The position numbers were made by a program, and so were the translations under genes. A model generated the notes under the pieces. The model saw nothing but the letters and a program-made list of their open reading frames with translations. It was not told where the DNA came from and did no database searches. Below, piece after piece: positions 1-64,000 of a DNA stretch of 64,000 bases (position 1 is the stretch's first letter; each line of letters opens with the position of its first letter). This DNA comes from Sulfuricurvum sp. GTDB lineage: Bacteria > Campylobacterota > Campylobacteria > Campylobacterales > Sulfurimonadaceae. The stretch is taken from positions 124,001 through 188,000 of the forward strand of contig NZ_JAQUHV010000003.1 of the NCBI RefSeq assembly GCF_028681615.1, in the 5' to 3' direction.

Positions 1-105
1 GGTAGATACTTCTGTCCCTTTTTGGATCATTTGTTCTTGGCTTAAAGGTTCAGCCATGAGAAGCGATGAGATAAACAGGAGTGAAAAAAATGATTTTTGG
101 TTCAT
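1..105 (-). CDS. Secreted protein, N-terminal part only (cut by window edge)
   Basis: Thirty-five codons are visible, beginning MNQKSFFSLLFISSLLMAEP. This is a clear signal peptide: a Lys near the start, a hydrophobic run and an Ala-type cleavage site near residue 18. An AAGGATA ribosome binding site lies just upstream of the ATG. The rest of the gene is outside the window, so only export to the periplasm or envelope can be inferred. Confidence 0.7.
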   Translation of the reverse strand, partial: MNQKSFFSLLFISSLLMAEPLSQEQMIQKGTEVST

Positions 106-171
106 TTATATATCCTTATATTATAGTTAGCATAATTTTAACGGATTAATATTGATCTCGTCATCTGACAT

Positions 172-1056
172 TTAATCTAAATGTGCCTCTTCAGAATCAT
201 CATAAGGATCGAGATGGATAAGTGAGTATACGGTGTTGTCCGGAAAGAGGTTTTTAAAAGCCAGTTCGATTCGATCTCCGACCATATGGGCATCATAAAG
301 AGAGGTGCTGATGTTAAAAACGACATGAACACTAATATAAATTTCCGATCCTGACTGGCGTGTTCTAAGGTCATGATGACTGCTGATGTCAAGTTGGTTA
401 TTTAACACTTTATTGATTTTAGTGACACTTTTAGTATCCAAGGCAGCATCCAGAAGCATCAATATGCCCTCTTTTATGAGGGGAAAAGCAGAGTAGATCA
501 TATAGATACTGATACCGATCCCTAAAAGAGGGTCTATAAAGGTATATTCAGTAAAAGAGATCACGACCAAAGAGAGTAAAACCGCTCCGTTACTGAGTAA
601 ATCGGTTTTATAGTGCAGCGCATCAGCCTGAATGACCATATTCCCGGTTTTTTTGGCTACGAGATTTAGAAAAAAGACCAATCCGGCAGTGATGATGAGA
701 GATGCTATCATCACTCCGATAGAGATACTCAGATGATCAATCTCACTTCCCTGTACCATTTTAGAAATAGCGGTATATAAGATAAAAAGTGCCGAGAGGC
801 TGATAATCGTCCCTTCGATTACTGCAGCGAGTGGTTCGAGTTTTTTTCGACCGAAATTGAAATTTTCATCAGGTTCTTTATCGGAATTATGCAATGCAAA
901 ATAGTTAAAGATAGAAACAACCATATCGAGTAGGGAATCAATCGCAGAGGCTAATACAGCAACGGAACCGCTAATAATTCCAACGGTCAGTTTAAAGGCT
1001 ACCAATAAAAAGGCAATGGTTGTGGAGACAAGGGTGGCTTTTTTTTCTATACGCAT
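172..1056 (-). CDS. Cation diffusion facilitator family transporter (FieF-like)
   Basis: A 294-residue inner-membrane carrier of the CDF family, which exports divalent metals such as Zn2+ or Fe2+ against protons. The family layout is visible: several N-terminal hydrophobic segments, an intramembrane metal site made of a D-x3-D pair (SAIDSLLDM, about residues 38-46) and an HYKTD motif near residue 150, the FGRKKLEPLAA loop, and a C-terminal cytoplasmic domain rich in His and Asp. It is divergent from cmoB with about 55 bases between them. The metal cannot be told from sequence. Confidence 0.9.
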   Translation of the reverse strand: MRIEKKATLVSTTIAFLLVAFKLTVGIISGSVAVLASAIDSLLDMVVSIFNYFALHNSDKEPDENFNFGRKKLEPLAAVIEGTIISLSALFILYTAISKMVQGSEIDHLSISIGVMIASLIITAGLVFFLNLVAKKTGNMVIQADALHYKTDLLSNGAVLLSLVVISFTEYTFIDPLLGIGISIYMIYSAFPLIKEGILMLLDAALDTKSVTKINKVLNNQLDISSHHDLRTRQSGSEIYISVHVVFNISTSLYDAHMVGDRIELAFKNLFPDNTVYSLIHLDPYDDSEEAHLD

Positions 1057-1111
1057 GGTGCCATTTTAGCCTAATATAGATAAAATTTCGAGATTATTGC
1101 AAGGAGTCAAG

Positions 1112-2005
1112 ATGGATTTAAATGCGGTTCGGCAGGAACGTTCAAAATGGATGACATGGAAAAATATTGCTCCATTGCGGGATGCTTTGAATCATCTGCC
1201 GGATATCAATGCAACGGTCGATCTGGGAGACACGGTGAGCCTGAAAACCGATGCTACGGTTGATATTTCCGAACTTGAACGGATCGCACGTTTGATGATG
1301 CCGTGGCGAAAAGGGCCGTTTGATCTGTTCGGTCTGTTTATCGATACGGAATGGCGCAGCGATCTTAAATACAATTTTCTCCGTCCCCATTTTAATCTTA
1401 GCGGTAAAAAAGTGGCCGATATCGGGTGTAATAACGGCTATTATATGTTCCGATTTCTTGAAGATTCACCTGCAAAAATGGTCGGTTTTGACCCATCCGC
1501 CCTTTTTAAATCCCAATTTGATTTGATAAACCATTATGTAAAAAGCGATATCGTATATGAGTTGCTGGGTGTAGAGCACCTCCCGTTTTATGAAGAAAAA
1601 TTCGATGTTATTTTTTGTCTGGGGGTTTTGTACCATCGCAGCGATCCGATAGCCATGCTTAAAACGCTTCGTCAAGGATTGGAAGAGGGGGGCGAAGTGT
1701 ATCTCGATACCTTTATCATCGACGGGAACGAACCGGTTGCTCTTTGTCCGAGTGAGAGTTATTCGAAAATCACCAATGTCTATTTTGTTCCCACACTCAA
1801 AGCATTGGAAAATTGGTGTATTCGTGCCGGATTTACCTCTTTTGAAGTATTAGGGACGGTATTGACGACGTCGGATGAACAACGTAAAACCGATTGGATC
1901 GAATCGCAAAGTCTTGAAGATTTTCTCGATCCTGCCGATAGTACCAAAACAGTTGAAGGGTATCCCGCACCGAAGCGCGGATATATCCGGATTAAAAAGG
2001 GATAA
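1112..2005 (+). CDS. cmoB: tRNA U34 carboxymethyltransferase CmoB
   Basis: CmoB transfers a carboxymethyl group from carboxy-SAM to 5-hydroxyuridine at the tRNA wobble position, forming cmo5U. The 297-residue protein has the CmoB N-terminal region ([11 protein letters not shown]), the [14 protein letters not shown] segment and a Rossmann methyltransferase fold with [13 protein letters not shown] as the SAM loop, followed by [10 protein letters not shown] place the start at the ATG at 1112 because AAGGAG lies five bases before it; an upstream TTG at 1097 has no ribosome site. A hotdog-fold gene follows after two bases, so the two are probably co-transcribed. No cmoA is in the window. Confidence 0.93.
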
Positions 2006-2007
2006 TT

Positions 2008-2478
2008 TTGGCAAAAAACCGATCAGAAGAGTTGGAAGAAGAAACCCTCCAGCCTGTAAATCAGCAAACGTCGCTCAATACCCATGAGAGAATCAATACC
2101 GTTTACAGCGGCGAGATTATGCGATTGGAAAAAGGGTATGCGAAAGTAAGGTTGGAAACGAACGAAGTGATGCGTGCCGATGAAGTGGGACTGGTGCATG
2201 GAGGGTTTATTTTCAGTGCGGCAGACTTTGCTGCCATGGCAGCAGTTAATGAACCCAATGTCGTTCTGGCAGCGTGTAATTGTCTTTTTTTAGCACCGGT
2301 CAGAGTAGGTGACAGTGTTACGTTTGAAGCAACGGAACATCAAAAAGAGGGACGTAAACGCAATGTTACCGTTCGCGGATTCGTCCATGATATCAAGGTA
2401 TTTGAAGGGGAGTTTAAAACCGTTGTGACCGAGCGCCATGTGTTGCGTCTCGATCTGATGAAAAACGTCGAGGGATAA
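2008..2478 (+). CDS. Hotdog-fold thioesterase-like protein
   Basis: A 156-residue protein with a hotdog domain from about residue 30: GLVHGGFIFSAADFAAMAAVN fits the PaaI/thioesterase central helix, and LAPVRVGDSVTFEA the following strands. It is probably an acyl-CoA thioesterase or a non-catalytic hotdog protein; the substrate is unknown. The start is a TTG three bases after the cmoB stop, with AAAAAGGGA inside the cmoB end as ribosome site, so translation is likely coupled to cmoB. The first 30 residues are charged and poorly structured. The next gene converges from the other strand. Confidence 0.75.
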   Translation: MAKNRSEELEEETLQPVNQQTSLNTHERINTVYSGEIMRLEKGYAKVRLETNEVMRADEVGLVHGGFIFSAADFAAMAAVNEPNVVLAACNCLFLAPVRVGDSVTFEATEHQKEGRKRNVTVRGFVHDIKVFEGEFKTVVTERHVLRLDLMKNVEG

Positions 2479-2480
2479 TC

Positions 2481-3074
2481 TCAAATCGCCCTAAGCCAGT
2501 AGTCAACGTGCCGCTGTTCCGCACGAACAGAGGTCGGGTTCCCGTGCCCGGGATAGAGCGGCTTGTCGATCGTCCATGTTGCAAACCTTTTTAAGCTTTG
2601 GCGCATGGCTTCGCCATCCGAATAGGGAAAATCCCATCGTCCGATAGACCCCTCAAATAAAAAATCCCCGCTGAAGATCGCATCTCCGATTTCTATCATC
2701 GAACATCCGGGACAATGACCGGGAAAATGGTGGAATTTGATTTCAATCCCTTCAATAACAAAAGTTTGATCTCCGTCCACCTCAATATCCGGAGTTGAGG
2801 GTGGCAATCCGGGCATCCATGTACTGTTTTGGAGCAGCATGATATCCCCTTTTGGGGTATAGAGAGGGATATGTAATTTTTTTTGCAGTTCGCTGTTGCT
2901 CCATACGTGGTCAAAATGTCCGTGTGTATTGAGTATTGCCACCGGATTTGTGACATTTGCCATCACCCATTCGGTCGCTCCCATCCCAGGATCTATTATA
3001 AGGTCTTTTCCATCGATTTTTACGATATAACAATTCGTTTGATAGTCACCCATAGGGCGTTTGAGGATTTCCAT
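2481..3074 (-). CDS. MBL-fold metallo-hydrolase (glyoxalase II family)
   Basis: A 197-residue metallo-beta-lactamase-fold hydrolase of the YcbL/glyoxalase II type. The zinc-binding signature THGHFDHVW is near residue 60, the later ligands are HHFPGHCPG and FSGDFLFEGSIGRWDFP, and the C-terminal His is in LYPGHGN. The substrate may be a glutathione or other thioester, or a persulfide, but nothing here decides it. I use the ATG at 3074 (AAGAG upstream) rather than a TTG at 3095. A homologue also lies near nadE in Campylobacter jejuni, from memory. Confidence 0.87.
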   Translation of the reverse strand: MEILKRPMGDYQTNCYIVKIDGKDLIIDPGMGATEWVMANVTNPVAILNTHGHFDHVWSNSELQKKLHIPLYTPKGDIMLLQNSTWMPGLPPSTPDIEVDGDQTFVIEGIEIKFHHFPGHCPGCSMIEIGDAIFSGDFLFEGSIGRWDFPYSDGEAMRQSLKRFATWTIDKPLYPGHGNPTSVRAEQRHVDYWLRAI

Positions 3075-3116
3075 GACTTGGCTCTTTTTTAGCAAGATTT
3101 TAGCATAATTAATATC

Positions 3117-3932
3117 ATGGAACTTTACACAACACTTGAATCAATTTTGACCACTTCGGCACCGCAGGAAAAAATAGCTGCTTTTAGAGATTTTTATACG
3201 GCATATAAAAACGGTGAGATTACTCGTGAAGCAGACACGAAAACGACGGTTTTTACTGCTCCCTCTTACCGTGATTTTTGTACGGTGATAGACCCGAAAG
3301 AGGTCCCAAGACGCAATAAACTCGGTTCTCAGCAGGGGCAAACCTTACTGACTCATGCGATCGCCCATATCGAGTACAGTGCGATCGATTTAGCTTTGGA
3401 TGCGGTATACCGTTTCCGGGATTTGGGTGAGGAATTTGAGCGTGACTGGCTATCGGTAGCCGATGATGAAGTACGCCATTTTGAAATGATCGAGGCTCTG
3501 CTGCGGGAACTCGGGAGCTATTACGGGGAGTATCCGGTGCATGATGCACTGTTTGAAGCATCGATGCGGACATTGGATCTGCTTGAGCGAATGGCGGTAG
3601 TTCCGCGATATCTTGAGGCAAACGGGCTTGACGCAACCCCTTTGATACTGCAAAAATTGGCCCCTCACAGTTCCGATCTCATGGTTCAAAAGATCATTGG
3701 TGCTCTTCATATTATTTTAGATGAAGAGATCGATCATGTCCGAAAGGGGGACAAATGGTTCCTCTATGCGTGTGAACGTGAAGGCAAAGAGAGTACTTCG
3801 TATTTTGAGATCATCGAAAAACATTATCCCAACAGCTTTCCGCGAAGAATTGATATTAATTGCGATGCAAGGCGGCAAGCCGGATTTGACAAAGACGAAC
3901 TGGAAAAAATCGCATTTACAAAGTGTTTATAA
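3117..3932 (+). CDS. Ferritin-like DUF455 family protein
   Basis: A 271-residue all-helical protein of the DUF455 family. The ferritin-like di-iron pattern is visible: THAIAHIEYSAIDLALDAVYRF (E and H ligands, about residues 82-104), VADDEVRHFEMIEALL (EVRH, about 117-132) and LDEEIDHVRKGDKWF (about 203-217). Family members have been linked to tRNA hydroxylation or oxidative chemistry, but no function is certain. No Shine-Dalgarno is seen before the ATG; a CATAAT hexamer sits eight bases upstream, so the mRNA might be nearly leaderless. Divergent from the MBL hydrolase. Confidence 0.83.
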   Translation: MELYTTLESILTTSAPQEKIAAFRDFYTAYKNGEITREADTKTTVFTAPSYRDFCTVIDPKEVPRRNKLGSQQGQTLLTHAIAHIEYSAIDLALDAVYRFRDLGEEFERDWLSVADDEVRHFEMIEALLRELGSYYGEYPVHDALFEASMRTLDLLERMAVVPRYLEANGLDATPLILQKLAPHSSDLMVQKIIGALHIILDEEIDHVRKGDKWFLYACEREGKESTSYFEIIEKHYPNSFPRRIDINCDARRQAGFDKDELEKIAFTKCL

Positions 3933-3951
3933 CTTCGTTACCAAAATTAGT

Positions 3952-3957
3952 TATAAT
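3952..3957 (+). promoter_or_regulatory. Candidate -10 box for nadE
   Basis: TATAAT lies 33 bases before the GTG of nadE, in the only gap between the DUF455 gene and nadE. No convincing -35 hexamer is present at 16-18 bases, so this is a weak call. Confidence 0.3.
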
Positions 3958-3989
3958 GCAAATTGTTAATACTAAAATAAGGTTATGCG

Positions 3990-4790
3990 GTGGGTAAATA
4001 CGAGCTGATCAGCCGGTATTTGAGCGAATTTTTAAGTCAGGAAGTACTTAAAACCGGTTTGAAAAAAGTGGTTGTAGGTTTGAGTGGAGGGATCGATTCC
4101 GCAGTTGTTGCGGTATTGGCACACCGTGCATTCGGTGACGATCTCCTTTGCGTCAAAATGCCGTCACACTATTCATCCCAAAGTTCACTCGACGATGCAG
4201 ACGAGTTGTGCACACGTTTTTCTCTCCGCTCAGAAACCCGTAGTATTGAGCCAATGCTGCGTGCGTATGAAACTCCCGATATGTCACCGCTTCGGGTAGG
4301 TAATCTTTCGGCTCGATTGCGTATGGTGACACTTTTTGATATTTCCGCACGCGAAGGTGCTTTAGTGCTTGGAACCAGCAATAAAAGCGAACTGATGCTC
4401 GGATACGGGACATTGTACGGTGATTTGGCCAGTGCAATCAATCCTATCGGAGATTTGTATAAGACCGAGATATTTGAGCTGGCACGTTATTTAGGAGTTC
4501 CAGGCACTATCATCGATAAACCCCCTTCCGCAGATTTATGGGCGGGGCAAAGCGATGAAGAAGAGATCGGTTATCCGTATGCCGATTTGGACCGTGTGCT
4601 AAAACGTTACGTTGAAGAACGTCATACACGTGATGAATTGATTACGGATGGAGAAAATTCTCAATTAGTCGATATGATCATAACAAGAATTTACAAGAAT
4701 CAGTTCAAACGTAAAATGCCTGTGATAGCAAAATTGACGTCGCGAACCGTCAATCATGATTTTAATTACCCAAGAGATATAACCTTATAA
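3990..4790 (+). CDS. nadE: NAD+ synthase
   Basis: NadE makes NAD+ from nicotinate adenine dinucleotide, ATP and ammonia, the last step of NAD synthesis. At 266 residues this is the short ammonia-dependent form with no glutaminase domain. The PP-loop SGGIDS is at residues 32-37, followed by LGTSNKSELMLGYGT and the KPPSADLWAGQSDEEEIGYPY region that contacts substrate. The start is a GTG at 3990; the nearby ATG at 3985 is out of frame and runs into a stop. It opens a run of four genes (nadE, DegT-like, lpxK, argB) that touch or overlap. Confidence 0.95.
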   Translation: MGKYELISRYLSEFLSQEVLKTGLKKVVVGLSGGIDSAVVAVLAHRAFGDDLLCVKMPSHYSSQSSLDDADELCTRFSLRSETRSIEPMLRAYETPDMSPLRVGNLSARLRMVTLFDISAREGALVLGTSNKSELMLGYGTLYGDLASAINPIGDLYKTEIFELARYLGVPGTIIDKPPSADLWAGQSDEEEIGYPYADLDRVLKRYVEERHTRDELITDGENSQLVDMIITRIYKNQFKRKMPVIAKLTSRTVNHDFNYPRDITL

Positions 4791-4800
4791 AGGAAAAAAA

Positions 4801-5919
4801 ATGAGTATTCCGTTTTATCGTGTAGAAGTAGGTGGCGATGAGAGAGAAAAAATCGATGAAGTGTTTGACGGCGAAGCTCCGAATATCATTGCTGATCTAG
4901 AATCGGCATTTGAATCTTACATCGGTGCTTCTTATGCGTTGGCAACATCAGACGGTACTGCCGCTTTGCATTTGGCAATGTTGGCGATTGATCTTAAGCG
5001 CGGGGACAAAGTGTTGTGCTCGATCAACGCGTACCCGTCTGTTCCTGAAGTGGTTCGCCATTTCGATGCGGAACCGATCTTTATTGATATTAATCCGGAT
5101 ACTTTTACCATTGACTTGGACAAGCTCGAAGCCTATTTGAGTGAAAACAAATCCAAAAAACTCAAAGCGGTAATCGTATCGCATGTCGCCGGACAATGTG
5201 TTGATTTGGACCATTTATACACTATCGCAAAACAATATGACGTTAAAATCATTGAGGATGCTTCGGATGCATTGGGGGCGACGTATAACGGTCAAAAGAT
5301 CGGTGCTACGGGTGCGGATATTACCTGTTTTGATTTCAGTCCCCATTTGCGTCGTAATGTGTGTAACGGCGGAATGCTTGTGTGTGACGACGAAGAGATT
5401 ATGGAACGTGCGAAATTGTTGCGTAACCATGCAATGGTGATCGACGATGAATCGTTGGGTTACATTTATGATGTTACCGATATCGGAAGCCAATATATGA
5501 TGAGCCCTTTGGATGCGGCGACCATACTGGTTCAGCTTGAGAAACAAGATGACAATATCGAACGTCAACGTGAAATCGCCGAAATGTTCAATGAGCGTCT
5601 CAGCGAAGCGCCGCACATTAAACTTCCGGTAGCGAATGAAGAACACGCTTATTCTCTTTATATCATTAAAGTAGATAAAAACCGCGACTCTTTTGCACGC
5701 GAATTAGTAGCACGAGGGATTGAATGCGGTCTGCATTACATTCCATTGCATTTGTTGAGTTATTATAAGGCTAAGTATTCACTGCGCGTCAATGATTTTC
5801 CGATTGCGCTTCGTAATTTTCAACAAGTTCTCTCTATCCCTAATTATGCCGCACTCAGCGATGATGAGGTAGAAGAGATTTGTGACGCAATCTTGGATGT
5901 AGCTGCAACACGCGTTTGA
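4801..5919 (+). CDS. DegT/DnrJ/EryC1/StrS-family protein lacking the PLP lysine
   Basis: A 372-residue protein with the fold of sugar aminotransferases (aspartate aminotransferase superfamily). Recognisable parts are SDGTAALHLAM (residues 50-60, PLP phosphate binding), NAYPSVPEVV, and IIEDASDALGATY (150-162, the Asp that pairs with the PLP ring). The loop that normally carries the Schiff-base lysine, as in FSFHPVKHITTGEGG, reads FDFSPHLRRNVCNGG here (177-191), with Leu183 at the lysine position and Arg next to it. Normal transamination should not be possible. It lies between nadE and lpxK and its stop overlaps the lpxK start, so a lipid A or surface-sugar role is a guess from context only. 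Confidence 0.85.
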   Translation: MSIPFYRVEVGGDEREKIDEVFDGEAPNIIADLESAFESYIGASYALATSDGTAALHLAMLAIDLKRGDKVLCSINAYPSVPEVVRHFDAEPIFIDINPDTFTIDLDKLEAYLSENKSKKLKAVIVSHVAGQCVDLDHLYTIAKQYDVKIIEDASDALGATYNGQKIGATGADITCFDFSPHLRRNVCNGGMLVCDDEEIMERAKLLRNHAMVIDDESLGYIYDVTDIGSQYMMSPLDAATILVQLEKQDDNIERQREIAEMFNERLSEAPHIKLPVANEEHAYSLYIIKVDKNRDSFARELVARGIECGLHYIPLHLLSYYKAKYSLRVNDFPIALRNFQQVLSIPNYAALSDDEVEEICDAILDVAATRV

Positions 5920-6830
5920 AACGTTTTTGGGTCCAATGGGGTGAACGGTATTTTTATCACCCCTCGCTGATCCAAAAAATCCTCTCTTATCTGCTTTTAC
6001 CGTTAAGCTGGCTTTATTGTTTCATCGCTTATGTACGCTATCGTCGCAGCCGTCCGAAAGCGATGGGGATTCCGGTTGTGAGTGTCGGAAATCTTACCGT
6101 AGGCGGAAGCGGTAAAACTCCTGTCGTCAGCGAATTGGCAAAACAGTATGAAAAACCGGCGATTGTTTTACGCGGATACGGGCGCAAAAGTCGCGGGATG
6201 GTCGTGGTCAAAGACAAGTCGACTATTCTGTGCGATGTGATTAAAAGCGGGGATGAAGCGATGCTTTATGCCAAAAACCTTCCTAATGCCACGGTTATCG
6301 TCAGTGAAATCAGAGAACGTGGAATCGCCGAAGCCAAGGCTATGGGATGCGAAGTCGTATTTCTCGATGACGGATACGGCAAACATTCCATCGAGAAACT
6401 TGATTTGGTGATAGACGTAGCAACTCCGAACCGGTTTTGTCTCCCCTCCGGCGCCTATCGGGAACGGTTGTGGGGAGATAAGTGTGTCGTGATGCTGTAT
6501 GAGGGGAAATCGTTCACGCGATCCGTCAGTGTCACTCATCCAACCGATAAGATGGTATTGGTGACGGCGATCGCGCGACCGGAGCGTCTGGATAACTATT
6601 TACCCGAAGTGAGCGAAAAAATCTATTTTGAAGATCACCATATGTTTACGCAAGGGGAACTTGAAGCGATTATAGAGCGAACCGGAGCAACGAGTCTCTT
6701 GGTAACTCAGAAAGACTTTGTTAAAATGTCGTCCTTTAATCTCGCCCTCTCGTGTTTGGAACTCAGCATAGAGTTGGATGAAACGTTGATAAACACAGTC
6801 AAGGAATATACCGATGCAAAAAAAGATTGA
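5916..6830 (+). CDS. lpxK: Tetraacyldisaccharide 4'-kinase LpxK
   Basis: LpxK phosphorylates the 4' position of the lipid A disaccharide at the inner face of the cytoplasmic membrane. The 304-residue protein has an N-terminal hydrophobic helix (SYLLLPLSWLYCFIAYV, 24-40), the Walker A GNLTVGGSGKTP (58-69), VLRGYGRKSRG and VFLDDGYGKHSIEKLDLVIDV, all typical of LpxK. The start is a TTG overlapping the TGA of the previous gene. Its end overlaps argB by 17 bases. lpxB lies about 13 kb away in this window. Confidence 0.94.
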   Translation: MKRFWVQWGERYFYHPSLIQKILSYLLLPLSWLYCFIAYVRYRRSRPKAMGIPVVSVGNLTVGGSGKTPVVSELAKQYEKPAIVLRGYGRKSRGMVVVKDKSTILCDVIKSGDEAMLYAKNLPNATVIVSEIRERGIAEAKAMGCEVVFLDDGYGKHSIEKLDLVIDVATPNRFCLPSGAYRERLWGDKCVVMLYEGKSFTRSVSVTHPTDKMVLVTAIARPERLDNYLPEVSEKIYFEDHHMFTQGELEAIIERTGATSLLVTQKDFVKMSSFNLALSCLELSIELDETLINTVKEYTDAKKD

Positions 6831-7665
6831 TACTGTAAAAACCCTGATGGACGCAATGCCGTTCATCAAAGAGTTTCGCGATGAAATCGTTGTGATCAAA
6901 TATGGCGGTTCAGCTCAAAGTTCGGATGAACTCAAAGCTAAATTTGCACAAGACATCGTATTGCTTCATCTTGTTGGGGTCAAAGTGGTTATCGTCCACG
7001 GCGGAGGGAACCGTATCAGTCAGTTGCTCGGGGATTTAAAAATACCGACCGAATTTATTGACGGTGAACGTGTCAGTACACCGGAAGTGATGCGGATTGT
7101 TGAAATGGTACTCAGCGGAGAGATTAACAAAGAGATCACATCGTTGTTAAACTCATATGGGGCAAAAGCGATCGGAATTAGCGGGAAAGATGCCCATTTC
7201 CTGATGGCAAAACCGAAAGATGAAGCGAAATTCGGTCTTACCGGTCGTGTCGAAAATGTTAAATCCGATGTGATTCATAATTTGCTTCGCGAAGGTTTTA
7301 TTCCGGTCATCGCCCCTATCGGTGCCGATCCTATCGTCGGGCATCCGGGATACAATATCAATGCTGATCTTGCGGCTTCGGCAGTCGCGGCGGCTATCGG
7401 TGCATGCAAAGTAATCTTTATGACTGACACTCCGGGTGTGTTAAACAAAGACAAAGAGCTTCTCTCAACACTGAGTGAAGAGCAGGTAGAAGCGTTAAAA
7501 GCCGATGGAACGATTGTCGGCGGAATGGTTCCGAAAGTGGATTCATGTCTTGAAGCCGTGGATGCGGGGGTTCATAAAGCCCACATTATCGACGGGCGTA
7601 TCGAACATGCAATCTTGCTTGAACTCTTTACCTCTGAGGGTGTAGGGACACAAATTACTCTCTAA
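6814..7665 (+). CDS. argB: Acetylglutamate kinase
   Basis: ArgB phosphorylates N-acetylglutamate in the second step of arginine synthesis. The 283-residue protein shows VIKYGGSAQ near residue 28, VIVHGGGNRIS near 59, the GRV..NI...LL segment, and NINADLAASAVAAAIGACKVIFMTDTPGV, all expected for the amino acid kinase family. It begins inside the end of lpxK and is the last gene of the nadE run. No other arg gene is adjacent. Confidence 0.96.
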   Translation: MQKKIDTVKTLMDAMPFIKEFRDEIVVIKYGGSAQSSDELKAKFAQDIVLLHLVGVKVVIVHGGGNRISQLLGDLKIPTEFIDGERVSTPEVMRIVEMVLSGEINKEITSLLNSYGAKAIGISGKDAHFLMAKPKDEAKFGLTGRVENVKSDVIHNLLREGFIPVIAPIGADPIVGHPGYNINADLAASAVAAAIGACKVIFMTDTPGVLNKDKELLSTLSEEQVEALKADGTIVGGMVPKVDSCLEAVDAGVHKAHIIDGRIEHAILLELFTSEGVGTQITL

Positions 7666-7668
7666 TCT

Positions 7669-7967
7669 CTAAGAGATCGAATGGATCATTTTCACGTGGT
7701 TAGGAAGAGTTAGATCAGGATTGACAAGCAGTGCTGTACTCCAGATTCCAGCATCGATATGCAGCTCGCACGATGCGCTAAAAGCTCCAAACTGATAGTG
7801 ATACACCGCTCTTATTACGCCGTAGCGAGTGTTTTGGAACTGGTTGTATCACCGTTACCGGTGTAGGCTGAGAGTATTCTCTGCATCAAAATAGATTGCA
7901 GTTGTGAAGAGCCGGACGTTGTTACCGGAATAAGACTGTAAGGGGGTTGCCCAAACAGATCCGCCAT
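7669..7967 (-). pseudogene. Possible remnant of a decayed gene, two frames
   Basis: The gap from argB to the next gene (7666-8035) has no intact gene. On the minus strand two protein-like stretches overlap by 34 bases in different frames: 7815-7967 starts at an ATG without ribosome site and reads MADLFGQPPYSLIPVTTSG, and 7669-7848 reads RYGVIRAVYHYQFGAFSAS and ends at TAG. Joined by one frameshift they would make about 100 residues. I do not recognise the family, and open stretches of this size can arise by chance, so the call is weak. Confidence 0.3.
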
Positions 7968-8035
7968 TAATGGATTAAATGTGAAGTAAACAAATTCATG
8001 AGTATACTTTGGTAAAAAAGTGAAAGGAGTGTGAT

Positions 8036-8368
8036 ATGGAAATGTTAATCGGAATGGAATTGTTTTTAATTTTTATTGTCGTCGGTTTTTTTATTATTTG
8101 GGTATGGGCATTGATGGACATTATTACCTCAAAGTTCCAAGAGGATTTAATGCAGGTTGTTTGGCTTCTGGTCGTTTTTTTCCTCCCTTTTATCGGTGTT
8201 TTACTCTATCTATTAATTGGTCGGGCAATGAAATTAATACCGAAAGTGAAAGAAGAAGATCCGACCAATAAATATGATTTACTGGCAAAAATAAAAACGT
8301 TGTTGGATGACGGTATTATTTCTGAAGCGGAATTTGAAGCTGAAAAGCAAAAAATATTAAACAGTTAG
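8036..8368 (+). CDS. Small membrane protein with PLDc_N and SHOCT domains
   Basis: A 110-residue protein. Two hydrophobic helices (about 5-27 and 40-62) with FLPFIGVLLYLLIGR match the PLDc_N domain, a membrane module often found on phospholipase D-like proteins but here without the enzyme. The C-terminal LLAKIKTLLDDGIISEAEFEAEKQKIL is a SHOCT motif, a short oligomerisation module. AAAGGAG lies well placed before the ATG. Likely an envelope or stress-related inner-membrane protein; function unknown. Confidence 0.8.
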   Translation: MEMLIGMELFLIFIVVGFFIIWVWALMDIITSKFQEDLMQVVWLLVVFFLPFIGVLLYLLIGRAMKLIPKVKEEDPTNKYDLLAKIKTLLDDGIISEAEFEAEKQKILNS

Positions 8369-8391
8369 ATCACGATTAAAAGGGTGTCGTT

Positions 8392-8778
8392 ATGAGCTAT
8401 ATGAGCACTTTTAAAGTATCTTTTCGTCCGGTCATAGTACCTCTCATAACCATAGTCACGGCATCTTTTATGCTGATCGGATGCGCGTCGAAATGGGAAC
8501 ATCCGATTAAAAATGAAAAAGATTTTGCAGAGGACAAATATAAATGTGAGAAAGAATCGGCGACCCTCTATCCGCCCTTGATTTTGTATTCTCCGTTTCA
8601 AGCCGGTTATACGGCTAGTCCGGCACGATATTATCCCTACGGTTTCGGTTATTTTTCCAGAGGGTATTATTATCCTTCTTTGTATATGATGCCGGAAGAC
8701 TATAATGAAGCAAACCGAAAAAAAGCATTTCAATCGTGTTTAAATGCGCTTGGTTGGGAGTGGGAATTTAGGTGGTAG
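8392..8778 (+). CDS. Putative lipoprotein
   Basis: A 128-residue protein with a long N-terminal hydrophobic segment ending in a lipobox-like LIGC (Cys near residue 31), so probably lipidated after export. The mature part is rich in Tyr, Pro and Gly (YYPYGFGYFSRGYYYPS) and has two further Cys residues near 55 and 118 that could form a disulfide. AAGGG precedes the ATG at 8392; starts at codon 4 are also possible. Not a recognised family. It follows the PLDc_N/SHOCT gene after 23 bases, so the two may be one transcript. Confidence 0.65.
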   Translation: MSYMSTFKVSFRPVIVPLITIVTASFMLIGCASKWEHPIKNEKDFAEDKYKCEKESATLYPPLILYSPFQAGYTASPARYYPYGFGYFSRGYYYPSLYMMPEDYNEANRKKAFQSCLNALGWEWEFRW

Positions 8779-8913
8779 GCGGAGCTGTTAAAGTTTATTG
8801 AACAGATAAAACTTACAGGTACGTACACAGTCTACAAATGTGGTTGTAAACAATGCCACCGTAAGCAGATATTTTATAAATATTGTTTGCACTCGTATTT
8901 CCAAAATATTTGA
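8779..8913 (+). pseudogene. Possible decayed zinc-ribbon tail downstream of the lipoprotein
   Basis: Directly after the TAG of the lipoprotein, in the same frame, 44 more codons are open. They read ELLKFIEQIKLTGTYTVYKC and later FYKYCLHSYFQNI. This recalls small zinc-ribbon proteins with a GTYTC..CG and a C..C..S.F tail, but several Cys positions are displaced and there is no start codon. I treat it as a possible fossil. The rest of the gap to 9029 shows only AT-rich sequence and one hairpin. Confidence 0.22.
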
Positions 8914-9000
8914 TGAAGATATATTAATCAATAATTGTGAATGTTTGATGAATGAAGTTTCTAATTATCATTTTGTTCATCTTTAAATCCATAGGCGGTT

Positions 9001-9020
9001 CAGTCCCTTTTGAGGGACTG
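9001..9020. other. Hairpin downstream of the haem-porin gene
   Basis: CAGTCCC and GGGACTG form a perfect 7-bp stem around a 6-base loop, ten bases beyond the stop of the minus-strand haem-porin gene. Neither side has a T tract, so it is not a standard intrinsic terminator; it may protect the 3' end of the mRNA. Confidence 0.4.
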
Positions 9021-9029
9021 AGATTATGG

Positions 9030-10355
9030 TTAAAACATAAACCAAGCGAGAAAGTAAAGATTGTTATTGTCGGATGCATTCCGGCCTGCACCGTCGTAAT
9101 TTTTGCTCGCACCGTCAAATTTGTCATACTTGGTGTATTGCAAAGCTAATTTGATATTCTGTAACGGAAGATAGTCAACTTCGGCAATTTCTCCTCTGCT
9201 GTTTGGAGAAGCATTAAAGGTTCCGTATTTAGTGGCATCAGCCGTACCGGATGTTGCAAAAGTGCCTAAAGAGACACCATATTTTTGATCATAGTAATAA
9301 CTTACTTTAGCTTTTGTTGTTGAGAGGGAATTGTTCAGATTATCAGCTCCTCCGTTTGCGGCACTGTAGTCAAGTGTCTGTTTTTCCCAAATCTTTGTAG
9401 CTGTAGCTGTTATGCTGTTGCTACCGTTTGTATATTGATATTCTGCATCCACAGCACGGTCATTATAGGTATCGAGTGAGCCGTCTGTATTAGAAACGAC
9501 AGCCGGATTAATAACCGTTCTCAAGGTATAACCGCCAAGCATGATATAGCTGTTATCATAAGAGTGCTGCAATGCTATCCGGATGTAAGGTGTAGTTCCC
9601 TGAACAAGAGAAGCATCCCCTTTCAAGTCTTGATTTTTCCAACCAAAAATCCCCATGATACCGCCGGGTTTTGCACTGCGGTATACGGCCATTTCAGCGT
9701 AAAGTAAATCATTCCACAATGCGTATGCGCCGACGCCACCAACTGCTTGACCTAAACCGCCGTCTGCCATTACACCGGCACTGGGAGTGTTGGCAATAGC
9801 AGATGAAGCATATGGGAACCCCCACGCAGGCACGCTGTTCCATAGATCGGATACGGTTGGATTATTATTGACGGTGACTCCATACACCAACTCTTTATCT
9901 GCCAAGGTTGTCGCATCGGCATATCGGATATCCATATTATCCATACCGATGTGATGAGCGATATCGGTTTTTCCTAAAAGCTCTGTTCCGTCATACGTTA
10001 ATTGAATAAATGCACCGGATTTATCGGTTATTTTTCCACCATAAAATAGGCTGACTTGGGGGATAACTATTTTGCCGTCTTTCGGCATATCGGTTCTATC
10101 CGATGATTTGGTTACATCTGCCATAACCATTGCGGATAATGGAAGAAACATTTTACCTTTTTCACTGTTGTTCATCGTATAGCCGCGTAATTTGAATTCC
10201 CGGCCTGCTTGGGTTAATTCCGGGAAAACAGTATGACAGACGGTACAATCAAAACCTGTCTGACGGGCAAAACTCGGGATAGCATACGCTTGTTCTACTC
10301 CTAAACAAAGGAACAATATTCCTCCGAGTAGATATTTTATCTGATTTTTCTTCAT
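9030..10355 (-). CDS. Outer-membrane monohaem cytochrome-porin fusion (Cyc2-like)
   Basis: A 441-residue exported protein. Residues 1-25 are a signal peptide (ends QAYA). A single haem site CTVCH follows at 37-41 within the pattern IPSFARQTGF...FPELTQAGREFKLRGY. The remaining 370 residues are a beta-barrel type sequence: alternating polar and aromatic strands, Asn/Gly/Ser-rich turns, and a final Phe (YFLAWFMF), the usual outer-membrane barrel signal. This layout, one N-terminal haem joined to a porin, is that of Cyc2, the outer-membrane cytochrome of iron oxidisers, although related fusions of unknown role exist. A good AGAGGAA site precedes the ATG. It is monocistronic and has a direct-repeat box at its promoter. 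Confidence 0.75.
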   Translation of the reverse strand: MKKNQIKYLLGGILFLCLGVEQAYAIPSFARQTGFDCTVCHTVFPELTQAGREFKLRGYTMNNSEKGKMFLPLSAMVMADVTKSSDRTDMPKDGKIVIPQVSLFYGGKITDKSGAFIQLTYDGTELLGKTDIAHHIGMDNMDIRYADATTLADKELVYGVTVNNNPTVSDLWNSVPAWGFPYASSAIANTPSAGVMADGGLGQAVGGVGAYALWNDLLYAEMAVYRSAKPGGIMGIFGWKNQDLKGDASLVQGTTPYIRIALQHSYDNSYIMLGGYTLRTVINPAVVSNTDGSLDTYNDRAVDAEYQYTNGSNSITATATKIWEKQTLDYSAANGGADNLNNSLSTTKAKVSYYYDQKYGVSLGTFATSGTADATKYGTFNASPNSRGEIAEVDYLPLQNIKLALQYTKYDKFDGASKNYDGAGRNASDNNNLYFLAWFMF

Positions 10356-10424
10356 GTATATTCCTCTATTGCGAGTGTTCGCGTATTAGATTACTATAAA
10401 AAAAAATTATAGAAAATCGGTTTC

Positions 10425-10457
10425 AGTATACGCTTAAGAGTGTGAAGTTAGTGTGAG
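10425..10457 (-). promoter_or_regulatory. Promoter with TTCAC-type direct repeat for the haem-porin gene
   Basis: Read on the minus strand: CTCAC (10457-10453), six bases, TTCAC (10446-10442), then exactly 11 bases and a TATACT -10 box (10430-10425). The repeat overlaps where a -35 would lie, the usual place for an OmpR/PhoB-type activator. The haem-porin ATG is about 70 bases downstream. A second promoter in this window (32375-32407) has the same arrangement. The Campylobacter DccR motif, as I remember it, is TTCAC-N6-TTCAC at the -35. Confidence 0.55.
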
Positions 10458-10474
10458 TTTATTAAAAGTATTAA

Positions 10475-11725
10475 TTATGAATCGGTTTTTTTACCACTTT
10501 TTTCCGCTTGTTCCCGTAATTTGTCTTTTTTACTTTTCCCTTTTCCTTTGACCGGTTCCGGTCCGCGCACTTTAGGCGGAGGTGTCCCCTGCAATTCAAA
10601 GCCTTCTATTTGTTCCCGATCGAGTTTGATGTTGCTCCGTTTTTCGATCAGTTTAAAATGATCCATATCTTCATAGGAGATGAAGGAAACGGCTATCCCT
10701 GATTTACCGGCTCTGGCAGTGCGTCCGATACGGTGGATATAATCTGCTGGAGAGCGGGGGAGGTCGAAGTTGACGACACAGGTGATATCATCGATATCCA
10801 GTCCGCGAGCTGCAATGTCGGTGGCAAAGAGAATGCGGATTTTTTTGGCTTTGAACTGATTGAGCGTGTAGGTACGATCCTCCTGGATGAGGTCGCCGTG
10901 AAACGAATCGGCCAGAAAACCGTATTTTTTGAATTTCATAGCAATATTATCGGCGGCACGTTTGTTCGCCATAAAGACAAGTACCTGCTCCCACTTTTCC
11001 GTCTTGAGCAGATGTCGGAGCAGAGGACCGCGATTTTCATGATTGACTTCGATAACTCTTTGGGTAATACTCAGTACCGTCGGTTCTTCGTAATCGAGTG
11101 TAACCTCTACCGGGTTTTGGGTGATGTTGGAGGCTATGGCAACCATTTTCGGTGGATAGGTAGCTGAAAAAAGGAGATTTTGACGCTGTGCAGGTATCTC
11201 TTTTAAGATTAGTTCCAACTCTTCGGCAAATCCGAGGTCCAGCATTTTATCTGCTTCATCGAGGACAAAAAAATCAAGATGGGAAAGATTCATCTGCTTT
11301 TTTTTCACGACATCGAGCAATCGCCCTGAGGTTGCGACAAGGATATCACACCCTTGTTGGATGGCGTAGAGCTGATCTCCGATGCTCTCTCCTCCGATGA
11401 CGCTCACTACTTTCGGTTTTTTCGGCAAAAATGCTCCGAACGTTTCAAAGGCTTCGGCAACCTGAAGGGTCAGTTCACGTGTCGGGGTGAGGATTAGTGC
11501 TTTGATTTTCGCTTTTCCCTCTCCGACGCGCGCAGACCAGAGTTCCAAAATCGGCAAGATAAAGCTCGCACTTTTCCCGCTTCCCGTCTGTGCGCGTGCC
11601 ATGATATCATGTCCCGATTTTACGAGAGGAATCACCTTTTCCTGAATAGGAGTAGGGTGTACAAAGCCGCTTTCTTTCAGTGCACGTTGTATGGGGGATG
11701 AGAGTCCGAGTGTGGAAAATGGCAT
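10475..11725 (-). CDS. DEAD-box RNA helicase (RhlE-like)
   Basis: An ATP-dependent RNA helicase of 416 residues for RNA remodelling, such as ribosome assembly or RNA decay. Motifs in order: Q motif (F..PTPIQ, 21-28), motif I AQTGSGKS (45-52, Ser in place of the usual Thr), PTRELTLQV (81-89), motif II DEAD (156-159), SAT, then the second RecA domain with LFATDIAARGLDI and HRIGRTARAG. The C-terminal 40 residues are Lys/Pro/Gly rich and probably bind RNA. A degenerate relative with only part of the second domain is encoded at 47355-48620. Confidence 0.92.
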   Translation of the reverse strand: MPFSTLGLSSPIQRALKESGFVHPTPIQEKVIPLVKSGHDIMARAQTGSGKSASFILPILELWSARVGEGKAKIKALILTPTRELTLQVAEAFETFGAFLPKKPKVVSVIGGESIGDQLYAIQQGCDILVATSGRLLDVVKKKQMNLSHLDFFVLDEADKMLDLGFAEELELILKEIPAQRQNLLFSATYPPKMVAIASNITQNPVEVTLDYEEPTVLSITQRVIEVNHENRGPLLRHLLKTEKWEQVLVFMANKRAADNIAMKFKKYGFLADSFHGDLIQEDRTYTLNQFKAKKIRILFATDIAARGLDIDDITCVVNFDLPRSPADYIHRIGRTARAGKSGIAVSFISYEDMDHFKLIEKRSNIKLDREQIEGFELQGTPPPKVRGPEPVKGKGKSKKDKLREQAEKSGKKTDS

Positions 11726-11830
11726 TTGTAGCTTCCTCGCGTTTATTGAACGTATTTTAGGGGATTTGGACTTTAGAGGAGGTTTGAGCTAACTTTTTCT
11801 TTTCTAAGCCTTTCCTGATGGCCTCTTTGT

Positions 11831-11836
11831 TATAAT
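11831..11836 (+). promoter_or_regulatory. Candidate -10 box for thrC
   Basis: TATAAT lies 26 bases before the thrC ATG in the divergent gap with the helicase gene. The -35 region is a pyrimidine-rich stretch without a good match, so only the -10 is suggested. Confidence 0.35.
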
Positions 11837-11862
11837 CACGAAAATTTTATAAAGCGGATCTA

Positions 11863-13332
11863 ATGAAATTTATTGAAACACGCGGAAATGACGGAATCCA
11901 TCCACAAGAGGTCACCTTTTCAGAGGCGATTTTAAGTCCCATAGCATCGTTTGGCGGGTTGTATGTTCCGAGCGAATTGCCTAATTTGGGCGAAGCGTTC
12001 CTTTCTAAACATTTGAATTCAAGCTATAAAGCACTTGCGAAAGATTTATTGACAACACTTGCAATTGATATTGATGGATCGGTTATTGATGAAGCGTTAT
12101 CACTGTATGACAAGTTTGATGATCCCTCCAATCCGGTACCGGTTGTAAAAGTTCGTGATGATTTGTATGTCAGCGAACTCTATCACGGGCCGACCAGAGC
12201 GTTTAAAGATATGGCCCTTCAACCTTTCGGTGTCGTCCTTTCATCGATCGCTCAAAAACGTGGTGAAGAATATCTGATTTTGGCAGCAACCAGCGGTGAT
12301 ACCGGTCCTGCGGCACTGGAGACGTTTAAAAATCGTCCGAATGTCCGTGTTGCTTGTCTCTATCCTGACGGTGGGACGTCCGATGTACAGCGCCTGCAAA
12401 TGGTGACGGAAGATGCGAGCAATCTGAAAGTCATCGGGATTAAAGGGGATTTTGACGATGCACAAAGTGCACTGAAGCGTTTGCTCGGTTCGCAAACCTT
12501 TAAAACTGCGTTAAAAGCTAAAAATATCTCCCTTTCTGCGGCCAATTCAGTCAATTTCGGACGGATTATTTTCCAAATTATTTATCATATCCACAGCTAT
12601 TTGGAATTGGTACGTCAGAATGTAATTGCTATGGGTGACAAAGTCTATCTTAACGTCCCGAGCGGAAATTTCGGGAATGCTCTTGGGGGATATTACGCCT
12701 TTAAGATGGGACTTCCGGTTGAGAAGATCATTATTGCTTCGAATGAGAACAATGTCCTTACACGGTTGATCAATACGGGTCGATATGATCTGCGCGGAGA
12801 GCATGTTATCGCGACGACTTCTCCTGCAATGGATATTTTGATCTCCAGCAATGTCGAGCGCATCCTCTTTGATCTGTTCGGTCACGAGCGAACAAAAGAG
12901 TTAATGTCCGCGTTAGAAGCAGAACGTTTTTATGCTCTTAGTGATGATGAAACGATGAAACTCCAAACTGTCTTTGCCGCTGATTATTGTAACGGTGCGG
13001 AAGGAAAAGGGTACATAAAAGAGGCGTTTGATCACGGCTATTTGATGGATCCGCATACGGCAACCTGTTTCAAAGCATACGATTGCTGTGCAACCAAACC
13101 GATCAAAACAATTATTTATTCGACAGCTGAGTGGACTAAGTTCTCTCCGACGATTGCCAATGCATTGACCGGAGAGAAGGATACGAACGATATAGATGCT
13201 CTTCACTCGATTGCCGCTACGGCAAAAGTGACGATTCCGGATATGATCAAAGGTTTGTTTAAAAAACCGATTGCACAGCCGATCGTCATCGAAAAAGAGG
13301 ATATTGAAAAAGAGATTTTAACATTCCTCTAA
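11863..13332 (+). CDS. thrC: Threonine synthase
   Basis: ThrC converts O-phosphohomoserine to threonine with PLP. The 489-residue length and N-terminal MKFIETRGNDGIHPQEVTFSEAI fit the longer class II type. The PLP lysine lies in HGPTRAFKDMALQPFG (about 107-122), followed by ILAATSGDTGPAALE and VPSGNFGNALGGYYA. Monocistronic; it converges with ppk2 and a hairpin sits between them. A threonine synthase also lies near lpxK in Campylobacter jejuni, from memory. Confidence 0.96.
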   Translation: MKFIETRGNDGIHPQEVTFSEAILSPIASFGGLYVPSELPNLGEAFLSKHLNSSYKALAKDLLTTLAIDIDGSVIDEALSLYDKFDDPSNPVPVVKVRDDLYVSELYHGPTRAFKDMALQPFGVVLSSIAQKRGEEYLILAATSGDTGPAALETFKNRPNVRVACLYPDGGTSDVQRLQMVTEDASNLKVIGIKGDFDDAQSALKRLLGSQTFKTALKAKNISLSAANSVNFGRIIFQIIYHIHSYLELVRQNVIAMGDKVYLNVPSGNFGNALGGYYAFKMGLPVEKIIIASNENNVLTRLINTGRYDLRGEHVIATTSPAMDILISSNVERILFDLFGHERTKELMSALEAERFYALSDDETMKLQTVFAADYCNGAEGKGYIKEAFDHGYLMDPHTATCFKAYDCCATKPIKTIIYSTAEWTKFSPTIANALTGEKDTNDIDALHSIAATAKVTIPDMIKGLFKKPIAQPIVIEKEDIEKEILTFL

Positions 13333-13347
13333 CCCCATGTCGGGGTT
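13331..13347. terminator. Hairpin between convergent thrC and ppk2
   Basis: AACCCC and GGGGTT form a 6-bp stem around five bases, touching the stop codons of both convergent genes. There is no T tract, so termination here would not be classical. It may be a shared 3' end structure. Confidence 0.35.
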
Positions 13348-14266
13348 AGCCCTTCTTGATTCCCATTTCCAAAAGCTTGATCTCTTCTTCTCCCCAAATC
13401 AGAATCTTCTTCGATGTTTTTAAATCCAACGAACTTTTAGTAGGGTATTTGACACTGGATAAAATGTATTTGATACAGTTCAGGCGGGCCTTTTTCTTGT
13501 TGTCGGAGCGGATAATGATCCATGGTGCATTTCCGGTGTGGGAAGCGCGGAGCATGGAGTGCTTGGCTTCAGTGTATTTATCCCACATCTCCTGAGATTT
13601 TGCATCAACAGGAGAGAGTTTGAATTGTTTCAGAGGATCGGTTTTTCGTTCTTTAAATCGTCGGGCCTGCTCTGATTTGGAGACGGAAAAGTAAAATTTA
13701 AAGAGGATGATCCCGGAGTTGACGAGCATGTGTTCAAATTCGGCGACATGGTTCAAAAACTCTTGATGTTCATCTTCGGTACAAAATCCCATAACCGGCT
13801 CGACACCGCCCCGGTTGTACCAACTGCGGTCGAAAAAGACCATTTCACCTCCGCTTGGAAGGTGTTCGATATAGCGTTGGAAATACCATTGGGTTTTTTC
13901 GACATCGGAAGGTTTTTCGAGAGCTACGATACGTGCACCGCGCGGGTTCAAATGTTCGGTAATCCGTTTGATCGTTCCCCCTTTGCCGGCAGCATCACGC
14001 CCTTCGAAGATCATCAAAATTTTCAATCCCTTGTCTTTAACATGGTTTTGGAGTTTCAGAAGTTCAATTTGGAGTTTTTTGAGCTCTTCTTCGTATTCCA
14101 ATACCGATTTTTTGACCCAAACAGGAAAACGTTCTTCTTGTGCACCTCTTTTGCGTTTTTCATCTATAGGGGGTGCGGAATCTTTTCGGCGGTCTTCGTG
14201 TACTACTTCTTCGATTTTTTCTGCTTCGGCGATTTCTGATGTAGCCATAGAGTGTTTACTGCCCAT
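13346..14266 (-). CDS. ppk2: Polyphosphate kinase 2 (PPK2 family)
   Basis: PPK2 enzymes use polyphosphate to phosphorylate nucleoside di- or monophosphates. The 306-residue protein has a charged N-terminal extension (about 1-45), then the P-loop kinase-like core: MIFEGRDAAGKGGTIKRI (Walker A, about 85-102), VFFDRSWYNRGGVEPVMGFC (lid and Walker B region) and FSVSKSEQARRFKERKTDPLKQFKLSP. It is a single-domain form. AAGGAGTAAAT precedes the ATG. Substrate class (GDP/ADP or AMP) is not decided. Confidence 0.93.
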   Translation of the reverse strand: MGSKHSMATSEIAEAEKIEEVVHEDRRKDSAPPIDEKRKRGAQEERFPVWVKKSVLEYEEELKKLQIELLKLQNHVKDKGLKILMIFEGRDAAGKGGTIKRITEHLNPRGARIVALEKPSDVEKTQWYFQRYIEHLPSGGEMVFFDRSWYNRGGVEPVMGFCTEDEHQEFLNHVAEFEHMLVNSGIILFKFYFSVSKSEQARRFKERKTDPLKQFKLSPVDAKSQEMWDKYTEAKHSMLRASHTGNAPWIIIRSDNKKKARLNCIKYILSSVKYPTKSSLDLKTSKKILIWGEEEIKLLEMGIKKG

Positions 14267-14288
14267 ATTTACTCCTTATAATGCTCCA

Positions 14289-16205
14289 TTATAGCGTTGA
14301 AGCGATTAATTCGTCAAGTTTGGAGCCGTCTTTCGTAGCGGTGAAACAGGCGTTCTCACCGCAAACCGTCAGTTCATTTAGCGTCTCATCATTTTTGAGA
14401 AGAACGAAAGGATAGAGAAAGGTTCCACAGAGTTGCAAGAGGTCCTTGGATGATCCTTTTATAAGCCGCTGTTCTTTGAGATAACGGATCGTCTGCTCGG
14501 TAAGAGTCGGATAATAGATCGGGGTCTTCATGAGTTTGATCGAAACAAATTCGAGGCTTTTGTAAGCAAAATGGCGATATTTCGGATCGACCAGAATCCC
14601 GAGACTGAGCAAGACATCGATCATAACCGCCATGGCACTCGGGTAGGTACCGTCATCCAATTCGGCGATTGTGGTAAATGCACCGCGGCTGAAATACCAT
14701 TTTCCTTCTTCATAATAGAGTTCCAATGCTTTATTGGCGAAGCGTTGTGCCTGAATGAGATAGGTTTCTTCCAAGGTCGATTGATACGCTTCGATCAATG
14801 CAGTGCAAAGATAGGCATAGTCCTCTAAAAAAGCGTCTATTTTCGGTGTTTTGTGGATGAGGGCAGAGTGCTTTAACTGTTCCTCGATTACCATCGTTTC
14901 GGTGAGTCTGCTCAAACACGCAATTGCCTGTGTCCGATAGGATGGGGTATGACGTCCCAAAATCAACAATGCTTTGATCATCATGGCATTCCACGCGGTA
15001 ATCACTTTTCGGTCTATAAACGGATAGGTACGTGATTGACGCAGATGACGCAACTCTAAACACAGAGCTTCAAACCATTCGGGGCGTTCATGGGATGTGA
15101 ATCGTATGATGCAATGCCCCTCAAAATTTCCTTCCGCAGATGCACCGATCATTCTAGCGGCTTTGTGCGGATCGGCAATAGCGCATTTTTCGAGTGCTGC
15201 AATGATTTCTGTGTAAGAATAGACGAAATATTTGCCCTCTTCACCGTCGCTGTCAGCATCACTCGCACTGTAAAACAGATTATCCTCCATCATGAAACGG
15301 AGCATAAAATCGGCACTTTCACGAGCGATGCGCAGATAGCTGTCATTGCTATAAAGAATCCCTGCTTCTGCATACAAACCGCACAGCAGGGCGTTGTCAT
15401 AGGTCATTTTTTCAAAGTGCGGCACCAACCATACATCGTCGGTACTGTAGCGGCAAAACCCACCGTCGATATGGTCATACATTCCCCCTAAAACCATTGA
15501 ATCAAGAGTATGCGTCAGTGTTGTTTTTATCTCATCATTAGAAGCAATCCGGTCAATATCCATCAAGGTACGCAAGGTTGAAACATGAGGAAATTTCGGT
15601 GATTTTGAAAAGCCGCCGTTATCAGTGTCATAGTTATGCTGTGCCTGAAGCGTAAATTGGAGGATAATCTTTTCATTTAAAGCCGTTGCCTGAACCGGCT
15701 CTTTTTTAGGCTGGAGAAAGGTTGTGATTTCATCTGCGTTTTGGAACAGTTTTTCGTCATTCGCCGCCACTTTTTCGGCAATTATGGCGGTGAGTTCACT
15801 GAACCCCATCATCCGTTCGCGATTGTATGGCGGAATATAGGTAGCGGCATAAAAAGGTTTGTTCTGCGGGGTGCAGAAAATCGACAGAGGCCATCCGCCG
15901 CTTCGGCGGTTGAGGAGGGTATGGAGTTCTTGGTAATGTTTGTCGATATCGGGACGCTCTTCGCGATCGACTTTGATACAGATGAAGTGCTGATTGACAA
16001 ACTTGGCGATTTCACTGTTTTCAAACACCTCATGTTCCATCACATGACACCAATGGCAGCTGCTGTAACCGATAGAGATAAAGATTGCTTTATGCTCAGT
16101 ACGGGCTTTTTCAAACGCTTCGTCGCACCACGGATACCAATTGAGCGGATTATCTTTGTGCTGTTGTAAATAAGGGGAATCCTCAAGGGCTAGGCGGTTA
16201 GACAT
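14289..16205 (-). CDS. YyaL-like protein: thioredoxin domain plus six-hairpin glycosidase-like fold (DUF255)
   Basis: A 638-residue protein of the DUF255/YyaL (SSP411) family. The N-terminal thioredoxin-like part contains [16 protein letters not shown] and [16 protein letters not shown] with a CHWC motif near residues 50-53, then [14 protein letters not shown]. The rest resembles an (alpha/alpha)6 barrel of N-acylglucosamine epimerases ([45 protein letters not shown]). No signal peptide, so cytoplasmic. The physiological role is not known. Next to dsbD and a periplasmic thioredoxin, but divergent from them. Confidence 0.9.
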
Positions 16206-16352
16206 GATTTATTCCTTTGACGTTCGTAACAATGGCTGTAGTGTAGCATCTGAGGCTATGAGTAAGCTGAAAAATATTAACAATGTTTCTCTATGAGGTA
16301 GGTAACAGTTAAATGCGGTAAAATTGAGCAGAAATTACGATAAGGTTTTTAT

Positions 16353-18170
16353 ATGCGTTGGCTATTGTTTTTACTTATTTCTTTCAATGTTTTCGGAGTC
16401 GGTTTTTTACAGCCGGATGAGGCGTTTAAACCGTCAGCTAAAATGGTTGATGGCAAAACGATCGGCGTGGAGCTGATTATGGGGGATCAGATCCATATTT
16501 ATTCCGATAAATTAAAAGTAGAAGATGCTGATAAAAATGACGGGATCGATTTTAAAGCAATCACGATGGCTAAACCGATCCAGCTCGATGGTGAGAGCGT
16601 TTATGAATCCTCACCGGCAATACGCATTGCTCTGGAAAAAACAAAAGAGTTGAGCGGTGAAAAAAAGGTGAAGGTAAAGATTTCGTATCAGGGGTGTTCT
16701 TCCGCAGGATTGTGCTATGAACCGATCGAAAAAACCTTGGACGTAACGCTGAATGCCGATACGGTTCCGATGAAAGAATCATTGGCGGCACCTGTCAAAA
16801 AAGCCTCTGTAACAGAGGCTAAAGCGGTTGAAGCGGCTCCGATACCGCAGGCTCAAGCCAAATCAGTGGCAAAAGAGTCTGAAACGGATCAGATTGCAGG
16901 AGTGATCAAAGGGGGAAGCCTTTGGTTTATTATCTTGAGTTTCTTCGGTTTCGGGCTTTTATTGGCATTGACGCCGTGCGTATTCCCGATGATTCCGATT
17001 ATTTCATCGGTGATTATGGCACAAGGTGCCGGACTTGGGACAAAACGGGCATTTTGGCTCTCAGTCGTCTATGTTCTTTCGATGGCAGTCGCTTATACGA
17101 TTGCCGGTATTTTGGCAGGACTTTTCGGAGCGAATCTGCAAGCGGCGTTTCAAACGCCATGGATCATTACACTGTTCTCTCTGATTTTCGTTGTTTTGGC
17201 GATGTCGATGTTCGATTTGTTCGAACTGCAAATTCCCAATGTAATCCAGTCTAAAATCACCAAGATCAGCGGTTCACAAAGCGGTGTCGTGGGAATCGCG
17301 ATTATGGGATTCTTGTCCGCATTGATCGTTGGACCGTGTGTTGCCGCACCGCTGGCGGGAGCATTGATCTATATCGGTCAGACGGGTGATGCACTGCTGG
17401 GTGGAATAGCTCTTTTCTCTCTCAGTATCGGTATGGGGGTTCCTTTGATCGCAATCGGCACCAGTGCCGGCAAATTTATGCCGAAACCCGGTGTATGGAT
17501 GGATAATATCAAATCGATTTTTGGGGTAATGTTGATCGGAATTTCGATCTGGATGATCAGCCGTATCCTGGATGAAAATATTTCAATGATGTTGTGGGGA
17601 GCCTTGGCTGTATTCGTTGCCGTCAATATGGGTGCGTTAGAACAGATCAGAGGGCGTTGTATCCGATGTCAGCGAGCCAATAAAAAAGCGCTTGGGATTA
17701 TTATCTTCCTTTACGGTATGTCATTGCTTTTGGGCGGTATGGCAGGTGCGACCAATCCTCTCCATCCGCTCAATCCTTTTCTCCCCAACCAAGTATCGGC
17801 CAGTGTGAATCAGCCGCAGCATAAAAGTTTTGAAAAAATAACCTCTCTCCAAGAGTTGGATGCTATTTTGGCGCAAAATAAAGGGAAAAAAGTAATGGTC
17901 GATTTTTATGCCGACTGGTGTACGGCGTGCAAAGAGTATGAATCCAAAACCTTTAGCGACGAAAGCGTTAAAACAGCAATGGATCAATACGTTCTCGTAC
18001 AGGTCAATCTGACAGCTAATGATGATAAGGCAAAAGAGATCAGCAGCAAATTCGGTATTTTCGGTCCTCCGGCGATTTTGTTTTTTGATGAAAACGGAGT
18101 GCATCAGAAAGATGCCGATATCGTCGGGTTCAAAGAGCCTCAAGAATTTATCAAACACCTAGGACAGTAA
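16353..18170 (+). CDS. dsbD: Thiol:disulfide interchange protein DsbD
   Basis: DsbD carries electrons from cytoplasmic thioredoxin across the inner membrane to periplasmic thiol proteins. All three domains and their cysteines are present in 605 residues: signal peptide, periplasmic alpha domain with CSSAGLC (about 115-121), the membrane domain with ALTPCVFPMIP and VGPCVAAPLAGAL (one Cys each), and the C-terminal thioredoxin domain with DWCTACKEYE (about 525-534). The following gene encodes a small exported thioredoxin-like protein, a likely partner. In a cytochrome-rich cell its likely use is keeping apo-cytochrome or Sox cysteines reduced. Confidence 0.95.
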   Translation: MRWLLFLLISFNVFGVGFLQPDEAFKPSAKMVDGKTIGVELIMGDQIHIYSDKLKVEDADKNDGIDFKAITMAKPIQLDGESVYESSPAIRIALEKTKELSGEKKVKVKISYQGCSSAGLCYEPIEKTLDVTLNADTVPMKESLAAPVKKASVTEAKAVEAAPIPQAQAKSVAKESETDQIAGVIKGGSLWFIILSFFGFGLLLALTPCVFPMIPIISSVIMAQGAGLGTKRAFWLSVVYVLSMAVAYTIAGILAGLFGANLQAAFQTPWIITLFSLIFVVLAMSMFDLFELQIPNVIQSKITKISGSQSGVVGIAIMGFLSALIVGPCVAAPLAGALIYIGQTGDALLGGIALFSLSIGMGVPLIAIGTSAGKFMPKPGVWMDNIKSIFGVMLIGISIWMISRILDENISMMLWGALAVFVAVNMGALEQIRGRCIRCQRANKKALGIIIFLYGMSLLLGGMAGATNPLHPLNPFLPNQVSASVNQPQHKSFEKITSLQELDAILAQNKGKKVMVDFYADWCTACKEYESKTFSDESVKTAMDQYVLVQVNLTANDDKAKEISSKFGIFGPPAILFFDENGVHQKDADIVGFKEPQEFIKHLGQ

Positions 18171-18172
18171 TT

Positions 18173-18556
18173 ATGGGAAAAATTATATTAGCACTTTCAT
18201 TATTGGCGAGTTGCGCACTTGCCGAGCTCAAATGGGCACCGTCATACGATGCCGCATTGGCACAGGCGAAAAAAGAGAAAAAAAATGTGATGGTCATGCT
18301 CTCCAAAGAGGGGTGTCCTGCGTGTGACTACATGACGGATGTAGTTTTTGAAGAGAAAATGGTGATGTCCGAAGTAGCAAAATCGTATGTTCCGGTGCAT
18401 ATTGATATTCACAACGATTTTATTCCGGAAGGATTGGGATATATCGGAACCCCGACATTTCATTTTCTCGATGCAAACGGCAAAAAAATCGGTCGCTATG
18501 ACGGTGCCGCGAATGTCCCGAATTTCATGGGTATTTTGGGAAAATATAAAAAGTAA
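18173..18556 (+). CDS. Periplasmic thioredoxin-like protein
   Basis: A 127-residue exported protein with a signal peptide (1-17, LASCALA) and a thioredoxin fold with GCPACDYM active site near residues 46-53 and the cis-Pro loop IGTPTFHFLD near 94. It starts two bases after the dsbD stop, with AGGACA in the dsbD end as ribosome site, so it is co-translated with dsbD and is probably reduced by it. Similar small proteins act in cytochrome maturation or repair, but that is inference. Confidence 0.85.
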   Translation: MGKIILALSLLASCALAELKWAPSYDAALAQAKKEKKNVMVMLSKEGCPACDYMTDVVFEEKMVMSEVAKSYVPVHIDIHNDFIPEGLGYIGTPTFHFLDANGKKIGRYDGAANVPNFMGILGKYKK

Positions 18557-18611
18557 ACATAACAGCACTGTGTAGAACGATAATTGAATACCTTTAATAA
18601 AAAGGTTCTCA

Positions 18612-18995
18612 ATGTCCCCTTTACCGGATGCTTTAAAAGTCGGTGTAGACTCTATCGATAAAAGACACGAAGAGTTCTATGATTTGTATGAAATCCTCAA
18701 GAATGCTCCCGACAGTGAGCTTTTAGCCGCTTTTGATGCGGTTATACTCCATACTCAGAACCATTTCGCCGAAGAAGAGGCGGATATGGAACGGATCGTT
18801 TATCCGAACAAAGCCGAACATAAACAAGAACACCAAAAAGCGCTAGATGAGATGAAGTATTTTAGAGAGAAAGCATCAAGCGCCAAGCTGATGTTTGCCA
18901 AAGCATATGTGAAAGATCGGTTGGGGGATTGGTTTCGTAATCACTTGCTCAATATGGACAGCGATTTGGCTCGGGTGATTGCCCTAAGCCGCTAA
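18612..18995 (+). CDS. Bacteriohaemerythrin
   Basis: A 127-residue four-helix O2-binding protein with a non-haem di-iron centre. The full ligand set is visible: His19, His51 and Glu55 (HFAEEE), His70 and His74 (HKQEH), His111 and Asp116 (HLLNMD). No signal peptide or fused domain, so a soluble cytoplasmic single-domain form. Such proteins may deliver or scavenge O2 in microaerophiles. It has its own AAGG ribosome site and converges with the next gene. Confidence 0.92.
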   Translation: MSPLPDALKVGVDSIDKRHEEFYDLYEILKNAPDSELLAAFDAVILHTQNHFAEEEADMERIVYPNKAEHKQEHQKALDEMKYFREKASSAKLMFAKAYVKDRLGDWFRNHLLNMDSDLARVIALSR

Positions 18996-18999
18996 CGCA

Positions 19000-19527
19000 T
19001 TATTTGTTTTCGACCAATTTATCCAAAATATAGAGCTGCATATTTTTATGCGGTATCTCTTTGTCCAGCGCTTCCGAATAAATCTTCGCCACCTCTTTGG
19101 AATGAAGATCATAATCAAAATGGGGAAAATGGTTTTCCCATGCGTTTTTGATAATCTTCAGCGCAACTGTATCGATCAAGTACTCTTTATACAGGGCATA
19201 CGTCGCAAAGAACATCCCGGTAAATAAGATCGCCATAATAATCAGCAAATGGCAGTCGATTTTTGCTAAAAAGGGGTGAAATGCGATCGCAAAAGGTAAA
19301 ATGATCAGATTCCAAATTCCGATAAAGACCAGAAAACTTCTTCCGGTACTGAGTCGAAATCCGGGTATTTTCCCTTCCAGTTTCAATCCGTCCTGATACA
19401 TTTTATTGGTTTTGAGCAAATCCCTAAAGAGCATCGGACCGTCGCTGAGGGTAAAAACATACGGGATGATCTTCTCATCGGTAAAGTTATTTATTTTGGT
19501 TTTGATCCACGAAAAAATTCTAAACAT
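19000..19527 (-). CDS. Uncharacterised membrane protein
   Basis: A 175-residue protein with two strongly hydrophobic segments (about 65-85 and 92-112) flanked by charged cytoplasmic parts; the C-terminal 60 residues are hydrophilic and helical. I do not recognise the family. Its start overlaps the end of lpxB by eight bases, with AAGGA inside lpxB, so it belongs to the cytochrome c-lpxB transcript. A role with lipid A or the envelope is only suggested by this position. Confidence 0.7.
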   Translation of the reverse strand: MFRIFSWIKTKINNFTDEKIIPYVFTLSDGPMLFRDLLKTNKMYQDGLKLEGKIPGFRLSTGRSFLVFIGIWNLIILPFAIAFHPFLAKIDCHLLIIMAILFTGMFFATYALYKEYLIDTVALKIIKNAWENHFPHFDYDLHSKEVAKIYSEALDKEIPHKNMQLYILDKLVENK

Positions 19528-20569
19528 TGTGTTCCTTAATAATCTGACTTACGCGTGCCGCACTGCCGTGTTCCAGCAGACCCCGAAGATGTCCGGCATC
19601 GTTGAAAAACGCTTCTTTATCCATTTTCCTATAGGCATTATACAGATTTTGTGCCGTGACTTCGTTTTGGATGAATTCAGGATGAAGCGGACGTTGGTAT
19701 TCGTAAGAAAATAAGATATTTCCCAATCCGAGATAGTCAAGTTTAACCAGTCTCGATGCAATCGCATAATCGAGTTTTTTTGCTATATAGGTGAGGATAA
19801 ACGGCGTGCCGATTAGAGCCGCCTCCAGTGTTGCGGTACCGCTGCAGATAAAGGCAAAATCGGATTCCGCCAAACTCTGGTGCGCTTCATGGGTTATCTC
19901 AAACGTCGAAACATCACCGTAAAGCTCTGCAATTTGTTCCGTTGTAAAATGGGGAGGTATGACGAGCAATGCTCGAGAATCTAACATCGGGCGCAATTGC
20001 TGAAAAATAGGCATCAGGCGTTTAATCTCTCCCGGTCGGCTTCCCGGCATAAAAGTGATTTTCCCTGTAGGATCAAGACTCTCTTTTCGGATGGTGATCT
20101 CATCGAGAAGCGGATGACCGACATACTCTATGGGAGCTGTCGGGGAGTAATACATAGGTTCGAATGGGAGGATGGAGCATAGACGGGTAATCGTTTTTTC
20201 GAGTACGGGGATCCGTTTTTTCTTCCAAGCCCATGCTTGAGGGAGAATGTAGTAGATGATCTCTTTTTCCGGATAGCGTTTGCGTATCGCTTTCGCCAGG
20301 GGGAGGTTGAACCCCGATGAATCGATGAGAAGCACCTTGTCAACTTCTTCAGCCAATTCCACCATTTGATCTTTTAATCGGAAGAAAAAGGGGAGCTTTT
20401 TGATTGCATCTACAAATCCCATTACCGAGGTTGCGCGCAGATCGACGATACTCTCACCGAGAGATGCGTCAAAAATCCCTGATAAGATAACATCATCGCC
20501 CAACTCTTTGACGAGATAGTTTAAATGGACATTGGCAGAGTGTTCCAGTGCACTCACAAGTAGTTTCAT
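19520..20569 (-). CDS. lpxB: Lipid-A-disaccharide synthase
   Basis: LpxB joins UDP-2,3-diacylglucosamine and lipid X to form the lipid A disaccharide. The 349-residue glycosyltransferase shows the LpxB features SALEHSANVHLNYL (1-20), VMGFVDAIKKLPFF, LLIDSSGFNLPLAK, YYILPQAWAWKKKRI, YVGHPLLDE, FMPGSRPGEI and FICSGTATLEAALIGTPFILTY. It starts four bases inside the end of the upstream cytochrome gene and overlaps the following membrane protein gene. Confidence 0.95.
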   Translation of the reverse strand: MKLLVSALEHSANVHLNYLVKELGDDVILSGIFDASLGESIVDLRATSVMGFVDAIKKLPFFFRLKDQMVELAEEVDKVLLIDSSGFNLPLAKAIRKRYPEKEIIYYILPQAWAWKKKRIPVLEKTITRLCSILPFEPMYYSPTAPIEYVGHPLLDEITIRKESLDPTGKITFMPGSRPGEIKRLMPIFQQLRPMLDSRALLVIPPHFTTEQIAELYGDVSTFEITHEAHQSLAESDFAFICSGTATLEAALIGTPFILTYIAKKLDYAIASRLVKLDYLGLGNILFSYEYQRPLHPEFIQNEVTAQNLYNAYRKMDKEAFFNDAGHLRGLLEHGSAARVSQIIKEHNV

Positions 20570-20931
20570 GAACTGCCATCTCCTGTATTAGAATCATCGG
20601 GCTCATAATGCTTTTTACTTTTTTGTTCGTAATATTCACTTAGAAAAGTTGTAATGGCATCAATTTGGGAGTCGGTAAGTTTCATTGCAAAAGGGATCAT
20701 TAGCTGTGCCAGTTGTGTATCGCCTTGTTTGGATCTTAGCCGTTTTAGTTTAGAGGTCAATAATGCTTTACGACGATAAGCAAGGGCGGGGTAGATGTTG
20801 GTTCCTTCAGCGGAAATACCGTGACAGCCGTTGCACCCTTTTGAAAAATAGAGCTTCTTGCCTTGCTCATACGCTGATGGAGCAGCCATGAGTGCAATCA
20901 TAGGAAATATCAACAGTATGATTTTGCGCAC
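20566..20931 (-). CDS. Small monohaem cytochrome c
   Basis: A 121-residue exported class I cytochrome c. The signal peptide ends near residue 17 (ALMAAPSA); the haem site CNGCH is at 33-37, and a likely axial Met is in MIPFAMKLTDSQ near 85. The C-terminal 15 residues are charged and disordered. Start is GTG with AAGGGTTAGA before it. It is the first gene of a run with lpxB, an odd pairing. It could pass electrons from periplasmic dehydrogenases to an oxidase. Confidence 0.88.
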   Translation of the reverse strand: MRKIILLIFPMIALMAAPSAYEQGKKLYFSKGCNGCHGISAEGTNIYPALAYRRKALLTSKLKRLRSKQGDTQLAQLMIPFAMKLTDSQIDAITTFLSEYYEQKSKKHYEPDDSNTGDGSS

Positions 20932-20994
20932 TCTAACCCTTTTTAAACGTTACATAGATTAAAATGACGTAATTATAGCGAACGGGAGTTAATT

Positions 20995-22212
20995 ATGGTC
21001 ATTTCTGACGTCATTATCTGTGATGCACGAGGGCAACGCAAAGGCGATGTGAGAATCGAAGAGGGGGTTATTACCCAGATCGGTGAAAATCTCAGCGGTG
21101 ATGAAATACTAAAAGCCGAGGGGTGTTATTTGATCCCCGGCCTTGTGGATACCGATGTGCGGCTAAAAGATTCTCAGTTAAGCCGTACGAATCTTGAAAA
21201 GCTCTCGACCAGGGCTCTAAGCGGAGGAGTGACAACTGCCGTATTATCCAGTGATACCCACCCGCGAATCGACAATGAAATTACTCTCGAATTTGTGCAA
21301 CAACATCGTTATTTGCCCAACGGTGCAACGATTGAAAGTACCGTCAGTGCATTGAATGAATCGGGGGCGTTGAGTAATATCGCCATCATGCTCAAAAAAG
21401 GCTCGGTTGCTGTGCACACTGCAACGCTTGCCGATTACAATCTTATCAGCCGGATCGCCCAATATTTGAAAATGGCGAATAAAGCACTTTTTTATAAAGC
21501 GGAAGAGAAGAGTTTGACTGAAAGCGGAGTCATGTCGGATGGGGCAGTTGCCTCACAGCTCGGATTGCCGGGGATATCACCGCTCTCCGAAGTGGTGCAT
21601 GTCGCTTCGATGATTGAAATAGCACGTCACTTCGGAATTAAAATTGTATTTAAAAGTATCACAGAACCCCGATCGATTGAGTTGATTACGGCTGCAAGAA
21701 AAGCGGGAGTGACTGTGGAATGCGAAGTAGCGATTCACCATCTCTTTAAAAACGATTCAGCATGTTTAGGGTTTGACACCGATGCCAAGATCAATCCGCC
21801 GTTGGTGAATGAAGCTAAACGTTTAGAGCTAATTGACGCGTTGAGACGTGGAGATATACATTCGCTCACATCACTTCATCAGCCGAATTCCGATATACAT
21901 AAAGATATTACGTTTTACGATGCGCATGTGGGGACAACTTCTATTGCCGAGTATCTACCGTTGCTTTATACGTATTTGATTCAAAAAAATGTGATAGACA
22001 TGTCAAAATTGGTAGAGGTTGCATCTAATGCACCTGCAGAACAAATCGGGATACATGCAGGGGAAATCAAGGTAGGTTCATCGATTGATATGATTTTGTT
22101 TGATCCATCTCAAACGACGCAGGTCACTCACCATCACAGCCTCTATAAAAATGAAATACTACAAGGTAAAGTGATAATGGCACTTTGCCGGGGTGAAGTA
22201 ACCCGATTTTAG
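20995..22212 (+). CDS. Dihydroorotase-like protein without the metal-binding HxH
   Basis: A 405-residue protein of the class I dihydroorotase fold (amidohydrolase superfamily): N-terminal beta domain, GCYLIPGLVDTDVRLKD, SGGVTTAV, and the C-terminal VASNAPAEQIGI...GSSIDMILFDP. Active enzymes have D-x-H-x-H-L-R after the first strand; here positions 54 and 56 are Asp and Arg, and the later TDHAPH-like Asp loop reads TSLHQPNSD. The conserved IHHLF is kept. It is probably the inactive dihydroorotase homologue that supports aspartate carbamoyltransferase assembly in some bacteria; C. jejuni has a pyrC2 of this kind by memory. Confidence 0.82.
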   Translation: MVISDVIICDARGQRKGDVRIEEGVITQIGENLSGDEILKAEGCYLIPGLVDTDVRLKDSQLSRTNLEKLSTRALSGGVTTAVLSSDTHPRIDNEITLEFVQQHRYLPNGATIESTVSALNESGALSNIAIMLKKGSVAVHTATLADYNLISRIAQYLKMANKALFYKAEEKSLTESGVMSDGAVASQLGLPGISPLSEVVHVASMIEIARHFGIKIVFKSITEPRSIELITAARKAGVTVECEVAIHHLFKNDSACLGFDTDAKINPPLVNEAKRLELIDALRRGDIHSLTSLHQPNSDIHKDITFYDAHVGTTSIAEYLPLLYTYLIQKNVIDMSKLVEVASNAPAEQIGIHAGEIKVGSSIDMILFDPSQTTQVTHHHSLYKNEILQGKVIMALCRGEVTRF

Positions 22213-22221
22213 CAGTGGAAG

Positions 22222-22240
22222 GGAGAATGATTTATTCTCC
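22222..22240. other. Hairpin between pyrC-like gene and small membrane ORF
   Basis: GGAGAAT and ATTCTCC pair perfectly (7 bp) around GATTT. It lies ten bases after the dihydroorotase-like stop and covers the stop of the small minus-strand ORF. No T tract follows on either strand, so it is a possible shared 3' end structure and not a proven terminator. Confidence 0.4.
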
Positions 22241-22339
22241 TCGCTCTCCAAAAAAACTTACCAATATATAAAGAACTGCAAAAATAAGTGGTACAAAATA
22301 CAAGAGAATATAAGGATTTTCCAAATCTAAAAAATTCAT
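22232..22339 (-). CDS. Small single-span membrane protein (35 residues)
   Basis: ATG at 22339, preceded by AAAAAGGGGGTC, opens a 35-residue frame beginning MNFLDLENPYILLYF and ending SFFGERGE. Residues 9-29 are one hydrophobic helix. It lies 13 bases downstream of the chorismate mutase gene on the same strand. The strong ribosome site and clean single-helix profile support a real small gene. Function unknown; small subunits of respiratory complexes look like this, but nothing here links it to one. Confidence 0.6.
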   Translation of the reverse strand: MNFLDLENPYILLYFVPLIFAVLYILVSFFGERGE

Positions 22340-22352
22340 TTTGACCCCCTTT

Positions 22353-22652
22353 TTAAAGTGATTTAGCGTTCCTGAATTCAGAAATTTCCGCTTCGACCAT
22401 AGCATCAATCATAATAGAATAGAGTTTCGTTAAAAGATTGGGAGAGACTCCAAATTCCATAGCACGTGATCTGACCCGATCCATAACTGCTTCCATCCGT
22501 TCATTTGCTTTTATTTCATCTATAGAATGTTTGAAGTTTGCGGCTTGTTTAACGTATGCGTTACGAGCGGCAATCAGTTCGACGATTCGGTCATCCAGGT
22601 CATCAATATGATGACGTACCTCTTCCAAGCTTTGGCAATCGTTAATTTCCAT
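22353..22652 (-). CDS. Chorismate mutase type II (AroQ fold)
   Basis: A 99-residue all-helical protein with the chorismate mutase type II pattern: SLEEVRHHIDDLDDRIVELIAARNAYVKQAANFK at the N-terminus (Arg and Asp of the active site), then ERMEAVMDRVRSRAMEFGV and a final helix. It should convert chorismate to prephenate for Phe/Tyr, or act as a PchB-like isochorismate-pyruvate lyase, which shares the fold. I choose ATG 22652 because AGAAGG lies eight bases before it; a GTG two codons earlier is too close to that site. Confidence 0.85.
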   Translation of the reverse strand: MEINDCQSLEEVRHHIDDLDDRIVELIAARNAYVKQAANFKHSIDEIKANERMEAVMDRVRSRAMEFGVSPNLLTKLYSIMIDAMVEAEISEFRNAKSL

Positions 22653-22704
22653 ACTCACACCTTCTTGATATTAAATGATTTCCTTAATCATAGCATTTTG
22701 TACT

Positions 22705-22877
22705 TTAATGTGACCACGAATTATGCATCACATTAATATCACACAAAATCATAAATTAAACATATCAATATGTAAATTTTTTTTGTTACTAATGTGATAA
22801 ACAACTCTTTTTTCGCTATTTTCAGGCTATTTTAGTGATAAGTATGTGAGATTTAATCCGGCTTAATAATTCACATA
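22705..22877. promoter_or_regulatory. Upstream region of the sox cluster with six TGTGA/TCACA boxes
   Basis: This AT-rich gap of about 320 bases (22653-22972) has no gene. It contains six TGTGA or TCACA pentamers (22709, 22728, 22739, 22793, 22845, 22871 as first bases). TTAATGTGA and TCACATTAA make a perfect 9-bp inverted repeat with a 14-base spacer (22705-22736). Two pairs are direct repeats with an 11-base period: ATCAC-N6-ATCAC at 22727-22742 on the plus strand, and CTCAC-N6-ATCAC at 22850-22835 on the minus strand. A TATACT hexamer at 22949-22954 may be the sox -10. This suggests regulated transcription by a CRP/FNR- or OmpR-type protein. Confidence 0.5.
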
Positions 22878-22972
22878 AGATAAGTATTATTAATATTTAA
22901 AAATCATTAAGGTTAGCGTAGATACACTGCTGGCCGATACAAAAATCTTATACTTAAACGAAGGAGTTTACG

Positions 22973-24334
22973 ATGGCGCTATCAAGAAGAGACGCAATGA
23001 AATTTACCGGATTGGCGGCAGTTACTGTTGCTGCATCAAGCGGTTATGCAAAAGGAAATGAGGGGGGAGCTAAAGCTGCATCACAAAGCATTTTGCTTTC
23101 ACCCGCTCCGATTCCTGCAGCTAAAGGACCACGTGTAGTAATCGTCGGTGCAGGGCCGTCAGGTTTGACGATCGCTAAATATGTTAAAAAGGCCAATCCG
23201 AAAGTTGATGTTGTTTTGATGGATAAACGATCCGTCTTTATGTCGGGGTTTATCAGTAACTTGGTAGCGACCGGAGTGTTGCCTTTGGATTTTATTACCC
23301 ACGATTTTTTAGAAGGTGCCCGTAACGGTAACTATACATTTTTACAAGCGACAGCACACGAAATTGATCGTACGTCTAAGACGGTTTATACCAATGAAGG
23401 TATCGTAAAATATGACGTATTGGTATTGGCTCCGGGGATCGATTACGATTACTCAAAATGGACCAAAGGTGATATCGAGCTTGAAACAGCACTAAGAACA
23501 AAATTCCCGGGTGCATTCATCGCCGGTAGTGAAACGTTGACCCTTAAATCTAAAATCGAAAACATGGAAGGCGGCGTGTTCGTTCAAACTGTTCCCGGAG
23601 GAAACTACCGTTGTTTGCCTGGGCCGTATGAGCGCAGCTGTTTGATCGCGGATTACATGAAACGCAATAAGATCAAAGGTAAAGTGGTCATCTTGGATGA
23701 AAATCCAAACATTACGATCAAAGCCGACGGTTTCCACTCCGCGTTTGAAAAATTATATAAAGATTACATCACCTATATGCCGAGTACAACCATTACCAGT
23801 ATCGATCCGAATAAACAAAAAATCGTTACTGAACTCGGTGAAGAGATCGATTTCACAGACGCAGCCCTTTACAGCCGTGTCCGTGGTAATAAATTGCTCG
23901 AAATTGCCGGTGTGGCGAAAGACAGTGTATTTAACAAAGGTGAAGCGAACATCGATCCGTTTACCTACCAAGTTATCGGGGATAAAAACGTATTCTGTAC
24001 AGGTGACGTTCGTCCGATGGGCTTCTCTAAATCGGGAAATACAGCGAATACCGAAGGTAAAATTGTTGCTAACAACATTGTTAAATACCTTGCAGGAACA
24101 GAACTTAGCCAAAAAACATGGACTTCTCCTCTTACCGTTTGTTATTCTGCCGTTGCGGGTGATCCGATGCGCGCTATTTCAGTTCACGCTGAATATGCCT
24201 ATGATGAAACCAAAAAATCATTCGGCTTTGCCAATGCCGGTACTATGGAAAAATGGGACGGTGCTGACGGTCTTGCCGGAGGTAAAGGACTTGTTGAATG
24301 GGGTAAAGGTCTTTATCGCGACTTTTTCAACTAA
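22973..24334 (+). CDS. Flavocytochrome c sulfide dehydrogenase, flavoprotein subunit (SoxF/FccB type)
   Basis: A 453-residue periplasmic FAD protein that should oxidise sulfide or a Sox-bound sulfur atom and pass electrons to a cytochrome c. The N-terminal LSRRDAMKFTGLAAVTVAAS is a Tat signal. The FAD loop RVVIVGAGPSGLTIAKYV is at 54-71; the redox cysteines expected in FccB are present as YRCLPGPYE (Cys214) and VCYSA (Cys390), and FCTGDVRPMG is the second FAD motif. No cytochrome subunit is fused or adjacent, but a small cytochrome gene ends the cluster. A strong hairpin separates it from soxY. Confidence 0.92.
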   Translation: MALSRRDAMKFTGLAAVTVAASSGYAKGNEGGAKAASQSILLSPAPIPAAKGPRVVIVGAGPSGLTIAKYVKKANPKVDVVLMDKRSVFMSGFISNLVATGVLPLDFITHDFLEGARNGNYTFLQATAHEIDRTSKTVYTNEGIVKYDVLVLAPGIDYDYSKWTKGDIELETALRTKFPGAFIAGSETLTLKSKIENMEGGVFVQTVPGGNYRCLPGPYERSCLIADYMKRNKIKGKVVILDENPNITIKADGFHSAFEKLYKDYITYMPSTTITSIDPNKQKIVTELGEEIDFTDAALYSRVRGNKLLEIAGVAKDSVFNKGEANIDPFTYQVIGDKNVFCTGDVRPMGFSKSGNTANTEGKIVANNIVKYLAGTELSQKTWTSPLTVCYSAVAGDPMRAISVHAEYAYDETKKSFGFANAGTMEKWDGADGLAGGKGLVEWGKGLYRDFFN

Positions 24335-24342
24335 TTCTTTTT

Positions 24343-24366
24343 CTTGTACGGGAATCCCCGTACAAG
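24343..24366 (+). promoter_or_regulatory. Ten-base-pair hairpin between the flavoprotein gene and soxY
   Basis: CTTGTACGGG and CCCGTACAAG form a perfect 10-bp stem with an AATC loop, starting eight bases after the flavoprotein stop. No T tract follows (GTAAATTC), so it is more likely a 3' stabilising or processing structure that uncouples the flavoprotein message from soxYZ than a full terminator. Confidence 0.6.
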
Positions 24367-24388
24367 GTAAATTCAAGCAATTATAAAA

Positions 24389-24416
24389 TTGTTTAAATTT
24401 GTCTTGCAGTTATAAT
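24389..24416 (+). promoter_or_regulatory. Candidate promoter for soxYZ
   Basis: TTGTTT (24389-24394), 16 bases, and TATAAT (24411-24416) fit a sigma-70 promoter. Transcription would begin near 24423, leaving about 26 bases of leader before the soxY ATG at 24449. This supports the shorter SoxY start and separate control of soxYZ and the genes after it. Confidence 0.5.
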
Positions 24417-24448
24417 ACAAGATGATTTTTTTTGAAAGAGAGGAAAAT

Positions 24449-24919
24449 ATGGAAAGACGCAGTTTCATAAAAGGGACATTTGCCCTTGCAACCATCGGAT
24501 TGCTCAATCCGGTTCTTTTCCGCCATGGATTGAGTGCGGCGGAAGAGGCGGTAGAGATGCCGTTTGCTGAGTTGCTGAATGATTATTTGTCGGGGAAAAA
24601 GGCGGAAGACGGAAGTTCTATCATGACACTTAATATCCCTGAAGCACCTGAAAACGGTGCGGTTGTCCCAGTAGAGGTGACTATTAATCATCCGATGAGC
24701 GCCGATAACTATATTAGCAATATTACGGTTCTAACGACAAAAAACAAAGCTAACAAAGCAATCTCTTTTGATTTGACTCCCGCAAGCGGTATCGCATACT
24801 TGTACGTCAACGTCAAAATGGGTCAAACCCAAGATGTCGTAATTTTGGCAAAGACCAATAAAGGGAAAATTTTTAAAGCATCACAAAATGTCAGAGTCGC
24901 TCTCGGCGGATGCGGTTGA
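24449..24919 (+). CDS. soxY: Sulfur carrier protein SoxY
   Basis: SoxY carries sulfur intermediates on a C-terminal cysteine in the periplasmic Sox cycle. This 156-residue protein has a Tat-type signal (MERRSFIKGTFALATIG), an immunoglobulin-like core (GAVVPVEVTINHPMSADNYISNI) and ends VALGGCG, the swinging arm with its single carrier Cys. The usual motif is GGCGG, so the last Gly is missing. The ATG at 24449 follows GAGAGGAAAAT; an upstream in-frame ATG at 24422 would fall at the predicted transcription start. soxZ follows after 13 bases. Confidence 0.93.
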   Translation: MERRSFIKGTFALATIGLLNPVLFRHGLSAAEEAVEMPFAELLNDYLSGKKAEDGSSIMTLNIPEAPENGAVVPVEVTINHPMSADNYISNITVLTTKNKANKAISFDLTPASGIAYLYVNVKMGQTQDVVILAKTNKGKIFKASQNVRVALGGCG

Positions 24920-24932
24920 GGAGGAGATAGAA

Positions 24933-25265
24933 ATGGAATTAAGAGGCGTAGTAAAAATTTTAGACCAAAGTTATAAAGTAGGTGATGTGGTGAAAGCCAA
25001 AATCATCATTATTCATAAAATGGATACGGGATTTACCAAAGATAAAGAATCCGGTAAAACATTTCCCCGTTTTTATATGAAAGAAATTACCGCTACGTAT
25101 AACGGAACAACAGTGGCTCATTTTGATTTGGATGTAGCAACAAGTCAAAATCCCGTGATTCAGTTTCCGTTAAAAGTGACCGGTCCGGGGACATTGGTAG
25201 TTGATTTTGTTAATTCAGAAGATGACAAAGCGCAAAAAACGGTAGCCATAACCCCAGCAGGCTAA
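24933..25265 (+). CDS. soxZ: Sulfur carrier partner SoxZ
   Basis: SoxZ forms a tight heterodimer with SoxY; it has no signal of its own and is exported with Tat-dependent SoxY. The 110-residue beta-sandwich shows the SoxZ start MELRGVVKILDQSYKVGDVV and HKMDTGFTKDKESGKTFPRF, typical of the family. I choose ATG 24933, seven bases after GGAGGAGA; earlier ATGs overlap soxY and read through its end. It is followed after nine to eighteen bases by a Rieske-type gene. Confidence 0.94.
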   Translation: MELRGVVKILDQSYKVGDVVKAKIIIIHKMDTGFTKDKESGKTFPRFYMKEITATYNGTTVAHFDLDVATSQNPVIQFPLKVTGPGTLVVDFVNSEDDKAQKTVAITPAG

Positions 25266-25283
25266 AGAGAGGGAATGATTAGA

Positions 25284-26012
25284 ATGGAACGTAGAGGATT
25301 TTTGAAAGTTATGGCGGCGGGTGCTGCGATTGTAGCAGTAAACCCTTCACTCATTCGCGGGACACTGTACGCGGATGACGGACGACTTTATATGGCGTAT
25401 GAAAAAGTACAGCTTGTAGATAGTGCAGGTAATCCTATTAAGGCTTCTTCCCTTGAAAAAGAGGTAACCTATATTTTTAACTACCCGTATGCATCTACTC
25501 CATGTATGATTATCAATCTTCCTGAACCGACTCAGCAAGAGGTAACTCTAAAATCGGAAGCGGGTGAAGAGTATGTTTGGAAAAGCGGTGTAGGCAAAGA
25601 TCGTACGATTGTCGCCTACAGTGCAATTTGTGCCCATCAATTGACCCATCCGACACCGAATGACAGTTTTATCAAATATGTTCCGAAAGCGACACCGACG
25701 ATGGCATACAGTAAAAGCGGTATTATCGTATGTTCATCGCATCTCTCGGCATATGATGCTTCCGCCGGTGCAAAAGTGTTAGGCGGCGCAGCGTCACAGC
25801 CGCTTGCCGCAATTGTACTTACCGTAGCGGATGATGATACCATCTGGGCAGTCGGTGTTTTGGGATCGGATAAGTTTCAGGATTATTTCAGAGCGTTTAA
25901 ACCGGAGTTAAAAGATTTTTACAATGGAATCGCACAAGGGAAACAGCTGGTATCGATTTCAGCCAAAACGGTTAAATTGACTGAGTATTCTAAAGAAATC
26001 ATTCAGTACTAA
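25284..26012 (+). CDS. Periplasmic Rieske-type iron-sulfur protein of the sox cluster
   Basis: A 242-residue protein with a twin-arginine signal (MERRGFLKVMAAGAAIVAV) and a Rieske-like cluster site: Cys116-x-His118 (CAHQLTHP) and Cys150-x2-His153 (CSSHLSAYD). The extra cysteines that make the disulfide in bc1-type Rieske proteins (C-x-H-x-G-C and C-P-C-H) are absent, so a lower-potential or less buried cluster is likely. No b or c1 subunit gene is nearby. It probably moves electrons between the Sox proteins and a cytochrome, or tethers the system to the membrane if the signal is uncleaved. Start chosen by AGAGGG spacing. Confidence 0.8.
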   Translation: MERRGFLKVMAAGAAIVAVNPSLIRGTLYADDGRLYMAYEKVQLVDSAGNPIKASSLEKEVTYIFNYPYASTPCMIINLPEPTQQEVTLKSEAGEEYVWKSGVGKDRTIVAYSAICAHQLTHPTPNDSFIKYVPKATPTMAYSKSGIIVCSSHLSAYDASAGAKVLGGAASQPLAAIVLTVADDDTIWAVGVLGSDKFQDYFRAFKPELKDFYNGIAQGKQLVSISAKTVKLTEYSKEIIQY

Positions 26013-26022
26013 AGGGATGTCT

Positions 26023-26436
26023 ATGAAAAAATTAGTAACGGTTTTAGCACTTGCTTCGCTTTTAGTAGGCTCTGCAAATGCGGCAGAGAAAAAAGACCCT
26101 CGTTTAGAATTGATGAAAGACATGCGAACCATGCTTGATGCAATGGAGCAGATTCAGCGTGGCGGTTTATACAGTTCTACGGATGAAATGAAATTGGGAG
26201 TAAAAAAACTCCAAGGGACATTAAAATCATTAGAGGGCGATGAGGTTAAAGTGATTTTGCCGAAAGATCAGGTCTATGCCTATAAATTTGCCCAAAAAAC
26301 GGCGAGTATGCTTCGATTGTATTCAGATGATATGGTCACCTCAATCGAAGCAGGACGTATGGACGATGCACTCGAAGACTATACGCAGTTGCTAAAACAG
26401 TGTACATCGTGCCATATCCGTATCCGTAACTGGTAA
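26023..26436 (+). CDS. C-terminal-haem cytochrome (cytochrome c'-like) of the sox cluster
   Basis: A 137-residue exported protein (signal 1-20, GSANA) made of amphipathic helices with the only haem site, CTSCH, at residues 127-131, seven residues from the end. This position and the helical profile resemble cytochrome c' or c556. It starts ten bases after the Rieske gene and ends the cluster. It is the best local candidate for the electron acceptor of the flavoprotein or SoxYZ-bound sulfur oxidation. Start is ATG 26023, since AAAGGG abuts the earlier ATG at 26017. Confidence 0.82.
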   Translation: MKKLVTVLALASLLVGSANAAEKKDPRLELMKDMRTMLDAMEQIQRGGLYSSTDEMKLGVKKLQGTLKSLEGDEVKVILPKDQVYAYKFAQKTASMLRLYSDDMVTSIEAGRMDDALEDYTQLLKQCTSCHIRIRNW

Positions 26437-26443
26437 AGAGATC

Positions 26444-26995
26444 TCAGTAGCAGTTATTGGCTACCGGGATCTCAAATCCGATTTCTACATCCTGCCATGT
26501 TTTTCCGGCATGTAGGTCAAAACACGTTTTATTGATTGATTGCAATGACTTTAACATAGCAAAATCGCTAAGGTCAATCACCCCTTTCCCCGCAATTTTT
26601 CCATCATGAATCGTGTAACTCATCGGTATCTGTTTGGTGACCCCGTTCATTGTGATCTCTACTTGAGCTTTCAAATCTTTGACAGACAGGATTTTAGCAG
26701 TGATTGAGTCGACGTTTTGAGTTTTGAAAAAAGAGGCGACAAGAGTGGCATCGCGGCCGGCATTTCCGGAATTTACGGTTGCCGTATTGATCGTGATATT
26801 GCTTCCGACTAAGAACTCTTCTGACGTTTTGGCTGATCTTGGTGAAAATACGACATGATCGAATGTACCTCCAACCCCGATTTTTTCATAGGTTTTGAAC
26901 GCTTTCCATGTTACTTTTGCATTTTCTGAGTAGTAGGTACATTCGGCGAATGCACTGCTGGCAATCAAAAGCCCTGCCAAGAGTAGTTTTTTCAT
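26444..26995 (-). CDS. YceI-family periplasmic protein
   Basis: A 183-residue exported protein (signal 1-17, SSAFA) of the YceI lipocalin-like family, which binds isoprenoid or other long lipids in a beta-barrel. VTWKAFKTYEKIGVGGTFDHV and later the DLSDFAMLKSL segment fit. Cys residues at 19, about 157 and 182 could form disulfides. AAGGATATATCT precedes the ATG. It converges with the sox cluster seven bases away. Such proteins are common in Campylobacterota; the ligand is unknown. Confidence 0.85.
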   Translation of the reverse strand: MKKLLLAGLLIASSAFAECTYYSENAKVTWKAFKTYEKIGVGGTFDHVVFSPRSAKTSEEFLVGSNITINTATVNSGNAGRDATLVASFFKTQNVDSITAKILSVKDLKAQVEITMNGVTKQIPMSYTIHDGKIAGKGVIDLSDFAMLKSLQSINKTCFDLHAGKTWQDVEIGFEIPVANNCY

Positions 26996-27093
26996 AGATA
27001 TATCCTTTAATCAGTTTTGTAAGGATAGTTATAGCCCAATCTTTTTACTAAACGATTAACGAGAACAAATTAGCTCAATGGTTTAAGAGAAAA

Positions 27094-28686
27094 CTATGAC
27101 CGTTTAGATTGGCGTTTTGGTGTTATTGCTTTATGTTCTTTTTCTTTTCTCTCTTGAGTCGATTGGCGCAGGAAAAACGGGATTGTTTTTTCGGGCCGTT
27201 CAGCCAAATCTTGGATTAATGCCGCTTCCACAATCTCTTTTTCGTGATGTTCGCATAGATAGGAATGGAGCAAGGCTATTTGACGTTCCAGCGATATTTT
27301 CCATGTTGATAGGGTTTGGGTATAGATCCATTCGCTGAAAGCGTAGAATCCTTCAAATACTTTTCCCTCATTCCAAAGCAGCGGAACGGTTTTATTAAAA
27401 CTCCCGCTATTGTAAAAAATATCCCAAAACCGGGCAAATCGTTTCATCTTTTGGATCTGTACGAAACTGAGCAGGTTGTTTTGGAGAATATCATAGGGCG
27501 GCGTATCGCTGTAGATCATTCCGTGTTCTCGATCATGTCGTGATAGAGTGGTACCGGAAAGGTTTTTGAGGATGCCGATCTGGATTTCGCTGTGGGTGAT
27601 GGAGACGAGTGTGTCGAGATTACGTCCAAATCCCTCGATACTCTCCCCCGGTAATCCGACGATGAGATCGAGATGCATGTGGGCAGCTGTTTCGTTTTCC
27701 AAAAAGCGGAGATTATCATAGATCTTTTCGAGTTTGAGAGGGCGGTTTATCCCTTTTGCAATCACCGGATCGAGGGTTTGGATACCGATTTCGAGTTGGA
27801 GCGATCCGGCAGGGAATTGGGCGATTTTTTCTTTGAGTACTTCGGGAAAATGATCGGGTATGACCTCAAAATGGGCAAAATAGGGGGGCTCCTTGGAGAG
27901 GAAAAAATCCAGTATTCGATTGGCAAACGTCATATTGAGATTAAAGGTACGGTCAATAAATTTAAAACTCCGTGCTCCCCGCTGCCAAAGAATTTCAAAC
28001 TCTTCAAGCAGTTGATCGAGTGGAAAATTACGCACTTTTTCATCGATAGAGGAGAGGCAGAATTCGCATTCGAACGGACAGCCGCGTGAGGCTTCAACGT
28101 AGATATACCGATGTGCTACGTCTTCCTCATCGTAGGCAGAGTAGGGGAGCTGAATCGATTTAAGATCGGGGAGCGGGGCTTTAATGAAATGTGGCGATTT
28201 AGATTGAGTTTGTGATATTTCAAGCGTGGCTTGCTGCGCGTGGGCACTCTGCCGAAGAGAACTTAGCGTTAGCGTAGACGAATGGGGCTTTGCTCCATCG
28301 GCGTTTAAGAGAGCTTTGCAAAGCTCATAAAATATAACTTCCCCTTCACCGCTGATGATGTAGTCGGCTTTTGATAAATCGACACGATGGGGAAGATACC
28401 CCGCTTCCGGTCCGCCCAGGACAATGATCGTTTCAGGCGAGACTTTTTTAATAGTTTGAATCAGTTCCGCACTTTGTGCGGCATTCCAGATATAGACGCC
28501 GATTCCGATGATGCGGGGGGAGTGGAGCAAGAGCCCTTCTGTGATGCTTTGTATTTGCTCGTTCATCGTAAATTCGACGATCTTTGCCAACGGTTGCAGT
28601 TCGTGCAGATTGGCATAGAGATAGCGCAGACCGAGTGCGGTATGGGCGTAACGGGCATTGAGGGTAGTAAGCACGATAGGGGTCAT
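27094..28686 (-). CDS. B12-binding radical SAM protein (DUF4080-like)
   Basis: A 530-residue protein with an N-terminal cobalamin-binding Rossmann domain (LTTLNARYAHTALGLRYL; VLGGPEAG, 1-130) and a radical SAM domain with CPFECEFC (about 207-214) for the 4Fe-4S cluster, then GIQTLDPVIAKGINR and LIVGLPGE. A DUF4080-like tail with basic residues follows. Substrate unknown; relatives methylate or rearrange unactivated carbons. The linker between the two domains (about residues 120-165) is Ser/Thr/Gln/Ala rich and is partly encoded by a repeat also found at 46795-46820, so it may be an insertion. Confidence 0.87.
   Translation of the reverse strand: MTPIVLTTLNARYAHTALGLRYLYANLHELQPLAKIVEFTMNEQIQSITEGLLLHSPRIIGIGVYIWNAAQSAELIQTIKKVSPETIIVLGGPEAGYLPHRVDLSKADYIISGEGEVIFYELCKALLNADGAKPHSSTLTLSSLRQSAHAQQATLEISQTQSKSPHFIKAPLPDLKSIQLPYSAYDEEDVAHRYIYVEASRGCPFECEFCLSSIDEKVRNFPLDQLLEEFEILWQRGARSFKFIDRTFNLNMTFANRILDFFLSKEPPYFAHFEVIPDHFPEVLKEKIAQFPAGSLQLEIGIQTLDPVIAKGINRPLKLEKIYDNLRFLENETAAHMHLDLIVGLPGESIEGFGRNLDTLVSITHSEIQIGILKNLSGTTLSRHDREHGMIYSDTPPYDILQNNLLSFVQIQKMKRFARFWDIFYNSGSFNKTVPLLWNEGKVFEGFYAFSEWIYTQTLSTWKISLERQIALLHSYLCEHHEKEIVEAALIQDLAERPEKTIPFFLRQSTQERKEKEHKAITPKRQSKRS
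28271..28296 (-). repeat. In-frame copy of a short dispersed repeat
   Basis: On the coding strand of the radical SAM gene GGAGCAAAGCCCCATT, three bases and CTACGCT match the intergenic copy at 46795-46820 exactly outside the three-base gap. Here it is translated as part of the flexible linker (GAKPHSSTLT). A CGCTA further on is also shared. Confidence 0.55.
28311..28326. repeat. Perfect 16-bp palindrome inside the radical SAM gene
   Basis: GAGCTTTGCAAAGCTC is its own reverse complement. It sits just before the repeat-derived linker in the coding sense and contains the GCAAAGC core seen in the repeat, so it may be an edge of the inserted element. Confidence 0.45.
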
Positions 28687-28756
28687 AAAAATTCCGATAC
28701 GATATTAAAAATAGTATGGTATTCTATCCAAATGTGTTGTTTCTAAAGGAGTATTT

Positions 28757-31150
28757 ATGAAGTATATTCGTCGTTTGGATTCATTGAGATTAGAAGATAT
28801 CCCATTAGTCGGAGGAAAAAATGCCTCCTTGGGAGAGATGATCGGGTCGCTGAAAGCTCTGGGGGTTAAAGTTCCTGAAGGGTTTGCCATCACTGCGGAC
28901 GGTTATCGTTTTTTTATTGCACATAACGGTTTTGAGCCTAAAATCCGCCAGTTCTTTGCCGGTGTGGACTTGACCGATATTGAAGCGCTCAACAAATGCG
29001 GATCGGCGATACGCACTCTGATGCTCTCAGGGGATATGCCTGATGAGTTGAAAACACAAATCGCTGAACATTACCGTCAAATGGAAGCGGAGTACGGTGT
29101 CGTATCAGTGGATGTTGCGGTGCGCTCTTCAGCCACGGCCGAAGATTTGCCGGATGCAAGTTTTGCAGGACAGCAGGAGAGCTATCTCAATGTCCGCGGC
29201 GAAGAGATGCTCATTGAACATATCAAACGTTGTTTTGCTTCCCTTTTCACCGATCGGGCAATCAGTTATCGTCACAGCCGCGGATATGATCATTTTGCCG
29301 TTGCCCTTTCGGTGGGGGTGCAGAAAATGGTTCGCAGCGACATCGCCAGCAGCGGGGTCATGTTTACGATTGATACCGAAAACGGTTCGGACAATCTGAT
29401 TCTCATAAACTCGATTTGGGGGCTGGGAGAGAACATCGTCGGTGGGCGAGTCAATCCGGATGAGTTTTACGTCTTTAAACCGACGCTCAAAGAGGGCAAG
29501 CTCACCATACTCAAACGACAAATCGGTTCCAAAGCGCTGACTATGCATTACGATGATCGTCATCATACGATCAACCTTTCCACCCCTAAAGAACTGCAAG
29601 AATCTTTTTCGATCACCGATGAGGAAGTGGCGACGCTGGCACGATATGCACTCCTTATCGAAGAACATTACACCGCAATCGCGGGGGAATATCGTCCGAT
29701 GGATATCGAGTGGGCAAAAGACGGCCAAAGCGGCGAGCTTTTTATCGTCCAAGCACGTCCGGAGACGGTACAAAGCCAAAAACAAAACGATAATTTTTTT
29801 GAGCAATACCACCTCAAAGGGGAAGCAGAACCGAAAATACTCCTCAGCGGAAAAGCGATCGGAGAGAAAATCGGCTCCGGACATGTCAAAATCATCCATT
29901 CTCCCCATGAGAGTGACCGTTTTAATGCCGGAGATGTCCTCGTCGCCGATATCACCGATCCCGATTGGGAGCCGATTATGAAAAAAGCTTCCGCCGTCAT
30001 CACCAACCGCGGAGGACGAACCTGCCATGCCGCGATCGTCGCGCGTGAGATCGGTGTTCCGGCGATCGTCGGAACCATTAATGCGACCGAAGTGTTTCAC
30101 GATGGGGATGCCGTAACAGTGAGCTGTGCCGATGGTGAGAATGGGCGTATCTATGAGGGGATATTGGAGTATGACGTGAGTCGTATCGATCTGGGTAATC
30201 TTACTTCGACCAAGACGAAGCTCTATATGAACGTCGGGAATCCCGATATTGCCTTTAAAGTAGCCAAACTCCCCAATGATGGAGTCGGGCTCGCACGGAT
30301 GGAGTTTATAATCACCCATTATGTGAACGCGCATCCGATGGCTTTAGTGGAACTCTCTGAGGGAAAAACGATTCTTGAGAGTGCTGAAGTGCACAAGGCG
30401 ATGAAGGGTTATACCGATCCGAAAAAGTTTTTTATCGATAAAATCGCCGAGGGGGTAGGGATGATCGCAGCAGCTTTTTATCCCAAACCGGTTGTCGTCC
30501 GTACGACGGACTTTAAATCTAACGAATATAAGCACATGATCGGCGGTAGCGCATACGAGAATGATGAAGAAAATCCAATGATCGGCTTTCGGGGTGCCAG
30601 CCGCTATTATTCTCCGGAATATAAACCGGCTTTTGAGTGGGAGTGCGAAGCGCTGAAGCGGGTACGTGATGATATGGGACTCACCAATGTCAAAGTGATG
30701 CTCCCCTTCGTCCGTACGCCGGAAGAGGGACGAAAAGCGATTGCGGTCATGAATGAAGCGGGACTCGTACAGGGTGAAAACGCTCTGGAGATATACGCCA
30801 TGTGCGAAATCCCCTCCAACGTTATCCTCGCCGATCAGTTCTTGGAGATATTCGACGGGTACAGCATCGGATCGAATGATTTGACACAGCTTACCCTCGG
30901 AGTCGATCGTGACAGTGCGCTGGTCTCTGCCGTGTTTGATGAGCGTAATGACGCCGTGACACGGATGCTCTCAATGGCGATCCGTGCGTGCAAAGAGAGG
31001 GGGAAATACATCGGTATCTGCGGTCAGGCTCCTTCGGATTATCCTGAAATCACCCGATTTTTGGTCAATGAGGGGATCGATTCGATCTCGCTCAATCCCG
31101 ATTCATTGCTCAAAATGCGCCAAGTGGTGAGTGAGCTCGAACACAGCTAA
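28757..31150 (+). CDS. ppsA: Phosphoenolpyruvate synthase (pyruvate, water dikinase)
   Basis: PpsA makes phosphoenolpyruvate from pyruvate, ATP and water, the gluconeogenic entry needed when carbon is fixed by the reductive TCA cycle, as in many Campylobacterota. The 797-residue protein has the ATP-grasp half ([13 protein letters not shown] at 15-27; [24 protein letters not shown]), the phospho-His domain ([20 protein letters not shown], about 415-434) and the PEP-binding TIM barrel ending in [13 protein letters not shown] with the catalytic Cys. AAAGGAG precedes the ATG. Confidence 0.96.
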
Positions 31151-31153
31151 AAC

Positions 31154-31735
31154 TTAGAGTCCGCAACTGGCATTTTGGTTGTTGAGCCCTTGCTTTTCGA
31201 TTTTTAACTCTAGGGAATTTTTCTCTAGTTTGAGGATATACATCGAGTCAAAATCGTCACTTGCCCATTCGGGTATATCGATTTTGACCTCTTTGGATTT
31301 CGCAATTTTTTTAATGATCTTATCAATATTATGGTGTTCCCAAGCTATGAGGATAAGGTCGTTTTTGTATTTGTGTTTCAGCAAGAGATCCGCCATACAA
31401 TCGATCTCATCATAGCCGCATGTCAGATTGATATTTTTTGATATGCGTATCGCCAACGGTTCGATGGTGGCCAATGGACGGAGGTAGTTATACGATACCC
31501 CTTTGTCCGGTTTTTGGACGGTCGGGTTCGGTGCTATCAGATAATCGGGTTCCCCGAAACGTTTCAGGATGGTCTCGGGGAGTTTGAGAGAACGGTTTAA
31601 CCCTTTGCAGGAAAGCTGCCCCAGTCCATCCGCCGGTTTTTCCGCGTGTCGGATAAAAATCATCGTTTCGGTACCAAAGAGGGCACTGCCCGTCATTATG
31701 AATAACAAGAGCAGAGAAAAAGGTTTGCGTATCAT
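31154..31735 (-). CDS. Exported histidine-phosphatase-like protein
   Basis: A 193-residue exported protein (hydrophobic signal at 4-20) with the phosphoglycerate-mutase-type RHAEKP motif near residue 27 and a second His in WEHHNIDKII near 133. Phosphatases of this branch are often periplasmic, such as sugar phosphatases. Start is the ATG at 31735 with AGGAT in front. It follows the DUF4337 gene after four bases, so they form a two-gene operon under the box at 32375-32407. Confidence 0.75.
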   Translation of the reverse strand: MIRKPFSLLLLFIMTGSALFGTETMIFIRHAEKPADGLGQLSCKGLNRSLKLPETILKRFGEPDYLIAPNPTVQKPDKGVSYNYLRPLATIEPLAIRISKNINLTCGYDEIDCMADLLLKHKYKNDLILIAWEHHNIDKIIKKIAKSKEVKIDIPEWASDDFDSMYILKLEKNSLELKIEKQGLNNQNASCGL

Positions 31736-31742
31736 CACTATC

Positions 31743-32321
31743 CTATGAAATCAGTGTGTAGCCGCCTATTATAGCACCGATGGTACTCAGTATCAATGAA
31801 CCGAGCCAAAACTTTTTATTTCGGGTGAGCGCTGAGATCGATGCGACTGCGATTGATATCTGCAAGAAGGTGATGGCAAAGCTCAGTATATGGTGTTTTT
31901 CATAATAGCGTTCGCTCTCGGCAGATTTTTGATCGCGTATTGCCTCTAAGCGATGGGCGTCTTGTTTGATTTTCTCCTGCTCTTTTTTATATTTTTCGGC
32001 TTTTTTGGCAAACTCTTCGGATTGTTTCGGATAGACTTCGGCACTCACTTCGTAGATATGGCCTTTGATCCCTTTGGATTGGTAATAGCTCCATTGATCC
32101 GATGCCTGTCCCTGATATAAGACGGCTTCATTTTTCAGAAGAATGGTTTTGGAGGTGACTTGTGATTCATAGAGTCCTGCCAATGCCGTTACAATCGCAA
32201 TTATGGCGGTACTGAGTGAAATATAGGAGAGCCATTTCGCTTCTTCTTTTTCCAAATGCTTGACCTCTTCCATTGCCTCTTCGACTTGTTTTAAATGCTC
32301 TTCGATCGCGGTTGATTCCAT
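31743..32321 (-). CDS. DUF4337 family membrane protein
   Basis: A 192-residue protein with three hydrophobic segments (about 30-50, 145-163 and 170-190) and a long charged, probably coiled-coil stretch between (about 90-140, rich in Lys, Glu and Gln). This pattern and the KWLSYISLSTAIIAIVTALAGLYES start fit DUF4337. Function unknown. It is the first gene of a pair with the exported phosphatase, behind a promoter with a direct-repeat box shared with the haem-porin gene. Confidence 0.8.
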   Translation of the reverse strand: MESTAIEEHLKQVEEAMEEVKHLEKEEAKWLSYISLSTAIIAIVTALAGLYESQVTSKTILLKNEAVLYQGQASDQWSYYQSKGIKGHIYEVSAEVYPKQSEEFAKKAEKYKKEQEKIKQDAHRLEAIRDQKSAESERYYEKHHILSFAITFLQISIAVASISALTRNKKFWLGSLILSTIGAIIGGYTLIS

Positions 32322-32374
32322 TACGGTTACCTTTGCTTTATGGGATAAAATTCATTTTATTTTTGACGAACGGA

Positions 32375-32407
32375 ATTCTAATGAGTGCTGTATGAAGTTA
32401 GTGTGAA
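32375..32407 (-). promoter_or_regulatory. Promoter with TTCAC-type direct repeat for the DUF4337 operon
   Basis: Read on the minus strand: TTCAC (32407-32403), six bases, TTCAT (32396-32392), exactly 11 bases, then TAGAAT (32380-32375). The DUF4337 ATG is about 54 bases further. The central 14 bases (TGAAGTTAGTGTGA on the plus strand, 32393-32406) are identical to those at 10443-10456 upstream of the haem-porin gene, and both have the same distance to the -10. This argues for one shared activator. Confidence 0.55.
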
Positions 32408-32510
32408 GATAGTTGGCATTCTTTCAATATGGACGTATGTATTTGAGTTTATTCGATTCACGGTACAACTGCTTTATAATGGCATATAAAATAATGAAAA
32501 AGAGGAAAAA

Positions 32511-34169
32511 ATGGGAATAAGAAAGAAAATAATGGTCAGTTTTCTCTTCTTCCTCTTTTCCTCCATCTATGTATGGGCAGATGTATCCGCAGTATCCGAA
32601 TCACAGACTCAGAGTTCGTTTTCATCATCGGTTGCGGTAGAGATATGCCATGCATTGGAAAACACCAATCCCTCTTTTCAAATCGCTTCAGAGAATGAAA
32701 CGACAACAGCCACAGAACAGCTAAGGGCATTTTATAAACGTTCGCAATGCTCTCCAGTTTGGAGTCATGAACACAGTATTGATGCGGATGCGATACTTTT
32801 GGTCTATACTCTCAGGGACGCTCAGTATGAGGGTCTGAACACTCAAGATCCACGCTATAACCTTGAAAGCCTGATCGTCCTTTTAAATTCCATTCAATCC
32901 GACGCTTCTGCCAAGAATAATCCGAAACTTTTCGCGCAGCTGGATGTTTTGCTGAGTGATGCGTATTTTGTGCTGGGAAAAGACCTGTATGAAGGTTTAA
33001 CGCCGCGTAAAACGGCTACGGATCAATGGAGAATTGATCCAAAAAAATCACTTAATCTGGCCCTTTATCTTGAAAATGCCCTTGCAAATAACACGGTTGA
33101 TGCGTCTATCAAGGAACTTTCTCCCTCATCATCCGGTTATCAAGCCCTGAAAAGTCTTCTGATGAAATATTACAAACTGCAAGAAGCGGGAGGATGGAAA
33201 GAGGTTGCATCTTCGGATACCCCGGAAGAGATCAAAGAGCGGCTGAGAATCGAGGGATATCTCGGTGCAGATGAGAGTTCCGACGAGGGATATAGAGAGG
33301 CACTTAAAAATTTTCAAAAACATCACGGGATCAAATCGGACGGAGTTATCGGGACTGAGACACTTGCAAGGATGAACATTTCGGTGGAAGAGAAGATTTT
33401 GTCAATCCGGTTGAATATGGAACGATGGAGATGGATGCCCTCTGAGATGGAGAACTCCTATGTCTCGGTCAATATCCCTAATTTTTCACTGAGAGTAGTC
33501 GAAAACAATGAAACGCTGCTGCAAATGAAAACAGTTGTCGGAAAAGATGAGAGACCGACACCGATTTTTAATGCGATGATGAGCTATATCGTTATCAACC
33601 CCTACTGGAGTGTTCCGCCTACGATTATACGCGAAGACCTCGTTCCGGCCGTACGTAAAAACATCAACTATCTGAAAAAAAATAATATCCGAGTCTTTAA
33701 AAATGGGGACAACGGAGAGAAAAATGAAATCAATCCCTCCAGCATCGATTGGAAACATATCAACGCGAATGGCTATCCTTATTCTTTCAGACAGGATTCC
33801 GGAGATAAAAATGCTCTTGGAAGGATCAAATTCATCTTTCCAAATCCCTATGACGTCTATATCCATGACACGCCCCATAAGGAACTTTTTAAGCGAAAAG
33901 AGAGAAGTTTCAGTTCAGGATGTATCCGTATCGAAGAGCCTCTCAATCTTGCAACGTATCTATTGAACAGAGAGACAAACGGTTCAACAGATATCAATGT
34001 CTCGGCTCTGATCGCTGCAAATAAAAAGAAAACGATAACGCTTTCCAAGAAAATAAAGGTGTATATTAATTATTGGACGGTGTGGGCTAATGATGAGGGA
34101 AATGCCGAATTTCGTGATGATTTATACGGCTATGACAGGGAATTGGCAGAGATTTTAGGGTGGCGATAA
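32511..34169 (+). CDS. L,D-transpeptidase of the YcbB/LdtD type
   Basis: Forms 3-3 cross-links in peptidoglycan or ties proteins to it. The 552-residue protein has a signal peptide (to about residue 24), a YcbB-like scaffold domain, a peptidoglycan-binding domain (ALKNFQKHHGIKSDGVIGTETLARMN, about 263-288) and the YkuD catalytic domain with His452 and SSGC at 468-471. AAAGAGGAAAAA precedes the ATG. The next gene encodes a DUF882 protein, the same pairing as ycbB-ycbK in E. coli. Confidence 0.92.
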   Translation: MGIRKKIMVSFLFFLFSSIYVWADVSAVSESQTQSSFSSSVAVEICHALENTNPSFQIASENETTTATEQLRAFYKRSQCSPVWSHEHSIDADAILLVYTLRDAQYEGLNTQDPRYNLESLIVLLNSIQSDASAKNNPKLFAQLDVLLSDAYFVLGKDLYEGLTPRKTATDQWRIDPKKSLNLALYLENALANNTVDASIKELSPSSSGYQALKSLLMKYYKLQEAGGWKEVASSDTPEEIKERLRIEGYLGADESSDEGYREALKNFQKHHGIKSDGVIGTETLARMNISVEEKILSIRLNMERWRWMPSEMENSYVSVNIPNFSLRVVENNETLLQMKTVVGKDERPTPIFNAMMSYIVINPYWSVPPTIIREDLVPAVRKNINYLKKNNIRVFKNGDNGEKNEINPSSIDWKHINANGYPYSFRQDSGDKNALGRIKFIFPNPYDVYIHDTPHKELFKRKERSFSSGCIRIEEPLNLATYLLNRETNGSTDINVSALIAANKKKTITLSKKIKVYINYWTVWANDEGNAEFRDDLYGYDRELAEILGWR

Positions 34170-34249
34170 GCGAGTGACGGTTTTGGCTGTTTAAAAACTT
34201 ATGGTAAAATAAACAAATATTTATGATACGTATAAAATAAAGAGGGAAA

Positions 34250-34801
34250 ATGGTTAGAGAACAGATGATGAACCGTAGGGATTTTTTGAAAATTGCCGCA
34301 ATGGCATCAACTGTCGCTCTCTTTCCAAACACTGCTTTTGCAAGTCGAGAAATACCTTCTGCAAAATCCATCTCTTTATACAATATTCATACGGGTGAAA
34401 AGCTCGAAACGACATTTTGGGCGGAGGGAGCCTATATTCCCGAAGCCATATCCGATCTGAATCATTTACTCCGAGATTACAGAAACGATTCCGCAACACA
34501 GATGAATACCGATCTTTTCGATTTACTTCACACAATCCGCACAAGCATGGGGAGCAATGAGCCTTTCCAGATTATCTCAGGGTATCGTTCACCGGAAACC
34601 AACGCAATGCTTAGAAACCAATCTACCGGTGTTGCCAAACACAGTCTTCATATGGAAGGCAAAGCGATCGATATCAATCTTCCCGGCCGAAATCTTGCTG
34701 ATCTTAGAAAAGTTGCTATGGGACTCGGACGAGGGGGAGTAGGATATTATCCTACTTCAAATTTTGTCCATGTCGATGTTGGCAGAGTCAGACACTGGTG
34801 A
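34250..34801 (+). CDS. DUF882/YcbK-type peptidase M15-like protein
   Basis: A 183-residue exported protein with a Tat signal (NRRDFLKIAAMASTVALF) and a DUF882 domain related to D,D-carboxypeptidase M15: ISGYRSPETNAML, KHSLHMEGKAIDINLPG (His, Asp zinc ligands) and FVHVDVGRVRHW at the end (His). It should bind or cut peptidoglycan peptides. It follows the L,D-transpeptidase, as in E. coli ycbB-ycbK, which supports a joint cell-wall role. AGAGGGAAA lies before ATG 34250; the ATG at 34268 would give the more usual Tat start. Confidence 0.88.
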   Translation: MVREQMMNRRDFLKIAAMASTVALFPNTAFASREIPSAKSISLYNIHTGEKLETTFWAEGAYIPEAISDLNHLLRDYRNDSATQMNTDLFDLLHTIRTSMGSNEPFQIISGYRSPETNAMLRNQSTGVAKHSLHMEGKAIDINLPGRNLADLRKVAMGLGRGGVGYYPTSNFVHVDVGRVRHW

Positions 34802-34919
34802 CACCTCTTCATCTCCTCCACAATCACGTTATCTGAAGATTAATCCTACTTCTTTATCGCAAACAATCTATTAACTCTTTTGGCTATACTTTGCGATAAT
34901 TTATCTGAAGTGAACCGTT

Positions 34920-36557
34920 ATGAATTTAGTCTCCAAAAATGCCCCCGTCGAAGTCTCCATCAAACGGATGGAAAAGATATTAAGCGAGATGGGGTGTGCC
35001 GTCACCTATTCGAGCGAAAAACACCCTCTCAATCACTGCTATTCCGTCAATCTCGCTTCGGTAGAGGCACCTAAGCATATCTATTCCAACGGAAAAGGGA
35101 TCTATTCCGAAGCCTCAACGGCAAGTGCGTTGGGTGAGTACATCGAGCGTCTCCAAACCAATAACTTTTTTATCGATTTTCATCTCCCGAAGCGGAAGTA
35201 CTATCCCGATGAGGTGGCGTTTGAGTTTGGAAAAGGGTATTTAAACAGCGAATTAATGGAAATATATGATCCCAAAAATGAGTTGAGTATGGATGAATTG
35301 CTGGACTTTAACAGTGATTATGAAGATAAGATCGTTGCCTTGCCATTCAAAAAACTCTCCGGTGATGAAGTCGTCTATTTTCCGCTTAATATCCTCAGTA
35401 ATCTTTATGTCAGTAATGGACTGGCTACGGGCAATACCGCCCAAGAAGCCCAAGTGCAGTCGATGAGTGAGATTTTGGAACGGTATGCAAAAATCGAGAT
35501 CATCAAAAACGGCTATTCGCTTCCTCATTACGAAGATGTCTTTTTGCAGCAGTTTGAACGCCTTTACAGCGATTTGATGAAACTGCGTGAACTGGGTTAT
35601 ATCGTGAATGTTCTGGATGCCTCACTGGGGGGAAAATACCCCGTGACGGCCATATCGTTTATTAATCCGGCCAATGCGACGCTGTTTGTCTCTTTCGGTG
35701 CCCATCCGATTTTGGAAGTATCATTGGAGCGGACCATGACCGAGCTGATGCAGGGGCGGGGGCTGGAAAATCTCGAGGCGTTTGAAGTGCCGACGTTCGA
35801 TATGTCCATCGTCTCCGAGAGCTTTAATCTCGAATCGCATTTTATCGATTCCAACGGCAAGATGGGGATTCAGTTTCTCAGCAGCAAAAAGAGCTTTGAA
35901 CTCGCATCGTGGAACTACACGGGATCGAGTACGGCAGAAGAGTTTGCGTATCTCACTGAAATATTCGCATCGATGGAGAAAGAGCTGTATATCCGTGAAT
36001 ACGATTATCTGGACATGTATTCCTGTCAGATTATCGTCCCCGGAGTCTCAGAGGTCTATCCGATCGATGATCTGATCTATAACAACCGAAATCGCGGTAA
36101 GGTGTATCGGGAGGCGATTTTAAACTTTGCCGATTATGATCCTGACAGCGTGCTCGATGAGATCGAAGCGCTCGAAGATCATTTGAACGTCGAAAAATTC
36201 ATCGGAGTCATTTTCGAGGAGAATTTTACGATCGGAGAACTCAAAGCGCAGCTGCACCTATCGCTGGGAAATGTTGACGAAGCGGTGAGCTATTTGGAAT
36301 TTAGTACCAATACCATGAGCAATTTGGTCGTAGAATTGATTCAGATGGAAAAATTGGGGCTTGAATTTGGTGACTACCGACAGGCATTGTATGATCTCTA
36401 TACGCAAGAGCGGGTCGATAAAGCGGTCGGAATCGTAAGCGGAGAGCACTATTTGGTCAATACCATGCTGCACCGCGATTATCACAATATGCTGGAAATG
36501 TATGATCGGCTGGAAGTGAAAAAAAGGGTTCTGCTACAAGAGGATCAATGCATTTAG
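34920..36557 (+). CDS. ycaO: YcaO-family protein (E. coli YcaO type)
   Basis: A 545-residue ATP-dependent YcaO enzyme. It has the YcaO core: NGKGIYSEASTASALGEYIERLQ near 58-80, GLATGNTAQEAQVQSMSEILERYAKIE near 170-196, and the C-terminal helical domain of the E. coli YcaO type (VDEAVSYLEFSTNTMSNLVVELIQMEKLG). This branch is named as an accessory factor for RimO methylthiolation of ribosomal protein S12, and is distinct from the azole-forming toxins. No precursor peptide gene is near. Its end overlaps the MATE gene by ten bases. Confidence 0.88.
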   Translation: MNLVSKNAPVEVSIKRMEKILSEMGCAVTYSSEKHPLNHCYSVNLASVEAPKHIYSNGKGIYSEASTASALGEYIERLQTNNFFIDFHLPKRKYYPDEVAFEFGKGYLNSELMEIYDPKNELSMDELLDFNSDYEDKIVALPFKKLSGDEVVYFPLNILSNLYVSNGLATGNTAQEAQVQSMSEILERYAKIEIIKNGYSLPHYEDVFLQQFERLYSDLMKLRELGYIVNVLDASLGGKYPVTAISFINPANATLFVSFGAHPILEVSLERTMTELMQGRGLENLEAFEVPTFDMSIVSESFNLESHFIDSNGKMGIQFLSSKKSFELASWNYTGSSTAEEFAYLTEIFASMEKELYIREYDYLDMYSCQIIVPGVSEVYPIDDLIYNNRNRGKVYREAILNFADYDPDSVLDEIEALEDHLNVEKFIGVIFEENFTIGELKAQLHLSLGNVDEAVSYLEFSTNTMSNLVVELIQMEKLGLEFGDYRQALYDLYTQERVDKAVGIVSGEHYLVNTMLHRDYHNMLEMYDRLEVKKRVLLQEDQCI

Positions 36558-37888
36558 ATCTAACCCAAGGTGACATCAATACCCAGATAAAAAAACTGGC
36601 GATCCCTGCGAGTGTCGGGTTCTTTTTTCATACGATGTATAACGTGACCGATACCTATTTCGCAGGTTTGATATCGACGCAGGCTCTTTCGGCACTCACA
36701 CTCTCCTTTTCTGTTTTTTTTATGATGCTGGCGATTGCCGGGGGGATGAGTGAGGCCGTCACGGCTCTGGTCGGAAATGCTTTTGGGAAAAAAGATACCA
36801 AAGCGGCGGGGCATATTGCGCTGAATGCTTTATTTTTCGGCTTTTTTCTCTCATTGGTATTGACGTTTGCCGGTGTTTGGGCGACACCGTATCTGATGAT
36901 GCTTTTGGGTGCGCACGGTGCGTATTTGGAAGAGTCTCTGGCCTATATCAATATCATTTTATACGGTTCCGTATTTTTTGTTTTCAGCTGGTTTATCAAT
37001 GCCCTTTTGAACGCGGTAGGCGATACCGTTTCGTTTCGGAATATTTTGATTGTCTCTTCCGTTTTGAACATCGTTTTGGATTATTGGTTTGTTTTCGGAG
37101 GATTAGGGGTTAAACCTTTAGGGGTAGGGGGAATTTCTTCGGCTACGGTCGTGACCGAGCTGATAACGGCCATCTATCTGTTTTACAAACTTACAAAAAC
37201 ACCTCTGCTGCGCGGATACAAAGAATTTACCGTCGATACTGCCGTCTTTAAAGAGCTGATAGCCCAAGGGCTGCCGCCGAGTGCGAATATGGTCTTGATG
37301 GCAGCCGGTATCTTCATCATCACCTATTTTGCAGCCCCTTTCGGGCAGGAAGTGGTTGCCGCGTTCGGAATCGGTATGCGGATAGAACAAATTGCCCTGA
37401 TGCCGACTATCGGGCTGAATGTTGCCGTTCTCGCGATAGTTGCTCAAAACAACGGAGCAGGGCACTATGAACGGATCGAAGAGACGCTGAAAACCGCGCT
37501 CTATTACGGGGGGATCGTCTCGTTGGGCGGGATGGTGCTGCTGTTGGCCGGTGCCGAGGGGTTTATGCACGTTTTCAGCAATGATGCAAACGTTATCGCC
37601 CAAGGGGCACTCTATCTGCGGGTAGAAGCGTTTATCCTCTTCTCGTTTGTCGTAATATTCGTCCATCTCGCAATGCTTCAGGGGATTGCCAAACCGAATT
37701 TTATTTTTACGATCTCGATTTTCAGACAAATCATCGCACCGCTGCTCTTGCTGAGTCTGGTGTCGTTTTTAGGGCTGGGTGTTTTGTGGGTGTGGCTGAG
37801 TATCGCGTTGATCGTCACATTCTCCGCATTCGTAACCTGGCGTTACAGCCGAGGAAAGTTAAGAGCGGTCTCAACGAACGGGATATAA
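36548..37888 (+). CDS. MATE family efflux transporter
   Basis: A 446-residue inner-membrane exporter with about 12 hydrophobic helices in two related halves. Typical MATE sequences are seen: IPASVGFFFHTMYNVTDTYFAGLIST at the N-terminus and QGLPPSANMVLMAAGIFIITYF in the second half. It exports drugs or metabolites in exchange for Na+ or H+. It starts ten bases before the ycaO stop, so the two are translated together. Confidence 0.92.
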   Translation: MHLDLTQGDINTQIKKLAIPASVGFFFHTMYNVTDTYFAGLISTQALSALTLSFSVFFMMLAIAGGMSEAVTALVGNAFGKKDTKAAGHIALNALFFGFFLSLVLTFAGVWATPYLMMLLGAHGAYLEESLAYINIILYGSVFFVFSWFINALLNAVGDTVSFRNILIVSSVLNIVLDYWFVFGGLGVKPLGVGGISSATVVTELITAIYLFYKLTKTPLLRGYKEFTVDTAVFKELIAQGLPPSANMVLMAAGIFIITYFAAPFGQEVVAAFGIGMRIEQIALMPTIGLNVAVLAIVAQNNGAGHYERIEETLKTALYYGGIVSLGGMVLLLAGAEGFMHVFSNDANVIAQGALYLRVEAFILFSFVVIFVHLAMLQGIAKPNFIFTISIFRQIIAPLLLLSLVSFLGLGVLWVWLSIALIVTFSAFVTWRYSRGKLRAVSTNGI

Positions 37889-37898
37889 ATCCCAGTTG

Positions 37899-38468
37899 TT
37901 AGGATTCCGGAATATCGTCCGTAAAAAGTTTCAAGATTTTGGAATACTCTGCAAATGCCTGCTTATAGAGGTGTTGTGTGTGGTTGTTGCTCTCAAACAG
38001 CTCAGTGGCACTTAATCCGCTCTCCAATGCATTTTTAAGCAATTTCGTCCGTCGCAGGTAGGTAAAGGCGAGGTTGGGGAAATGTTCATGAATTTTCTCA
38101 CGTATCATTACCGCATCGTTCGGACTTTCAATCATATTGGCAAAGACCAAAATTGTTTTCTCTCTGAAGTTTTTAATAAAAATCAAATTTTTCATTATGG
38201 AATTGAGATCGTTCGTTGTCGGCAGGATAATAATGTCCGATTCCCGGAGTATTTCATTGGCATGTGGATTCTCAAATCCTCCGAAATCATAAACGGTGTC
38301 AGGATAGAGGGGGATTTTATTCGGATAATAGCGTGCATTTTTATATTTGTTGAGAACGACCGACATATCGTTCGTCGCATAGCGGTAGCGAAGATCTTTT
38401 GCAAGTGAGAAGGCCAGAGAAGTTTTACCCACTCCCCCTTTGGTAGAAGCAATAGAGATGATCGCCAT
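37899..38468 (-). CDS. Short orphan ParA-like ATPase
   Basis: A 189-residue ParA/MinD-superfamily protein with the deviant Walker A KGGVGKTS at 10-17, a shortened switch region (TVYDFGGFENPH where most have D-x-P-P), DIIILPTTND and FANMIES. It is shorter than typical ParA (about 250) and has no ParB or partner beside it. It might place a cytoplasmic or polar complex. A perfect 16-bp palindrome lies 42 bases before its ATG. It converges with the MATE gene. Confidence 0.83.
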   Translation of the reverse strand: MAIISIASTKGGVGKTSLAFSLAKDLRYRYATNDMSVVLNKYKNARYYPNKIPLYPDTVYDFGGFENPHANEILRESDIIILPTTNDLNSIMKNLIFIKNFREKTILVFANMIESPNDAVMIREKIHEHFPNLAFTYLRRTKLLKNALESGLSATELFESNNHTQHLYKQAFAEYSKILKLFTDDIPES

Positions 38469-38509
38469 GTTTATCCTCTAATTTTTTGGAAATAGTAGCA
38501 TAAAACGCA

Positions 38510-38525
38510 AATTTGAGCTCAAATT
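38510..38525. promoter_or_regulatory. Perfect 16-bp palindrome upstream of the ParA-like gene
   Basis: AATTTGAGCTCAAATT is its own reverse complement. It lies in the divergent gap, 42 bases upstream of the ParA-like start, where an operator would be expected. The binding protein is unknown. Confidence 0.4.
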
Positions 38526-38565
38526 ATAGCAATTAGGAGCTATTTAGAGTCTAATTTGATTGTAC

Positions 38566-38582
38566 CATAGTAAATAACTATG
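38566..38582. promoter_or_regulatory. 17-bp inverted repeat in the cys operon upstream region
   Basis: CATAGT and ACTATG flank AAATA. It lies about 83 bases upstream of the cys -35. Short palindromes of this size fit an Rrf2-type regulator, one of which is encoded at the end of the operon, but no match to a known site was established. Confidence 0.35.
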
Positions 38583-38664
38583 AATTGTATACTATTTTCA
38601 AGTCCGTAAAATAGGGCTTTGCTGACAATCGATGAAATAAATACTACTAATCCAGTAGAATTAC

Positions 38665-38693
38665 TTGACAATAAAAAAATATCCCCCTATAAT
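38665..38693 (+). promoter_or_regulatory. Consensus sigma-70 promoter of the cys operon
   Basis: TTGACA (38665-38670), 17 bases, TATAAT (38688-38693): both hexamers and the spacer are perfect. Transcription should start near 38700, sixty bases before the cysteine synthase ATG. A promoter this strong for a biosynthetic operon suggests it is held by a repressor. Confidence 0.75.
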
Positions 38694-38707
38694 TTCTCAA
38701 ATCTAAA

Positions 38708-38727
38708 AAATGAATGAGCATTCATTT
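38708..38727. promoter_or_regulatory. Operator-like palindrome in the cys leader
   Basis: AAATGAATG and CATTCATTT are perfect 9-base arms around AG. It lies just after the predicted transcription start, the classic position for a repressor. TGAAT...ATTCA sites of this size are typical of TetR-family regulators, but no TetR gene is in the window. Confidence 0.55.
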
Positions 38728-38759
38728 AGTGTGAATCTCATCCGCGAAAGGAGTGAACA

Positions 38760-39695
38760 ATGAAAATTGCAGCCAATGTTACGGAGCTGATCGGAAATAC
38801 GCCGCTCATTACGTTAAATCATTTTTCAAAAGGATCGACAGCGATTATCGGAAAATGCGAATTTATGAATCCTTCGGGTTCGGTTAAAGACCGGATCGGA
38901 TGCAATATGATCCTCCAAGCTCTGCAACGCGGTGAGATCACGGATGAGAGTGTCATTATCGAACCGACAAGTGGAAATACGGGAATTGCGTTGGCAAGTA
39001 TCGCCGCAAGTCTGGGACTGAAGCTGATACTAACGATGCCGAGTTCCATGAGTCTGGAGCGAAGACGTCTTTTGTCGGCACTGGGTGCACAGATTATTTT
39101 GACCGAACCTGAAAAAGGGATGGGCGGAGCGGTCGTAAAGGCGATTGAATTGGGTTCATCCATTCCGGGTGCAGTTGTTTTACAGCAGTTTAATAACGGG
39201 GATAACCCTCAAATCCATCGTCAAACTACGGCGGAAGAGATTTGGAGAGATACCGACGGGAAAATCGATATTTTTGTTGCGGCGATCGGAACGGGCGGAA
39301 CAATTACCGGGGTAGGGGAAATACTGAAACAGTACAACCCGAAGATTCAAATCATTGCGGTTGAACCGGATGCGTCGGCAGTCCTTTCAGGTGAACCGGC
39401 AGGTCCGCATAAGATTCAGGGTATCGGAGCCGGATTTGTCCCCAAGGTACTCAATCGCGAAATATACGATGAACTTGTTCGAATAACCAACGCGGAAGCA
39501 ATGGAAACAGCCAGAACGATCGCAAAAAAAGAGGGGCTTTTAGTCGGCATTTCCTCCGGAGCCAATGTTGCTGCGGCTGAAAAAATTGCGGCCCGTCCGG
39601 AAAATAAAGGGAAAACGATTGTAACGATTCTGTGCGATACCGGAGAACGGTATTTGAGTACGGAGCTGTACGAATACCCGCCAGAGCACGTGTGA
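38760..39695 (+). CDS. cysK: Cysteine synthase (O-acetylserine sulfhydrylase)
   Basis: Makes cysteine from O-acetylserine and sulfide with PLP, using the sulfide produced by the rest of this operon. The 311-residue protein has IGNTPLITLN, the PLP lysine in NPSGSVKDRIG (about 38-48), EPTSGNTGIALA and GTGGTITGVGE. Whether it is CysK or CysM type is not settled by eye. First gene of the sulfate assimilation operon, with AAAGGAG before the ATG; its stop touches the next gene. Confidence 0.93.
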   Translation: MKIAANVTELIGNTPLITLNHFSKGSTAIIGKCEFMNPSGSVKDRIGCNMILQALQRGEITDESVIIEPTSGNTGIALASIAASLGLKLILTMPSSMSLERRRLLSALGAQIILTEPEKGMGGAVVKAIELGSSIPGAVVLQQFNNGDNPQIHRQTTAEEIWRDTDGKIDIFVAAIGTGGTITGVGEILKQYNPKIQIIAVEPDASAVLSGEPAGPHKIQGIGAGFVPKVLNREIYDELVRITNAEAMETARTIAKKEGLLVGISSGANVAAAEKIAARPENKGKTIVTILCDTGERYLSTELYEYPPEHV

Positions 39696-39718
39696 TGGAA
39701 GAGAAAAGTAGGATTACC

Positions 39719-39949
39719 ATGCAAGAGAAACACTATCGAAGTATTGTAAAAGCCATCTCATGGCGAACGGTCGGAACGATCGATACGATGGTCGTCTCTT
39801 TTTTTGTTACAGGCAATCTCGTGATGGCAATTTCGATCGGATCGGTCGAAGTTTTGACGAAGATGGCTTTGTACTATTTTCATGAAAGAGCGTGGAATAA
39901 AACAAATTTCGGAAGATTGAAAGTAGTCGAAAACGATTATCAGATTTAG
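39719..39949 (+). CDS. DUF2061 small membrane protein
   Basis: A 76-residue protein beginning MQEKHYRSIVKAISWRTVGT and continuing IDTMVVSFFVTGNLVMAISIGSVEVLTKMALYYFHERAW, which is DUF2061: two hydrophobic segments and a conserved HERAW end. The ATG at 39719 follows TAGGATTACC; an earlier in-frame ATG at 39695 overlaps the cysK stop and would add eight residues. DUF2061 genes are often beside sulfate activation genes, so a role in sulfate assimilation is likely, perhaps transport, but unproven. Confidence 0.83.
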   Translation: MQEKHYRSIVKAISWRTVGTIDTMVVSFFVTGNLVMAISIGSVEVLTKMALYYFHERAWNKTNFGRLKVVENDYQI

Positions 39950-39958
39950 GATGAAAAG

Positions 39959-40672
39959 ATGAACGAAAATTTTGCATTATTGAATGAATGGTTTACGGGT
40001 GTATCGGCTGAAACGGTACTTACCCATTTTTTACAGACCTATAAAGGGCGTATTGCATTGGCATCGAGCTATGGTGCGGAAGATCAGGTCTTAACTGACA
40101 TGATTGTCAAAATTGACCCTGTCGCAAAAATATTTACTCTTGATACGGGACGTTTACATGAAGAAACGTATGCTGTGATGGATCAGACCAATAAAAAGTA
40201 CGGGATCAAGGTTGCCGTGTACTGTCCGGTGCAGAGTGAATTAGAGCAACTCTATCAAATGCAGGGGATTAACGGATTTAGAGAGAGTGTCGAAAACCGA
40301 AAAAGGTGTTGTCACGTTCGTAAAATGGAGCCGCTTCGCCGAGCTCTTGAAGGGCTAGAGGTATGGATCACAGGGTTGCGCCGTGCTCAGTCACCGACAC
40401 GCGAGACGATGCAGCTGATCGAATGGGATGAAGCCAATAATCTTATAAAACTCAATCCGCTTATAGAGTGGAGCGAAGAGAATGTCTGGGACTATATAAA
40501 ACAACAAAAAGTTCCTTATAACACGCTGCATACGCAAGGCTATCCGAGTATCGGATGTGCTCCATGTACGAGAGCGGTTCAGGAGGGAGAAGATATCCGC
40601 GCCGGCAGATGGTGGTGGGAAAATCCTGAACACAAGGAGTGTGGACTCCATTTAAAAAAGGAAAAACAATGA
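39959..40672 (+). CDS. cysH: Adenylylsulfate (APS) reductase, assimilatory
   Basis: Reduces APS to sulfite with thioredoxin or a similar donor. The 237-residue protein has the PP-loop like ALASSYGAEDQVL (33-45) and TGLRRAQSPTR (138-148). The cysteine pairs Cys117-Cys118 (RCCHVRK) and Cys200-x2-Cys203 (GCAPCTR) that bind a 4Fe-4S cluster are present, which marks the APS-type enzyme and not the PAPS type, and the catalytic Cys228 is in ECGLH. No cysC kinase gene is in the operon, in agreement. Confidence 0.94.
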   Translation: MNENFALLNEWFTGVSAETVLTHFLQTYKGRIALASSYGAEDQVLTDMIVKIDPVAKIFTLDTGRLHEETYAVMDQTNKKYGIKVAVYCPVQSELEQLYQMQGINGFRESVENRKRCCHVRKMEPLRRALEGLEVWITGLRRAQSPTRETMQLIEWDEANNLIKLNPLIEWSEENVWDYIKQQKVPYNTLHTQGYPSIGCAPCTRAVQEGEDIRAGRWWWENPEHKECGLHLKKEKQ

Positions 40673-40761
40673 AGTTTTTACTGGCAATTTTAAAGCAGAT
40701 TTGTGGAGATGATTGCGCATCGCAGCGCGAAGATTTGGCCGATTGGGCTATTTTTGTTTAA
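40669..40761 (+). CDS. 30-residue ORF between cysH and cysD
   Basis: An ATG overlapping the cysH stop (ATGA) and preceded by AAAAAAGGAAAAAC opens 30 codons starting MKFLLAILKQICGDDCASQR. It has a short hydrophobic start and a C-x3-C pair, then an acidic tail ending in AIFV. The overlap and strong ribosome site make translation likely. It could be a leader peptide, a small cofactor partner of APS reductase or ATP sulfurylase, or only a coupling device before cysD, which starts 28 bases later. Confidence 0.5.
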   Translation: MKFLLAILKQICGDDCASQREDLADWAIFV

Positions 40762-40789
40762 ATAAAAAAAGGTGAAAAAGGAGTAGACG

Positions 40790-41701
40790 ATGATATCACC
40801 GGAAAGAAAAACACATTTAAAGGCACTGGAAGCCGAATCAATCCACATTATGCGCGAAGTGGTTGCAGAATTTGACAATCCGGCAATGCTGTATTCGATC
40901 GGCAAGGATTCATCGGTGATGCTCCATTTGGCAATCAAAGCGTTTTATCCCTCAAAGCTGCCGTTTCCTCTGCTGCATGTCGATACGACATGGAAGTTTA
41001 AGGAGATGATCGAATTTCGCGACCGTCGGATCAAAGAACTTGGTTTGACACTGCTTACGCATGTCAATCCGGACGGAATCGCACAGGGGATCAACCCTTT
41101 TATTCACGGCAGTGCGATTCATACTGATGTGATGAAGACGGAAGGGTTGAAGCAGGCATTGAATTATTATGAATTCGACGCCGTTTTCGGCGGTGCGCGT
41201 CGGGATGAAGAGAAAAGTCGGGCAAAAGAGCGGATTTATTCATTCCGTGACAAAAATCATCGCTGGAATCCGAAAAATCAGCGTCCGGAGTTGTGGAATA
41301 TCTATAACGGACGGATACATAACGGTGAAAGTATCCGGGTATTCCCCCTCTCAAACTGGACGGAACTAGATATTTGGCAATACATCTATTTAGAAGGTAT
41401 TCCAATCGTTCCCCTCTATTATGCGGCGCCGCGTCCGGTAGTCGAACGTGACGGAGTGAAGATTATGGTGGATGATGATCGGTTTCCGCTTGAAGAGGGA
41501 GAAGTACCGAGTATTGAAAATGTCCGTTTTCGGACATTGGGATGTTACCCTCTGACCGGAGCGGTTGTGAGTGATGCGGTTACTTTGCCGGACATCATTC
41601 AAGAGATGCTTTTGACCAAAACGTCTGAGCGTCAAGGGCGTCTGATCGATGCTGACAGCTCGGGATCAATGGAAAAGAAAAAAATTGAAGGATATTTCTA
41701 A
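40790..41701 (+). CDS. cysD: Sulfate adenylyltransferase subunit 2
   Basis: The adenylyl-transferring subunit of the CysDN ATP sulfurylase, forming APS from sulfate and ATP. The 303-residue PP-loop protein has [14 protein letters not shown] (about 36-49), [34 protein letters not shown] and the [14 protein letters not shown] segment. AAGGAG precedes the ATG; its TAA overlaps the cysN ATG, so the two subunits are translated together. Confidence 0.96.
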
Positions 41702-43110
41702 TGGCACATCAAGGCGATTTGATAGCCACCGATATCGAGGGCTATCTTCATGAACAACAACACAAAGAGTTGCTCCGCTTTATTACATGCGGGAGTGTCG
41801 ATGATGGCAAAAGTACCCTGATCGGGCGACTGCTGCACGATTCAAAAATGATTTTCGAGGACCAGCTCGAGAGCATAAAAAATGACAGTAAAAAGTCAGG
41901 GACGACGGGAGACAAAATCGATTTGGCACTCCTAGTCGATGGTTTGCAGAGTGAACGGGAGCAGGGGATTACGATCGATGTGGCGTACCGCTACTTTTCG
42001 ACCGATAAACGTAAGTTTATTATCGCCGATACTCCGGGGCATGAGCAATACACCCGAAACATGGCAACCGGGGCGTCAACCGCGGATTTGGCGATTATCC
42101 TCATCGATGCACGATACGGAATCGTGACACAGACGCGCCGACATTCGTATATCGTCCGTCTTTTGGGGATTCGCAATGTCGTTGTAGCCATTAATAAAAT
42201 GGATTTGCTCGATTTTGATCAGGAGGTCTTTGACAAGATCAATACAGAGTATCACGCCTTTGCCAAAGAGTTGGGGATTCAGGGAGTTTATTCCGTTCCG
42301 ATGTCAGCTTTAGACGGAGACAATGTTGTCACGAAGAGTGAACGAACGCCATGGTATGAGGGGAAGACGTTACTGGACATCCTCGAAGAGGTTCCTTTGG
42401 CTACCGCGGCGGCTGATGCACAATTTCGGATGGTGGTGCAATACGTCAACCGGCCAAACCTTGATTTCAGAGGATTCGCGGGGACGATAGCCGCCGGAAC
42501 AATTGGTGTAGGCGACGCCGTTACGACCTATCCTTCCGGAAAACAGGCAACGATAAAGTCGATCGTAACGTATGACGGTGATTTGGAATCAGCTTCAACC
42601 GGCGATGCGATAACGTTACTTTTAAATGAAGAGATCGATATCAGTCGCGGGAATGTTTTAGTGAAAACGCACGAGAGTATTGTACAGAGTAATGCGTTCA
42701 GTGCCAATTTAGTCTGGATGGATGAGGAGAAGTTTCTCCCCGGAAAGAGTTATATCTTTAAACGAGCGGCAACCGTCACTACCGTATACGTTGACGGCAT
42801 TGACTATCGTGTCGATGTCAATACGCAAGAGCGTCATGACGCGGCGCATTTGGGGCTCAATGATATAGGATCGGTCCATCTGGTGTTAGCCGAACCGATC
42901 GCATTTGATTTGTACGAAGAGAATCGAGAGATGGGGGGATTTATCCTCATCGACAAAATTACCAACAATACCGTAGCGGCAGGAATGATTACCCAAAGCA
43001 CGGAAAAGGATAGAACGGTACCGAAAAATACCGTGTCTGAATTTGAAATTGAGCTCAATGCTCTTATTCGGCGGCATTTTCCGCATTGGAATGCCGCAAC
43101 AATCGTTTAA
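41701..43110 (+). CDS. cysN: Sulfate adenylyltransferase subunit 1 (GTPase)
   Basis: The regulatory GTPase subunit of ATP sulfurylase, an EF-Tu relative. The 469-residue protein has the G1 loop CGSVDDGKSTLIGRLL (about 31-46), G2/G3 with REQGITIDVAYRYF and IADTPGHEQYTRNMATGAS, and NKMDLLDF (G4), then two beta-barrel domains. No APS kinase domain is fused at the C-terminus, which agrees with the APS-type reductase upstream. Confidence 0.96.
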   Translation: MAHQGDLIATDIEGYLHEQQHKELLRFITCGSVDDGKSTLIGRLLHDSKMIFEDQLESIKNDSKKSGTTGDKIDLALLVDGLQSEREQGITIDVAYRYFSTDKRKFIIADTPGHEQYTRNMATGASTADLAIILIDARYGIVTQTRRHSYIVRLLGIRNVVVAINKMDLLDFDQEVFDKINTEYHAFAKELGIQGVYSVPMSALDGDNVVTKSERTPWYEGKTLLDILEEVPLATAAADAQFRMVVQYVNRPNLDFRGFAGTIAAGTIGVGDAVTTYPSGKQATIKSIVTYDGDLESASTGDAITLLLNEEIDISRGNVLVKTHESIVQSNAFSANLVWMDEEKFLPGKSYIFKRAATVTTVYVDGIDYRVDVNTQERHDAAHLGLNDIGSVHLVLAEPIAFDLYEENREMGGFILIDKITNNTVAAGMITQSTEKDRTVPKNTVSEFEIELNALIRRHFPHWNAATIV

Positions 43111-43120
43111 GGAAGATGGT

Positions 43121-44701
43121 ATGGCGAATGAAACAAAAGCAGAGCGTATCGAGCGCATCAAGCGTGAAAAAGATGGATTGGATGTTATCGCCGATATTTA
43201 TCGATACGCTAAAACAGGTGAAGCGATTGATCCGGAAGATATCGATCGTTTTAAATGGTACGGTATCTATACCCAAAACCGAAGTCTTCAGGAAGAGGGC
43301 GATGATACGCAGTATTACATGCTCAGGGTCAAGCTTGACGGAGGGTATCTAACCTCTAAACAGGTCGAAGTCTTGGGAGAAATATCGGTTCAATTCGGCC
43401 GTGAAAGCGGTGATATCACCACACGTCAGGATATACAGTTTCATTGGCTGAAAATAGAAGATTTTCCAGAAATACTGGAGCGTCTATCGACTGTAGGTTT
43501 GAGTGTGCTCGGTGCATCGGGAGACTGTCCGCGCAATATCGTGAGCTGTCCGGTGAATGGCTTCGATCATGGACAAATCGATGATGTCCGCGATGTAGTG
43601 GTTGCATTGAACAACCTGTATCGGGGAAATCCCGATTTTTCGAATTTGCCGAGAAAATTCAAAATCGGCGTGAGCGGATGCAACAAACATTGTATTCAGC
43701 ATGAAGTACAGGATTTGGCATTCACTGCCGTCAAAAACGGCGATGAACTCCGCTTTAGTGTGAGTGTCGGAGGCGGTCAGGCGAGCAACCGGCGTATCGC
43801 CGATCATATCGGATATGTGAAGCGTCGGGATATCGTCAAAATTGCTGAAGCGGTAGCTCGAATCTACCGTGACTTTGGTCGTCGGGATAACCGAAATAAA
43901 GCACGGTTAGGACATTTGGTCGATGAATGGGGCGTAGAGCGTTTCGTCCGTGAACTGGAACAAGAGTCCCGTGTCGAGTTGGAGCGTTATGACAATGCAC
44001 CTTTTACACCGTATCCGCGACGCACCCATTTCGGTGTCGGAGCAACCATACGAAAAGGGTACAACACGATAGGCTGTGCCATGACCAGCGGACGGATCAG
44101 CGGGGAAAAACTGTTGAAACTCGGGCGTATCCTCGAGTTGTACAAAGCCGATGGAATTACGTTGACGTCGACGCAAAATTTTGTGATCTTAAATGTCCAT
44201 ACCGATGCAACGGAGCCGATGATCGATACGCTTCAAGCGGTCGGATTTCATCCCTATCCGTCGGTTTTTGAAGCTCGGACACTGGCATGTACGGGGTTGA
44301 ATTTTTGTAAGTTTGCGGTGAGCGAGACGAAAGACCTGGCAATCGAAGTGGTTGAATATTTGAACCGTCGGTTTCCTGATTTTGATGAACCGGTGAGCAT
44401 CAGCATCAACGGCTGTCCGAATTCATGTGCACATCCCCATATCGTTGATCTGGGATTTGTCGGTGCGATCGTGAAACGGGGAGATGAACGTCTCAAAGGG
44501 TTTGATCTGATTGTCGGAGGTCATCTCGAAGGCAAAGAGAGCCGTTTTGCCGTAAAAACCGGAGTAAAGGTCGCTTCGGATGAAGTTGCAGCGTTGATTG
44601 AATCCTTGATTGAGGATTTTGAGGGGAGTAACAGTATCAATTTCGGAAATTTTTTATTGGAGAAATACGCATATGAATCAGTTATGGCGTCCACTGCTTG
44701 A
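43121..44701 (+). CDS. Siroheme sulfite reductase (ferredoxin-type nitrite/sulfite reductase family)
   Basis: Reduces sulfite to sulfide with six electrons. The 526-residue protein has two ferredoxin-like half domains (YYMLRVKLDGGYLTSKQ; GDITTRQDIQFHWL; NIVSCPVNGFDHGQIDD) and the cluster-siroheme ligands CTGLNFCK and NGCPNSCAHPH near residue 410-455. Family members reduce nitrite or sulfite; the cys operon decides for sulfite. ATG 43121 follows AAGGAAGATGGT eleven bases after cysN; the longer frame reads back into cysN. It overlaps the next gene by 29 bases. Confidence 0.9.
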   Translation: MANETKAERIERIKREKDGLDVIADIYRYAKTGEAIDPEDIDRFKWYGIYTQNRSLQEEGDDTQYYMLRVKLDGGYLTSKQVEVLGEISVQFGRESGDITTRQDIQFHWLKIEDFPEILERLSTVGLSVLGASGDCPRNIVSCPVNGFDHGQIDDVRDVVVALNNLYRGNPDFSNLPRKFKIGVSGCNKHCIQHEVQDLAFTAVKNGDELRFSVSVGGGQASNRRIADHIGYVKRRDIVKIAEAVARIYRDFGRRDNRNKARLGHLVDEWGVERFVRELEQESRVELERYDNAPFTPYPRRTHFGVGATIRKGYNTIGCAMTSGRISGEKLLKLGRILELYKADGITLTSTQNFVILNVHTDATEPMIDTLQAVGFHPYPSVFEARTLACTGLNFCKFAVSETKDLAIEVVEYLNRRFPDFDEPVSISINGCPNSCAHPHIVDLGFVGAIVKRGDERLKGFDLIVGGHLEGKESRFAVKTGVKVASDEVAALIESLIEDFEGSNSINFGNFLLEKYAYESVMASTA

Positions 44702-45980
44702 GAAAGGAGACAAATTTCAGCAGATAGTACACAATACGATCGGAATACATAAAAAAACCTATTTCGATTTTACCGCGTCCGGCCTGGCGTATGAACCGAT
44801 CGAGGCACGTATTCGCGAAGTACTTGAAACCTATGCGAACACCCACTCGAAAGAGGCATCGATGGCGGCTCGGACCGATCACTATTACCGTGAGGCGAGA
44901 GAACATCTCAAATCGCTTTTGGGATTGGACGGAGCCTTTGCATTATTGCCATCAGGATGCGGTGCTACGGGTGCCGTAAAACGGCTGCAAGAGATTTTGG
45001 GACTCTATATCCCACCGGCAACGCGCGCACGGTATCTTCCGACGGCTCCGGATAGTGAACTTCCGCTGGTGATTGTCGGACCGTATGAACACCATTCCAA
45101 CGATATCAGCTACCGTGAAGCACTCTGCGAAACGGTTCGTATCGGGCCAAATGCCAAAGGGCTGGTTGATCTTGAACAGCTTGAGTCTATTTTGCAGGAG
45201 AATGCAGGCAGAGAGATTATCGGGACGTTTTGCATCGCTTCGAATGTGACCGGAACGATCACGCCGTATGCGGAGATATCGGCGATACTTCGTCGTTACG
45301 GGGCGATTGTGTGTTTTGATGCGGCGGCTTCGTCCCCGTATATCAACATACCGTGCGAACTGTATGACGCGATGTTTTATTCGCCGCATAAACTTTTGGG
45401 CGGACCGGGATCATGCGGTTTGCTCGCCATACGCAAAAATCTCTTTGATGCGGCTTCGACCCCTACATTTGCCGGGGGAGGAACGGTTCTTTATGTGAGC
45501 CGTACGAGCCATTATTTTGTCGAAGAGATCGAAGACCGCGAAGATGCGGGAACGCCGGGAATATTGCAGCTTATCCGTGCCGCTTTGGCCTATCAGCTGC
45601 GTAACGAGCTTGGATTTGCGTGGATCGCTTCACGCAAAAAAAGTTTATACAAACGTTTTACCGACGGGTTAAAAGAGATTGAGGGGGCAACCTGCTACGG
45701 ATGCCGTAAGGCGGAAAATATCGGGATCGTGTCGTTCAATATCAAACATATCGACCCGTATGCGTTGTGTGAGGTTTTATCCAAATCGGACGGATTTCAA
45801 ACACGTGCAGGATGTTCGTGCGCCGGACCTTACGGGCATGATTTGTTAGGACTGGAGGATGATACTCCGTTCCAAACGCGGCCGGGATGGCTGCGGATTA
45901 GTATCCATTATTCGCAAGAGATAGAGGATATCGATGCCTTGCTGGAAGCTATTAGAGAATCAATAAAGAGGCTTGAATGA
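44673..45980 (+). CDS. Cysteine desulfurase-like class V aminotransferase
   Basis: A 435-residue PLP protein of the SufS/NifS superfamily. The PLP lysine is Lys240 in SPHKLLGGPGSCG, and RAGCSCAGPYGH (378-389) places Cys383 at the catalytic position of cysteine desulfurases, with an extra Cys381 two residues before. GPYEHHSNDISYREA is also typical. It lies between sulfite reductase and siroheme synthesis, so it may supply or accept sulfur for cluster building, or act as a cysteine lyase. It is not next to any suf/isc scaffold gene. ATG chosen for GGAG at 44660. Confidence 0.85.
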   Translation: MNQLWRPLLEKGDKFQQIVHNTIGIHKKTYFDFTASGLAYEPIEARIREVLETYANTHSKEASMAARTDHYYREAREHLKSLLGLDGAFALLPSGCGATGAVKRLQEILGLYIPPATRARYLPTAPDSELPLVIVGPYEHHSNDISYREALCETVRIGPNAKGLVDLEQLESILQENAGREIIGTFCIASNVTGTITPYAEISAILRRYGAIVCFDAAASSPYINIPCELYDAMFYSPHKLLGGPGSCGLLAIRKNLFDAASTPTFAGGGTVLYVSRTSHYFVEEIEDREDAGTPGILQLIRAALAYQLRNELGFAWIASRKKSLYKRFTDGLKEIEGATCYGCRKAENIGIVSFNIKHIDPYALCEVLSKSDGFQTRAGCSCAGPYGHDLLGLEDDTPFQTRPGWLRISIHYSQEIEDIDALLEAIRESIKRLE

Positions 45981-46786
45981 CAAAAATTTTGAAATCAAAT
46001 TCAGCCGAAACCAATGAGACGTTTTCGGCGAGAAAAGGAAAAGTGTACCTCGTTGGCTGTGGTCTCGGGGATGCAGAGCAGTTGACGCTCAAAGCTTACC
46101 GGATTATCCGTGAGGCCCAGATCGTTTTGTATGATCATCTTATCACGGATGAGATTCTTGCGTTGATACCTTCGCAAACACGTAAAATCTATGTGGGTAA
46201 ACCGAAAAACTGCCATAGTATCAGTCAAGAGCGGATCAATGCGCTGATTGCCGATTATGCGTCACAGGGGTTTAGCGTTGCACGGCTAAAGAGCGGTGAT
46301 CCCTATATTTTCGGACGGGGAGCCGAAGAAGCGCTTTACTTGGGCGAGCAGGGGTATCAGGTTGAGATTATTGCCGGTATCTCTTCGTCGGTAGCCGGAC
46401 CGGCATGTGCCGGAATTCCGCCGACCGCGAGAGGGTATGCCTCCAGTTTTTCAGTGGTATCGGCACATTTGAAAGATGCCAAGTTTAATACGGATTGGCT
46501 GCCGCTTTTAAAAGTACCGAATCATACGACTGTGGTATTGATGGGGTTGAGTTTGGCCGGAGCTATCCGTAAAGCGGCTCTTCAAAGCGGAGTTCCGAAA
46601 GATTTTCCGGTAGCGATTGTCGCAAATGCCTCCCGTCCTGAACAACAGAGTGTTATAACAACCGTGTCAGGTTTGGCAAAAGCGGCTAAAAACGTTCAGG
46701 GACCGGCAGTAATCGTCTTCGGTGATGTGGTAAAACTCTACGGAAAACTGCCGCAGTATCAACTGCAACAGGTTTCATTTTATTGA
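45977..46786 (+). CDS. cobA: Uroporphyrinogen-III C-methyltransferase (SUMT)
   Basis: Adds two methyl groups to uroporphyrinogen III to give precorrin-2 for siroheme, the cofactor of the sulfite reductase two genes upstream. The 269-residue protein has GKVYLVGCGLGDAEQLTLKAYRII, LYDHLI, RLKSGDPYIFGRGAEEA and the PAGISS-like IIAGISSSVAGPA. A 20-residue N-terminal extension is unusual. No oxidase/ferrochelatase (cysG N-terminal part) is fused, so that step is elsewhere. Starts by ATGA overlap; last gene of the operon. Confidence 0.94.
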   Translation: MTKILKSNSAETNETFSARKGKVYLVGCGLGDAEQLTLKAYRIIREAQIVLYDHLITDEILALIPSQTRKIYVGKPKNCHSISQERINALIADYASQGFSVARLKSGDPYIFGRGAEEALYLGEQGYQVEIIAGISSSVAGPACAGIPPTARGYASSFSVVSAHLKDAKFNTDWLPLLKVPNHTTVVLMGLSLAGAIRKAALQSGVPKDFPVAIVANASRPEQQSVITTVSGLAKAAKNVQGPAVIVFGDVVKLYGKLPQYQLQQVSFY

Positions 46787-46794
46787 ACGCCACC

Positions 46795-46820
46795 GGAGCA
46801 AAGCCCCATTTGGCTACGCT
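46795..46820 (+). repeat. Intergenic copy of a short dispersed repeat
   Basis: GGAGCAAAGCCCCATT, three bases, CTACGCT: the same 23 defined positions as at 28296-28271 on the minus strand. It lies nine bases after the cobA stop, in the gap before rrf2, and is followed by a small hairpin. Confidence 0.55.
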
Positions 46821-46841
46821 CGCCGCTATGGCACTAAAGCT

Positions 46842-46856
46842 TGCCTCAGCGAGGCA
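46842..46856. other. Hairpin between cobA and the Rrf2 gene
   Basis: TGCCTC and GAGGCA form a 6-bp stem around AGC, three bases past the stop of the convergent Rrf2 gene. No T tract on either side, so a weak 3' end structure at best, probably belonging to the repeat. Confidence 0.35.
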
Positions 46857-46858
46857 GA

Positions 46859-47272
46859 TTAAATAAAATACATTGATTGTTGATCCAGAGCATTTCCCTG
46901 ATCGACGAGATCTTGGAGGCTCTCGTGAAAAACACCTTTCATATCTTCTCGGATACGATTCCAATACAGATGCAAAATCGGTTGTAACCGTTCATCCGTA
47001 GGGTTGCAAAGTTCCCCTTCCAATGCGACTAATATGTCAAATACCGAGATTGTATTAGGAGCTTTTGCAAGTAAGTAACCGCCTCCGGCTCCACGAATGC
47101 TTTGAATCAACCCCTCTTTACGCAAGGTCGCGAGAATTTGTTCCAGATAGTTTTGGGGAATGTTGGCTTTTTCGGCTATGTCGCGAATTTGAAGATGGCC
47201 TTGTCCGTAGTGAAGCGCTAACTCATACATGGCGGCGAGGCCGTAGCTCCCTTTTGTCGAAATACCTGCCAA
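46859..47272 (-). CDS. Rrf2-family transcriptional regulator (CymR-like)
   Basis: A 137-residue winged-helix DNA-binding protein of the Rrf2 family: STKGSYGLAAMYELALHYG, IRDIAEKANIPQNYLEQILATLRKEGLIQSIRGAGGGYLLA. The family's iron-sulfur members (IscR, NsrR) need three cysteines after residue 90; only one Cys is here (ELCNPTDE), so it is more like CymR, the cysteine regulator of Gram-positives. It faces the cys operon. Start is TTG with AGGAGATAACA before it. Control of the cys genes is inferred from position and family. Confidence 0.85.
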   Translation of the reverse strand: MAGISTKGSYGLAAMYELALHYGQGHLQIRDIAEKANIPQNYLEQILATLRKEGLIQSIRGAGGGYLLAKAPNTISVFDILVALEGELCNPTDERLQPILHLYWNRIREDMKGVFHESLQDLVDQGNALDQQSMYFI

Positions 47273-47325
47273 TGTTATCTCCTATGCAATTGTGTAGAGA
47301 TATTGTATTCGAGTTAGCGTTAATA

Positions 47326-47338
47326 GTCCATTAAGGAC
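47326..47338. promoter_or_regulatory. Small inverted repeat upstream of the Rrf2 gene
   Basis: GTCC and GGAC flank ATTAA, about 55 bases before the Rrf2 start. It may be an autoregulatory site but is short, and I find no clear copy in the cys promoter. Confidence 0.25.
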
Positions 47339-47354
47339 ATCGATTTATAAGAGA

Positions 47355-48620
47355 TTATTCGCTCTCTTTCGGCGATTTGAATGATTTTACATCGATTCGG
47401 CGAGGAGGACGTTTCGGTGCAGCAGGTGCTTCAGCGGGTTTCCGATCATTGTACGGTTTTTTATCCCCGAACGGTTTCTTGTCTCCAAATGATTTTTTAT
47501 CCCCATAGGGCTTTTTGTCACCGTAGGGCTTTTTATCTCCAAAAGCAGGTTTGTCGCCATAAGGCTTTTTATCCCCAAACGGTTTTTTCTCCCCGAAAGC
47601 GGGTTTATCACCGTATGGTTTCTTATCACCATAAGGTTTTTTGTCTCCGTAAGACTTCTTCTCTCCGAATGGTTTTTTACCATCTTTATCGTAAGGTTTT
47701 TTTTCTCCGAAGGACGATTTGTCTCCGTAAGGCTTCTTGTCGCCGTAAGGTTTTTTATCGCCAAACGGTTTCTTTTCACCATACGGTTTCTTTTCACCAT
47801 ACGGTTTTTTCTCTCCATCGAATGGTTTTCGCTCATCCGTATTTTTTGCTTTCTCCCCGAAAAATTTCGGTTTACTGCTGTAAGGAGTACGGGTTGCTTT
47901 TTCCGTATCGGAACGCGGGGTTCCGTCGATGTAGTGGTTACGCTCGCGGGTTTTCCCCTCGAAAATCGGTTTGCCGTTTTCATCTTTACCGACAAAACGG
48001 GGTTTGCTGTTGTGCTGTTTTTTAGAGGTAAATCCGTCATCTTCACCGCGTGCAGGCCGTCGGTCATTTCGCGGTGCATCATCGCGGTTACGTTCCGGAC
48101 GGGTATCACGAACCGGTTTTTTGTCACGATTTCGAGGATCTGCTGCATCACGGGCTTCACGCTCTGCGCGGCGAGCTTTAGCTTCGGCTTTTTGCTGATT
48201 GTCTACGGCGATTCCGAAATCGGGTTCGAATCCTTTGACGATCTCTTGGGTGATGGTACGTCCGTTGAGAAGTTCGATCGGGTAGAGCCGTTTTTGATCT
48301 TCCGCATCGAGTGTGATGAGGGCGTATTCGCTTGCTCTGGCAAAGCGTGACATATAGACAATCGCTTTTTCGGGGAGGTCATAGCTGATCAGTACTTCAC
48401 AGCGAAGATCCGGCGCTTTTGCCAGCTCGGCATCGCTGAGGACGGTGATGTTGTTCCCTGCAAACAGGTTGGTGAGTTCTCCGGCATCATCAGACGTGAC
48501 GATCAGGATTTTTTTACCGCTGTTGCGTTCGATTAAAAAATGGATCAGTTCATTTTTACGAGGGCGGTTACATGGGTGGATACGATGGTTTTGGCGTTTG
48601 ATAGGTGTCGTCGATGACAT
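47355..48620 (-). CDS. Degenerate helicase-domain protein with hexapeptide-repeat tail
   Basis: A 421-residue protein. Residues 25-135 resemble the second RecA domain of a DEAD-box helicase: KKILIVTSDDAGELTNLF, VLISYDLPEKAIVYMSRFARASEYALITLDAEDQKRL, and LNGRTI. The HRIGRTGR motif is reduced to MSRFARAS, and there is no first RecA domain, Walker A or DEAD box, so ATPase activity is not expected. Residues 145-260 are highly charged (RRAEREARDA; RPERNRDDAPRNDRRPA). Residues 264-395 are about 20 hexapeptides of the type G-D/E-K-K-P-Y/F. The C-terminus is basic. Probably an RNA-binding, largely disordered protein. AAGGAC precedes the ATG. Confidence 0.8.
   Translation of the reverse strand: MSSTTPIKRQNHRIHPCNRPRKNELIHFLIERNSGKKILIVTSDDAGELTNLFAGNNITVLSDAELAKAPDLRCEVLISYDLPEKAIVYMSRFARASEYALITLDAEDQKRLYPIELLNGRTITQEIVKGFEPDFGIAVDNQQKAEAKARRAEREARDAADPRNRDKKPVRDTRPERNRDDAPRNDRRPARGEDDGFTSKKQHNSKPRFVGKDENGKPIFEGKTRERNHYIDGTPRSDTEKATRTPYSSKPKFFGEKAKNTDERKPFDGEKKPYGEKKPYGEKKPFGDKKPYGDKKPYGDKSSFGEKKPYDKDGKKPFGEKKSYGDKKPYGDKKPYGDKPAFGEKKPFGDKKPYGDKPAFGDKKPYGDKKPYGDKKSFGDKKPFGDKKPYNDRKPAEAPAAPKRPPRRIDVKSFKSPKESE
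47436..47831 (-). repeat. 18-bp tandem repeats coding for G-D/E-K-K-P-Y/F
   Basis: About 20 imperfect copies of an 18-base unit, each coding for a hexapeptide such as GDKKPY. Variants such as GDKSSF, GDKPAF and GEKKSY recur, which suggests duplication of blocks of several units. The repeat keeps the reading frame throughout and could vary in copy number between strains. Confidence 0.85.
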
Positions 48621-48741
48621 TAAATAGTCCTTGGGTACATAGGCCTCAGTGATGAGGGGGGATAAGCGATCAAAAAAGAAGTCTCTAACGCGTGATCGAG
48701 TGCGCGAATGGTAGCCGTATTATAGCGTAAAGCTGCCTGTT

Positions 48742-49518
48742 TTATCTGTAAGGTTTTATCCCCAGCAATTCATCGAGACGGAGGAAGGTATACCCCATTT
48801 CCATGAGTTTTTCGATCACTCCGGGAAGGGCTGCTACGCTGGTCGGATTGCGGTGCATGAGGATGATATCGCCGTTGCGGACATTATCGGCAACATTCTC
48901 CACGACGGCATTGGGATCTTTGAGGGTCCAGTCGAGGGAATCGAGCGACCAGAGGACGGTGGTCATCCCTTGATCATTGACGGTATTTAAGACGCGAGCG
49001 TTGATTGAACCGTACGGAGGGCGGTAAAGGATGGGATAGTGTCCGGTAATTGTTTCGATACGTGCTGCGGCGAGACCCAGCTGATAGGTGATGTTGTTTT
49101 CATCCAGATCCGTGAGCCGCGGATGGTTAAAGGTATGATTTAGGACTAGATGCCCTTCATCATTTGCTCTTTTAACGACTGTGATATTACTATCGACCAT
49201 CGTCCCTCCGATCATAAAGAAAGCGGCTTTGACATGATGAGACTTGAGAATGTCGAGGAGCTTGTAGGTATTGTTCTCATCGGGTGCGTCGTCAAATGTG
49301 AGGGTGACATTTTTACGGGAAGTATTTGCGTTTACTATAACGTTTTTATAGTGGCCAGCCTGAACAGGCGTGACGGTATTGATACGCCATTTATCCAAAA
49401 ATTGGGTCATATTGGCATCGAGTTGGGGAGAATACCCGCGAATATCATAAATAATATCGGTATCGGCGAAAAGTGCAGTATGAAATAAGAACGTTAGAAT
49501 CAAAAAAAGTTTCGTCAT
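48742..49518 (-). CDS. Exported polysaccharide deacetylase
   Basis: A 258-residue protein with a signal peptide (1-18) and a NodB-type domain: VTLTFDDAPDENNTY (metal-binding Asp pair, about 73-87), HLVLNHTFNHPRL (His pair, about 123-135), YRPPYGSIN (about 163-171) and DIILMHRNP near the end. It should remove acetyl groups from a cell-wall or surface polysaccharide in the periplasm. Monocistronic; weak ribosome site. Confidence 0.9.
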   Translation of the reverse strand: MTKLFLILTFLFHTALFADTDIIYDIRGYSPQLDANMTQFLDKWRINTVTPVQAGHYKNVIVNANTSRKNVTLTFDDAPDENNTYKLLDILKSHHVKAAFFMIGGTMVDSNITVVKRANDEGHLVLNHTFNHPRLTDLDENNITYQLGLAAARIETITGHYPILYRPPYGSINARVLNTVNDQGMTTVLWSLDSLDWTLKDPNAVVENVADNVRNGDIILMHRNPTSVAALPGVIEKLMEMGYTFLRLDELLGIKPYR

Positions 49519-49570
49519 AAGAATCGTTTCGTTAAAAATAGGCGAAATTATAGCGAGATAAAAGAGACTT

Positions 49571-50701
49571 TTAGTCGAGAGTCTTCTTATAGAACTTGAC
49601 CGCTAGTGTCATCATCACAACCGCAATAATCAATAAAGGCCAAATATTAGGCCAAAGCATCGCCAAATTATTGTCTTTAAGAATAATACCCCGAATAAGA
49701 CGGTTGAAATAGGTCAGCGGGAGTATTTCACCGATGTGCTGCGCCCATTTTGGCATCCCATAAAAAGGGAACATAAAACCGGAGAGCAAGATGCTTGGGA
49801 GAAAATAAAAGATCGTAAGCTGCAATGCCTGCAACATATTTTGCGCCAAAGAGGAGATGGTAATTCCGATGGTGAGGTTTACGGCGATAAAGAGGAGCGC
49901 CACCGTATAAACCAGTACAATCGAGCCGTTGAACGGAACACCGAATACATAATGCGAAGCAAAAAGGATCAAAGAGGCTTGGACAAGACCGATAAAGACA
50001 TAGGGGATGATTTTCCCCGTCATGATTTCCAGAGGCCGCGCCGGAGTGGCGAGGAGATTTTCCATCGTTCCCCGCTCACGTTCACGGGTGATGGCAAGTG
50101 CCGTCATCATAGTGAGGGTCATCGTCATGACTGTCCCCATGAGTCCCGGAATAATATTGTACTGATTGATACTGTTGGGGTTATAGAGGCGATGGATTCG
50201 AATATCAAACGGGTTTTTCTGAGACCAAAGCCCTGAAAGCGGACCCACGAGATCTTTTTTGGCAACCTGCTGAGCAATTCCCTCGATAGAGGAAAGGGCA
50301 ACGGAAACAGTGACCGGGTCGGTCGCATCCGCTTCAAGAAGAATGGAGGGCTTTTCGCCCCTGAGAAGTTTTTTAGTAAAATCACTCGGAATCGTGAGGA
50401 TAAACTGCACCTCCCCTTTTTTGAGGGCTGCCTGCGCCTCGTTGGGTGTGGTATAGTCCTTATTAATGGCAAAATAATCCGAAGTTTGCATTGAACTTAG
50501 AATCGTACGGGTAAAATCACTCTCATCATACGTTACGATTGCGATCGGGAGATGTTTGGGATCGGTATTGATCGCGAAGCCGAACAGAGCAAGCTGGATG
50601 ATCGGCAGTACGACCATCATGGCAAACGTGACACGATCGCGTTTGAGCTGTAAAAACTCTTTGAGAACAATGGCCCACCAACGATGAAAACTAAAGTTCA
50701 T
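49571..50701 (-). CDS. ABC-2 type transporter permease
   Basis: A 376-residue inner-membrane permease of the YhhJ/YbhR type: one N-terminal hydrophobic helix (FAMMVVLPIIQLALFGFAI), a periplasmic domain of about 150 residues, then five hydrophobic segments. ITRERERGTMENLLATPARPLEIMTGKIIPY is the ABC-2 signature. ATG 50701 follows GGAGAGAGTT and overlaps the ATPase gene. It is the third gene of an HlyD-ATPase-permease operon, so the three make one export pump. Confidence 0.92.
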   Translation of the reverse strand: MNFSFHRWWAIVLKEFLQLKRDRVTFAMMVVLPIIQLALFGFAINTDPKHLPIAIVTYDESDFTRTILSSMQTSDYFAINKDYTTPNEAQAALKKGEVQFILTIPSDFTKKLLRGEKPSILLEADATDPVTVSVALSSIEGIAQQVAKKDLVGPLSGLWSQKNPFDIRIHRLYNPNSINQYNIIPGLMGTVMTMTLTMMTALAITRERERGTMENLLATPARPLEIMTGKIIPYVFIGLVQASLILFASHYVFGVPFNGSIVLVYTVALLFIAVNLTIGITISSLAQNMLQALQLTIFYFLPSILLSGFMFPFYGMPKWAQHIGEILPLTYFNRLIRGIILKDNNLAMLWPNIWPLLIIAVVMMTLAVKFYKKTLD

Positions 50702-51617
50702 AACTCTCTCCGTAATTATCACGCGTATGTTTCATGAGATAGATAAAGACATCTTCCAGTGTGGTGGGAATAGATTTAAATTGCTGTGTTTTCAGTACTT
50801 CTTCGATGGCTAGGGAGTCTTTTCCGCTGACATGAAGCGTTGAACCGAAAATGACCGTTTGTTCGATGGCAGGATCTTTTTCGATCAGTTTTGAAATCTC
50901 CATCAATCGATCTCCGATGACTTCGTAGGTAAAAAGTTTTTGCGCTTCGATGATATTTTTTGCACTCCCCTGTGCGAGGAGATTTCCATAGGCGATGTAG
51001 GCGAGTTTATGACACCGTTCCGCTTCATCCATGTAGTGGGTGCTGATGAGGACTGAAACTCCTTGGGATGCGAGCTCATGCAGCTCTTCCCAAAAATCGC
51101 GTCGTGCATTGGGATCGACTCCGGCAGTAGGCTCATCGAGAAGCAGCAATTTTGGGTGGCGGAGCATACATGCGGCGAGGGCAAGACGCTGTTTCCATCC
51201 TCCGGAGAGGGAACGTGCCAGTTGGGACGAACGGGAGGTAAGACCGAGTGTTTCGAGTGCTTCGTCGACAACGTGTTTGCGGTTGGCGAGTTCATAAACC
51301 CGTGCGACGAAATCGAGATTTTCACGAATACTCAAATCTTCCCAATAGGAAAATTTTTGGGTCATGTATCCTGCTTCGCGTTTGATTGCGTCGCTTTGGG
51401 TACGAATATCGTATCCCAGACAATGCCCCTCGCCGCTGTCTGGGGTGAGCAGACCGCAGAGCATACGGATAGCGGTGGTTTTTCCGCTTCCATTGGGCCC
51501 CAAAAATCCCAGAATCTCTCCACGTCCTACTTGGAGGGATAGATCTTTAACGACATGTTTTTCACCGAAGTATTTGTTCAGACCTCGAACATCGATAGCG
51601 TTCTCATACGTGTTCAA
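50691..51617 (-). CDS. ABC transporter ATP-binding protein
   Basis: A 308-residue ATPase: Walker A LGPNGSGKTTAIR, Q-loop MTQKFSYWEDL, signature LSGGWKQRLALA, Walker B LLLLDEPTAGVDP and the H-loop ISTHYMDEAERC. The C-terminal 80 residues are a regulatory extension common in DrrA/YhhH-like pumps. I choose a TTG at 51617 with GGAAG five bases before; a longer ATG start at 51665 overlaps the HlyD gene by 62 bases and has no ribosome site. Confidence 0.9.
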   Translation of the reverse strand: MNTYENAIDVRGLNKYFGEKHVVKDLSLQVGRGEILGFLGPNGSGKTTAIRMLCGLLTPDSGEGHCLGYDIRTQSDAIKREAGYMTQKFSYWEDLSIRENLDFVARVYELANRKHVVDEALETLGLTSRSSQLARSLSGGWKQRLALAACMLRHPKLLLLDEPTAGVDPNARRDFWEELHELASQGVSVLISTHYMDEAERCHKLAYIAYGNLLAQGSAKNIIEAQKLFTYEVIGDRLMEISKLIEKDPAIEQTVIFGSTLHVSGKDSLAIEEVLKTQQFKSIPTTLEDVFIYLMKHTRDNYGESYEL

Positions 51618-52560
51618 GAGTAACTTCCACAGGTTGTCCGGGATGGAGCAGAGGTGCATCTTCAAGGCTCGGATAGGCTTCGATCATGTAGATGAGTTTG
51701 TCTTTCGTTTCATTACTGTAGATAATAGGCGGCGTGTACTCTGCTTCTGTTGAAATATAGGTGACATGAGCCGGAATTTTATGTCCGTCACTGCGTGAAA
51801 CAATCAATAATTTTTGACCGATGGCCAGTTTTTCAGAGATATTTTGAGGGACAAAAAAACGAATTTTTCGGTTTTGCGGCGGAAGCAGTCGAACAATAAC
51901 CCCTCCTACAGGGATAAATTCCCCTTCCCGATACAGCGTGTCAAATACCATAGCATCGGTAGGAGCTTTAAGCGCTTTTTCACTTAAACGCCATTGCGTT
52001 TGGGCAATCAGTGCCTGAATTTGTTTTATTTTTGCTTTTTGGGATTCGATGCGGTCATGGCGATCCCCGATTGTGGCAACTTTTAGGCTATCCTGCAGCT
52101 CTTTTACCAGTGCCGCGCTGCGGAGGGCAGATGCTGTCGTATTGTCAAGTGCTTCTTTGGAGAGTGCGTTGGCTTTATAGAGCTCCTTGTTGCGTCGGAG
52201 CTGTTCTTGAAAATTATCGGCATCGGCTTTGGCTTGGGTGAGTCTGGCTTTGATAACGTCGAGCTCTTCGGGACGGGAACCTTTTTGCATGTCACTCAGA
52301 ACGGATTGCACAGAGGCTAATTCCGATTCGTTTTGATGCAGTTGATCGACTTCATTTTCGGAATCGAGTACGAATAGGGGAGCGGAAGCCTTTACAAAAT
52401 CCCCCCGTTTTACGAACACTTTATCCAGTCTGCCGCTTTGGGATGATGCGATATTGACGTATTCGCCTTCGACATACCCTTGATAGGATACAGGTTCATC
52501 TTTTTTGCATCCTGAAAGTATTAATACGGTGAAAAGAAAAGAGAGGATTATTTTTATCAT
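51604..52560 (-). CDS. HlyD-family membrane-fusion lipoprotein
   Basis: A 318-residue periplasmic adaptor for the ABC pump encoded downstream. The signal ends in a lipobox LSGCKKDE (Cys18), followed by the lipoyl half-motif GYVEGEYVNIASSQSGRLDKVFVKRGDFVKA (28-58), a long coiled-coil hairpin (about 75-190, with many Gln, Lys, Glu) and the barrel part ending LHPGQPVEVTLE. AAAAAGG precedes the ATG. An outer-membrane channel (TolC type) gene is not in the window. Confidence 0.92.
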   Translation of the reverse strand: MIKIILSFLFTVLILSGCKKDEPVSYQGYVEGEYVNIASSQSGRLDKVFVKRGDFVKASAPLFVLDSENEVDQLHQNESELASVQSVLSDMQKGSRPEELDVIKARLTQAKADADNFQEQLRRNKELYKANALSKEALDNTTASALRSAALVKELQDSLKVATIGDRHDRIESQKAKIKQIQALIAQTQWRLSEKALKAPTDAMVFDTLYREGEFIPVGGVIVRLLPPQNRKIRFFVPQNISEKLAIGQKLLIVSRSDGHKIPAHVTYISTEAEYTPPIIYSNETKDKLIYMIEAYPSLEDAPLLHPGQPVEVTLEHV

Positions 52561-52604
52561 GAATGACCTTTTTATGGTTAATGCGTATAGCGAAATGTGC
52601 TGTT

Positions 52605-52817
52605 TTAGATATCTATCATTCTGACCAGTACCAGGTACGGTTCGCTTTCCAAAATATTGAGGGTAACGCCGTAACGCTGGGAGATATGTTTGCGCTGCCC
52701 TTCCGTCAATTCCGATAAATGAATTTTATAATAATGATGACCGCTGTCAGAACTCACCTGCATGTGAAAGGAATGGATTTCTTCTTGGGAAGGGTCGTAA
52801 TGGATGTATTTTTGCAT
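52605..52817 (-). CDS. Small protein of unknown function (70 residues)
   Basis: ATG 52817 opens 70 codons beginning MQKYIHYDPSQEEIHSFHMQ and ending LVLVRMIDI. It is hydrophilic and mixed alpha/beta by eye. A longer frame to a GTG at 52937 adds a hydrophobic stretch, but has no ribosome site and would cover the promoter of the divergent gene. TATAAT lies six bases before ATG 52817, so the mRNA may be leaderless. No family recognised. It is upstream of the HlyD operon by about 45 bases. Confidence 0.5.
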   Translation of the reverse strand: MQKYIHYDPSQEEIHSFHMQVSSDSGHHYYKIHLSELTEGQRKHISQRYGVTLNILESEPYLVLVRMIDI

Positions 52818-52959
52818 AGGTTGATTATACCATGCTATGTTCAACTGTTTGTCGATATCGTTGGAAATTGAAAGAAGAGTGATCAAGACAAATAGAAAAA
52901 ATTGTAACGATTTCGTATTATAATAGTTCGGTAACACAAAAAGTCAGAAGGAGAAATAG

Positions 52960-53169
52960 ATGGATCCCGTACAAAAAGACTTGGAAAATCGAAAATCAGA
53001 GATCAAAAATGCAATGGAGATGATGTTTAAAGCAAATATGACCATTACCGATTGGGACGTACCTGAGGGGGATGATAAAGAAGCGGCAAAAATTCTTATT
53101 TCGATCATGCAAGAAGCTCTGGATGAAATTAAAGTTGATATTGAAGCAGGGAAATACGATTATTTTTAA
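52960..53169 (+). CDS. Small acidic helical protein of unknown function (69 residues)
   Basis: Begins MDPVQKDLENRKSEIKNAME and is almost all helix with acidic residues, ending GKYDYF. AGAAGGAGAAATAG before the ATG is a strong ribosome site. A TTATAAT element at 52918-52924 could be the -10. No family recognised. It is divergent from the 70-residue ORF. Confidence 0.68.
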   Translation: MDPVQKDLENRKSEIKNAMEMMFKANMTITDWDVPEGDDKEAAKILISIMQEALDEIKVDIEAGKYDYF

Positions 53170-53210
53170 GCGAGGTATTTTTTTAGAGGACGAGAAGGTA
53201 AAGAATGATC

Positions 53211-53381
53211 TTATTCTCCATAAATCAAGACGGTATCGAATAGCCCAATTGCATTCATCAACAGATAAATAAGGGTTCCTTCCGAGATACCGGCGAAAAG
53301 GCCGAGAAGAAGACCATTTCCGAGAAGCTCCAGCGAATGGGGAGTTGTCCACTCCTGCCAAAATGCAGATAATTCTTTCAT
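53211..53381 (-). CDS. Small membrane protein (56 residues)
   Basis: ATG 53381 after AGGAGATAAT opens 56 codons: MKELSAFWQEWTTPHSLELL, then a hydrophobic helix GNGLLLGLFAGISEGTLIYLL (about 21-41) and the end FDTVLIYGE. The excellent ribosome site and membrane profile support a real gene in what would otherwise be a 330-base gap. The remainder of that gap (53382-53498) is AT-rich with no gene seen. Function unknown. Confidence 0.65.
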   Translation of the reverse strand: MKELSAFWQEWTTPHSLELLGNGLLLGLFAGISEGTLIYLLMNAIGLFDTVLIYGE

Positions 53382-53498
53382 ATTATCTCCTCTAGAAATT
53401 GTTGATATACAATCAATCTAAAAAAACTAAATTCAATAATATTAGTGCTTATATACTAAAAGAATATTTAAAACTTTGTTTTTAAATTTTAATACTCC

Positions 53499-53978
53499 CT
53501 ATCTTCCTTCGATCGGATATTTTGCTGCCTTCCATGGCGCAAATCCGTCAAGCAGCCAATAAATGTTTTTATATCCTAGTTTTCGAACGGATAATGCGGC
53601 TTCATAAGAGTTTGCACAGGTTTCTCCATAGCAATAAAAGACAAGCTTTTCATCTTTGTCTTTGGGCAGCTGGATCACAATGTATTCAGCTTTTGATACA
53701 TCAAAATAGACGGGATAGGCCCCTTTGATATGCTCTTTCATATAGTGCCGTTTTTCACGGGCATCGTAAAAGTAGGCTTTTTGGTCATACAGCGCTTTTG
53801 CTGCTTTTTCGTCGACAACTTGAATCCCTTTTGCGATTGCTTCATCTATCTGGGGAGGGATGACGCAAACATTATAAGGCGTTTCAAAAATAGTCTCCTT
53901 TTCTCCGTCATAATCAACTGCGTAAAGGGGTGAAAGTAGCAAACCGGCTAAAAGTATAGAATGAAAATTCCGTAGCAT
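53499..53978 (-). CDS. Exported rhodanese-like protein
   Basis: A 159-residue protein with a signal peptide (1-20, SPLYA) and one rhodanese domain: AYFYDAREKRHYMKEHIKGAYPV (about 68-90), active loop VFYCYGETCANSYEAA (about 112-127) and YWLLDGFAPWKAAKYPIEG at the end. The loop has two Cys (CYGETC), the first at the usual persulfide site. In a sulfur oxidiser it may carry sulfane sulfur in the periplasm. AAGGAG precedes the ATG. Confidence 0.87.
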   Translation of the reverse strand: MLRNFHSILLAGLLLSPLYAVDYDGEKETIFETPYNVCVIPPQIDEAIAKGIQVVDEKAAKALYDQKAYFYDAREKRHYMKEHIKGAYPVYFDVSKAEYIVIQLPKDKDEKLVFYCYGETCANSYEAALSVRKLGYKNIYWLLDGFAPWKAAKYPIEGR

Positions 53979-54112
53979 TACTAACTCCTTACAATAAAAA
54001 GTGTTAAATAATAAGTCATATGATGTTATGTAGATATAAGATTTTTATATTAAAGCGGCGAGAGTAAGAATTTATTTAGAGTAGAAGAAGTTTACGAGAA
54101 ATACGATTTATG

Positions 54113-55111
54113 TCATGTGATCAAATGACGTATTTTATCGGTAGAAGCCAAAGCACCTTCGAGATAGCCCCCTTCGTGATAGGAAGTTTCGGTCCCGATA
54201 AACGTTAATTTGTCGTTTAAATAATCGCATTCCAGCCCGTAATTCGGATGTATACTTAATGGCAACGCATCGGTTTTGACCGACGTAAATTGTTCTTGGC
54301 GCCAATCGACGCAATGAAACCCGATAATCGGCGATGCAGTTTCACCGAACAGCCGTTGCAGCTGTTGGCGCACTTGCAATTCAATCGTACGCATATCGGT
54401 ATCGGAACGGATAAAACCGAATAACGCATAGCGATCATACGTACAGGCATCATGAATCTCTCCCATAGGGCCGCTGTGGCTGAAACAAAATCCGCTCAAC
54501 CCCATTTCACGCCAAAACGGTGTTTCAAACTCGATAACGCATTTGGCAGAGTGCCCCATCCATGTCGGTATTGAGGCAAAGTGGTTTTGCAGTTTAGTAG
54601 GCAGAGGTGGATCGAATCGTAGAGATTGGAGTGTAAGTCGTGGGGGTAAAGTGATGATCACATGGTCAAATCGATATTCGTCTTTATTTGTGGTGAGGAG
54701 GATTTGATCGTTATTATAAACGAGCATTTGGACTGTTTCACCAAGATTGATTTGCGTCGTCACAAGTCGGCATGCGAGTTGATCGATCAGTGCACCTAAC
54801 CCTTCGATAATTCTGCCGGATGGAGCATTGGGCGCTGGATTGAAACGTTGAATCTCTTGCGGCGTTTCATAGAGTGCTTCACCGCTTCTGTATTGCCGAA
54901 AAATGTTCAAACCGAGCGAACGGATGAGCTCTATTATGCGGTTTTGATGCGGCCAGATCCAACTTGGACCGAGATCGAATCCCTCAACACTATAGACTCT
55001 CCCTCCCAGACGATCACGTGCTTCGAAGAGGGTTACACTGCAGTTGTTTTCCAAGAGGGTTGCTGCGTACAGACCGCTTAAACCACCGCCGATAATTGCT
55101 ATTTTTTTCAT
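54113..55111 (-). CDS. FAD-dependent amine oxidase-family protein
   Basis: A 332-residue flavoprotein of the monoamine oxidase fold: KKIAIIGGGLSGLYAATLLE (3-22), FEARDRLGGRVYSVEGFDLGPSWIWP, and the C-terminal FAD motif FIGTETSYHEGGYLEGALASTDK. It is shorter than typical amine oxidases (about 450), and lacks a signal peptide. Substrate unknown; relatives act on amines, polyenes or protoporphyrinogen. Start at ATG 55111; a TTG two codons earlier is possible. Confidence 0.85.
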   Translation of the reverse strand: MKKIAIIGGGLSGLYAATLLENNCSVTLFEARDRLGGRVYSVEGFDLGPSWIWPHQNRIIELIRSLGLNIFRQYRSGEALYETPQEIQRFNPAPNAPSGRIIEGLGALIDQLACRLVTTQINLGETVQMLVYNNDQILLTTNKDEYRFDHVIITLPPRLTLQSLRFDPPLPTKLQNHFASIPTWMGHSAKCVIEFETPFWREMGLSGFCFSHSGPMGEIHDACTYDRYALFGFIRSDTDMRTIELQVRQQLQRLFGETASPIIGFHCVDWRQEQFTSVKTDALPLSIHPNYGLECDYLNDKLTFIGTETSYHEGGYLEGALASTDKIRHLIT

Positions 55112-55256
55112 CGCCAAATTGTATATTTGCTCTTTAGAGTGAGGTGTTAACGAAACAGATTAGGATGGATATTTAAGCTATAGACAGACTTCATAAAAGA
55201 GGCTCTCTAGTATAACATTTGCATATGGAAATAAGCCTGCATCCGGAGATGAAAAT

Positions 55257-55700
55257 ATGGAAACACTCAAAATAGTTTGCCCTCATTGCAATCATGTAAA
55301 CAGCATAGCCAATGAAGTTACCAAAGAAGATATTCCCTGCCAATCATGCGGGCTTTCTTTACTGGATACGACACCTATCGATTGTTCAAGCGAAGTATTT
55401 CAAACCCACATTACCGAAAATGAGATTCCGGTACTTGTCGATTTTTATTCTCCTGAGTGCGCACCGTGCATGAAAATGGCTCCGGATTATGAAAAAGCGG
55501 CATCGTCATTTGCACTCGAAGTACGGTTTATCAAAGTAAATACGGTCGAATTTCCCGAAATTGCACGCCAATACGGTGTCAATATGCTCCCGACAACGAT
55601 AGCGTTTAAAAACGGGAGAGAGATGAACCGTTTCAGCAGCGCATTGTCCAAAGATCATCTGAGTATGTGGGCGGAAAGCCTCATACAAATGGTTATTTAG
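55257..55700 (+). CDS. Thioredoxin 2-like protein with zinc site
   Basis: A 147-residue cytoplasmic thioredoxin with the N-terminal zinc module of TrxC: CPHC (9-12) and CQSC (28-31). The active site reads CAPC (SPECAPCMKMAP, about 70-81) where most thioredoxins have CGPC, and the cis-Pro loop is VNMLPTTIAFKNG. TrxC proteins act in oxidative stress. It may also donate to the APS reductase in this window. GGAG precedes the ATG; its end overlaps the convergent flavoprotein gene. Confidence 0.9.
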   Translation: METLKIVCPHCNHVNSIANEVTKEDIPCQSCGLSLLDTTPIDCSSEVFQTHITENEIPVLVDFYSPECAPCMKMAPDYEKAASSFALEVRFIKVNTVEFPEIARQYGVNMLPTTIAFKNGREMNRFSSALSKDHLSMWAESLIQMVI

Positions 55701-56952
55701 AGAGGGCTCCCAAATGTCCCGCCACATATCCGCTGGCGAATGACCATTGCAGGTTGTAGCCGCCGCACGGGCCGTCGAGGTCCATCACTTCGCCGCAAAA
55801 ATAAAGCCCGTGGATGATTTTACTCTCCATGCTTTCGGGACGGATCTCTTTGAGCGATACACCGCCGCGGGTGATCATCGCCATTTTAAACCCGTCATGA
55901 CCTGTCACGGTGAGCGGAGTCCATGCGAGGAACTTGATAAGCCGGTCTCGTACAATCCCTTCTAATTTATTAAACCCTTTGCCCGGATCGGCTTCGGCGA
56001 GAGTGCACAGCGCCCGGGATACCGATTCGGGAAGAAGCGTCATCATATGGGTTAATATAGACTGCTCAGGATTTCTATCGATCTCTTTTTTGATATGCGT
56101 CCGTATTTGCTCTTCATTCAACCCTTTGGTCATATTGATTAGGATGGGAACCTCGCCGTGTTTGGAAAGATATGGGTTGATTTCACGGGCAATATCGAGT
56201 ACGACAGGTCCTCGGATCCCGTGAGAGGTAAAGATGAGGTCCCCTTTGGCGCGGATATTTTTTGCTTTAGGCAGATCGATTTTGATTTCGACTTTGGCAA
56301 TCGTATCGGCGCGGCATGATTCTCCCCACACTTCCTTGGTTTTGAGCGGCATCATGGCAGGGTAGAGCTCTGTAATTTTATGACCTGCTGCGGAGGCGAG
56401 TTTGAATCCATCCCCCTCAGCTCCAAGCTGCGGATATCCCAATCCACCTGTTGCGATAATAACATGGGGTGCGTTGTAAGTTTGTGAGCTCGTACTTACG
56501 CCGCTGATACGTTCGCCGTTATGTTCCAGTTTTTCAGCACGCACTGACGTGATGAGGGTGATGCCCAATCGTTCCATCTCCTCTTCCAATGCGGTGATGA
56601 TACTGACTGAGCTGTGGGATATCGGAAAAACACGGTAACCATCCGGTGCATGGCTCTCAACTCCGATTTCGGCGAAAAAAGCGATCAAAGCACGATGATC
56701 CATAGCCTTAAGGGCAGGGGTCATAAATCGTCCGTCACGTCCGAACCGTGCCATAAAATCTTCATTGGAGAGGGTATTGGTGAGATTGCATCGTCCGCCG
56801 CCGGTGGCTTTGAGCTTTGCGGCGATTTTAGAGAGTTTTTCGAGCAGTAAAACACGATGCCCGCGCCGTGCGGCCGTAATAGCGGCCATAATACCGGCCG
56901 CTCCGGCACCGACGACGATTACATCATATATATACTCTGAGGTCTTTTGCAT
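55693..56952 (-). CDS. HI0933/YhiN-family flavoprotein
   Basis: A 419-residue FAD protein of the HI0933 (YhiN) family. VIVVGAGAAGIMAAITAARRGHRVLLLEK (10-38) is the dinucleotide fold; KLKATGGGRCNLTN (about 46-59), FTSHGIRGPVVLDIAR and the end YFCGEVMDLDGPCGGYNLQWSFASG are family hallmarks. The reaction is not known; it is often annotated as aminoacetone oxidase or oxidoreductase. It follows no clear ribosome site. Confidence 0.9.
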   Translation of the reverse strand: MQKTSEYIYDVIVVGAGAAGIMAAITAARRGHRVLLLEKLSKIAAKLKATGGGRCNLTNTLSNEDFMARFGRDGRFMTPALKAMDHRALIAFFAEIGVESHAPDGYRVFPISHSSVSIITALEEEMERLGITLITSVRAEKLEHNGERISGVSTSSQTYNAPHVIIATGGLGYPQLGAEGDGFKLASAAGHKITELYPAMMPLKTKEVWGESCRADTIAKVEIKIDLPKAKNIRAKGDLIFTSHGIRGPVVLDIAREINPYLSKHGEVPILINMTKGLNEEQIRTHIKKEIDRNPEQSILTHMMTLLPESVSRALCTLAEADPGKGFNKLEGIVRDRLIKFLAWTPLTVTGHDGFKMAMITRGGVSLKEIRPESMESKIIHGLYFCGEVMDLDGPCGGYNLQWSFASGYVAGHLGALSK

Positions 56953-56963
56953 AGCGGAGGAGG

Positions 56964-57242
56964 TTACCCTCTGCTCGTTACTTCTAAAAGATGGTAGCCG
57001 AATTGGGTTTTGATCGGGCCGTAGAGTACGCCGACATCTCCGTTAAATACTGCCGTATCGAACTCTTTTACCATTTGACCTGGGCTGAATCGTCCCAAAT
57101 CTCCCCCTTTGCGTCCTGATGGACAGAGTGAATTGTCTGCCGCCACTTCCGCGAAAGAAGCCCCGTTTTTAATTTCGGCTTTGAGAGCATTACACTCAGC
57201 TTCTGAATTTACTAAAATATGTCGTGCGGTTGCCCATGCCAT
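56964..57242 (-). CDS. Parvulin-type peptidyl-prolyl isomerase (PpiC-like)
   Basis: A 92-residue single-domain parvulin, close in size to E. coli PpiC: ATARHILVNSEAECNALKAEIKNGASFAEVAADNS, CPSGRKGGDLGRFSPGQMVKEFD and TQFGYHLLEV. No signal, so cytoplasmic. It speeds cis-trans change at prolyl bonds. I choose ATG 57242 because AAGGGATCATT precedes it. Confidence 0.93.
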   Translation of the reverse strand: MAWATARHILVNSEAECNALKAEIKNGASFAEVAADNSLCPSGRKGGDLGRFSPGQMVKEFDTAVFNGDVGVLYGPIKTQFGYHLLEVTSRG

Positions 57243-57292
57243 AATGATCCCTTTATGTCTTTTTGAAATTCTACTCAATTATTGCTTGGATA

Positions 57293-57934
57293 TTATGATG
57301 ATTCTTTCAGGATTTTGAGTTCTTTTCGAGCATAGCTTTTACCGAGCTTCAGAATATCCTTCTCAAAAACTTTTGTTTGTGCAGGTGTAAATTTGAGTTC
57401 GTTGGCATTGACTTTGGTATGGATTTTATCCATATTCTGACCGATCAGTGTCTGGATATCCGAATCTTGGATCATTGCGATGATACCGTCCAATCCCTCC
57501 TTCGGAAGCGGTAAGTTACAATAAAAGTCACCGATATCATTGACCCCCCAATAGATAAATCCTAGCAGTTGATAAAAATCGAGTGATGCCGATACCGAAG
57601 AAAACGTGATTCTTCGTACATGTTTTTCAACAGCTTGGGCGAGGATTAGACGGAGTATCTGTGTAGCGTACCCTTTGCGTTGTTCTATCAGAGGGGTAAA
57701 TAGATTGTAGAGGGTGATATATTCGCCGTATCGATCGATCTTTGAAAAAAGATAACATAGATGCTCATTCTTTTCATTGCACAGTACCGCACACCCCTGC
57801 GCATTCCAGCTGAAATGGCGATCCCACCATGCTAACGACTGATCGGCAAAACGTATGCTTTCATGGTCTGTCAGTGTTGAGATAGATGTGATGTAGGCAT
57901 CTCGTCCAAGAGATTCGAGATGATAAAGTGGCAT
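57293..57934 (-). CDS. GNAT-family N-acetyltransferase
   Basis: A 213-residue protein with a GNAT domain in the first 140 residues: LYNLFTPLIEQRKGYATQILRLILAQAVEKHVRRITFSSVSASLDFYQLLGF, where QRKGYA is the acetyl-CoA loop. A C-terminal helical, Lys-rich part (about 145-213) follows. Substrate unknown. ATG 57934 follows AAAGGATCCCT; a longer frame to 57973 is less likely. Confidence 0.82.
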   Translation of the reverse strand: MPLYHLESLGRDAYITSISTLTDHESIRFADQSLAWWDRHFSWNAQGCAVLCNEKNEHLCYLFSKIDRYGEYITLYNLFTPLIEQRKGYATQILRLILAQAVEKHVRRITFSSVSASLDFYQLLGFIYWGVNDIGDFYCNLPLPKEGLDGIIAMIQDSDIQTLIGQNMDKIHTKVNANELKFTPAQTKVFEKDILKLGKSYARKELKILKESS

Positions 57935-58071
57935 AGGGATCCTTTTTACCCTCCAAGGGATAAAAAGTTCCAAATATGAGGATCCGATTAAACGAAGAGG
58001 TTAAAACGATTATAGCGGGTATTATAGGTGCATCGTTCCATTTTGTGATGAAAAGATAGGCACATCATATT

Positions 58072-59016
58072 TTAATATTTTTTATTGGTGTTGACGAGTA
58101 GATCTTTTTCGTTCAGATCGTCCATCAGTGATTTAAGATTTTTGAGGCTTAAAAGCTTCAGCGTATCACTTTTCTCTTTTTTAAATTCGCTTGAAAATCC
58201 GTTTTTGGAGAAAATAACATACATATCCGGATGAAGTGCGGCTTTGGCACATTTTTCCTGGAGTTTGGAAAGTTCGCTTTTGTTGGCTTTGGCTTTGGAA
58301 TATTTGCATGATCCGGCTATAACCTTGCCTGATTTTGTTTGTCCCAGTATTTCGATTTCTGTGTTTTTATCCCAGTACGAGCCGATTTTAGCCATCCAGT
58401 CCTCTTTGAAACTTTGTTTCACCAAAGCAATTACGAGCCCTTCGTACACAGGATCAAAAAAAGATTGTTTGGTATTTTCCCAGTGCTCTTTCATTTCCGT
58501 AAAATCACCCTCTTTGATCCCTTTGTAATAGGGAGAGACGGCAAAGAACCAAAAGCGCAGGAACGGGGCGGTAAATACTAAGCGTGCAGAGACCTCTTCA
58601 TTTTGATCGGAAGGTTCTTCTTGGGACTCTTGCCGAATCAGCAGAGAGTTTTTTACTAAAAATGCTGCCGATTCTTCTCCCTCTTTTCGACCCAAATCAG
58701 CACGTCTAAATGCGGAATACTCCCTCCGGTCTCCGGATGCGAGGGCAGTGAGAAGCGCATGATAGGATCTATTGCTTTGGGTGATTTTGGTTAAATCGCC
58801 GTGGATATACCGGTAATTGGACAAAACCTTCTCTTCGATCAGTTCTTCCAGCGGTTTGGTCATATCGACATTCCATCCCATCCCTCCGAAAATGGCGAAA
58901 TACTCGATAGCGCGTTCGATATCCGTTGCGTTGTTTTGAAAACAAAAAGAGCGAAATTGTTGGAGAAGTGTCGGATTTTTGGACATAGGAGGGAAACCTT
59001 GGTTAATTTTCACCAT
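58072..59016 (-). CDS. Stand-alone DUF234 protein with PD-(D/E)xK nuclease-like site
   Basis: A 314-residue protein. DUF234 is normally the C-terminal part of archaeal-type ATPases (ATPase_2); here the ATPase is missing. The middle has APFLRFWFFAVSPYYKGIKEG, and TEIEILGQTKSGKVIAGSCKYSK (about 223-245) fits the E...E-x-K core of a PD-(D/E)xK nuclease, with Ser-Cys in place of the usual Glu-x before Lys. No signal or membrane segment. Function unknown. ATG 58986 is an alternative start. Confidence 0.72.
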   Translation of the reverse strand: MVKINQGFPPMSKNPTLLQQFRSFCFQNNATDIERAIEYFAIFGGMGWNVDMTKPLEELIEEKVLSNYRYIHGDLTKITQSNRSYHALLTALASGDRREYSAFRRADLGRKEGEESAAFLVKNSLLIRQESQEEPSDQNEEVSARLVFTAPFLRFWFFAVSPYYKGIKEGDFTEMKEHWENTKQSFFDPVYEGLVIALVKQSFKEDWMAKIGSYWDKNTEIEILGQTKSGKVIAGSCKYSKAKANKSELSKLQEKCAKAALHPDMYVIFSKNGFSSEFKKEKSDTLKLLSLKNLKSLMDDLNEKDLLVNTNKKY

Positions 59017-59058
59017 TATAACCTAATGCATGCCGGAGAATAGATGATTAGGAGTCTG

Positions 59059-60519
59059 CTATTTTTTTGCAGCGGGCGACGGAGGGAAAGGGAGTTTGAT
59101 GACAAACAGCGCCCCATCGTTAAAATTATGCGCTTCTATCGTACCGTTTAGTTTTATTTCGACAATCATTTTCGCAATGAATAGCCCCAACCCGGTCCCT
59201 TGAGATTGATGTTTCGTCGTAAAATATGCATCAAACACTTTGTCGATTATTTCCGGAGAAAATCCTCCCCCGTTATCGTAGATTTTAAGGAGATTACCTG
59301 TTTTTTCACGCGTGCATTCGATTGTTATTTGAGTGCTCAGGGCATCAATCGCATTGTTGATGATGATTAATAAGACCTGTTCGATTTCACTGATAGAGCC
59401 GTAGGCGGATGCTCTTTCATCAAGATTAAACGTAATGGATACATTTTTTTTATCTAATGTGCTTCCCAGCAATTGCATTGTGTCTGTGATAGCTTTTTTG
59501 AGGGTAAAGACCTCCATTTTTTTCTCATTTTGATCATCATCCAAAAAGTTTTTAAAGATATCAATAGTTTTTGACATGAATGCCACTTGATTATGCATAT
59601 CCTTGAACAGTTTCTCTTGATATTCCGGATCGACGGTTCCCATCATACTTTTAAGGGTTAAATCGGTAATGCATAGTTCTATAATATTGAGCGGTTGTTT
59701 CCACTGATGAGCAATATTATTGATCATGGTCCCCATTTCGATAAATCGTGATTGTTTCATCAAAATAGCATCTTTGATTCTATTGTTCTCTTTTTCGATC
59801 TCTTTTTTCTCCATAGCTTCGTCAATGTTGTGCTGCATATGGAGAAATCCGTTGACGATCTCGGATATAACGTCATCTTTATGTTTACTAAATGATTCAA
59901 AAACGAGTTTATCACCGGGCATATAGCCTTTGATTTCGGAAGCGATTTTTCGTAGAGGGGTAAGAAGCTCTTTTAATAGACGCATCTCGAGATAAAAATA
60001 CAAGGTAAGCAGCAGGACGAGAATGACCCCGACGGTGTAGTATTTCGTCGAAAGTTCTTTAAGCATATGGTGGGCATAGGCTATTTTAAGGGTTCCGAAT
60101 TTGTTCTGTGAATTAAACTCTTCCGGATTGTAAACGGCTTTTTCATAGTTTAAATTATAGGGGTCATCCGGGGTATATTCAGCCGATTTGACTTCGGATA
60201 TCAGATTGCCGTTATTGTCTTTAAAGGTTATGTTTTCTAAGTGGTAGTTGTTGAGCATCTTTTTTAAGAACTCATCCATATTGAGGTGCGCATTATCTTT
60301 GTTAATAAAATACCATATGCCCACTTTTGTGGAAAGTGTTTCAGAGATAATTTCAATATGTTTTTTTTCGGATTGTATAAAAGTGTCGTTAACCAGTTTA
60401 TAGATAAACATACCGCTCAGCGTAAAAATCAAGGAAAGCGCAATAACGACAAACAACAGCAGTTTGCGTTGCAATGAGATGGTGCTGAACGTCTTCAAAA
60501 AGCCTTTATGGGATGTCAA
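59059..60519 (-). CDS. Membrane-bound sensor histidine kinase (orphan)
   Basis: A 486-residue kinase: helix 1 (about 20-44), a periplasmic sensor of about 110 residues, helix 2 (about 160-182), a HAMP-like linker, then MGTMINNIAHQWKQPLNII (His about 272) and the ATPase part with N (IINNAIDAL), DNGGGFSP and GTGLGLFIAKMIV. The IAHQWKQPL box is frequent in Campylobacterota kinases. No response regulator is adjacent. Start is TTG at 60519 after AGGAAC. Confidence 0.9.
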   Translation of the reverse strand: MTSHKGFLKTFSTISLQRKLLLFVVIALSLIFTLSGMFIYKLVNDTFIQSEKKHIEIISETLSTKVGIWYFINKDNAHLNMDEFLKKMLNNYHLENITFKDNNGNLISEVKSAEYTPDDPYNLNYEKAVYNPEEFNSQNKFGTLKIAYAHHMLKELSTKYYTVGVILVLLLTLYFYLEMRLLKELLTPLRKIASEIKGYMPGDKLVFESFSKHKDDVISEIVNGFLHMQHNIDEAMEKKEIEKENNRIKDAILMKQSRFIEMGTMINNIAHQWKQPLNIIELCITDLTLKSMMGTVDPEYQEKLFKDMHNQVAFMSKTIDIFKNFLDDDQNEKKMEVFTLKKAITDTMQLLGSTLDKKNVSITFNLDERASAYGSISEIEQVLLIIINNAIDALSTQITIECTREKTGNLLKIYDNGGGFSPEIIDKVFDAYFTTKHQSQGTGLGLFIAKMIVEIKLNGTIEAHNFNDGALFVIKLPFPPSPAAKK

Positions 60520-60648
60520 AAAAAAGTTCCTGTCTTTCTAAATAGTTTACGATTTTTACTTTTAAATAGATTGCGTAAATATTGTAGTGAGAATTAGTTT
60601 AGATATGAATAAATTTTAATTTACGCTGTTAATCAACATGGTGTTTTT

Positions 60649-61506
60649 TTAATCAAAAAGTTTTGCCGTGTCTATCTGATAAAAATCTTTATATTCTTCG
60701 TAGAGATCGGGGAAATGGTGTTTTAAAGCGGCGGGAGATTCGAAAAAACGTTCGGTAACAACCGCAAAAAATTCTGCTTCATTGCTGGCAGCATAGGTGT
60801 CAAGCAGTTTGTATTTCCCCCAATCGCGGTTTTTGTGTGCGATTGTATTCAACAGATCAAACTCTTTATAAAGGGTTCTAACCCATCCGTCGTATTTCGA
60901 ATGTTCCAGAGGAGGGACACCGTCGATCACGCCGTCCATAAAGTCGATTTCATGGGCAAATTCATGGATTATGACATTGTTGTGGCGCATGTGGTAGGAC
61001 TCGTTTTTTGCTTCGTGCCACGTGATGACGACCGTCTCATCTGCCGATTGTCCTTCAATCATGAACTGCTCTTTGGAATAGATTCCCCCATAGGAGTGGA
61101 CTTGTTTGATCATAACGGCGTGGGGATAGATGATGATGGTTTTGAGTTTGTCATAGCAATACGACGTATTTTTTCCGATTAGCAGCAAACAGGCGTAAAA
61201 AGCGATGATGATTTTCATTTCATTGCTAACGTGCAGGCCGATTCCGATAAATTCTTTGGTATGGATGAAGTAGAGGATGGAGCGTTGAATCTTGTGCCGC
61301 TCTTCGCTGGAGAGTTTTCGATAATGGGGAGTTTTATCGAGAAAAATTTCATATTCCTCTTTAAAAGGGAGTTTTTTGATTTTTTCCAAAGCTTTTCCTT
61401 TTCGAAATTCATTGAAAAACATAAAAGCAAAAAAAAGCGTTCCCAAAATGGTAAAAATCAAAATGAGGGCGAGATGATAGTCCATGCTTTGCATTATAGA
61501 ATCCAT
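60649..61506 (-). CDS. Zinc-dependent peptidase of the MtfA (M90) family
   Basis: A 285-residue protein with one N-terminal membrane helix (about 10-30) and an M90 metallopeptidase domain: VIIHEFAHEIDFMDG (HExxH, about 180-194) and the downstream Glu in EAEFFAVVTERFFESP. E. coli MtfA binds the Mlc repressor; here the target is unknown. Its start overlaps the thpR end by 13 bases; an ATG at 61494 is equally possible. The 128 bases beyond its start-distal side (60520-60648) are AT-rich with no gene seen. Confidence 0.87.
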   Translation of the reverse strand: MDSIMQSMDYHLALILIFTILGTLFFAFMFFNEFRKGKALEKIKKLPFKEEYEIFLDKTPHYRKLSSEERHKIQRSILYFIHTKEFIGIGLHVSNEMKIIIAFYACLLLIGKNTSYCYDKLKTIIIYPHAVMIKQVHSYGGIYSKEQFMIEGQSADETVVITWHEAKNESYHMRHNNVIIHEFAHEIDFMDGVIDGVPPLEHSKYDGWVRTLYKEFDLLNTIAHKNRDWGKYKLLDTYAASNEAEFFAVVTERFFESPAALKHHFPDLYEEYKDFYQIDTAKLFD

Positions 61507-61997
61507 TCTTTGAGACTCTCGTATTCTGCACCGGTAGGATAAAGATGGCTTTGGAAGAGGATGATCTTGGGCTCAAGCACCCCTATCGGTGCAGGAACAG
61601 ATGTTAATTTCGCAGAAAATGCGGACGAATCCTGGATGTGTTTAACCCGCATCATCGTCATATGCGGATTCAGTTTTATTTTTTCCAGACCAAGCACTAA
61701 TGCAAGTTTGTCGTAGAGATGCTGCAGGGTTGGGTTCTGTGTAGTAGCCACAAAGACACGGCTGTTACTGAAATAATCAAAGCGGGATAATTCAGATACC
61801 TCAAAACTCCACTTAAAGGATGAAAGTTTTTCAATCAGCACATCGGCACTAAATTGTTTTCCCAGAAAAGCGACTGTGACATGAAGGTGCTCTTCATCTC
61901 TCCATTTCCCCTCCAAGTAGTGGGAAAAATCGTGTTTAATCTGTTCATAGCTGTAAAGACGGACAGGAACGGCAAGAAATAGACGGTTCGTACTCAT
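61494..61997 (-). CDS. thpR: RNA 2',3'-cyclic phosphodiesterase ThpR
   Basis: A 167-residue member of the 2H phosphoesterase superfamily. The two H-x-T motifs are present: HVTVAFLG (about 39-46) and HMTMMRV (about 130-136). ThpR opens 2',3'-cyclic phosphates at RNA ends, and was formerly called 2'-5' RNA ligase. AGGGAGACT precedes the ATG. It is the first gene of a pair with the M90 peptidase. Confidence 0.9.
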   Translation of the reverse strand: MSTNRLFLAVPVRLYSYEQIKHDFSHYLEGKWRDEEHLHVTVAFLGKQFSADVLIEKLSSFKWSFEVSELSRFDYFSNSRVFVATTQNPTLQHLYDKLALVLGLEKIKLNPHMTMMRVKHIQDSSAFSAKLTSVPAPIGVLEPKIILFQSHLYPTGAEYESLKEWIL

Positions 61998-62116
61998 AGT
62001 CTCCCTTGCTCGATCGATTTGCTTGACGCTTCTATTTCATTATTATAATCGTTTTCTTGAGAGATAGCTAACGGAGCATGTGCATCGGATTAATGGTACC
62101 GGAACTATCAGGACGC

Positions 62117-62122
62117 TATAAT
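62117..62122 (+). promoter_or_regulatory. Candidate -10 box for cardiolipin synthase
   Basis: TATAAT lies 30 bases before the ATG at 62153. It falls inside the longer reading frame from 62078, which supports the shorter protein start. The -35 is not clear. Confidence 0.35.
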
Positions 62123-62152
62123 CAAACACAGAAAGAGACGGGTGGCAGAGAA

Positions 62153-63523
62153 ATGGGCTATATATCTTTATACATTGTGTTTATGGCATTTGCACAAACC
62201 GTTACAATGCTTCATATGTTCTATTTACGGAGGAACCACAGTACGATTCTCGCCTGGTTTATGGTGATCCTCATGTTTCCGTTTCCCGCTTTCATCCTCT
62301 ATTTCATTTTTGGTAATCGAAAGGTACGGCAAAAAAGTAAAAAAAGTACCTTGGTGCTTCATAAACTGCATCAGCCCGATACGGCAGCGCTAAATCCGAT
62401 CGAAACCGTTCTCGCAAGTCATGAGATAGCCGGTACGACAGTATGCAATGAAATACAGCTCTATTTTGACGGAGTTGATGCCTATAATGCTTTATTACAT
62501 GAGATTCGGAATGCAAAAGAATCCATCTGGATCAGTACCTATATTTTACATAATGATTCGACGGCAAAAGTAATTTTGGAAGCATTAACGCAAAAAGCCT
62601 CTGAAGGTCTTGATGTCAGAATATTGATCGATGCGGTCGGCTCATACGGTCTTTATATCTGGCAGCGCCCGCTACGGGCATTCAAGAATGCGGGAGGGAA
62701 AGCGGTGTTTTTTATGCCGATTTTGAAACATCCGCTCCGAAATTACATCAACCTGCGCAATCACCGTAAAATCTTTCTTTTTGATGAACGTGTTGCACTT
62801 GCTGGCGGGATGAATCTCGGAAAACAGTATATGGGCTCGAAGCCTGAAAAAAAGCGCTGGATTGATATGATTTTTCGTCTCGAAGGGGATGCCGTATTTT
62901 CCTACGCAGAGATTTTTTTGGCTGATTTCGCCTATGCTTCGGGTGAAGAGAAAACAGCGGTTAAAAGAGTGATTGCCTGCAGTGAGCGTAATGCAATACA
63001 GGTTGTCCCCTCCGGCCCGGATATGAGCAGTGACGCGTTATATGAAGCGCTGTTAAGTGCGATCCACAGTGCGCATCGGAGAGTATGGATCGTTACCCCC
63101 TATTTTGTTCCGGATGAAACGATACTGCGGGCACTGATTATCGCCAAACACAAAGGGGTAGATGTCAAGTTAATCGCTCCGTATACATCGGATCATTGGA
63201 TTACGGATATAGGTCGAAGCAGTTATATGCGTGAAGCCGAGGAAAAGGGACTCGAGGTTTTGCTTTATCAAGGCAATATGCTTCATACCAAAGCTGTTTT
63301 GCTGGATGATTATGCCGTGATGCTGGGATCGGTTAATATTGACAATCGGAGTCTTTTTCTAAACTACGAAGTCGTCAGTTTTGTCTATTCAAAGCCGGTT
63401 ATTGTTCAAATGGATGAGTGGGTCAATACCCTCATCACACACTCTTTGTCGGGAATGACAAAAGGATCGAAAAAAAGAGTGATTTTAGAAAATTTCATGC
63501 GAATTTTTTCACCTCAATTATAA
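62153..63523 (+). CDS. cls: Cardiolipin synthase (phospholipase D type)
   Basis: Makes cardiolipin from two phosphatidylglycerols at the inner membrane. The 456-residue protein has two N-terminal helices (PLDc_N) and two HKD motifs: NHRKIFLFDERVALAGGMNLG (about 203-223) and HTKAVLLDDYAVMLGSVNIDNRS (about 379-401). I choose ATG 62153 because the protein then starts at the first membrane helix and leaves room for the TATAAT upstream. Confidence 0.93.
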   Translation: MGYISLYIVFMAFAQTVTMLHMFYLRRNHSTILAWFMVILMFPFPAFILYFIFGNRKVRQKSKKSTLVLHKLHQPDTAALNPIETVLASHEIAGTTVCNEIQLYFDGVDAYNALLHEIRNAKESIWISTYILHNDSTAKVILEALTQKASEGLDVRILIDAVGSYGLYIWQRPLRAFKNAGGKAVFFMPILKHPLRNYINLRNHRKIFLFDERVALAGGMNLGKQYMGSKPEKKRWIDMIFRLEGDAVFSYAEIFLADFAYASGEEKTAVKRVIACSERNAIQVVPSGPDMSSDALYEALLSAIHSAHRRVWIVTPYFVPDETILRALIIAKHKGVDVKLIAPYTSDHWITDIGRSSYMREAEEKGLEVLLYQGNMLHTKAVLLDDYAVMLGSVNIDNRSLFLNYEVVSFVYSKPVIVQMDEWVNTLITHSLSGMTKGSKKRVILENFMRIFSPQL

Positions 63524-63536
63524 AGGCAAATTTTTC

Positions 63537-64000
63537 ATGTTGAAACCGCAGGGTATGATCCGGAATATTTTTGAATCTCAGCAAGAACAAACATTGCCGC
63601 CTGAATTTGGACTGTTATGCTGGAATGTTCACAAACGGAACATCGGATACAAATTTGACCTCTATTTCAATGAACTGCTTGAACACTATTCTATTGATCT
63701 TCTCGCTCTTCAAGAGGTTAAAATGAATCAAAACAGTGTCTCCATATTTGAGCCGTTTCATTATTCATTTGCCCCAAATATCAAATTTTTCAATCACAGT
63801 TACGGCGTTTTAAACGGTTCTCGTATCTTGGACAAGGAGACGTTTTCACTTCTTTCATCCCATCGTGAAAGTATGATTCGAACCCATAAATGTGCGATCT
63901 TTTCGACGTATCCGCTGCATAACGGAGAAGTGCTTTTGCTGGTCAATCTCCATGCGATCAACTTTAGGGCAAACAAGGTTTACAATAAAGAAATCGAAGC
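63537..64000 (+). CDS. Endonuclease/exonuclease/phosphatase family protein, 5' part
   Basis: ATG 63537, 13 bases after cls with TAAAGG upstream, opens a frame running off the window (154 codons seen). PEFGLLCWNVHKRN and DLLALQEVKMNQ are the first two motifs of the EEP fold (Asn and catalytic Glu), followed by a NLHAINFR segment. Members cut nucleic acid or phosphoesters, including lipids. Its link to cls suggests phospholipid or envelope work, but nothing visible proves it. Confidence 0.83.
   Translation, partial: MLKPQGMIRNIFESQQEQTLPPEFGLLCWNVHKRNIGYKFDLYFNELLEHYSIDLLALQEVKMNQNSVSIFEPFHYSFAPNIKFFNHSYGVLNGSRILDKETFSLLSSHRESMIRTHKCAIFSTYPLHNGEVLLLVNLHAINFRANKVYNKEIE

Follow-up and report, generated by a model that had tools for sequence, protein, structure and literature searches.

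The window, by which we mean the whole 64,000-nucleotide stretch of Sulfuricurvum DNA that was analysed, carries on its minus strand (47355..48620) a complete gene with an ATG start and no internal stop. It encodes a basic protein of 421 aa (48 kDa, pI 9.7) that, judging from its sequence, is a pseudohelicase consisting of a RecA2 domain as its only helicase domain and a lysine-aromatic tail. All features of the protein are given below with their positions in the window and lie, like the gene, on the minus strand. The window lies at G000:C3:124001-188000 in a genome that is 2.66 Mb in size and 99.99% complete, and the nearest relatives of the protein are found in Sulfuricurvum. A literature search that included few subscription journals returned no papers on it.

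Within Sulfuricurvum, the usual immediate upstream neighbour of the gene is a polysaccharide deacetylase gene in the same direction, and an ABC exporter gene also lies beside it; this neighbourhood is absent from the Sulfurimonas loci examined. An Rrf2 regulator gene adjoins the pseudohelicase gene in the window, whereas the two are separated by some 4.6 kb in the closest relative (L002:7228-11845). No regulatory RNA scored above the Rfam gathering score at the locus, and scans for promoters and terminators there gave no clear excess over shuffled sequences.

The N-terminal RecA2 remnant

Residues 7-135 (48216..48602) correspond to a degenerate DEAD-box RecA2 domain of the RhlE group, supported by hhalign, the NCBIfam RhlE model, AlphaFold with Foldseek, and dN/dS. 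A Pfam scan of the protein missed this domain and returned nothing convincing, with no match to PF00270 or Utp25_C. The NCBIfam RhlE model matched the whole protein at E=4.7e-4 with 19.2 bits, a score that does not reach its equivalog cut-off of 743 bits; the RhlE, SrmB and CsdA models all align with the second half of the N-terminal domain (E=5e-4 to 3e-3), and the match was stronger for a Sulfurimonas orthologue (E=2.5e-7). An hhalign comparison with domain 2 of RhlE, which is a pairwise profile-profile alignment and not a database search, gave a probability of 98.5% over 125 columns and ended at the GFEPD segment. The AlphaFold model of the domain (pLDDT 80, pTM 0.71) retrieved 28 PDB matches with Foldseek at E<=0.001, all of them chains of DEAD-box/eIF4A-type helicases and most of them C-terminal RecA2 domains. 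Searching the PDB with the sequence of the domain gave nothing convincing, the best match being a potassium channel (E=0.01), with DEAD-box helicases at E 0.4-0.5. On the strength of the profile alignments and the predicted structure, the N-terminal domain is the second RecA domain of an RhlE-group DEAD-box helicase.

Most of what makes such a helicase work is missing. The protein begins at the second domain, so the first RecA domain with its Q, Walker A (I) and DEAD (II) motifs is absent. In the hhalign alignment, the strand and helix that carry motif IVa are deleted ahead of motif V. Motif V itself (ATDxAARGxD) has degenerated to NNITVLSDAELAKAP (residues 56-70, 48411..48455), where column counts leave a single invariant Asp, D63, kept in 72/72 orthologues. 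Motif VI (HRxGRxxR) now reads VYMSRFARASEY (residues 88-99, 48324..48359); its first Arg alone is kept in all sequences, and the arginine-finger position is replaced, mostly by Glu (45 of the 72 orthologues). A second RecA fold is thus recognised by hhalign and by Foldseek of the predicted structure, in a protein that has neither a first RecA domain nor intact motifs IVa, V and VI, and from the established roles of these motifs helicase activity of the 421-aa protein by itself should be impossible. Certain positions within the remnant are conserved: the domain starts with an NHRIHPC signature (residues 11-17, 48570..48590), in which H12 is present in 72/72 and C17 in 70/72 orthologues, and seven positions of the domain are invariant in all 72 (H12, K22, D63, Y89, R92, E116 and R121).

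A sequence-only reading of this locus had proposed a dead helicase domain, a remnant second RecA domain without ATPase motifs joined to charged linkers and a long hexapeptide tail. The NCBIfam, hhalign and Foldseek results bear this out, the RecA2 domain being degenerate, devoid of working ATPase and RNA motifs, and fused to a basic, aromatic tail that is predicted to be disordered. No single parent helicase stands out from the sequence: profile scores overlap among the RhlE-type paralogues, and the tree gives the pseudohelicase family a branch as long as 2.05 changes per column.

With RhlE and related helicases (NCBIfam NF007882, NF053710 and NF053711) the protein shares the second RecA fold, from its first strand to the GFEPD end, and RhlE-type helicases likewise carry a disordered basic C-terminal tail. 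It differs from RhlE in the lost first domain, the deleted motif IVa and the degenerate motifs V and VI, as well as in its type of tail, which is KKPY/F here and R/G-rich in the RhlE of the same genome. Some Campylobacterales encode a second stand-alone RecA2 family of about 200-250 aa, also with RecA2 only and a lysine-rich end (L177:2776-3393, L178:2822-3568 and L195-L199). Its members are less degenerate, give a longer Helicase_C match above the Pfam cut-off, lack the hairpin motif described below and are separate on the tree; they occur sporadically across several Campylobacterales families.

Hairpin motif, hexapeptide array and basic C-terminus

Behind the RecA2 domain, a predicted helix leads into an Arg/Asp-rich charged linker, as seen from sequence composition and AlphaFold (residues 136-204, 48009..48215). 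It is followed by a conserved motif, SKPRFVGKDENGKPIFEGKTRERNHYIDGTPRS (residues 205-237, 47910..48008), recognised by alignment and in the order search and predicted by AlphaFold to form a small beta hairpin with two short strands (209-212 and 218-220). This hairpin-like stretch of about 30 aa, [FY][LIV]GxDExGKxxFxxKxxxRNHxxDG, is present in most family members, and the order search found no match to it outside the pseudohelicase family in 150 genomes. It corresponds to no known domain, the best PDB match having E=1.6 over 10 residues. Orthologue comparison also defines a conserved basic C-terminus, PKRxPRRIxVKSxK (residues 400-417, 47370..47423). Both elements are more constant across orthologues than the hexapeptide that lies between them.

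The hexapeptide array consists of about 20 G-D/E-K-K-P-Y/F-like units (residues 264-393, 47442..47831) and is predicted to be disordered (pLDDT ~40). Tandem Repeats Finder reports periods of 18 bp and 54 bp at 47451-47816. The protein contains 15 KKP[YF] units and 19-20 of the looser form [DE]K[KPS]x[YF], and shuffling of the whole protein yields a mean of ~0.1 and a maximum of 2 for either unit, in agreement with the roughly 20 K-K-P-Y/F hexapeptides counted in the sequence-only reading. Among the 21 aromatics from residue 267 to residue 390, the spacing is exactly 6 in 18 of the 20 intervals. A recent slippage repeat is ruled out, as all 16 exact G[DE]KK[PS][YF] units differ from one another in DNA; because this divergence is at synonymous sites, the protein sequence of the unit is apparently held by selection. 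The number of units does vary between relatives, as had been anticipated, with 20 here, 18 in a 95%-identical relative and 7-19 in other close relatives. One orthologue (L009:5899-7497) has a stretch of N within its repeat array and changes frame behind it, probably an assembly gap.

Conservation of the repeats in kind, on which the sequence-only reading had staked its case, is found in part. The GDKKPY array is specific to the genus Sulfuricurvum, and Sulfurimonas tails have other lysine-rich K/P/aromatic units, such as RKPFEKPKYDKPKRDGEKSE, or almost none; four orthologues are nearly tailless, with tails of 54-60 aa (L136, L150, L151 and L153). The net charge of the tail is positive in 72/72 orthologues.

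Similar tails are also found outside the phylum. The 20 proteins tested comprise 10 DEAD-box helicases, six pseudouridine synthases, two SpoU rRNA methylases, one 23S_rRNA_IVP protein and one unassigned protein, in a sample that is biased and non-random in that a DNA search retrieved its members mostly by resemblance to the tail of the 421-aa protein. These carriers point to RNA and, together with the uniformly positive charge of the orthologue tails, lend indirect support to the RNA binding that had been suggested for the array. A close likeness in the unit itself is with an intact RhlE-type helicase of Candidatus Methylopumilus (L036, L037), which has nearly the same GDKKPF/SFGDKK repeats at its C-terminus and differs in having complete DEAD and Helicase_C domains; this similarity is probably convergent.

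Eight loci from unrelated bacteria (L032, L040, L041, L042, L047, L076, L080 and L081) encode rRNA pseudouridine synthases and SpoU rRNA 2'-O-methyltransferases with KKPY/F-like tails or arms. A 23S_rRNA_IVP-family protein (L061:5764-6693) has a C-terminal GDKKPY-type tail, and a similar one is present in L071.

Distribution, selection and linkage to rhlE

Of 37 Sulfuricurvum genomes, 31 carry the gene, the one studied here among them; it was also found in 44 genomes of a 398-genome search of the order, all from Sulfurimonadaceae, a family of sulfur oxidisers (record names of orthologue loci include Sulfurimonadaceae for L028 and Sulfurimonas for L039). A sample of 249 genomes from the phylum gave matches within Sulfurimonadaceae only, and none of the other families covered produced a strong match. 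The occurrence of the architecture in other Campylobacterota, raised by the sequence-only reading, therefore extends throughout this family and to none of the others sampled.

We estimated dN/dS region by region between the gene and nine relatives. Most regions gave about 0.05-0.15, with 0.05-0.14 for the RecA2 domain, 0.03-0.15 for the hairpin motif region, 0.02-0.15 for the C-terminus and 0.08-0.26 for the linker. The value for the repeats (0.03-0.08, from three pairs with unsaturated dS) is approximate because repeat columns were aligned by similarity. The protein thus has what defines a pseudohelicase: a helicase fold, no catalytic motifs and maintenance by selection.

Outside Sulfuricurvum, 17 of the 36 family genomes that carry the gene encode it head-to-head with an intact DEAD-box helicase gene, an arrangement also seen at L028. 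The pair is intact in 17/17 extended loci, where the flanking genes fall into several different arrangements. The paired helicase is orthologous to the true rhlE: it is 64-71% identical to the copy in the genome studied here (G000:C3:97134-98339, outside the window) and only ~43% identical to the helicase encoded in the window at 10475-11725 on the minus strand. The latter, which had been put forward as the working partner of the pseudohelicase, is a different DEAD-box paralogue and is rejected as the genomic partner. Head-to-head pairing with rhlE was not found in Sulfuricurvum, and the two genes are ~74 kb apart in the genome studied here.

Across 80 genomes of the family, 63 have both genes, five the pseudohelicase gene only, three rhlE only and nine neither (Fisher p=1.6e-6, a value that is too small because shared ancestry is ignored and contigs are missing). 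The corresponding counts in genomes at least 90% complete are 60, 4, 1 and 6 (p=1e-5); in Sulfurimonas drafts, adjacent genes can go missing together, which affects co-occurrence. Three nearly complete genomes (G150, G192 and G418) have the pseudohelicase gene and no clear rhlE. Five Sulfurimonadaceae genomes that are 97-100% complete (G070, G231, G299, G316 and G427) have neither the pseudohelicase gene nor a clear rhlE. Genomic linkage or co-occurrence, as would be looked for in an accessory factor of RhlE, is thus found.

A possible role beside RhlE

Given the strong selection and the frequent back-to-back encoding with an intact rhlE, the protein is probably a helper in RNA handling. Our preferred reading, which we hold with about as much doubt as confidence, is that it serves RNA metabolism as a pseudohelicase that needs no ATP, attaching to RNA-helicase or pre-ribosomal complexes, probably those of RhlE, while its tail holds RNA. 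An RhlE-group RecA2 domain would have split off, losing its catalytic and RNA-gripping motifs, and the remnant would have been retained as a docking domain, with further contacts made through the hairpin motif and through the basic C-terminal stretch. The disordered tail of lysine, aromatic and proline residues would bind RNA weakly and multivalently, and together these parts would probably bring RhlE, or its pre-ribosomal or mRNA-decay particle, to structured RNA. Three elements of this picture are inferred: that the protein touches RhlE, that its tail binds RNA and that it takes part in rRNA or mRNA handling. RecA2 domains can serve as docking sites, as for RraA on SrmB (PMC3814787), and RhlE has been linked in E. 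coli to the maturation of ribosomes and the decay of mRNA, and in Caulobacter to the cold degradosome (PMC5472812). RNase E is absent from Epsilonproteobacteria, which have RNase J, and the degradosome of H. pylori combines RNase J with a DEAD-box helicase (PMC5874925).

More tentatively, the RecA2-only subunit and RhlE may form a two-protein RNA-remodelling system, a bacterial counterpart of Utp25-type pseudohelicases, in which RhlE would provide ATP-driven unwinding, and the pseudohelicase would capture RNA multivalently with its tail and use its hairpin motif for targeting. Utp25/Def, a pseudohelicase of the yeast SSU processome that has been termed the first fully validated pseudohelicase, is DEAD-box-derived, non-catalytic and conserved, with a disordered region that contains repetitive elements (PMC9539457). 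The same traits can be read here from sequence and predicted structure, and by analogy Utp25 appears to be the nearest described idea to our protein. It differs in being eukaryotic and in keeping both RecA-like domains, whereas the 421-aa protein has RecA2 only and no Pfam Utp25_C match. To our knowledge, catalytically dead helicases seem hardly to have been described in bacteria.

The protein could instead be a stand-alone RNA chaperone or condensate scaffold, its tail concentrating RNA and its RecA2 remnant self-associating; RhlE would then not be a direct partner, and the two genes would be paired because they are regulated together, for instance induced by cold from a divergent promoter. 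The tail is indeed long, regular, basic, aromatic and predicted to be disordered, and the gene has been kept in a few genomes that lack a clear rhlE, as well as at a distance from rhlE in Sulfuricurvum. Nevertheless, we consider this unlikely in view of the near-tailless orthologues, because of which the RecA2 remnant, and not a long multivalent tail, is the constant feature of the family. A little less likely still is a regulator of RhlE that acts by mimicry, the remnant competing with the second domain of RhlE for a partner or binding and restraining the first domain of RhlE. Its RhlE-group origin, the divergent pairing and the RraA-SrmB precedent would suit such a regulator, but motifs V and VI, which form the surface that would face a first RecA domain, are precisely what has degenerated, and the tree does not trace the domain to rhlE itself. 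A non-RNA role tied to the envelope neighbours in Sulfuricurvum, which the deacetylase gene immediately upstream might evoke, is very improbable, as these neighbours are missing in the Sulfurimonas loci and both the domain and the tail type point to RNA. Finally, a functionless, decaying helicase-gene fragment with a slipped 18-bp repeat, for which the lost catalytic motifs and variable repeat number might speak, is ruled out for practical purposes by the low dN/dS, the separate codons of each exact unit, the seven identical positions and the family-wide presence of orthologues.

Because helicases, pseudouridine synthases and rRNA methylases of distant bacteria carry tails of the same chemistry, the tail is also a testable RNA-handling module in itself. 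As a half-helicase that is under selection across the Sulfurimonadaceae and travels with an intact RhlE, the protein would offer a simple bacterial system for the effects that a lysine-aromatic tail and a RecA2 domain devoid of catalysis may have on a DEAD-box enzyme.
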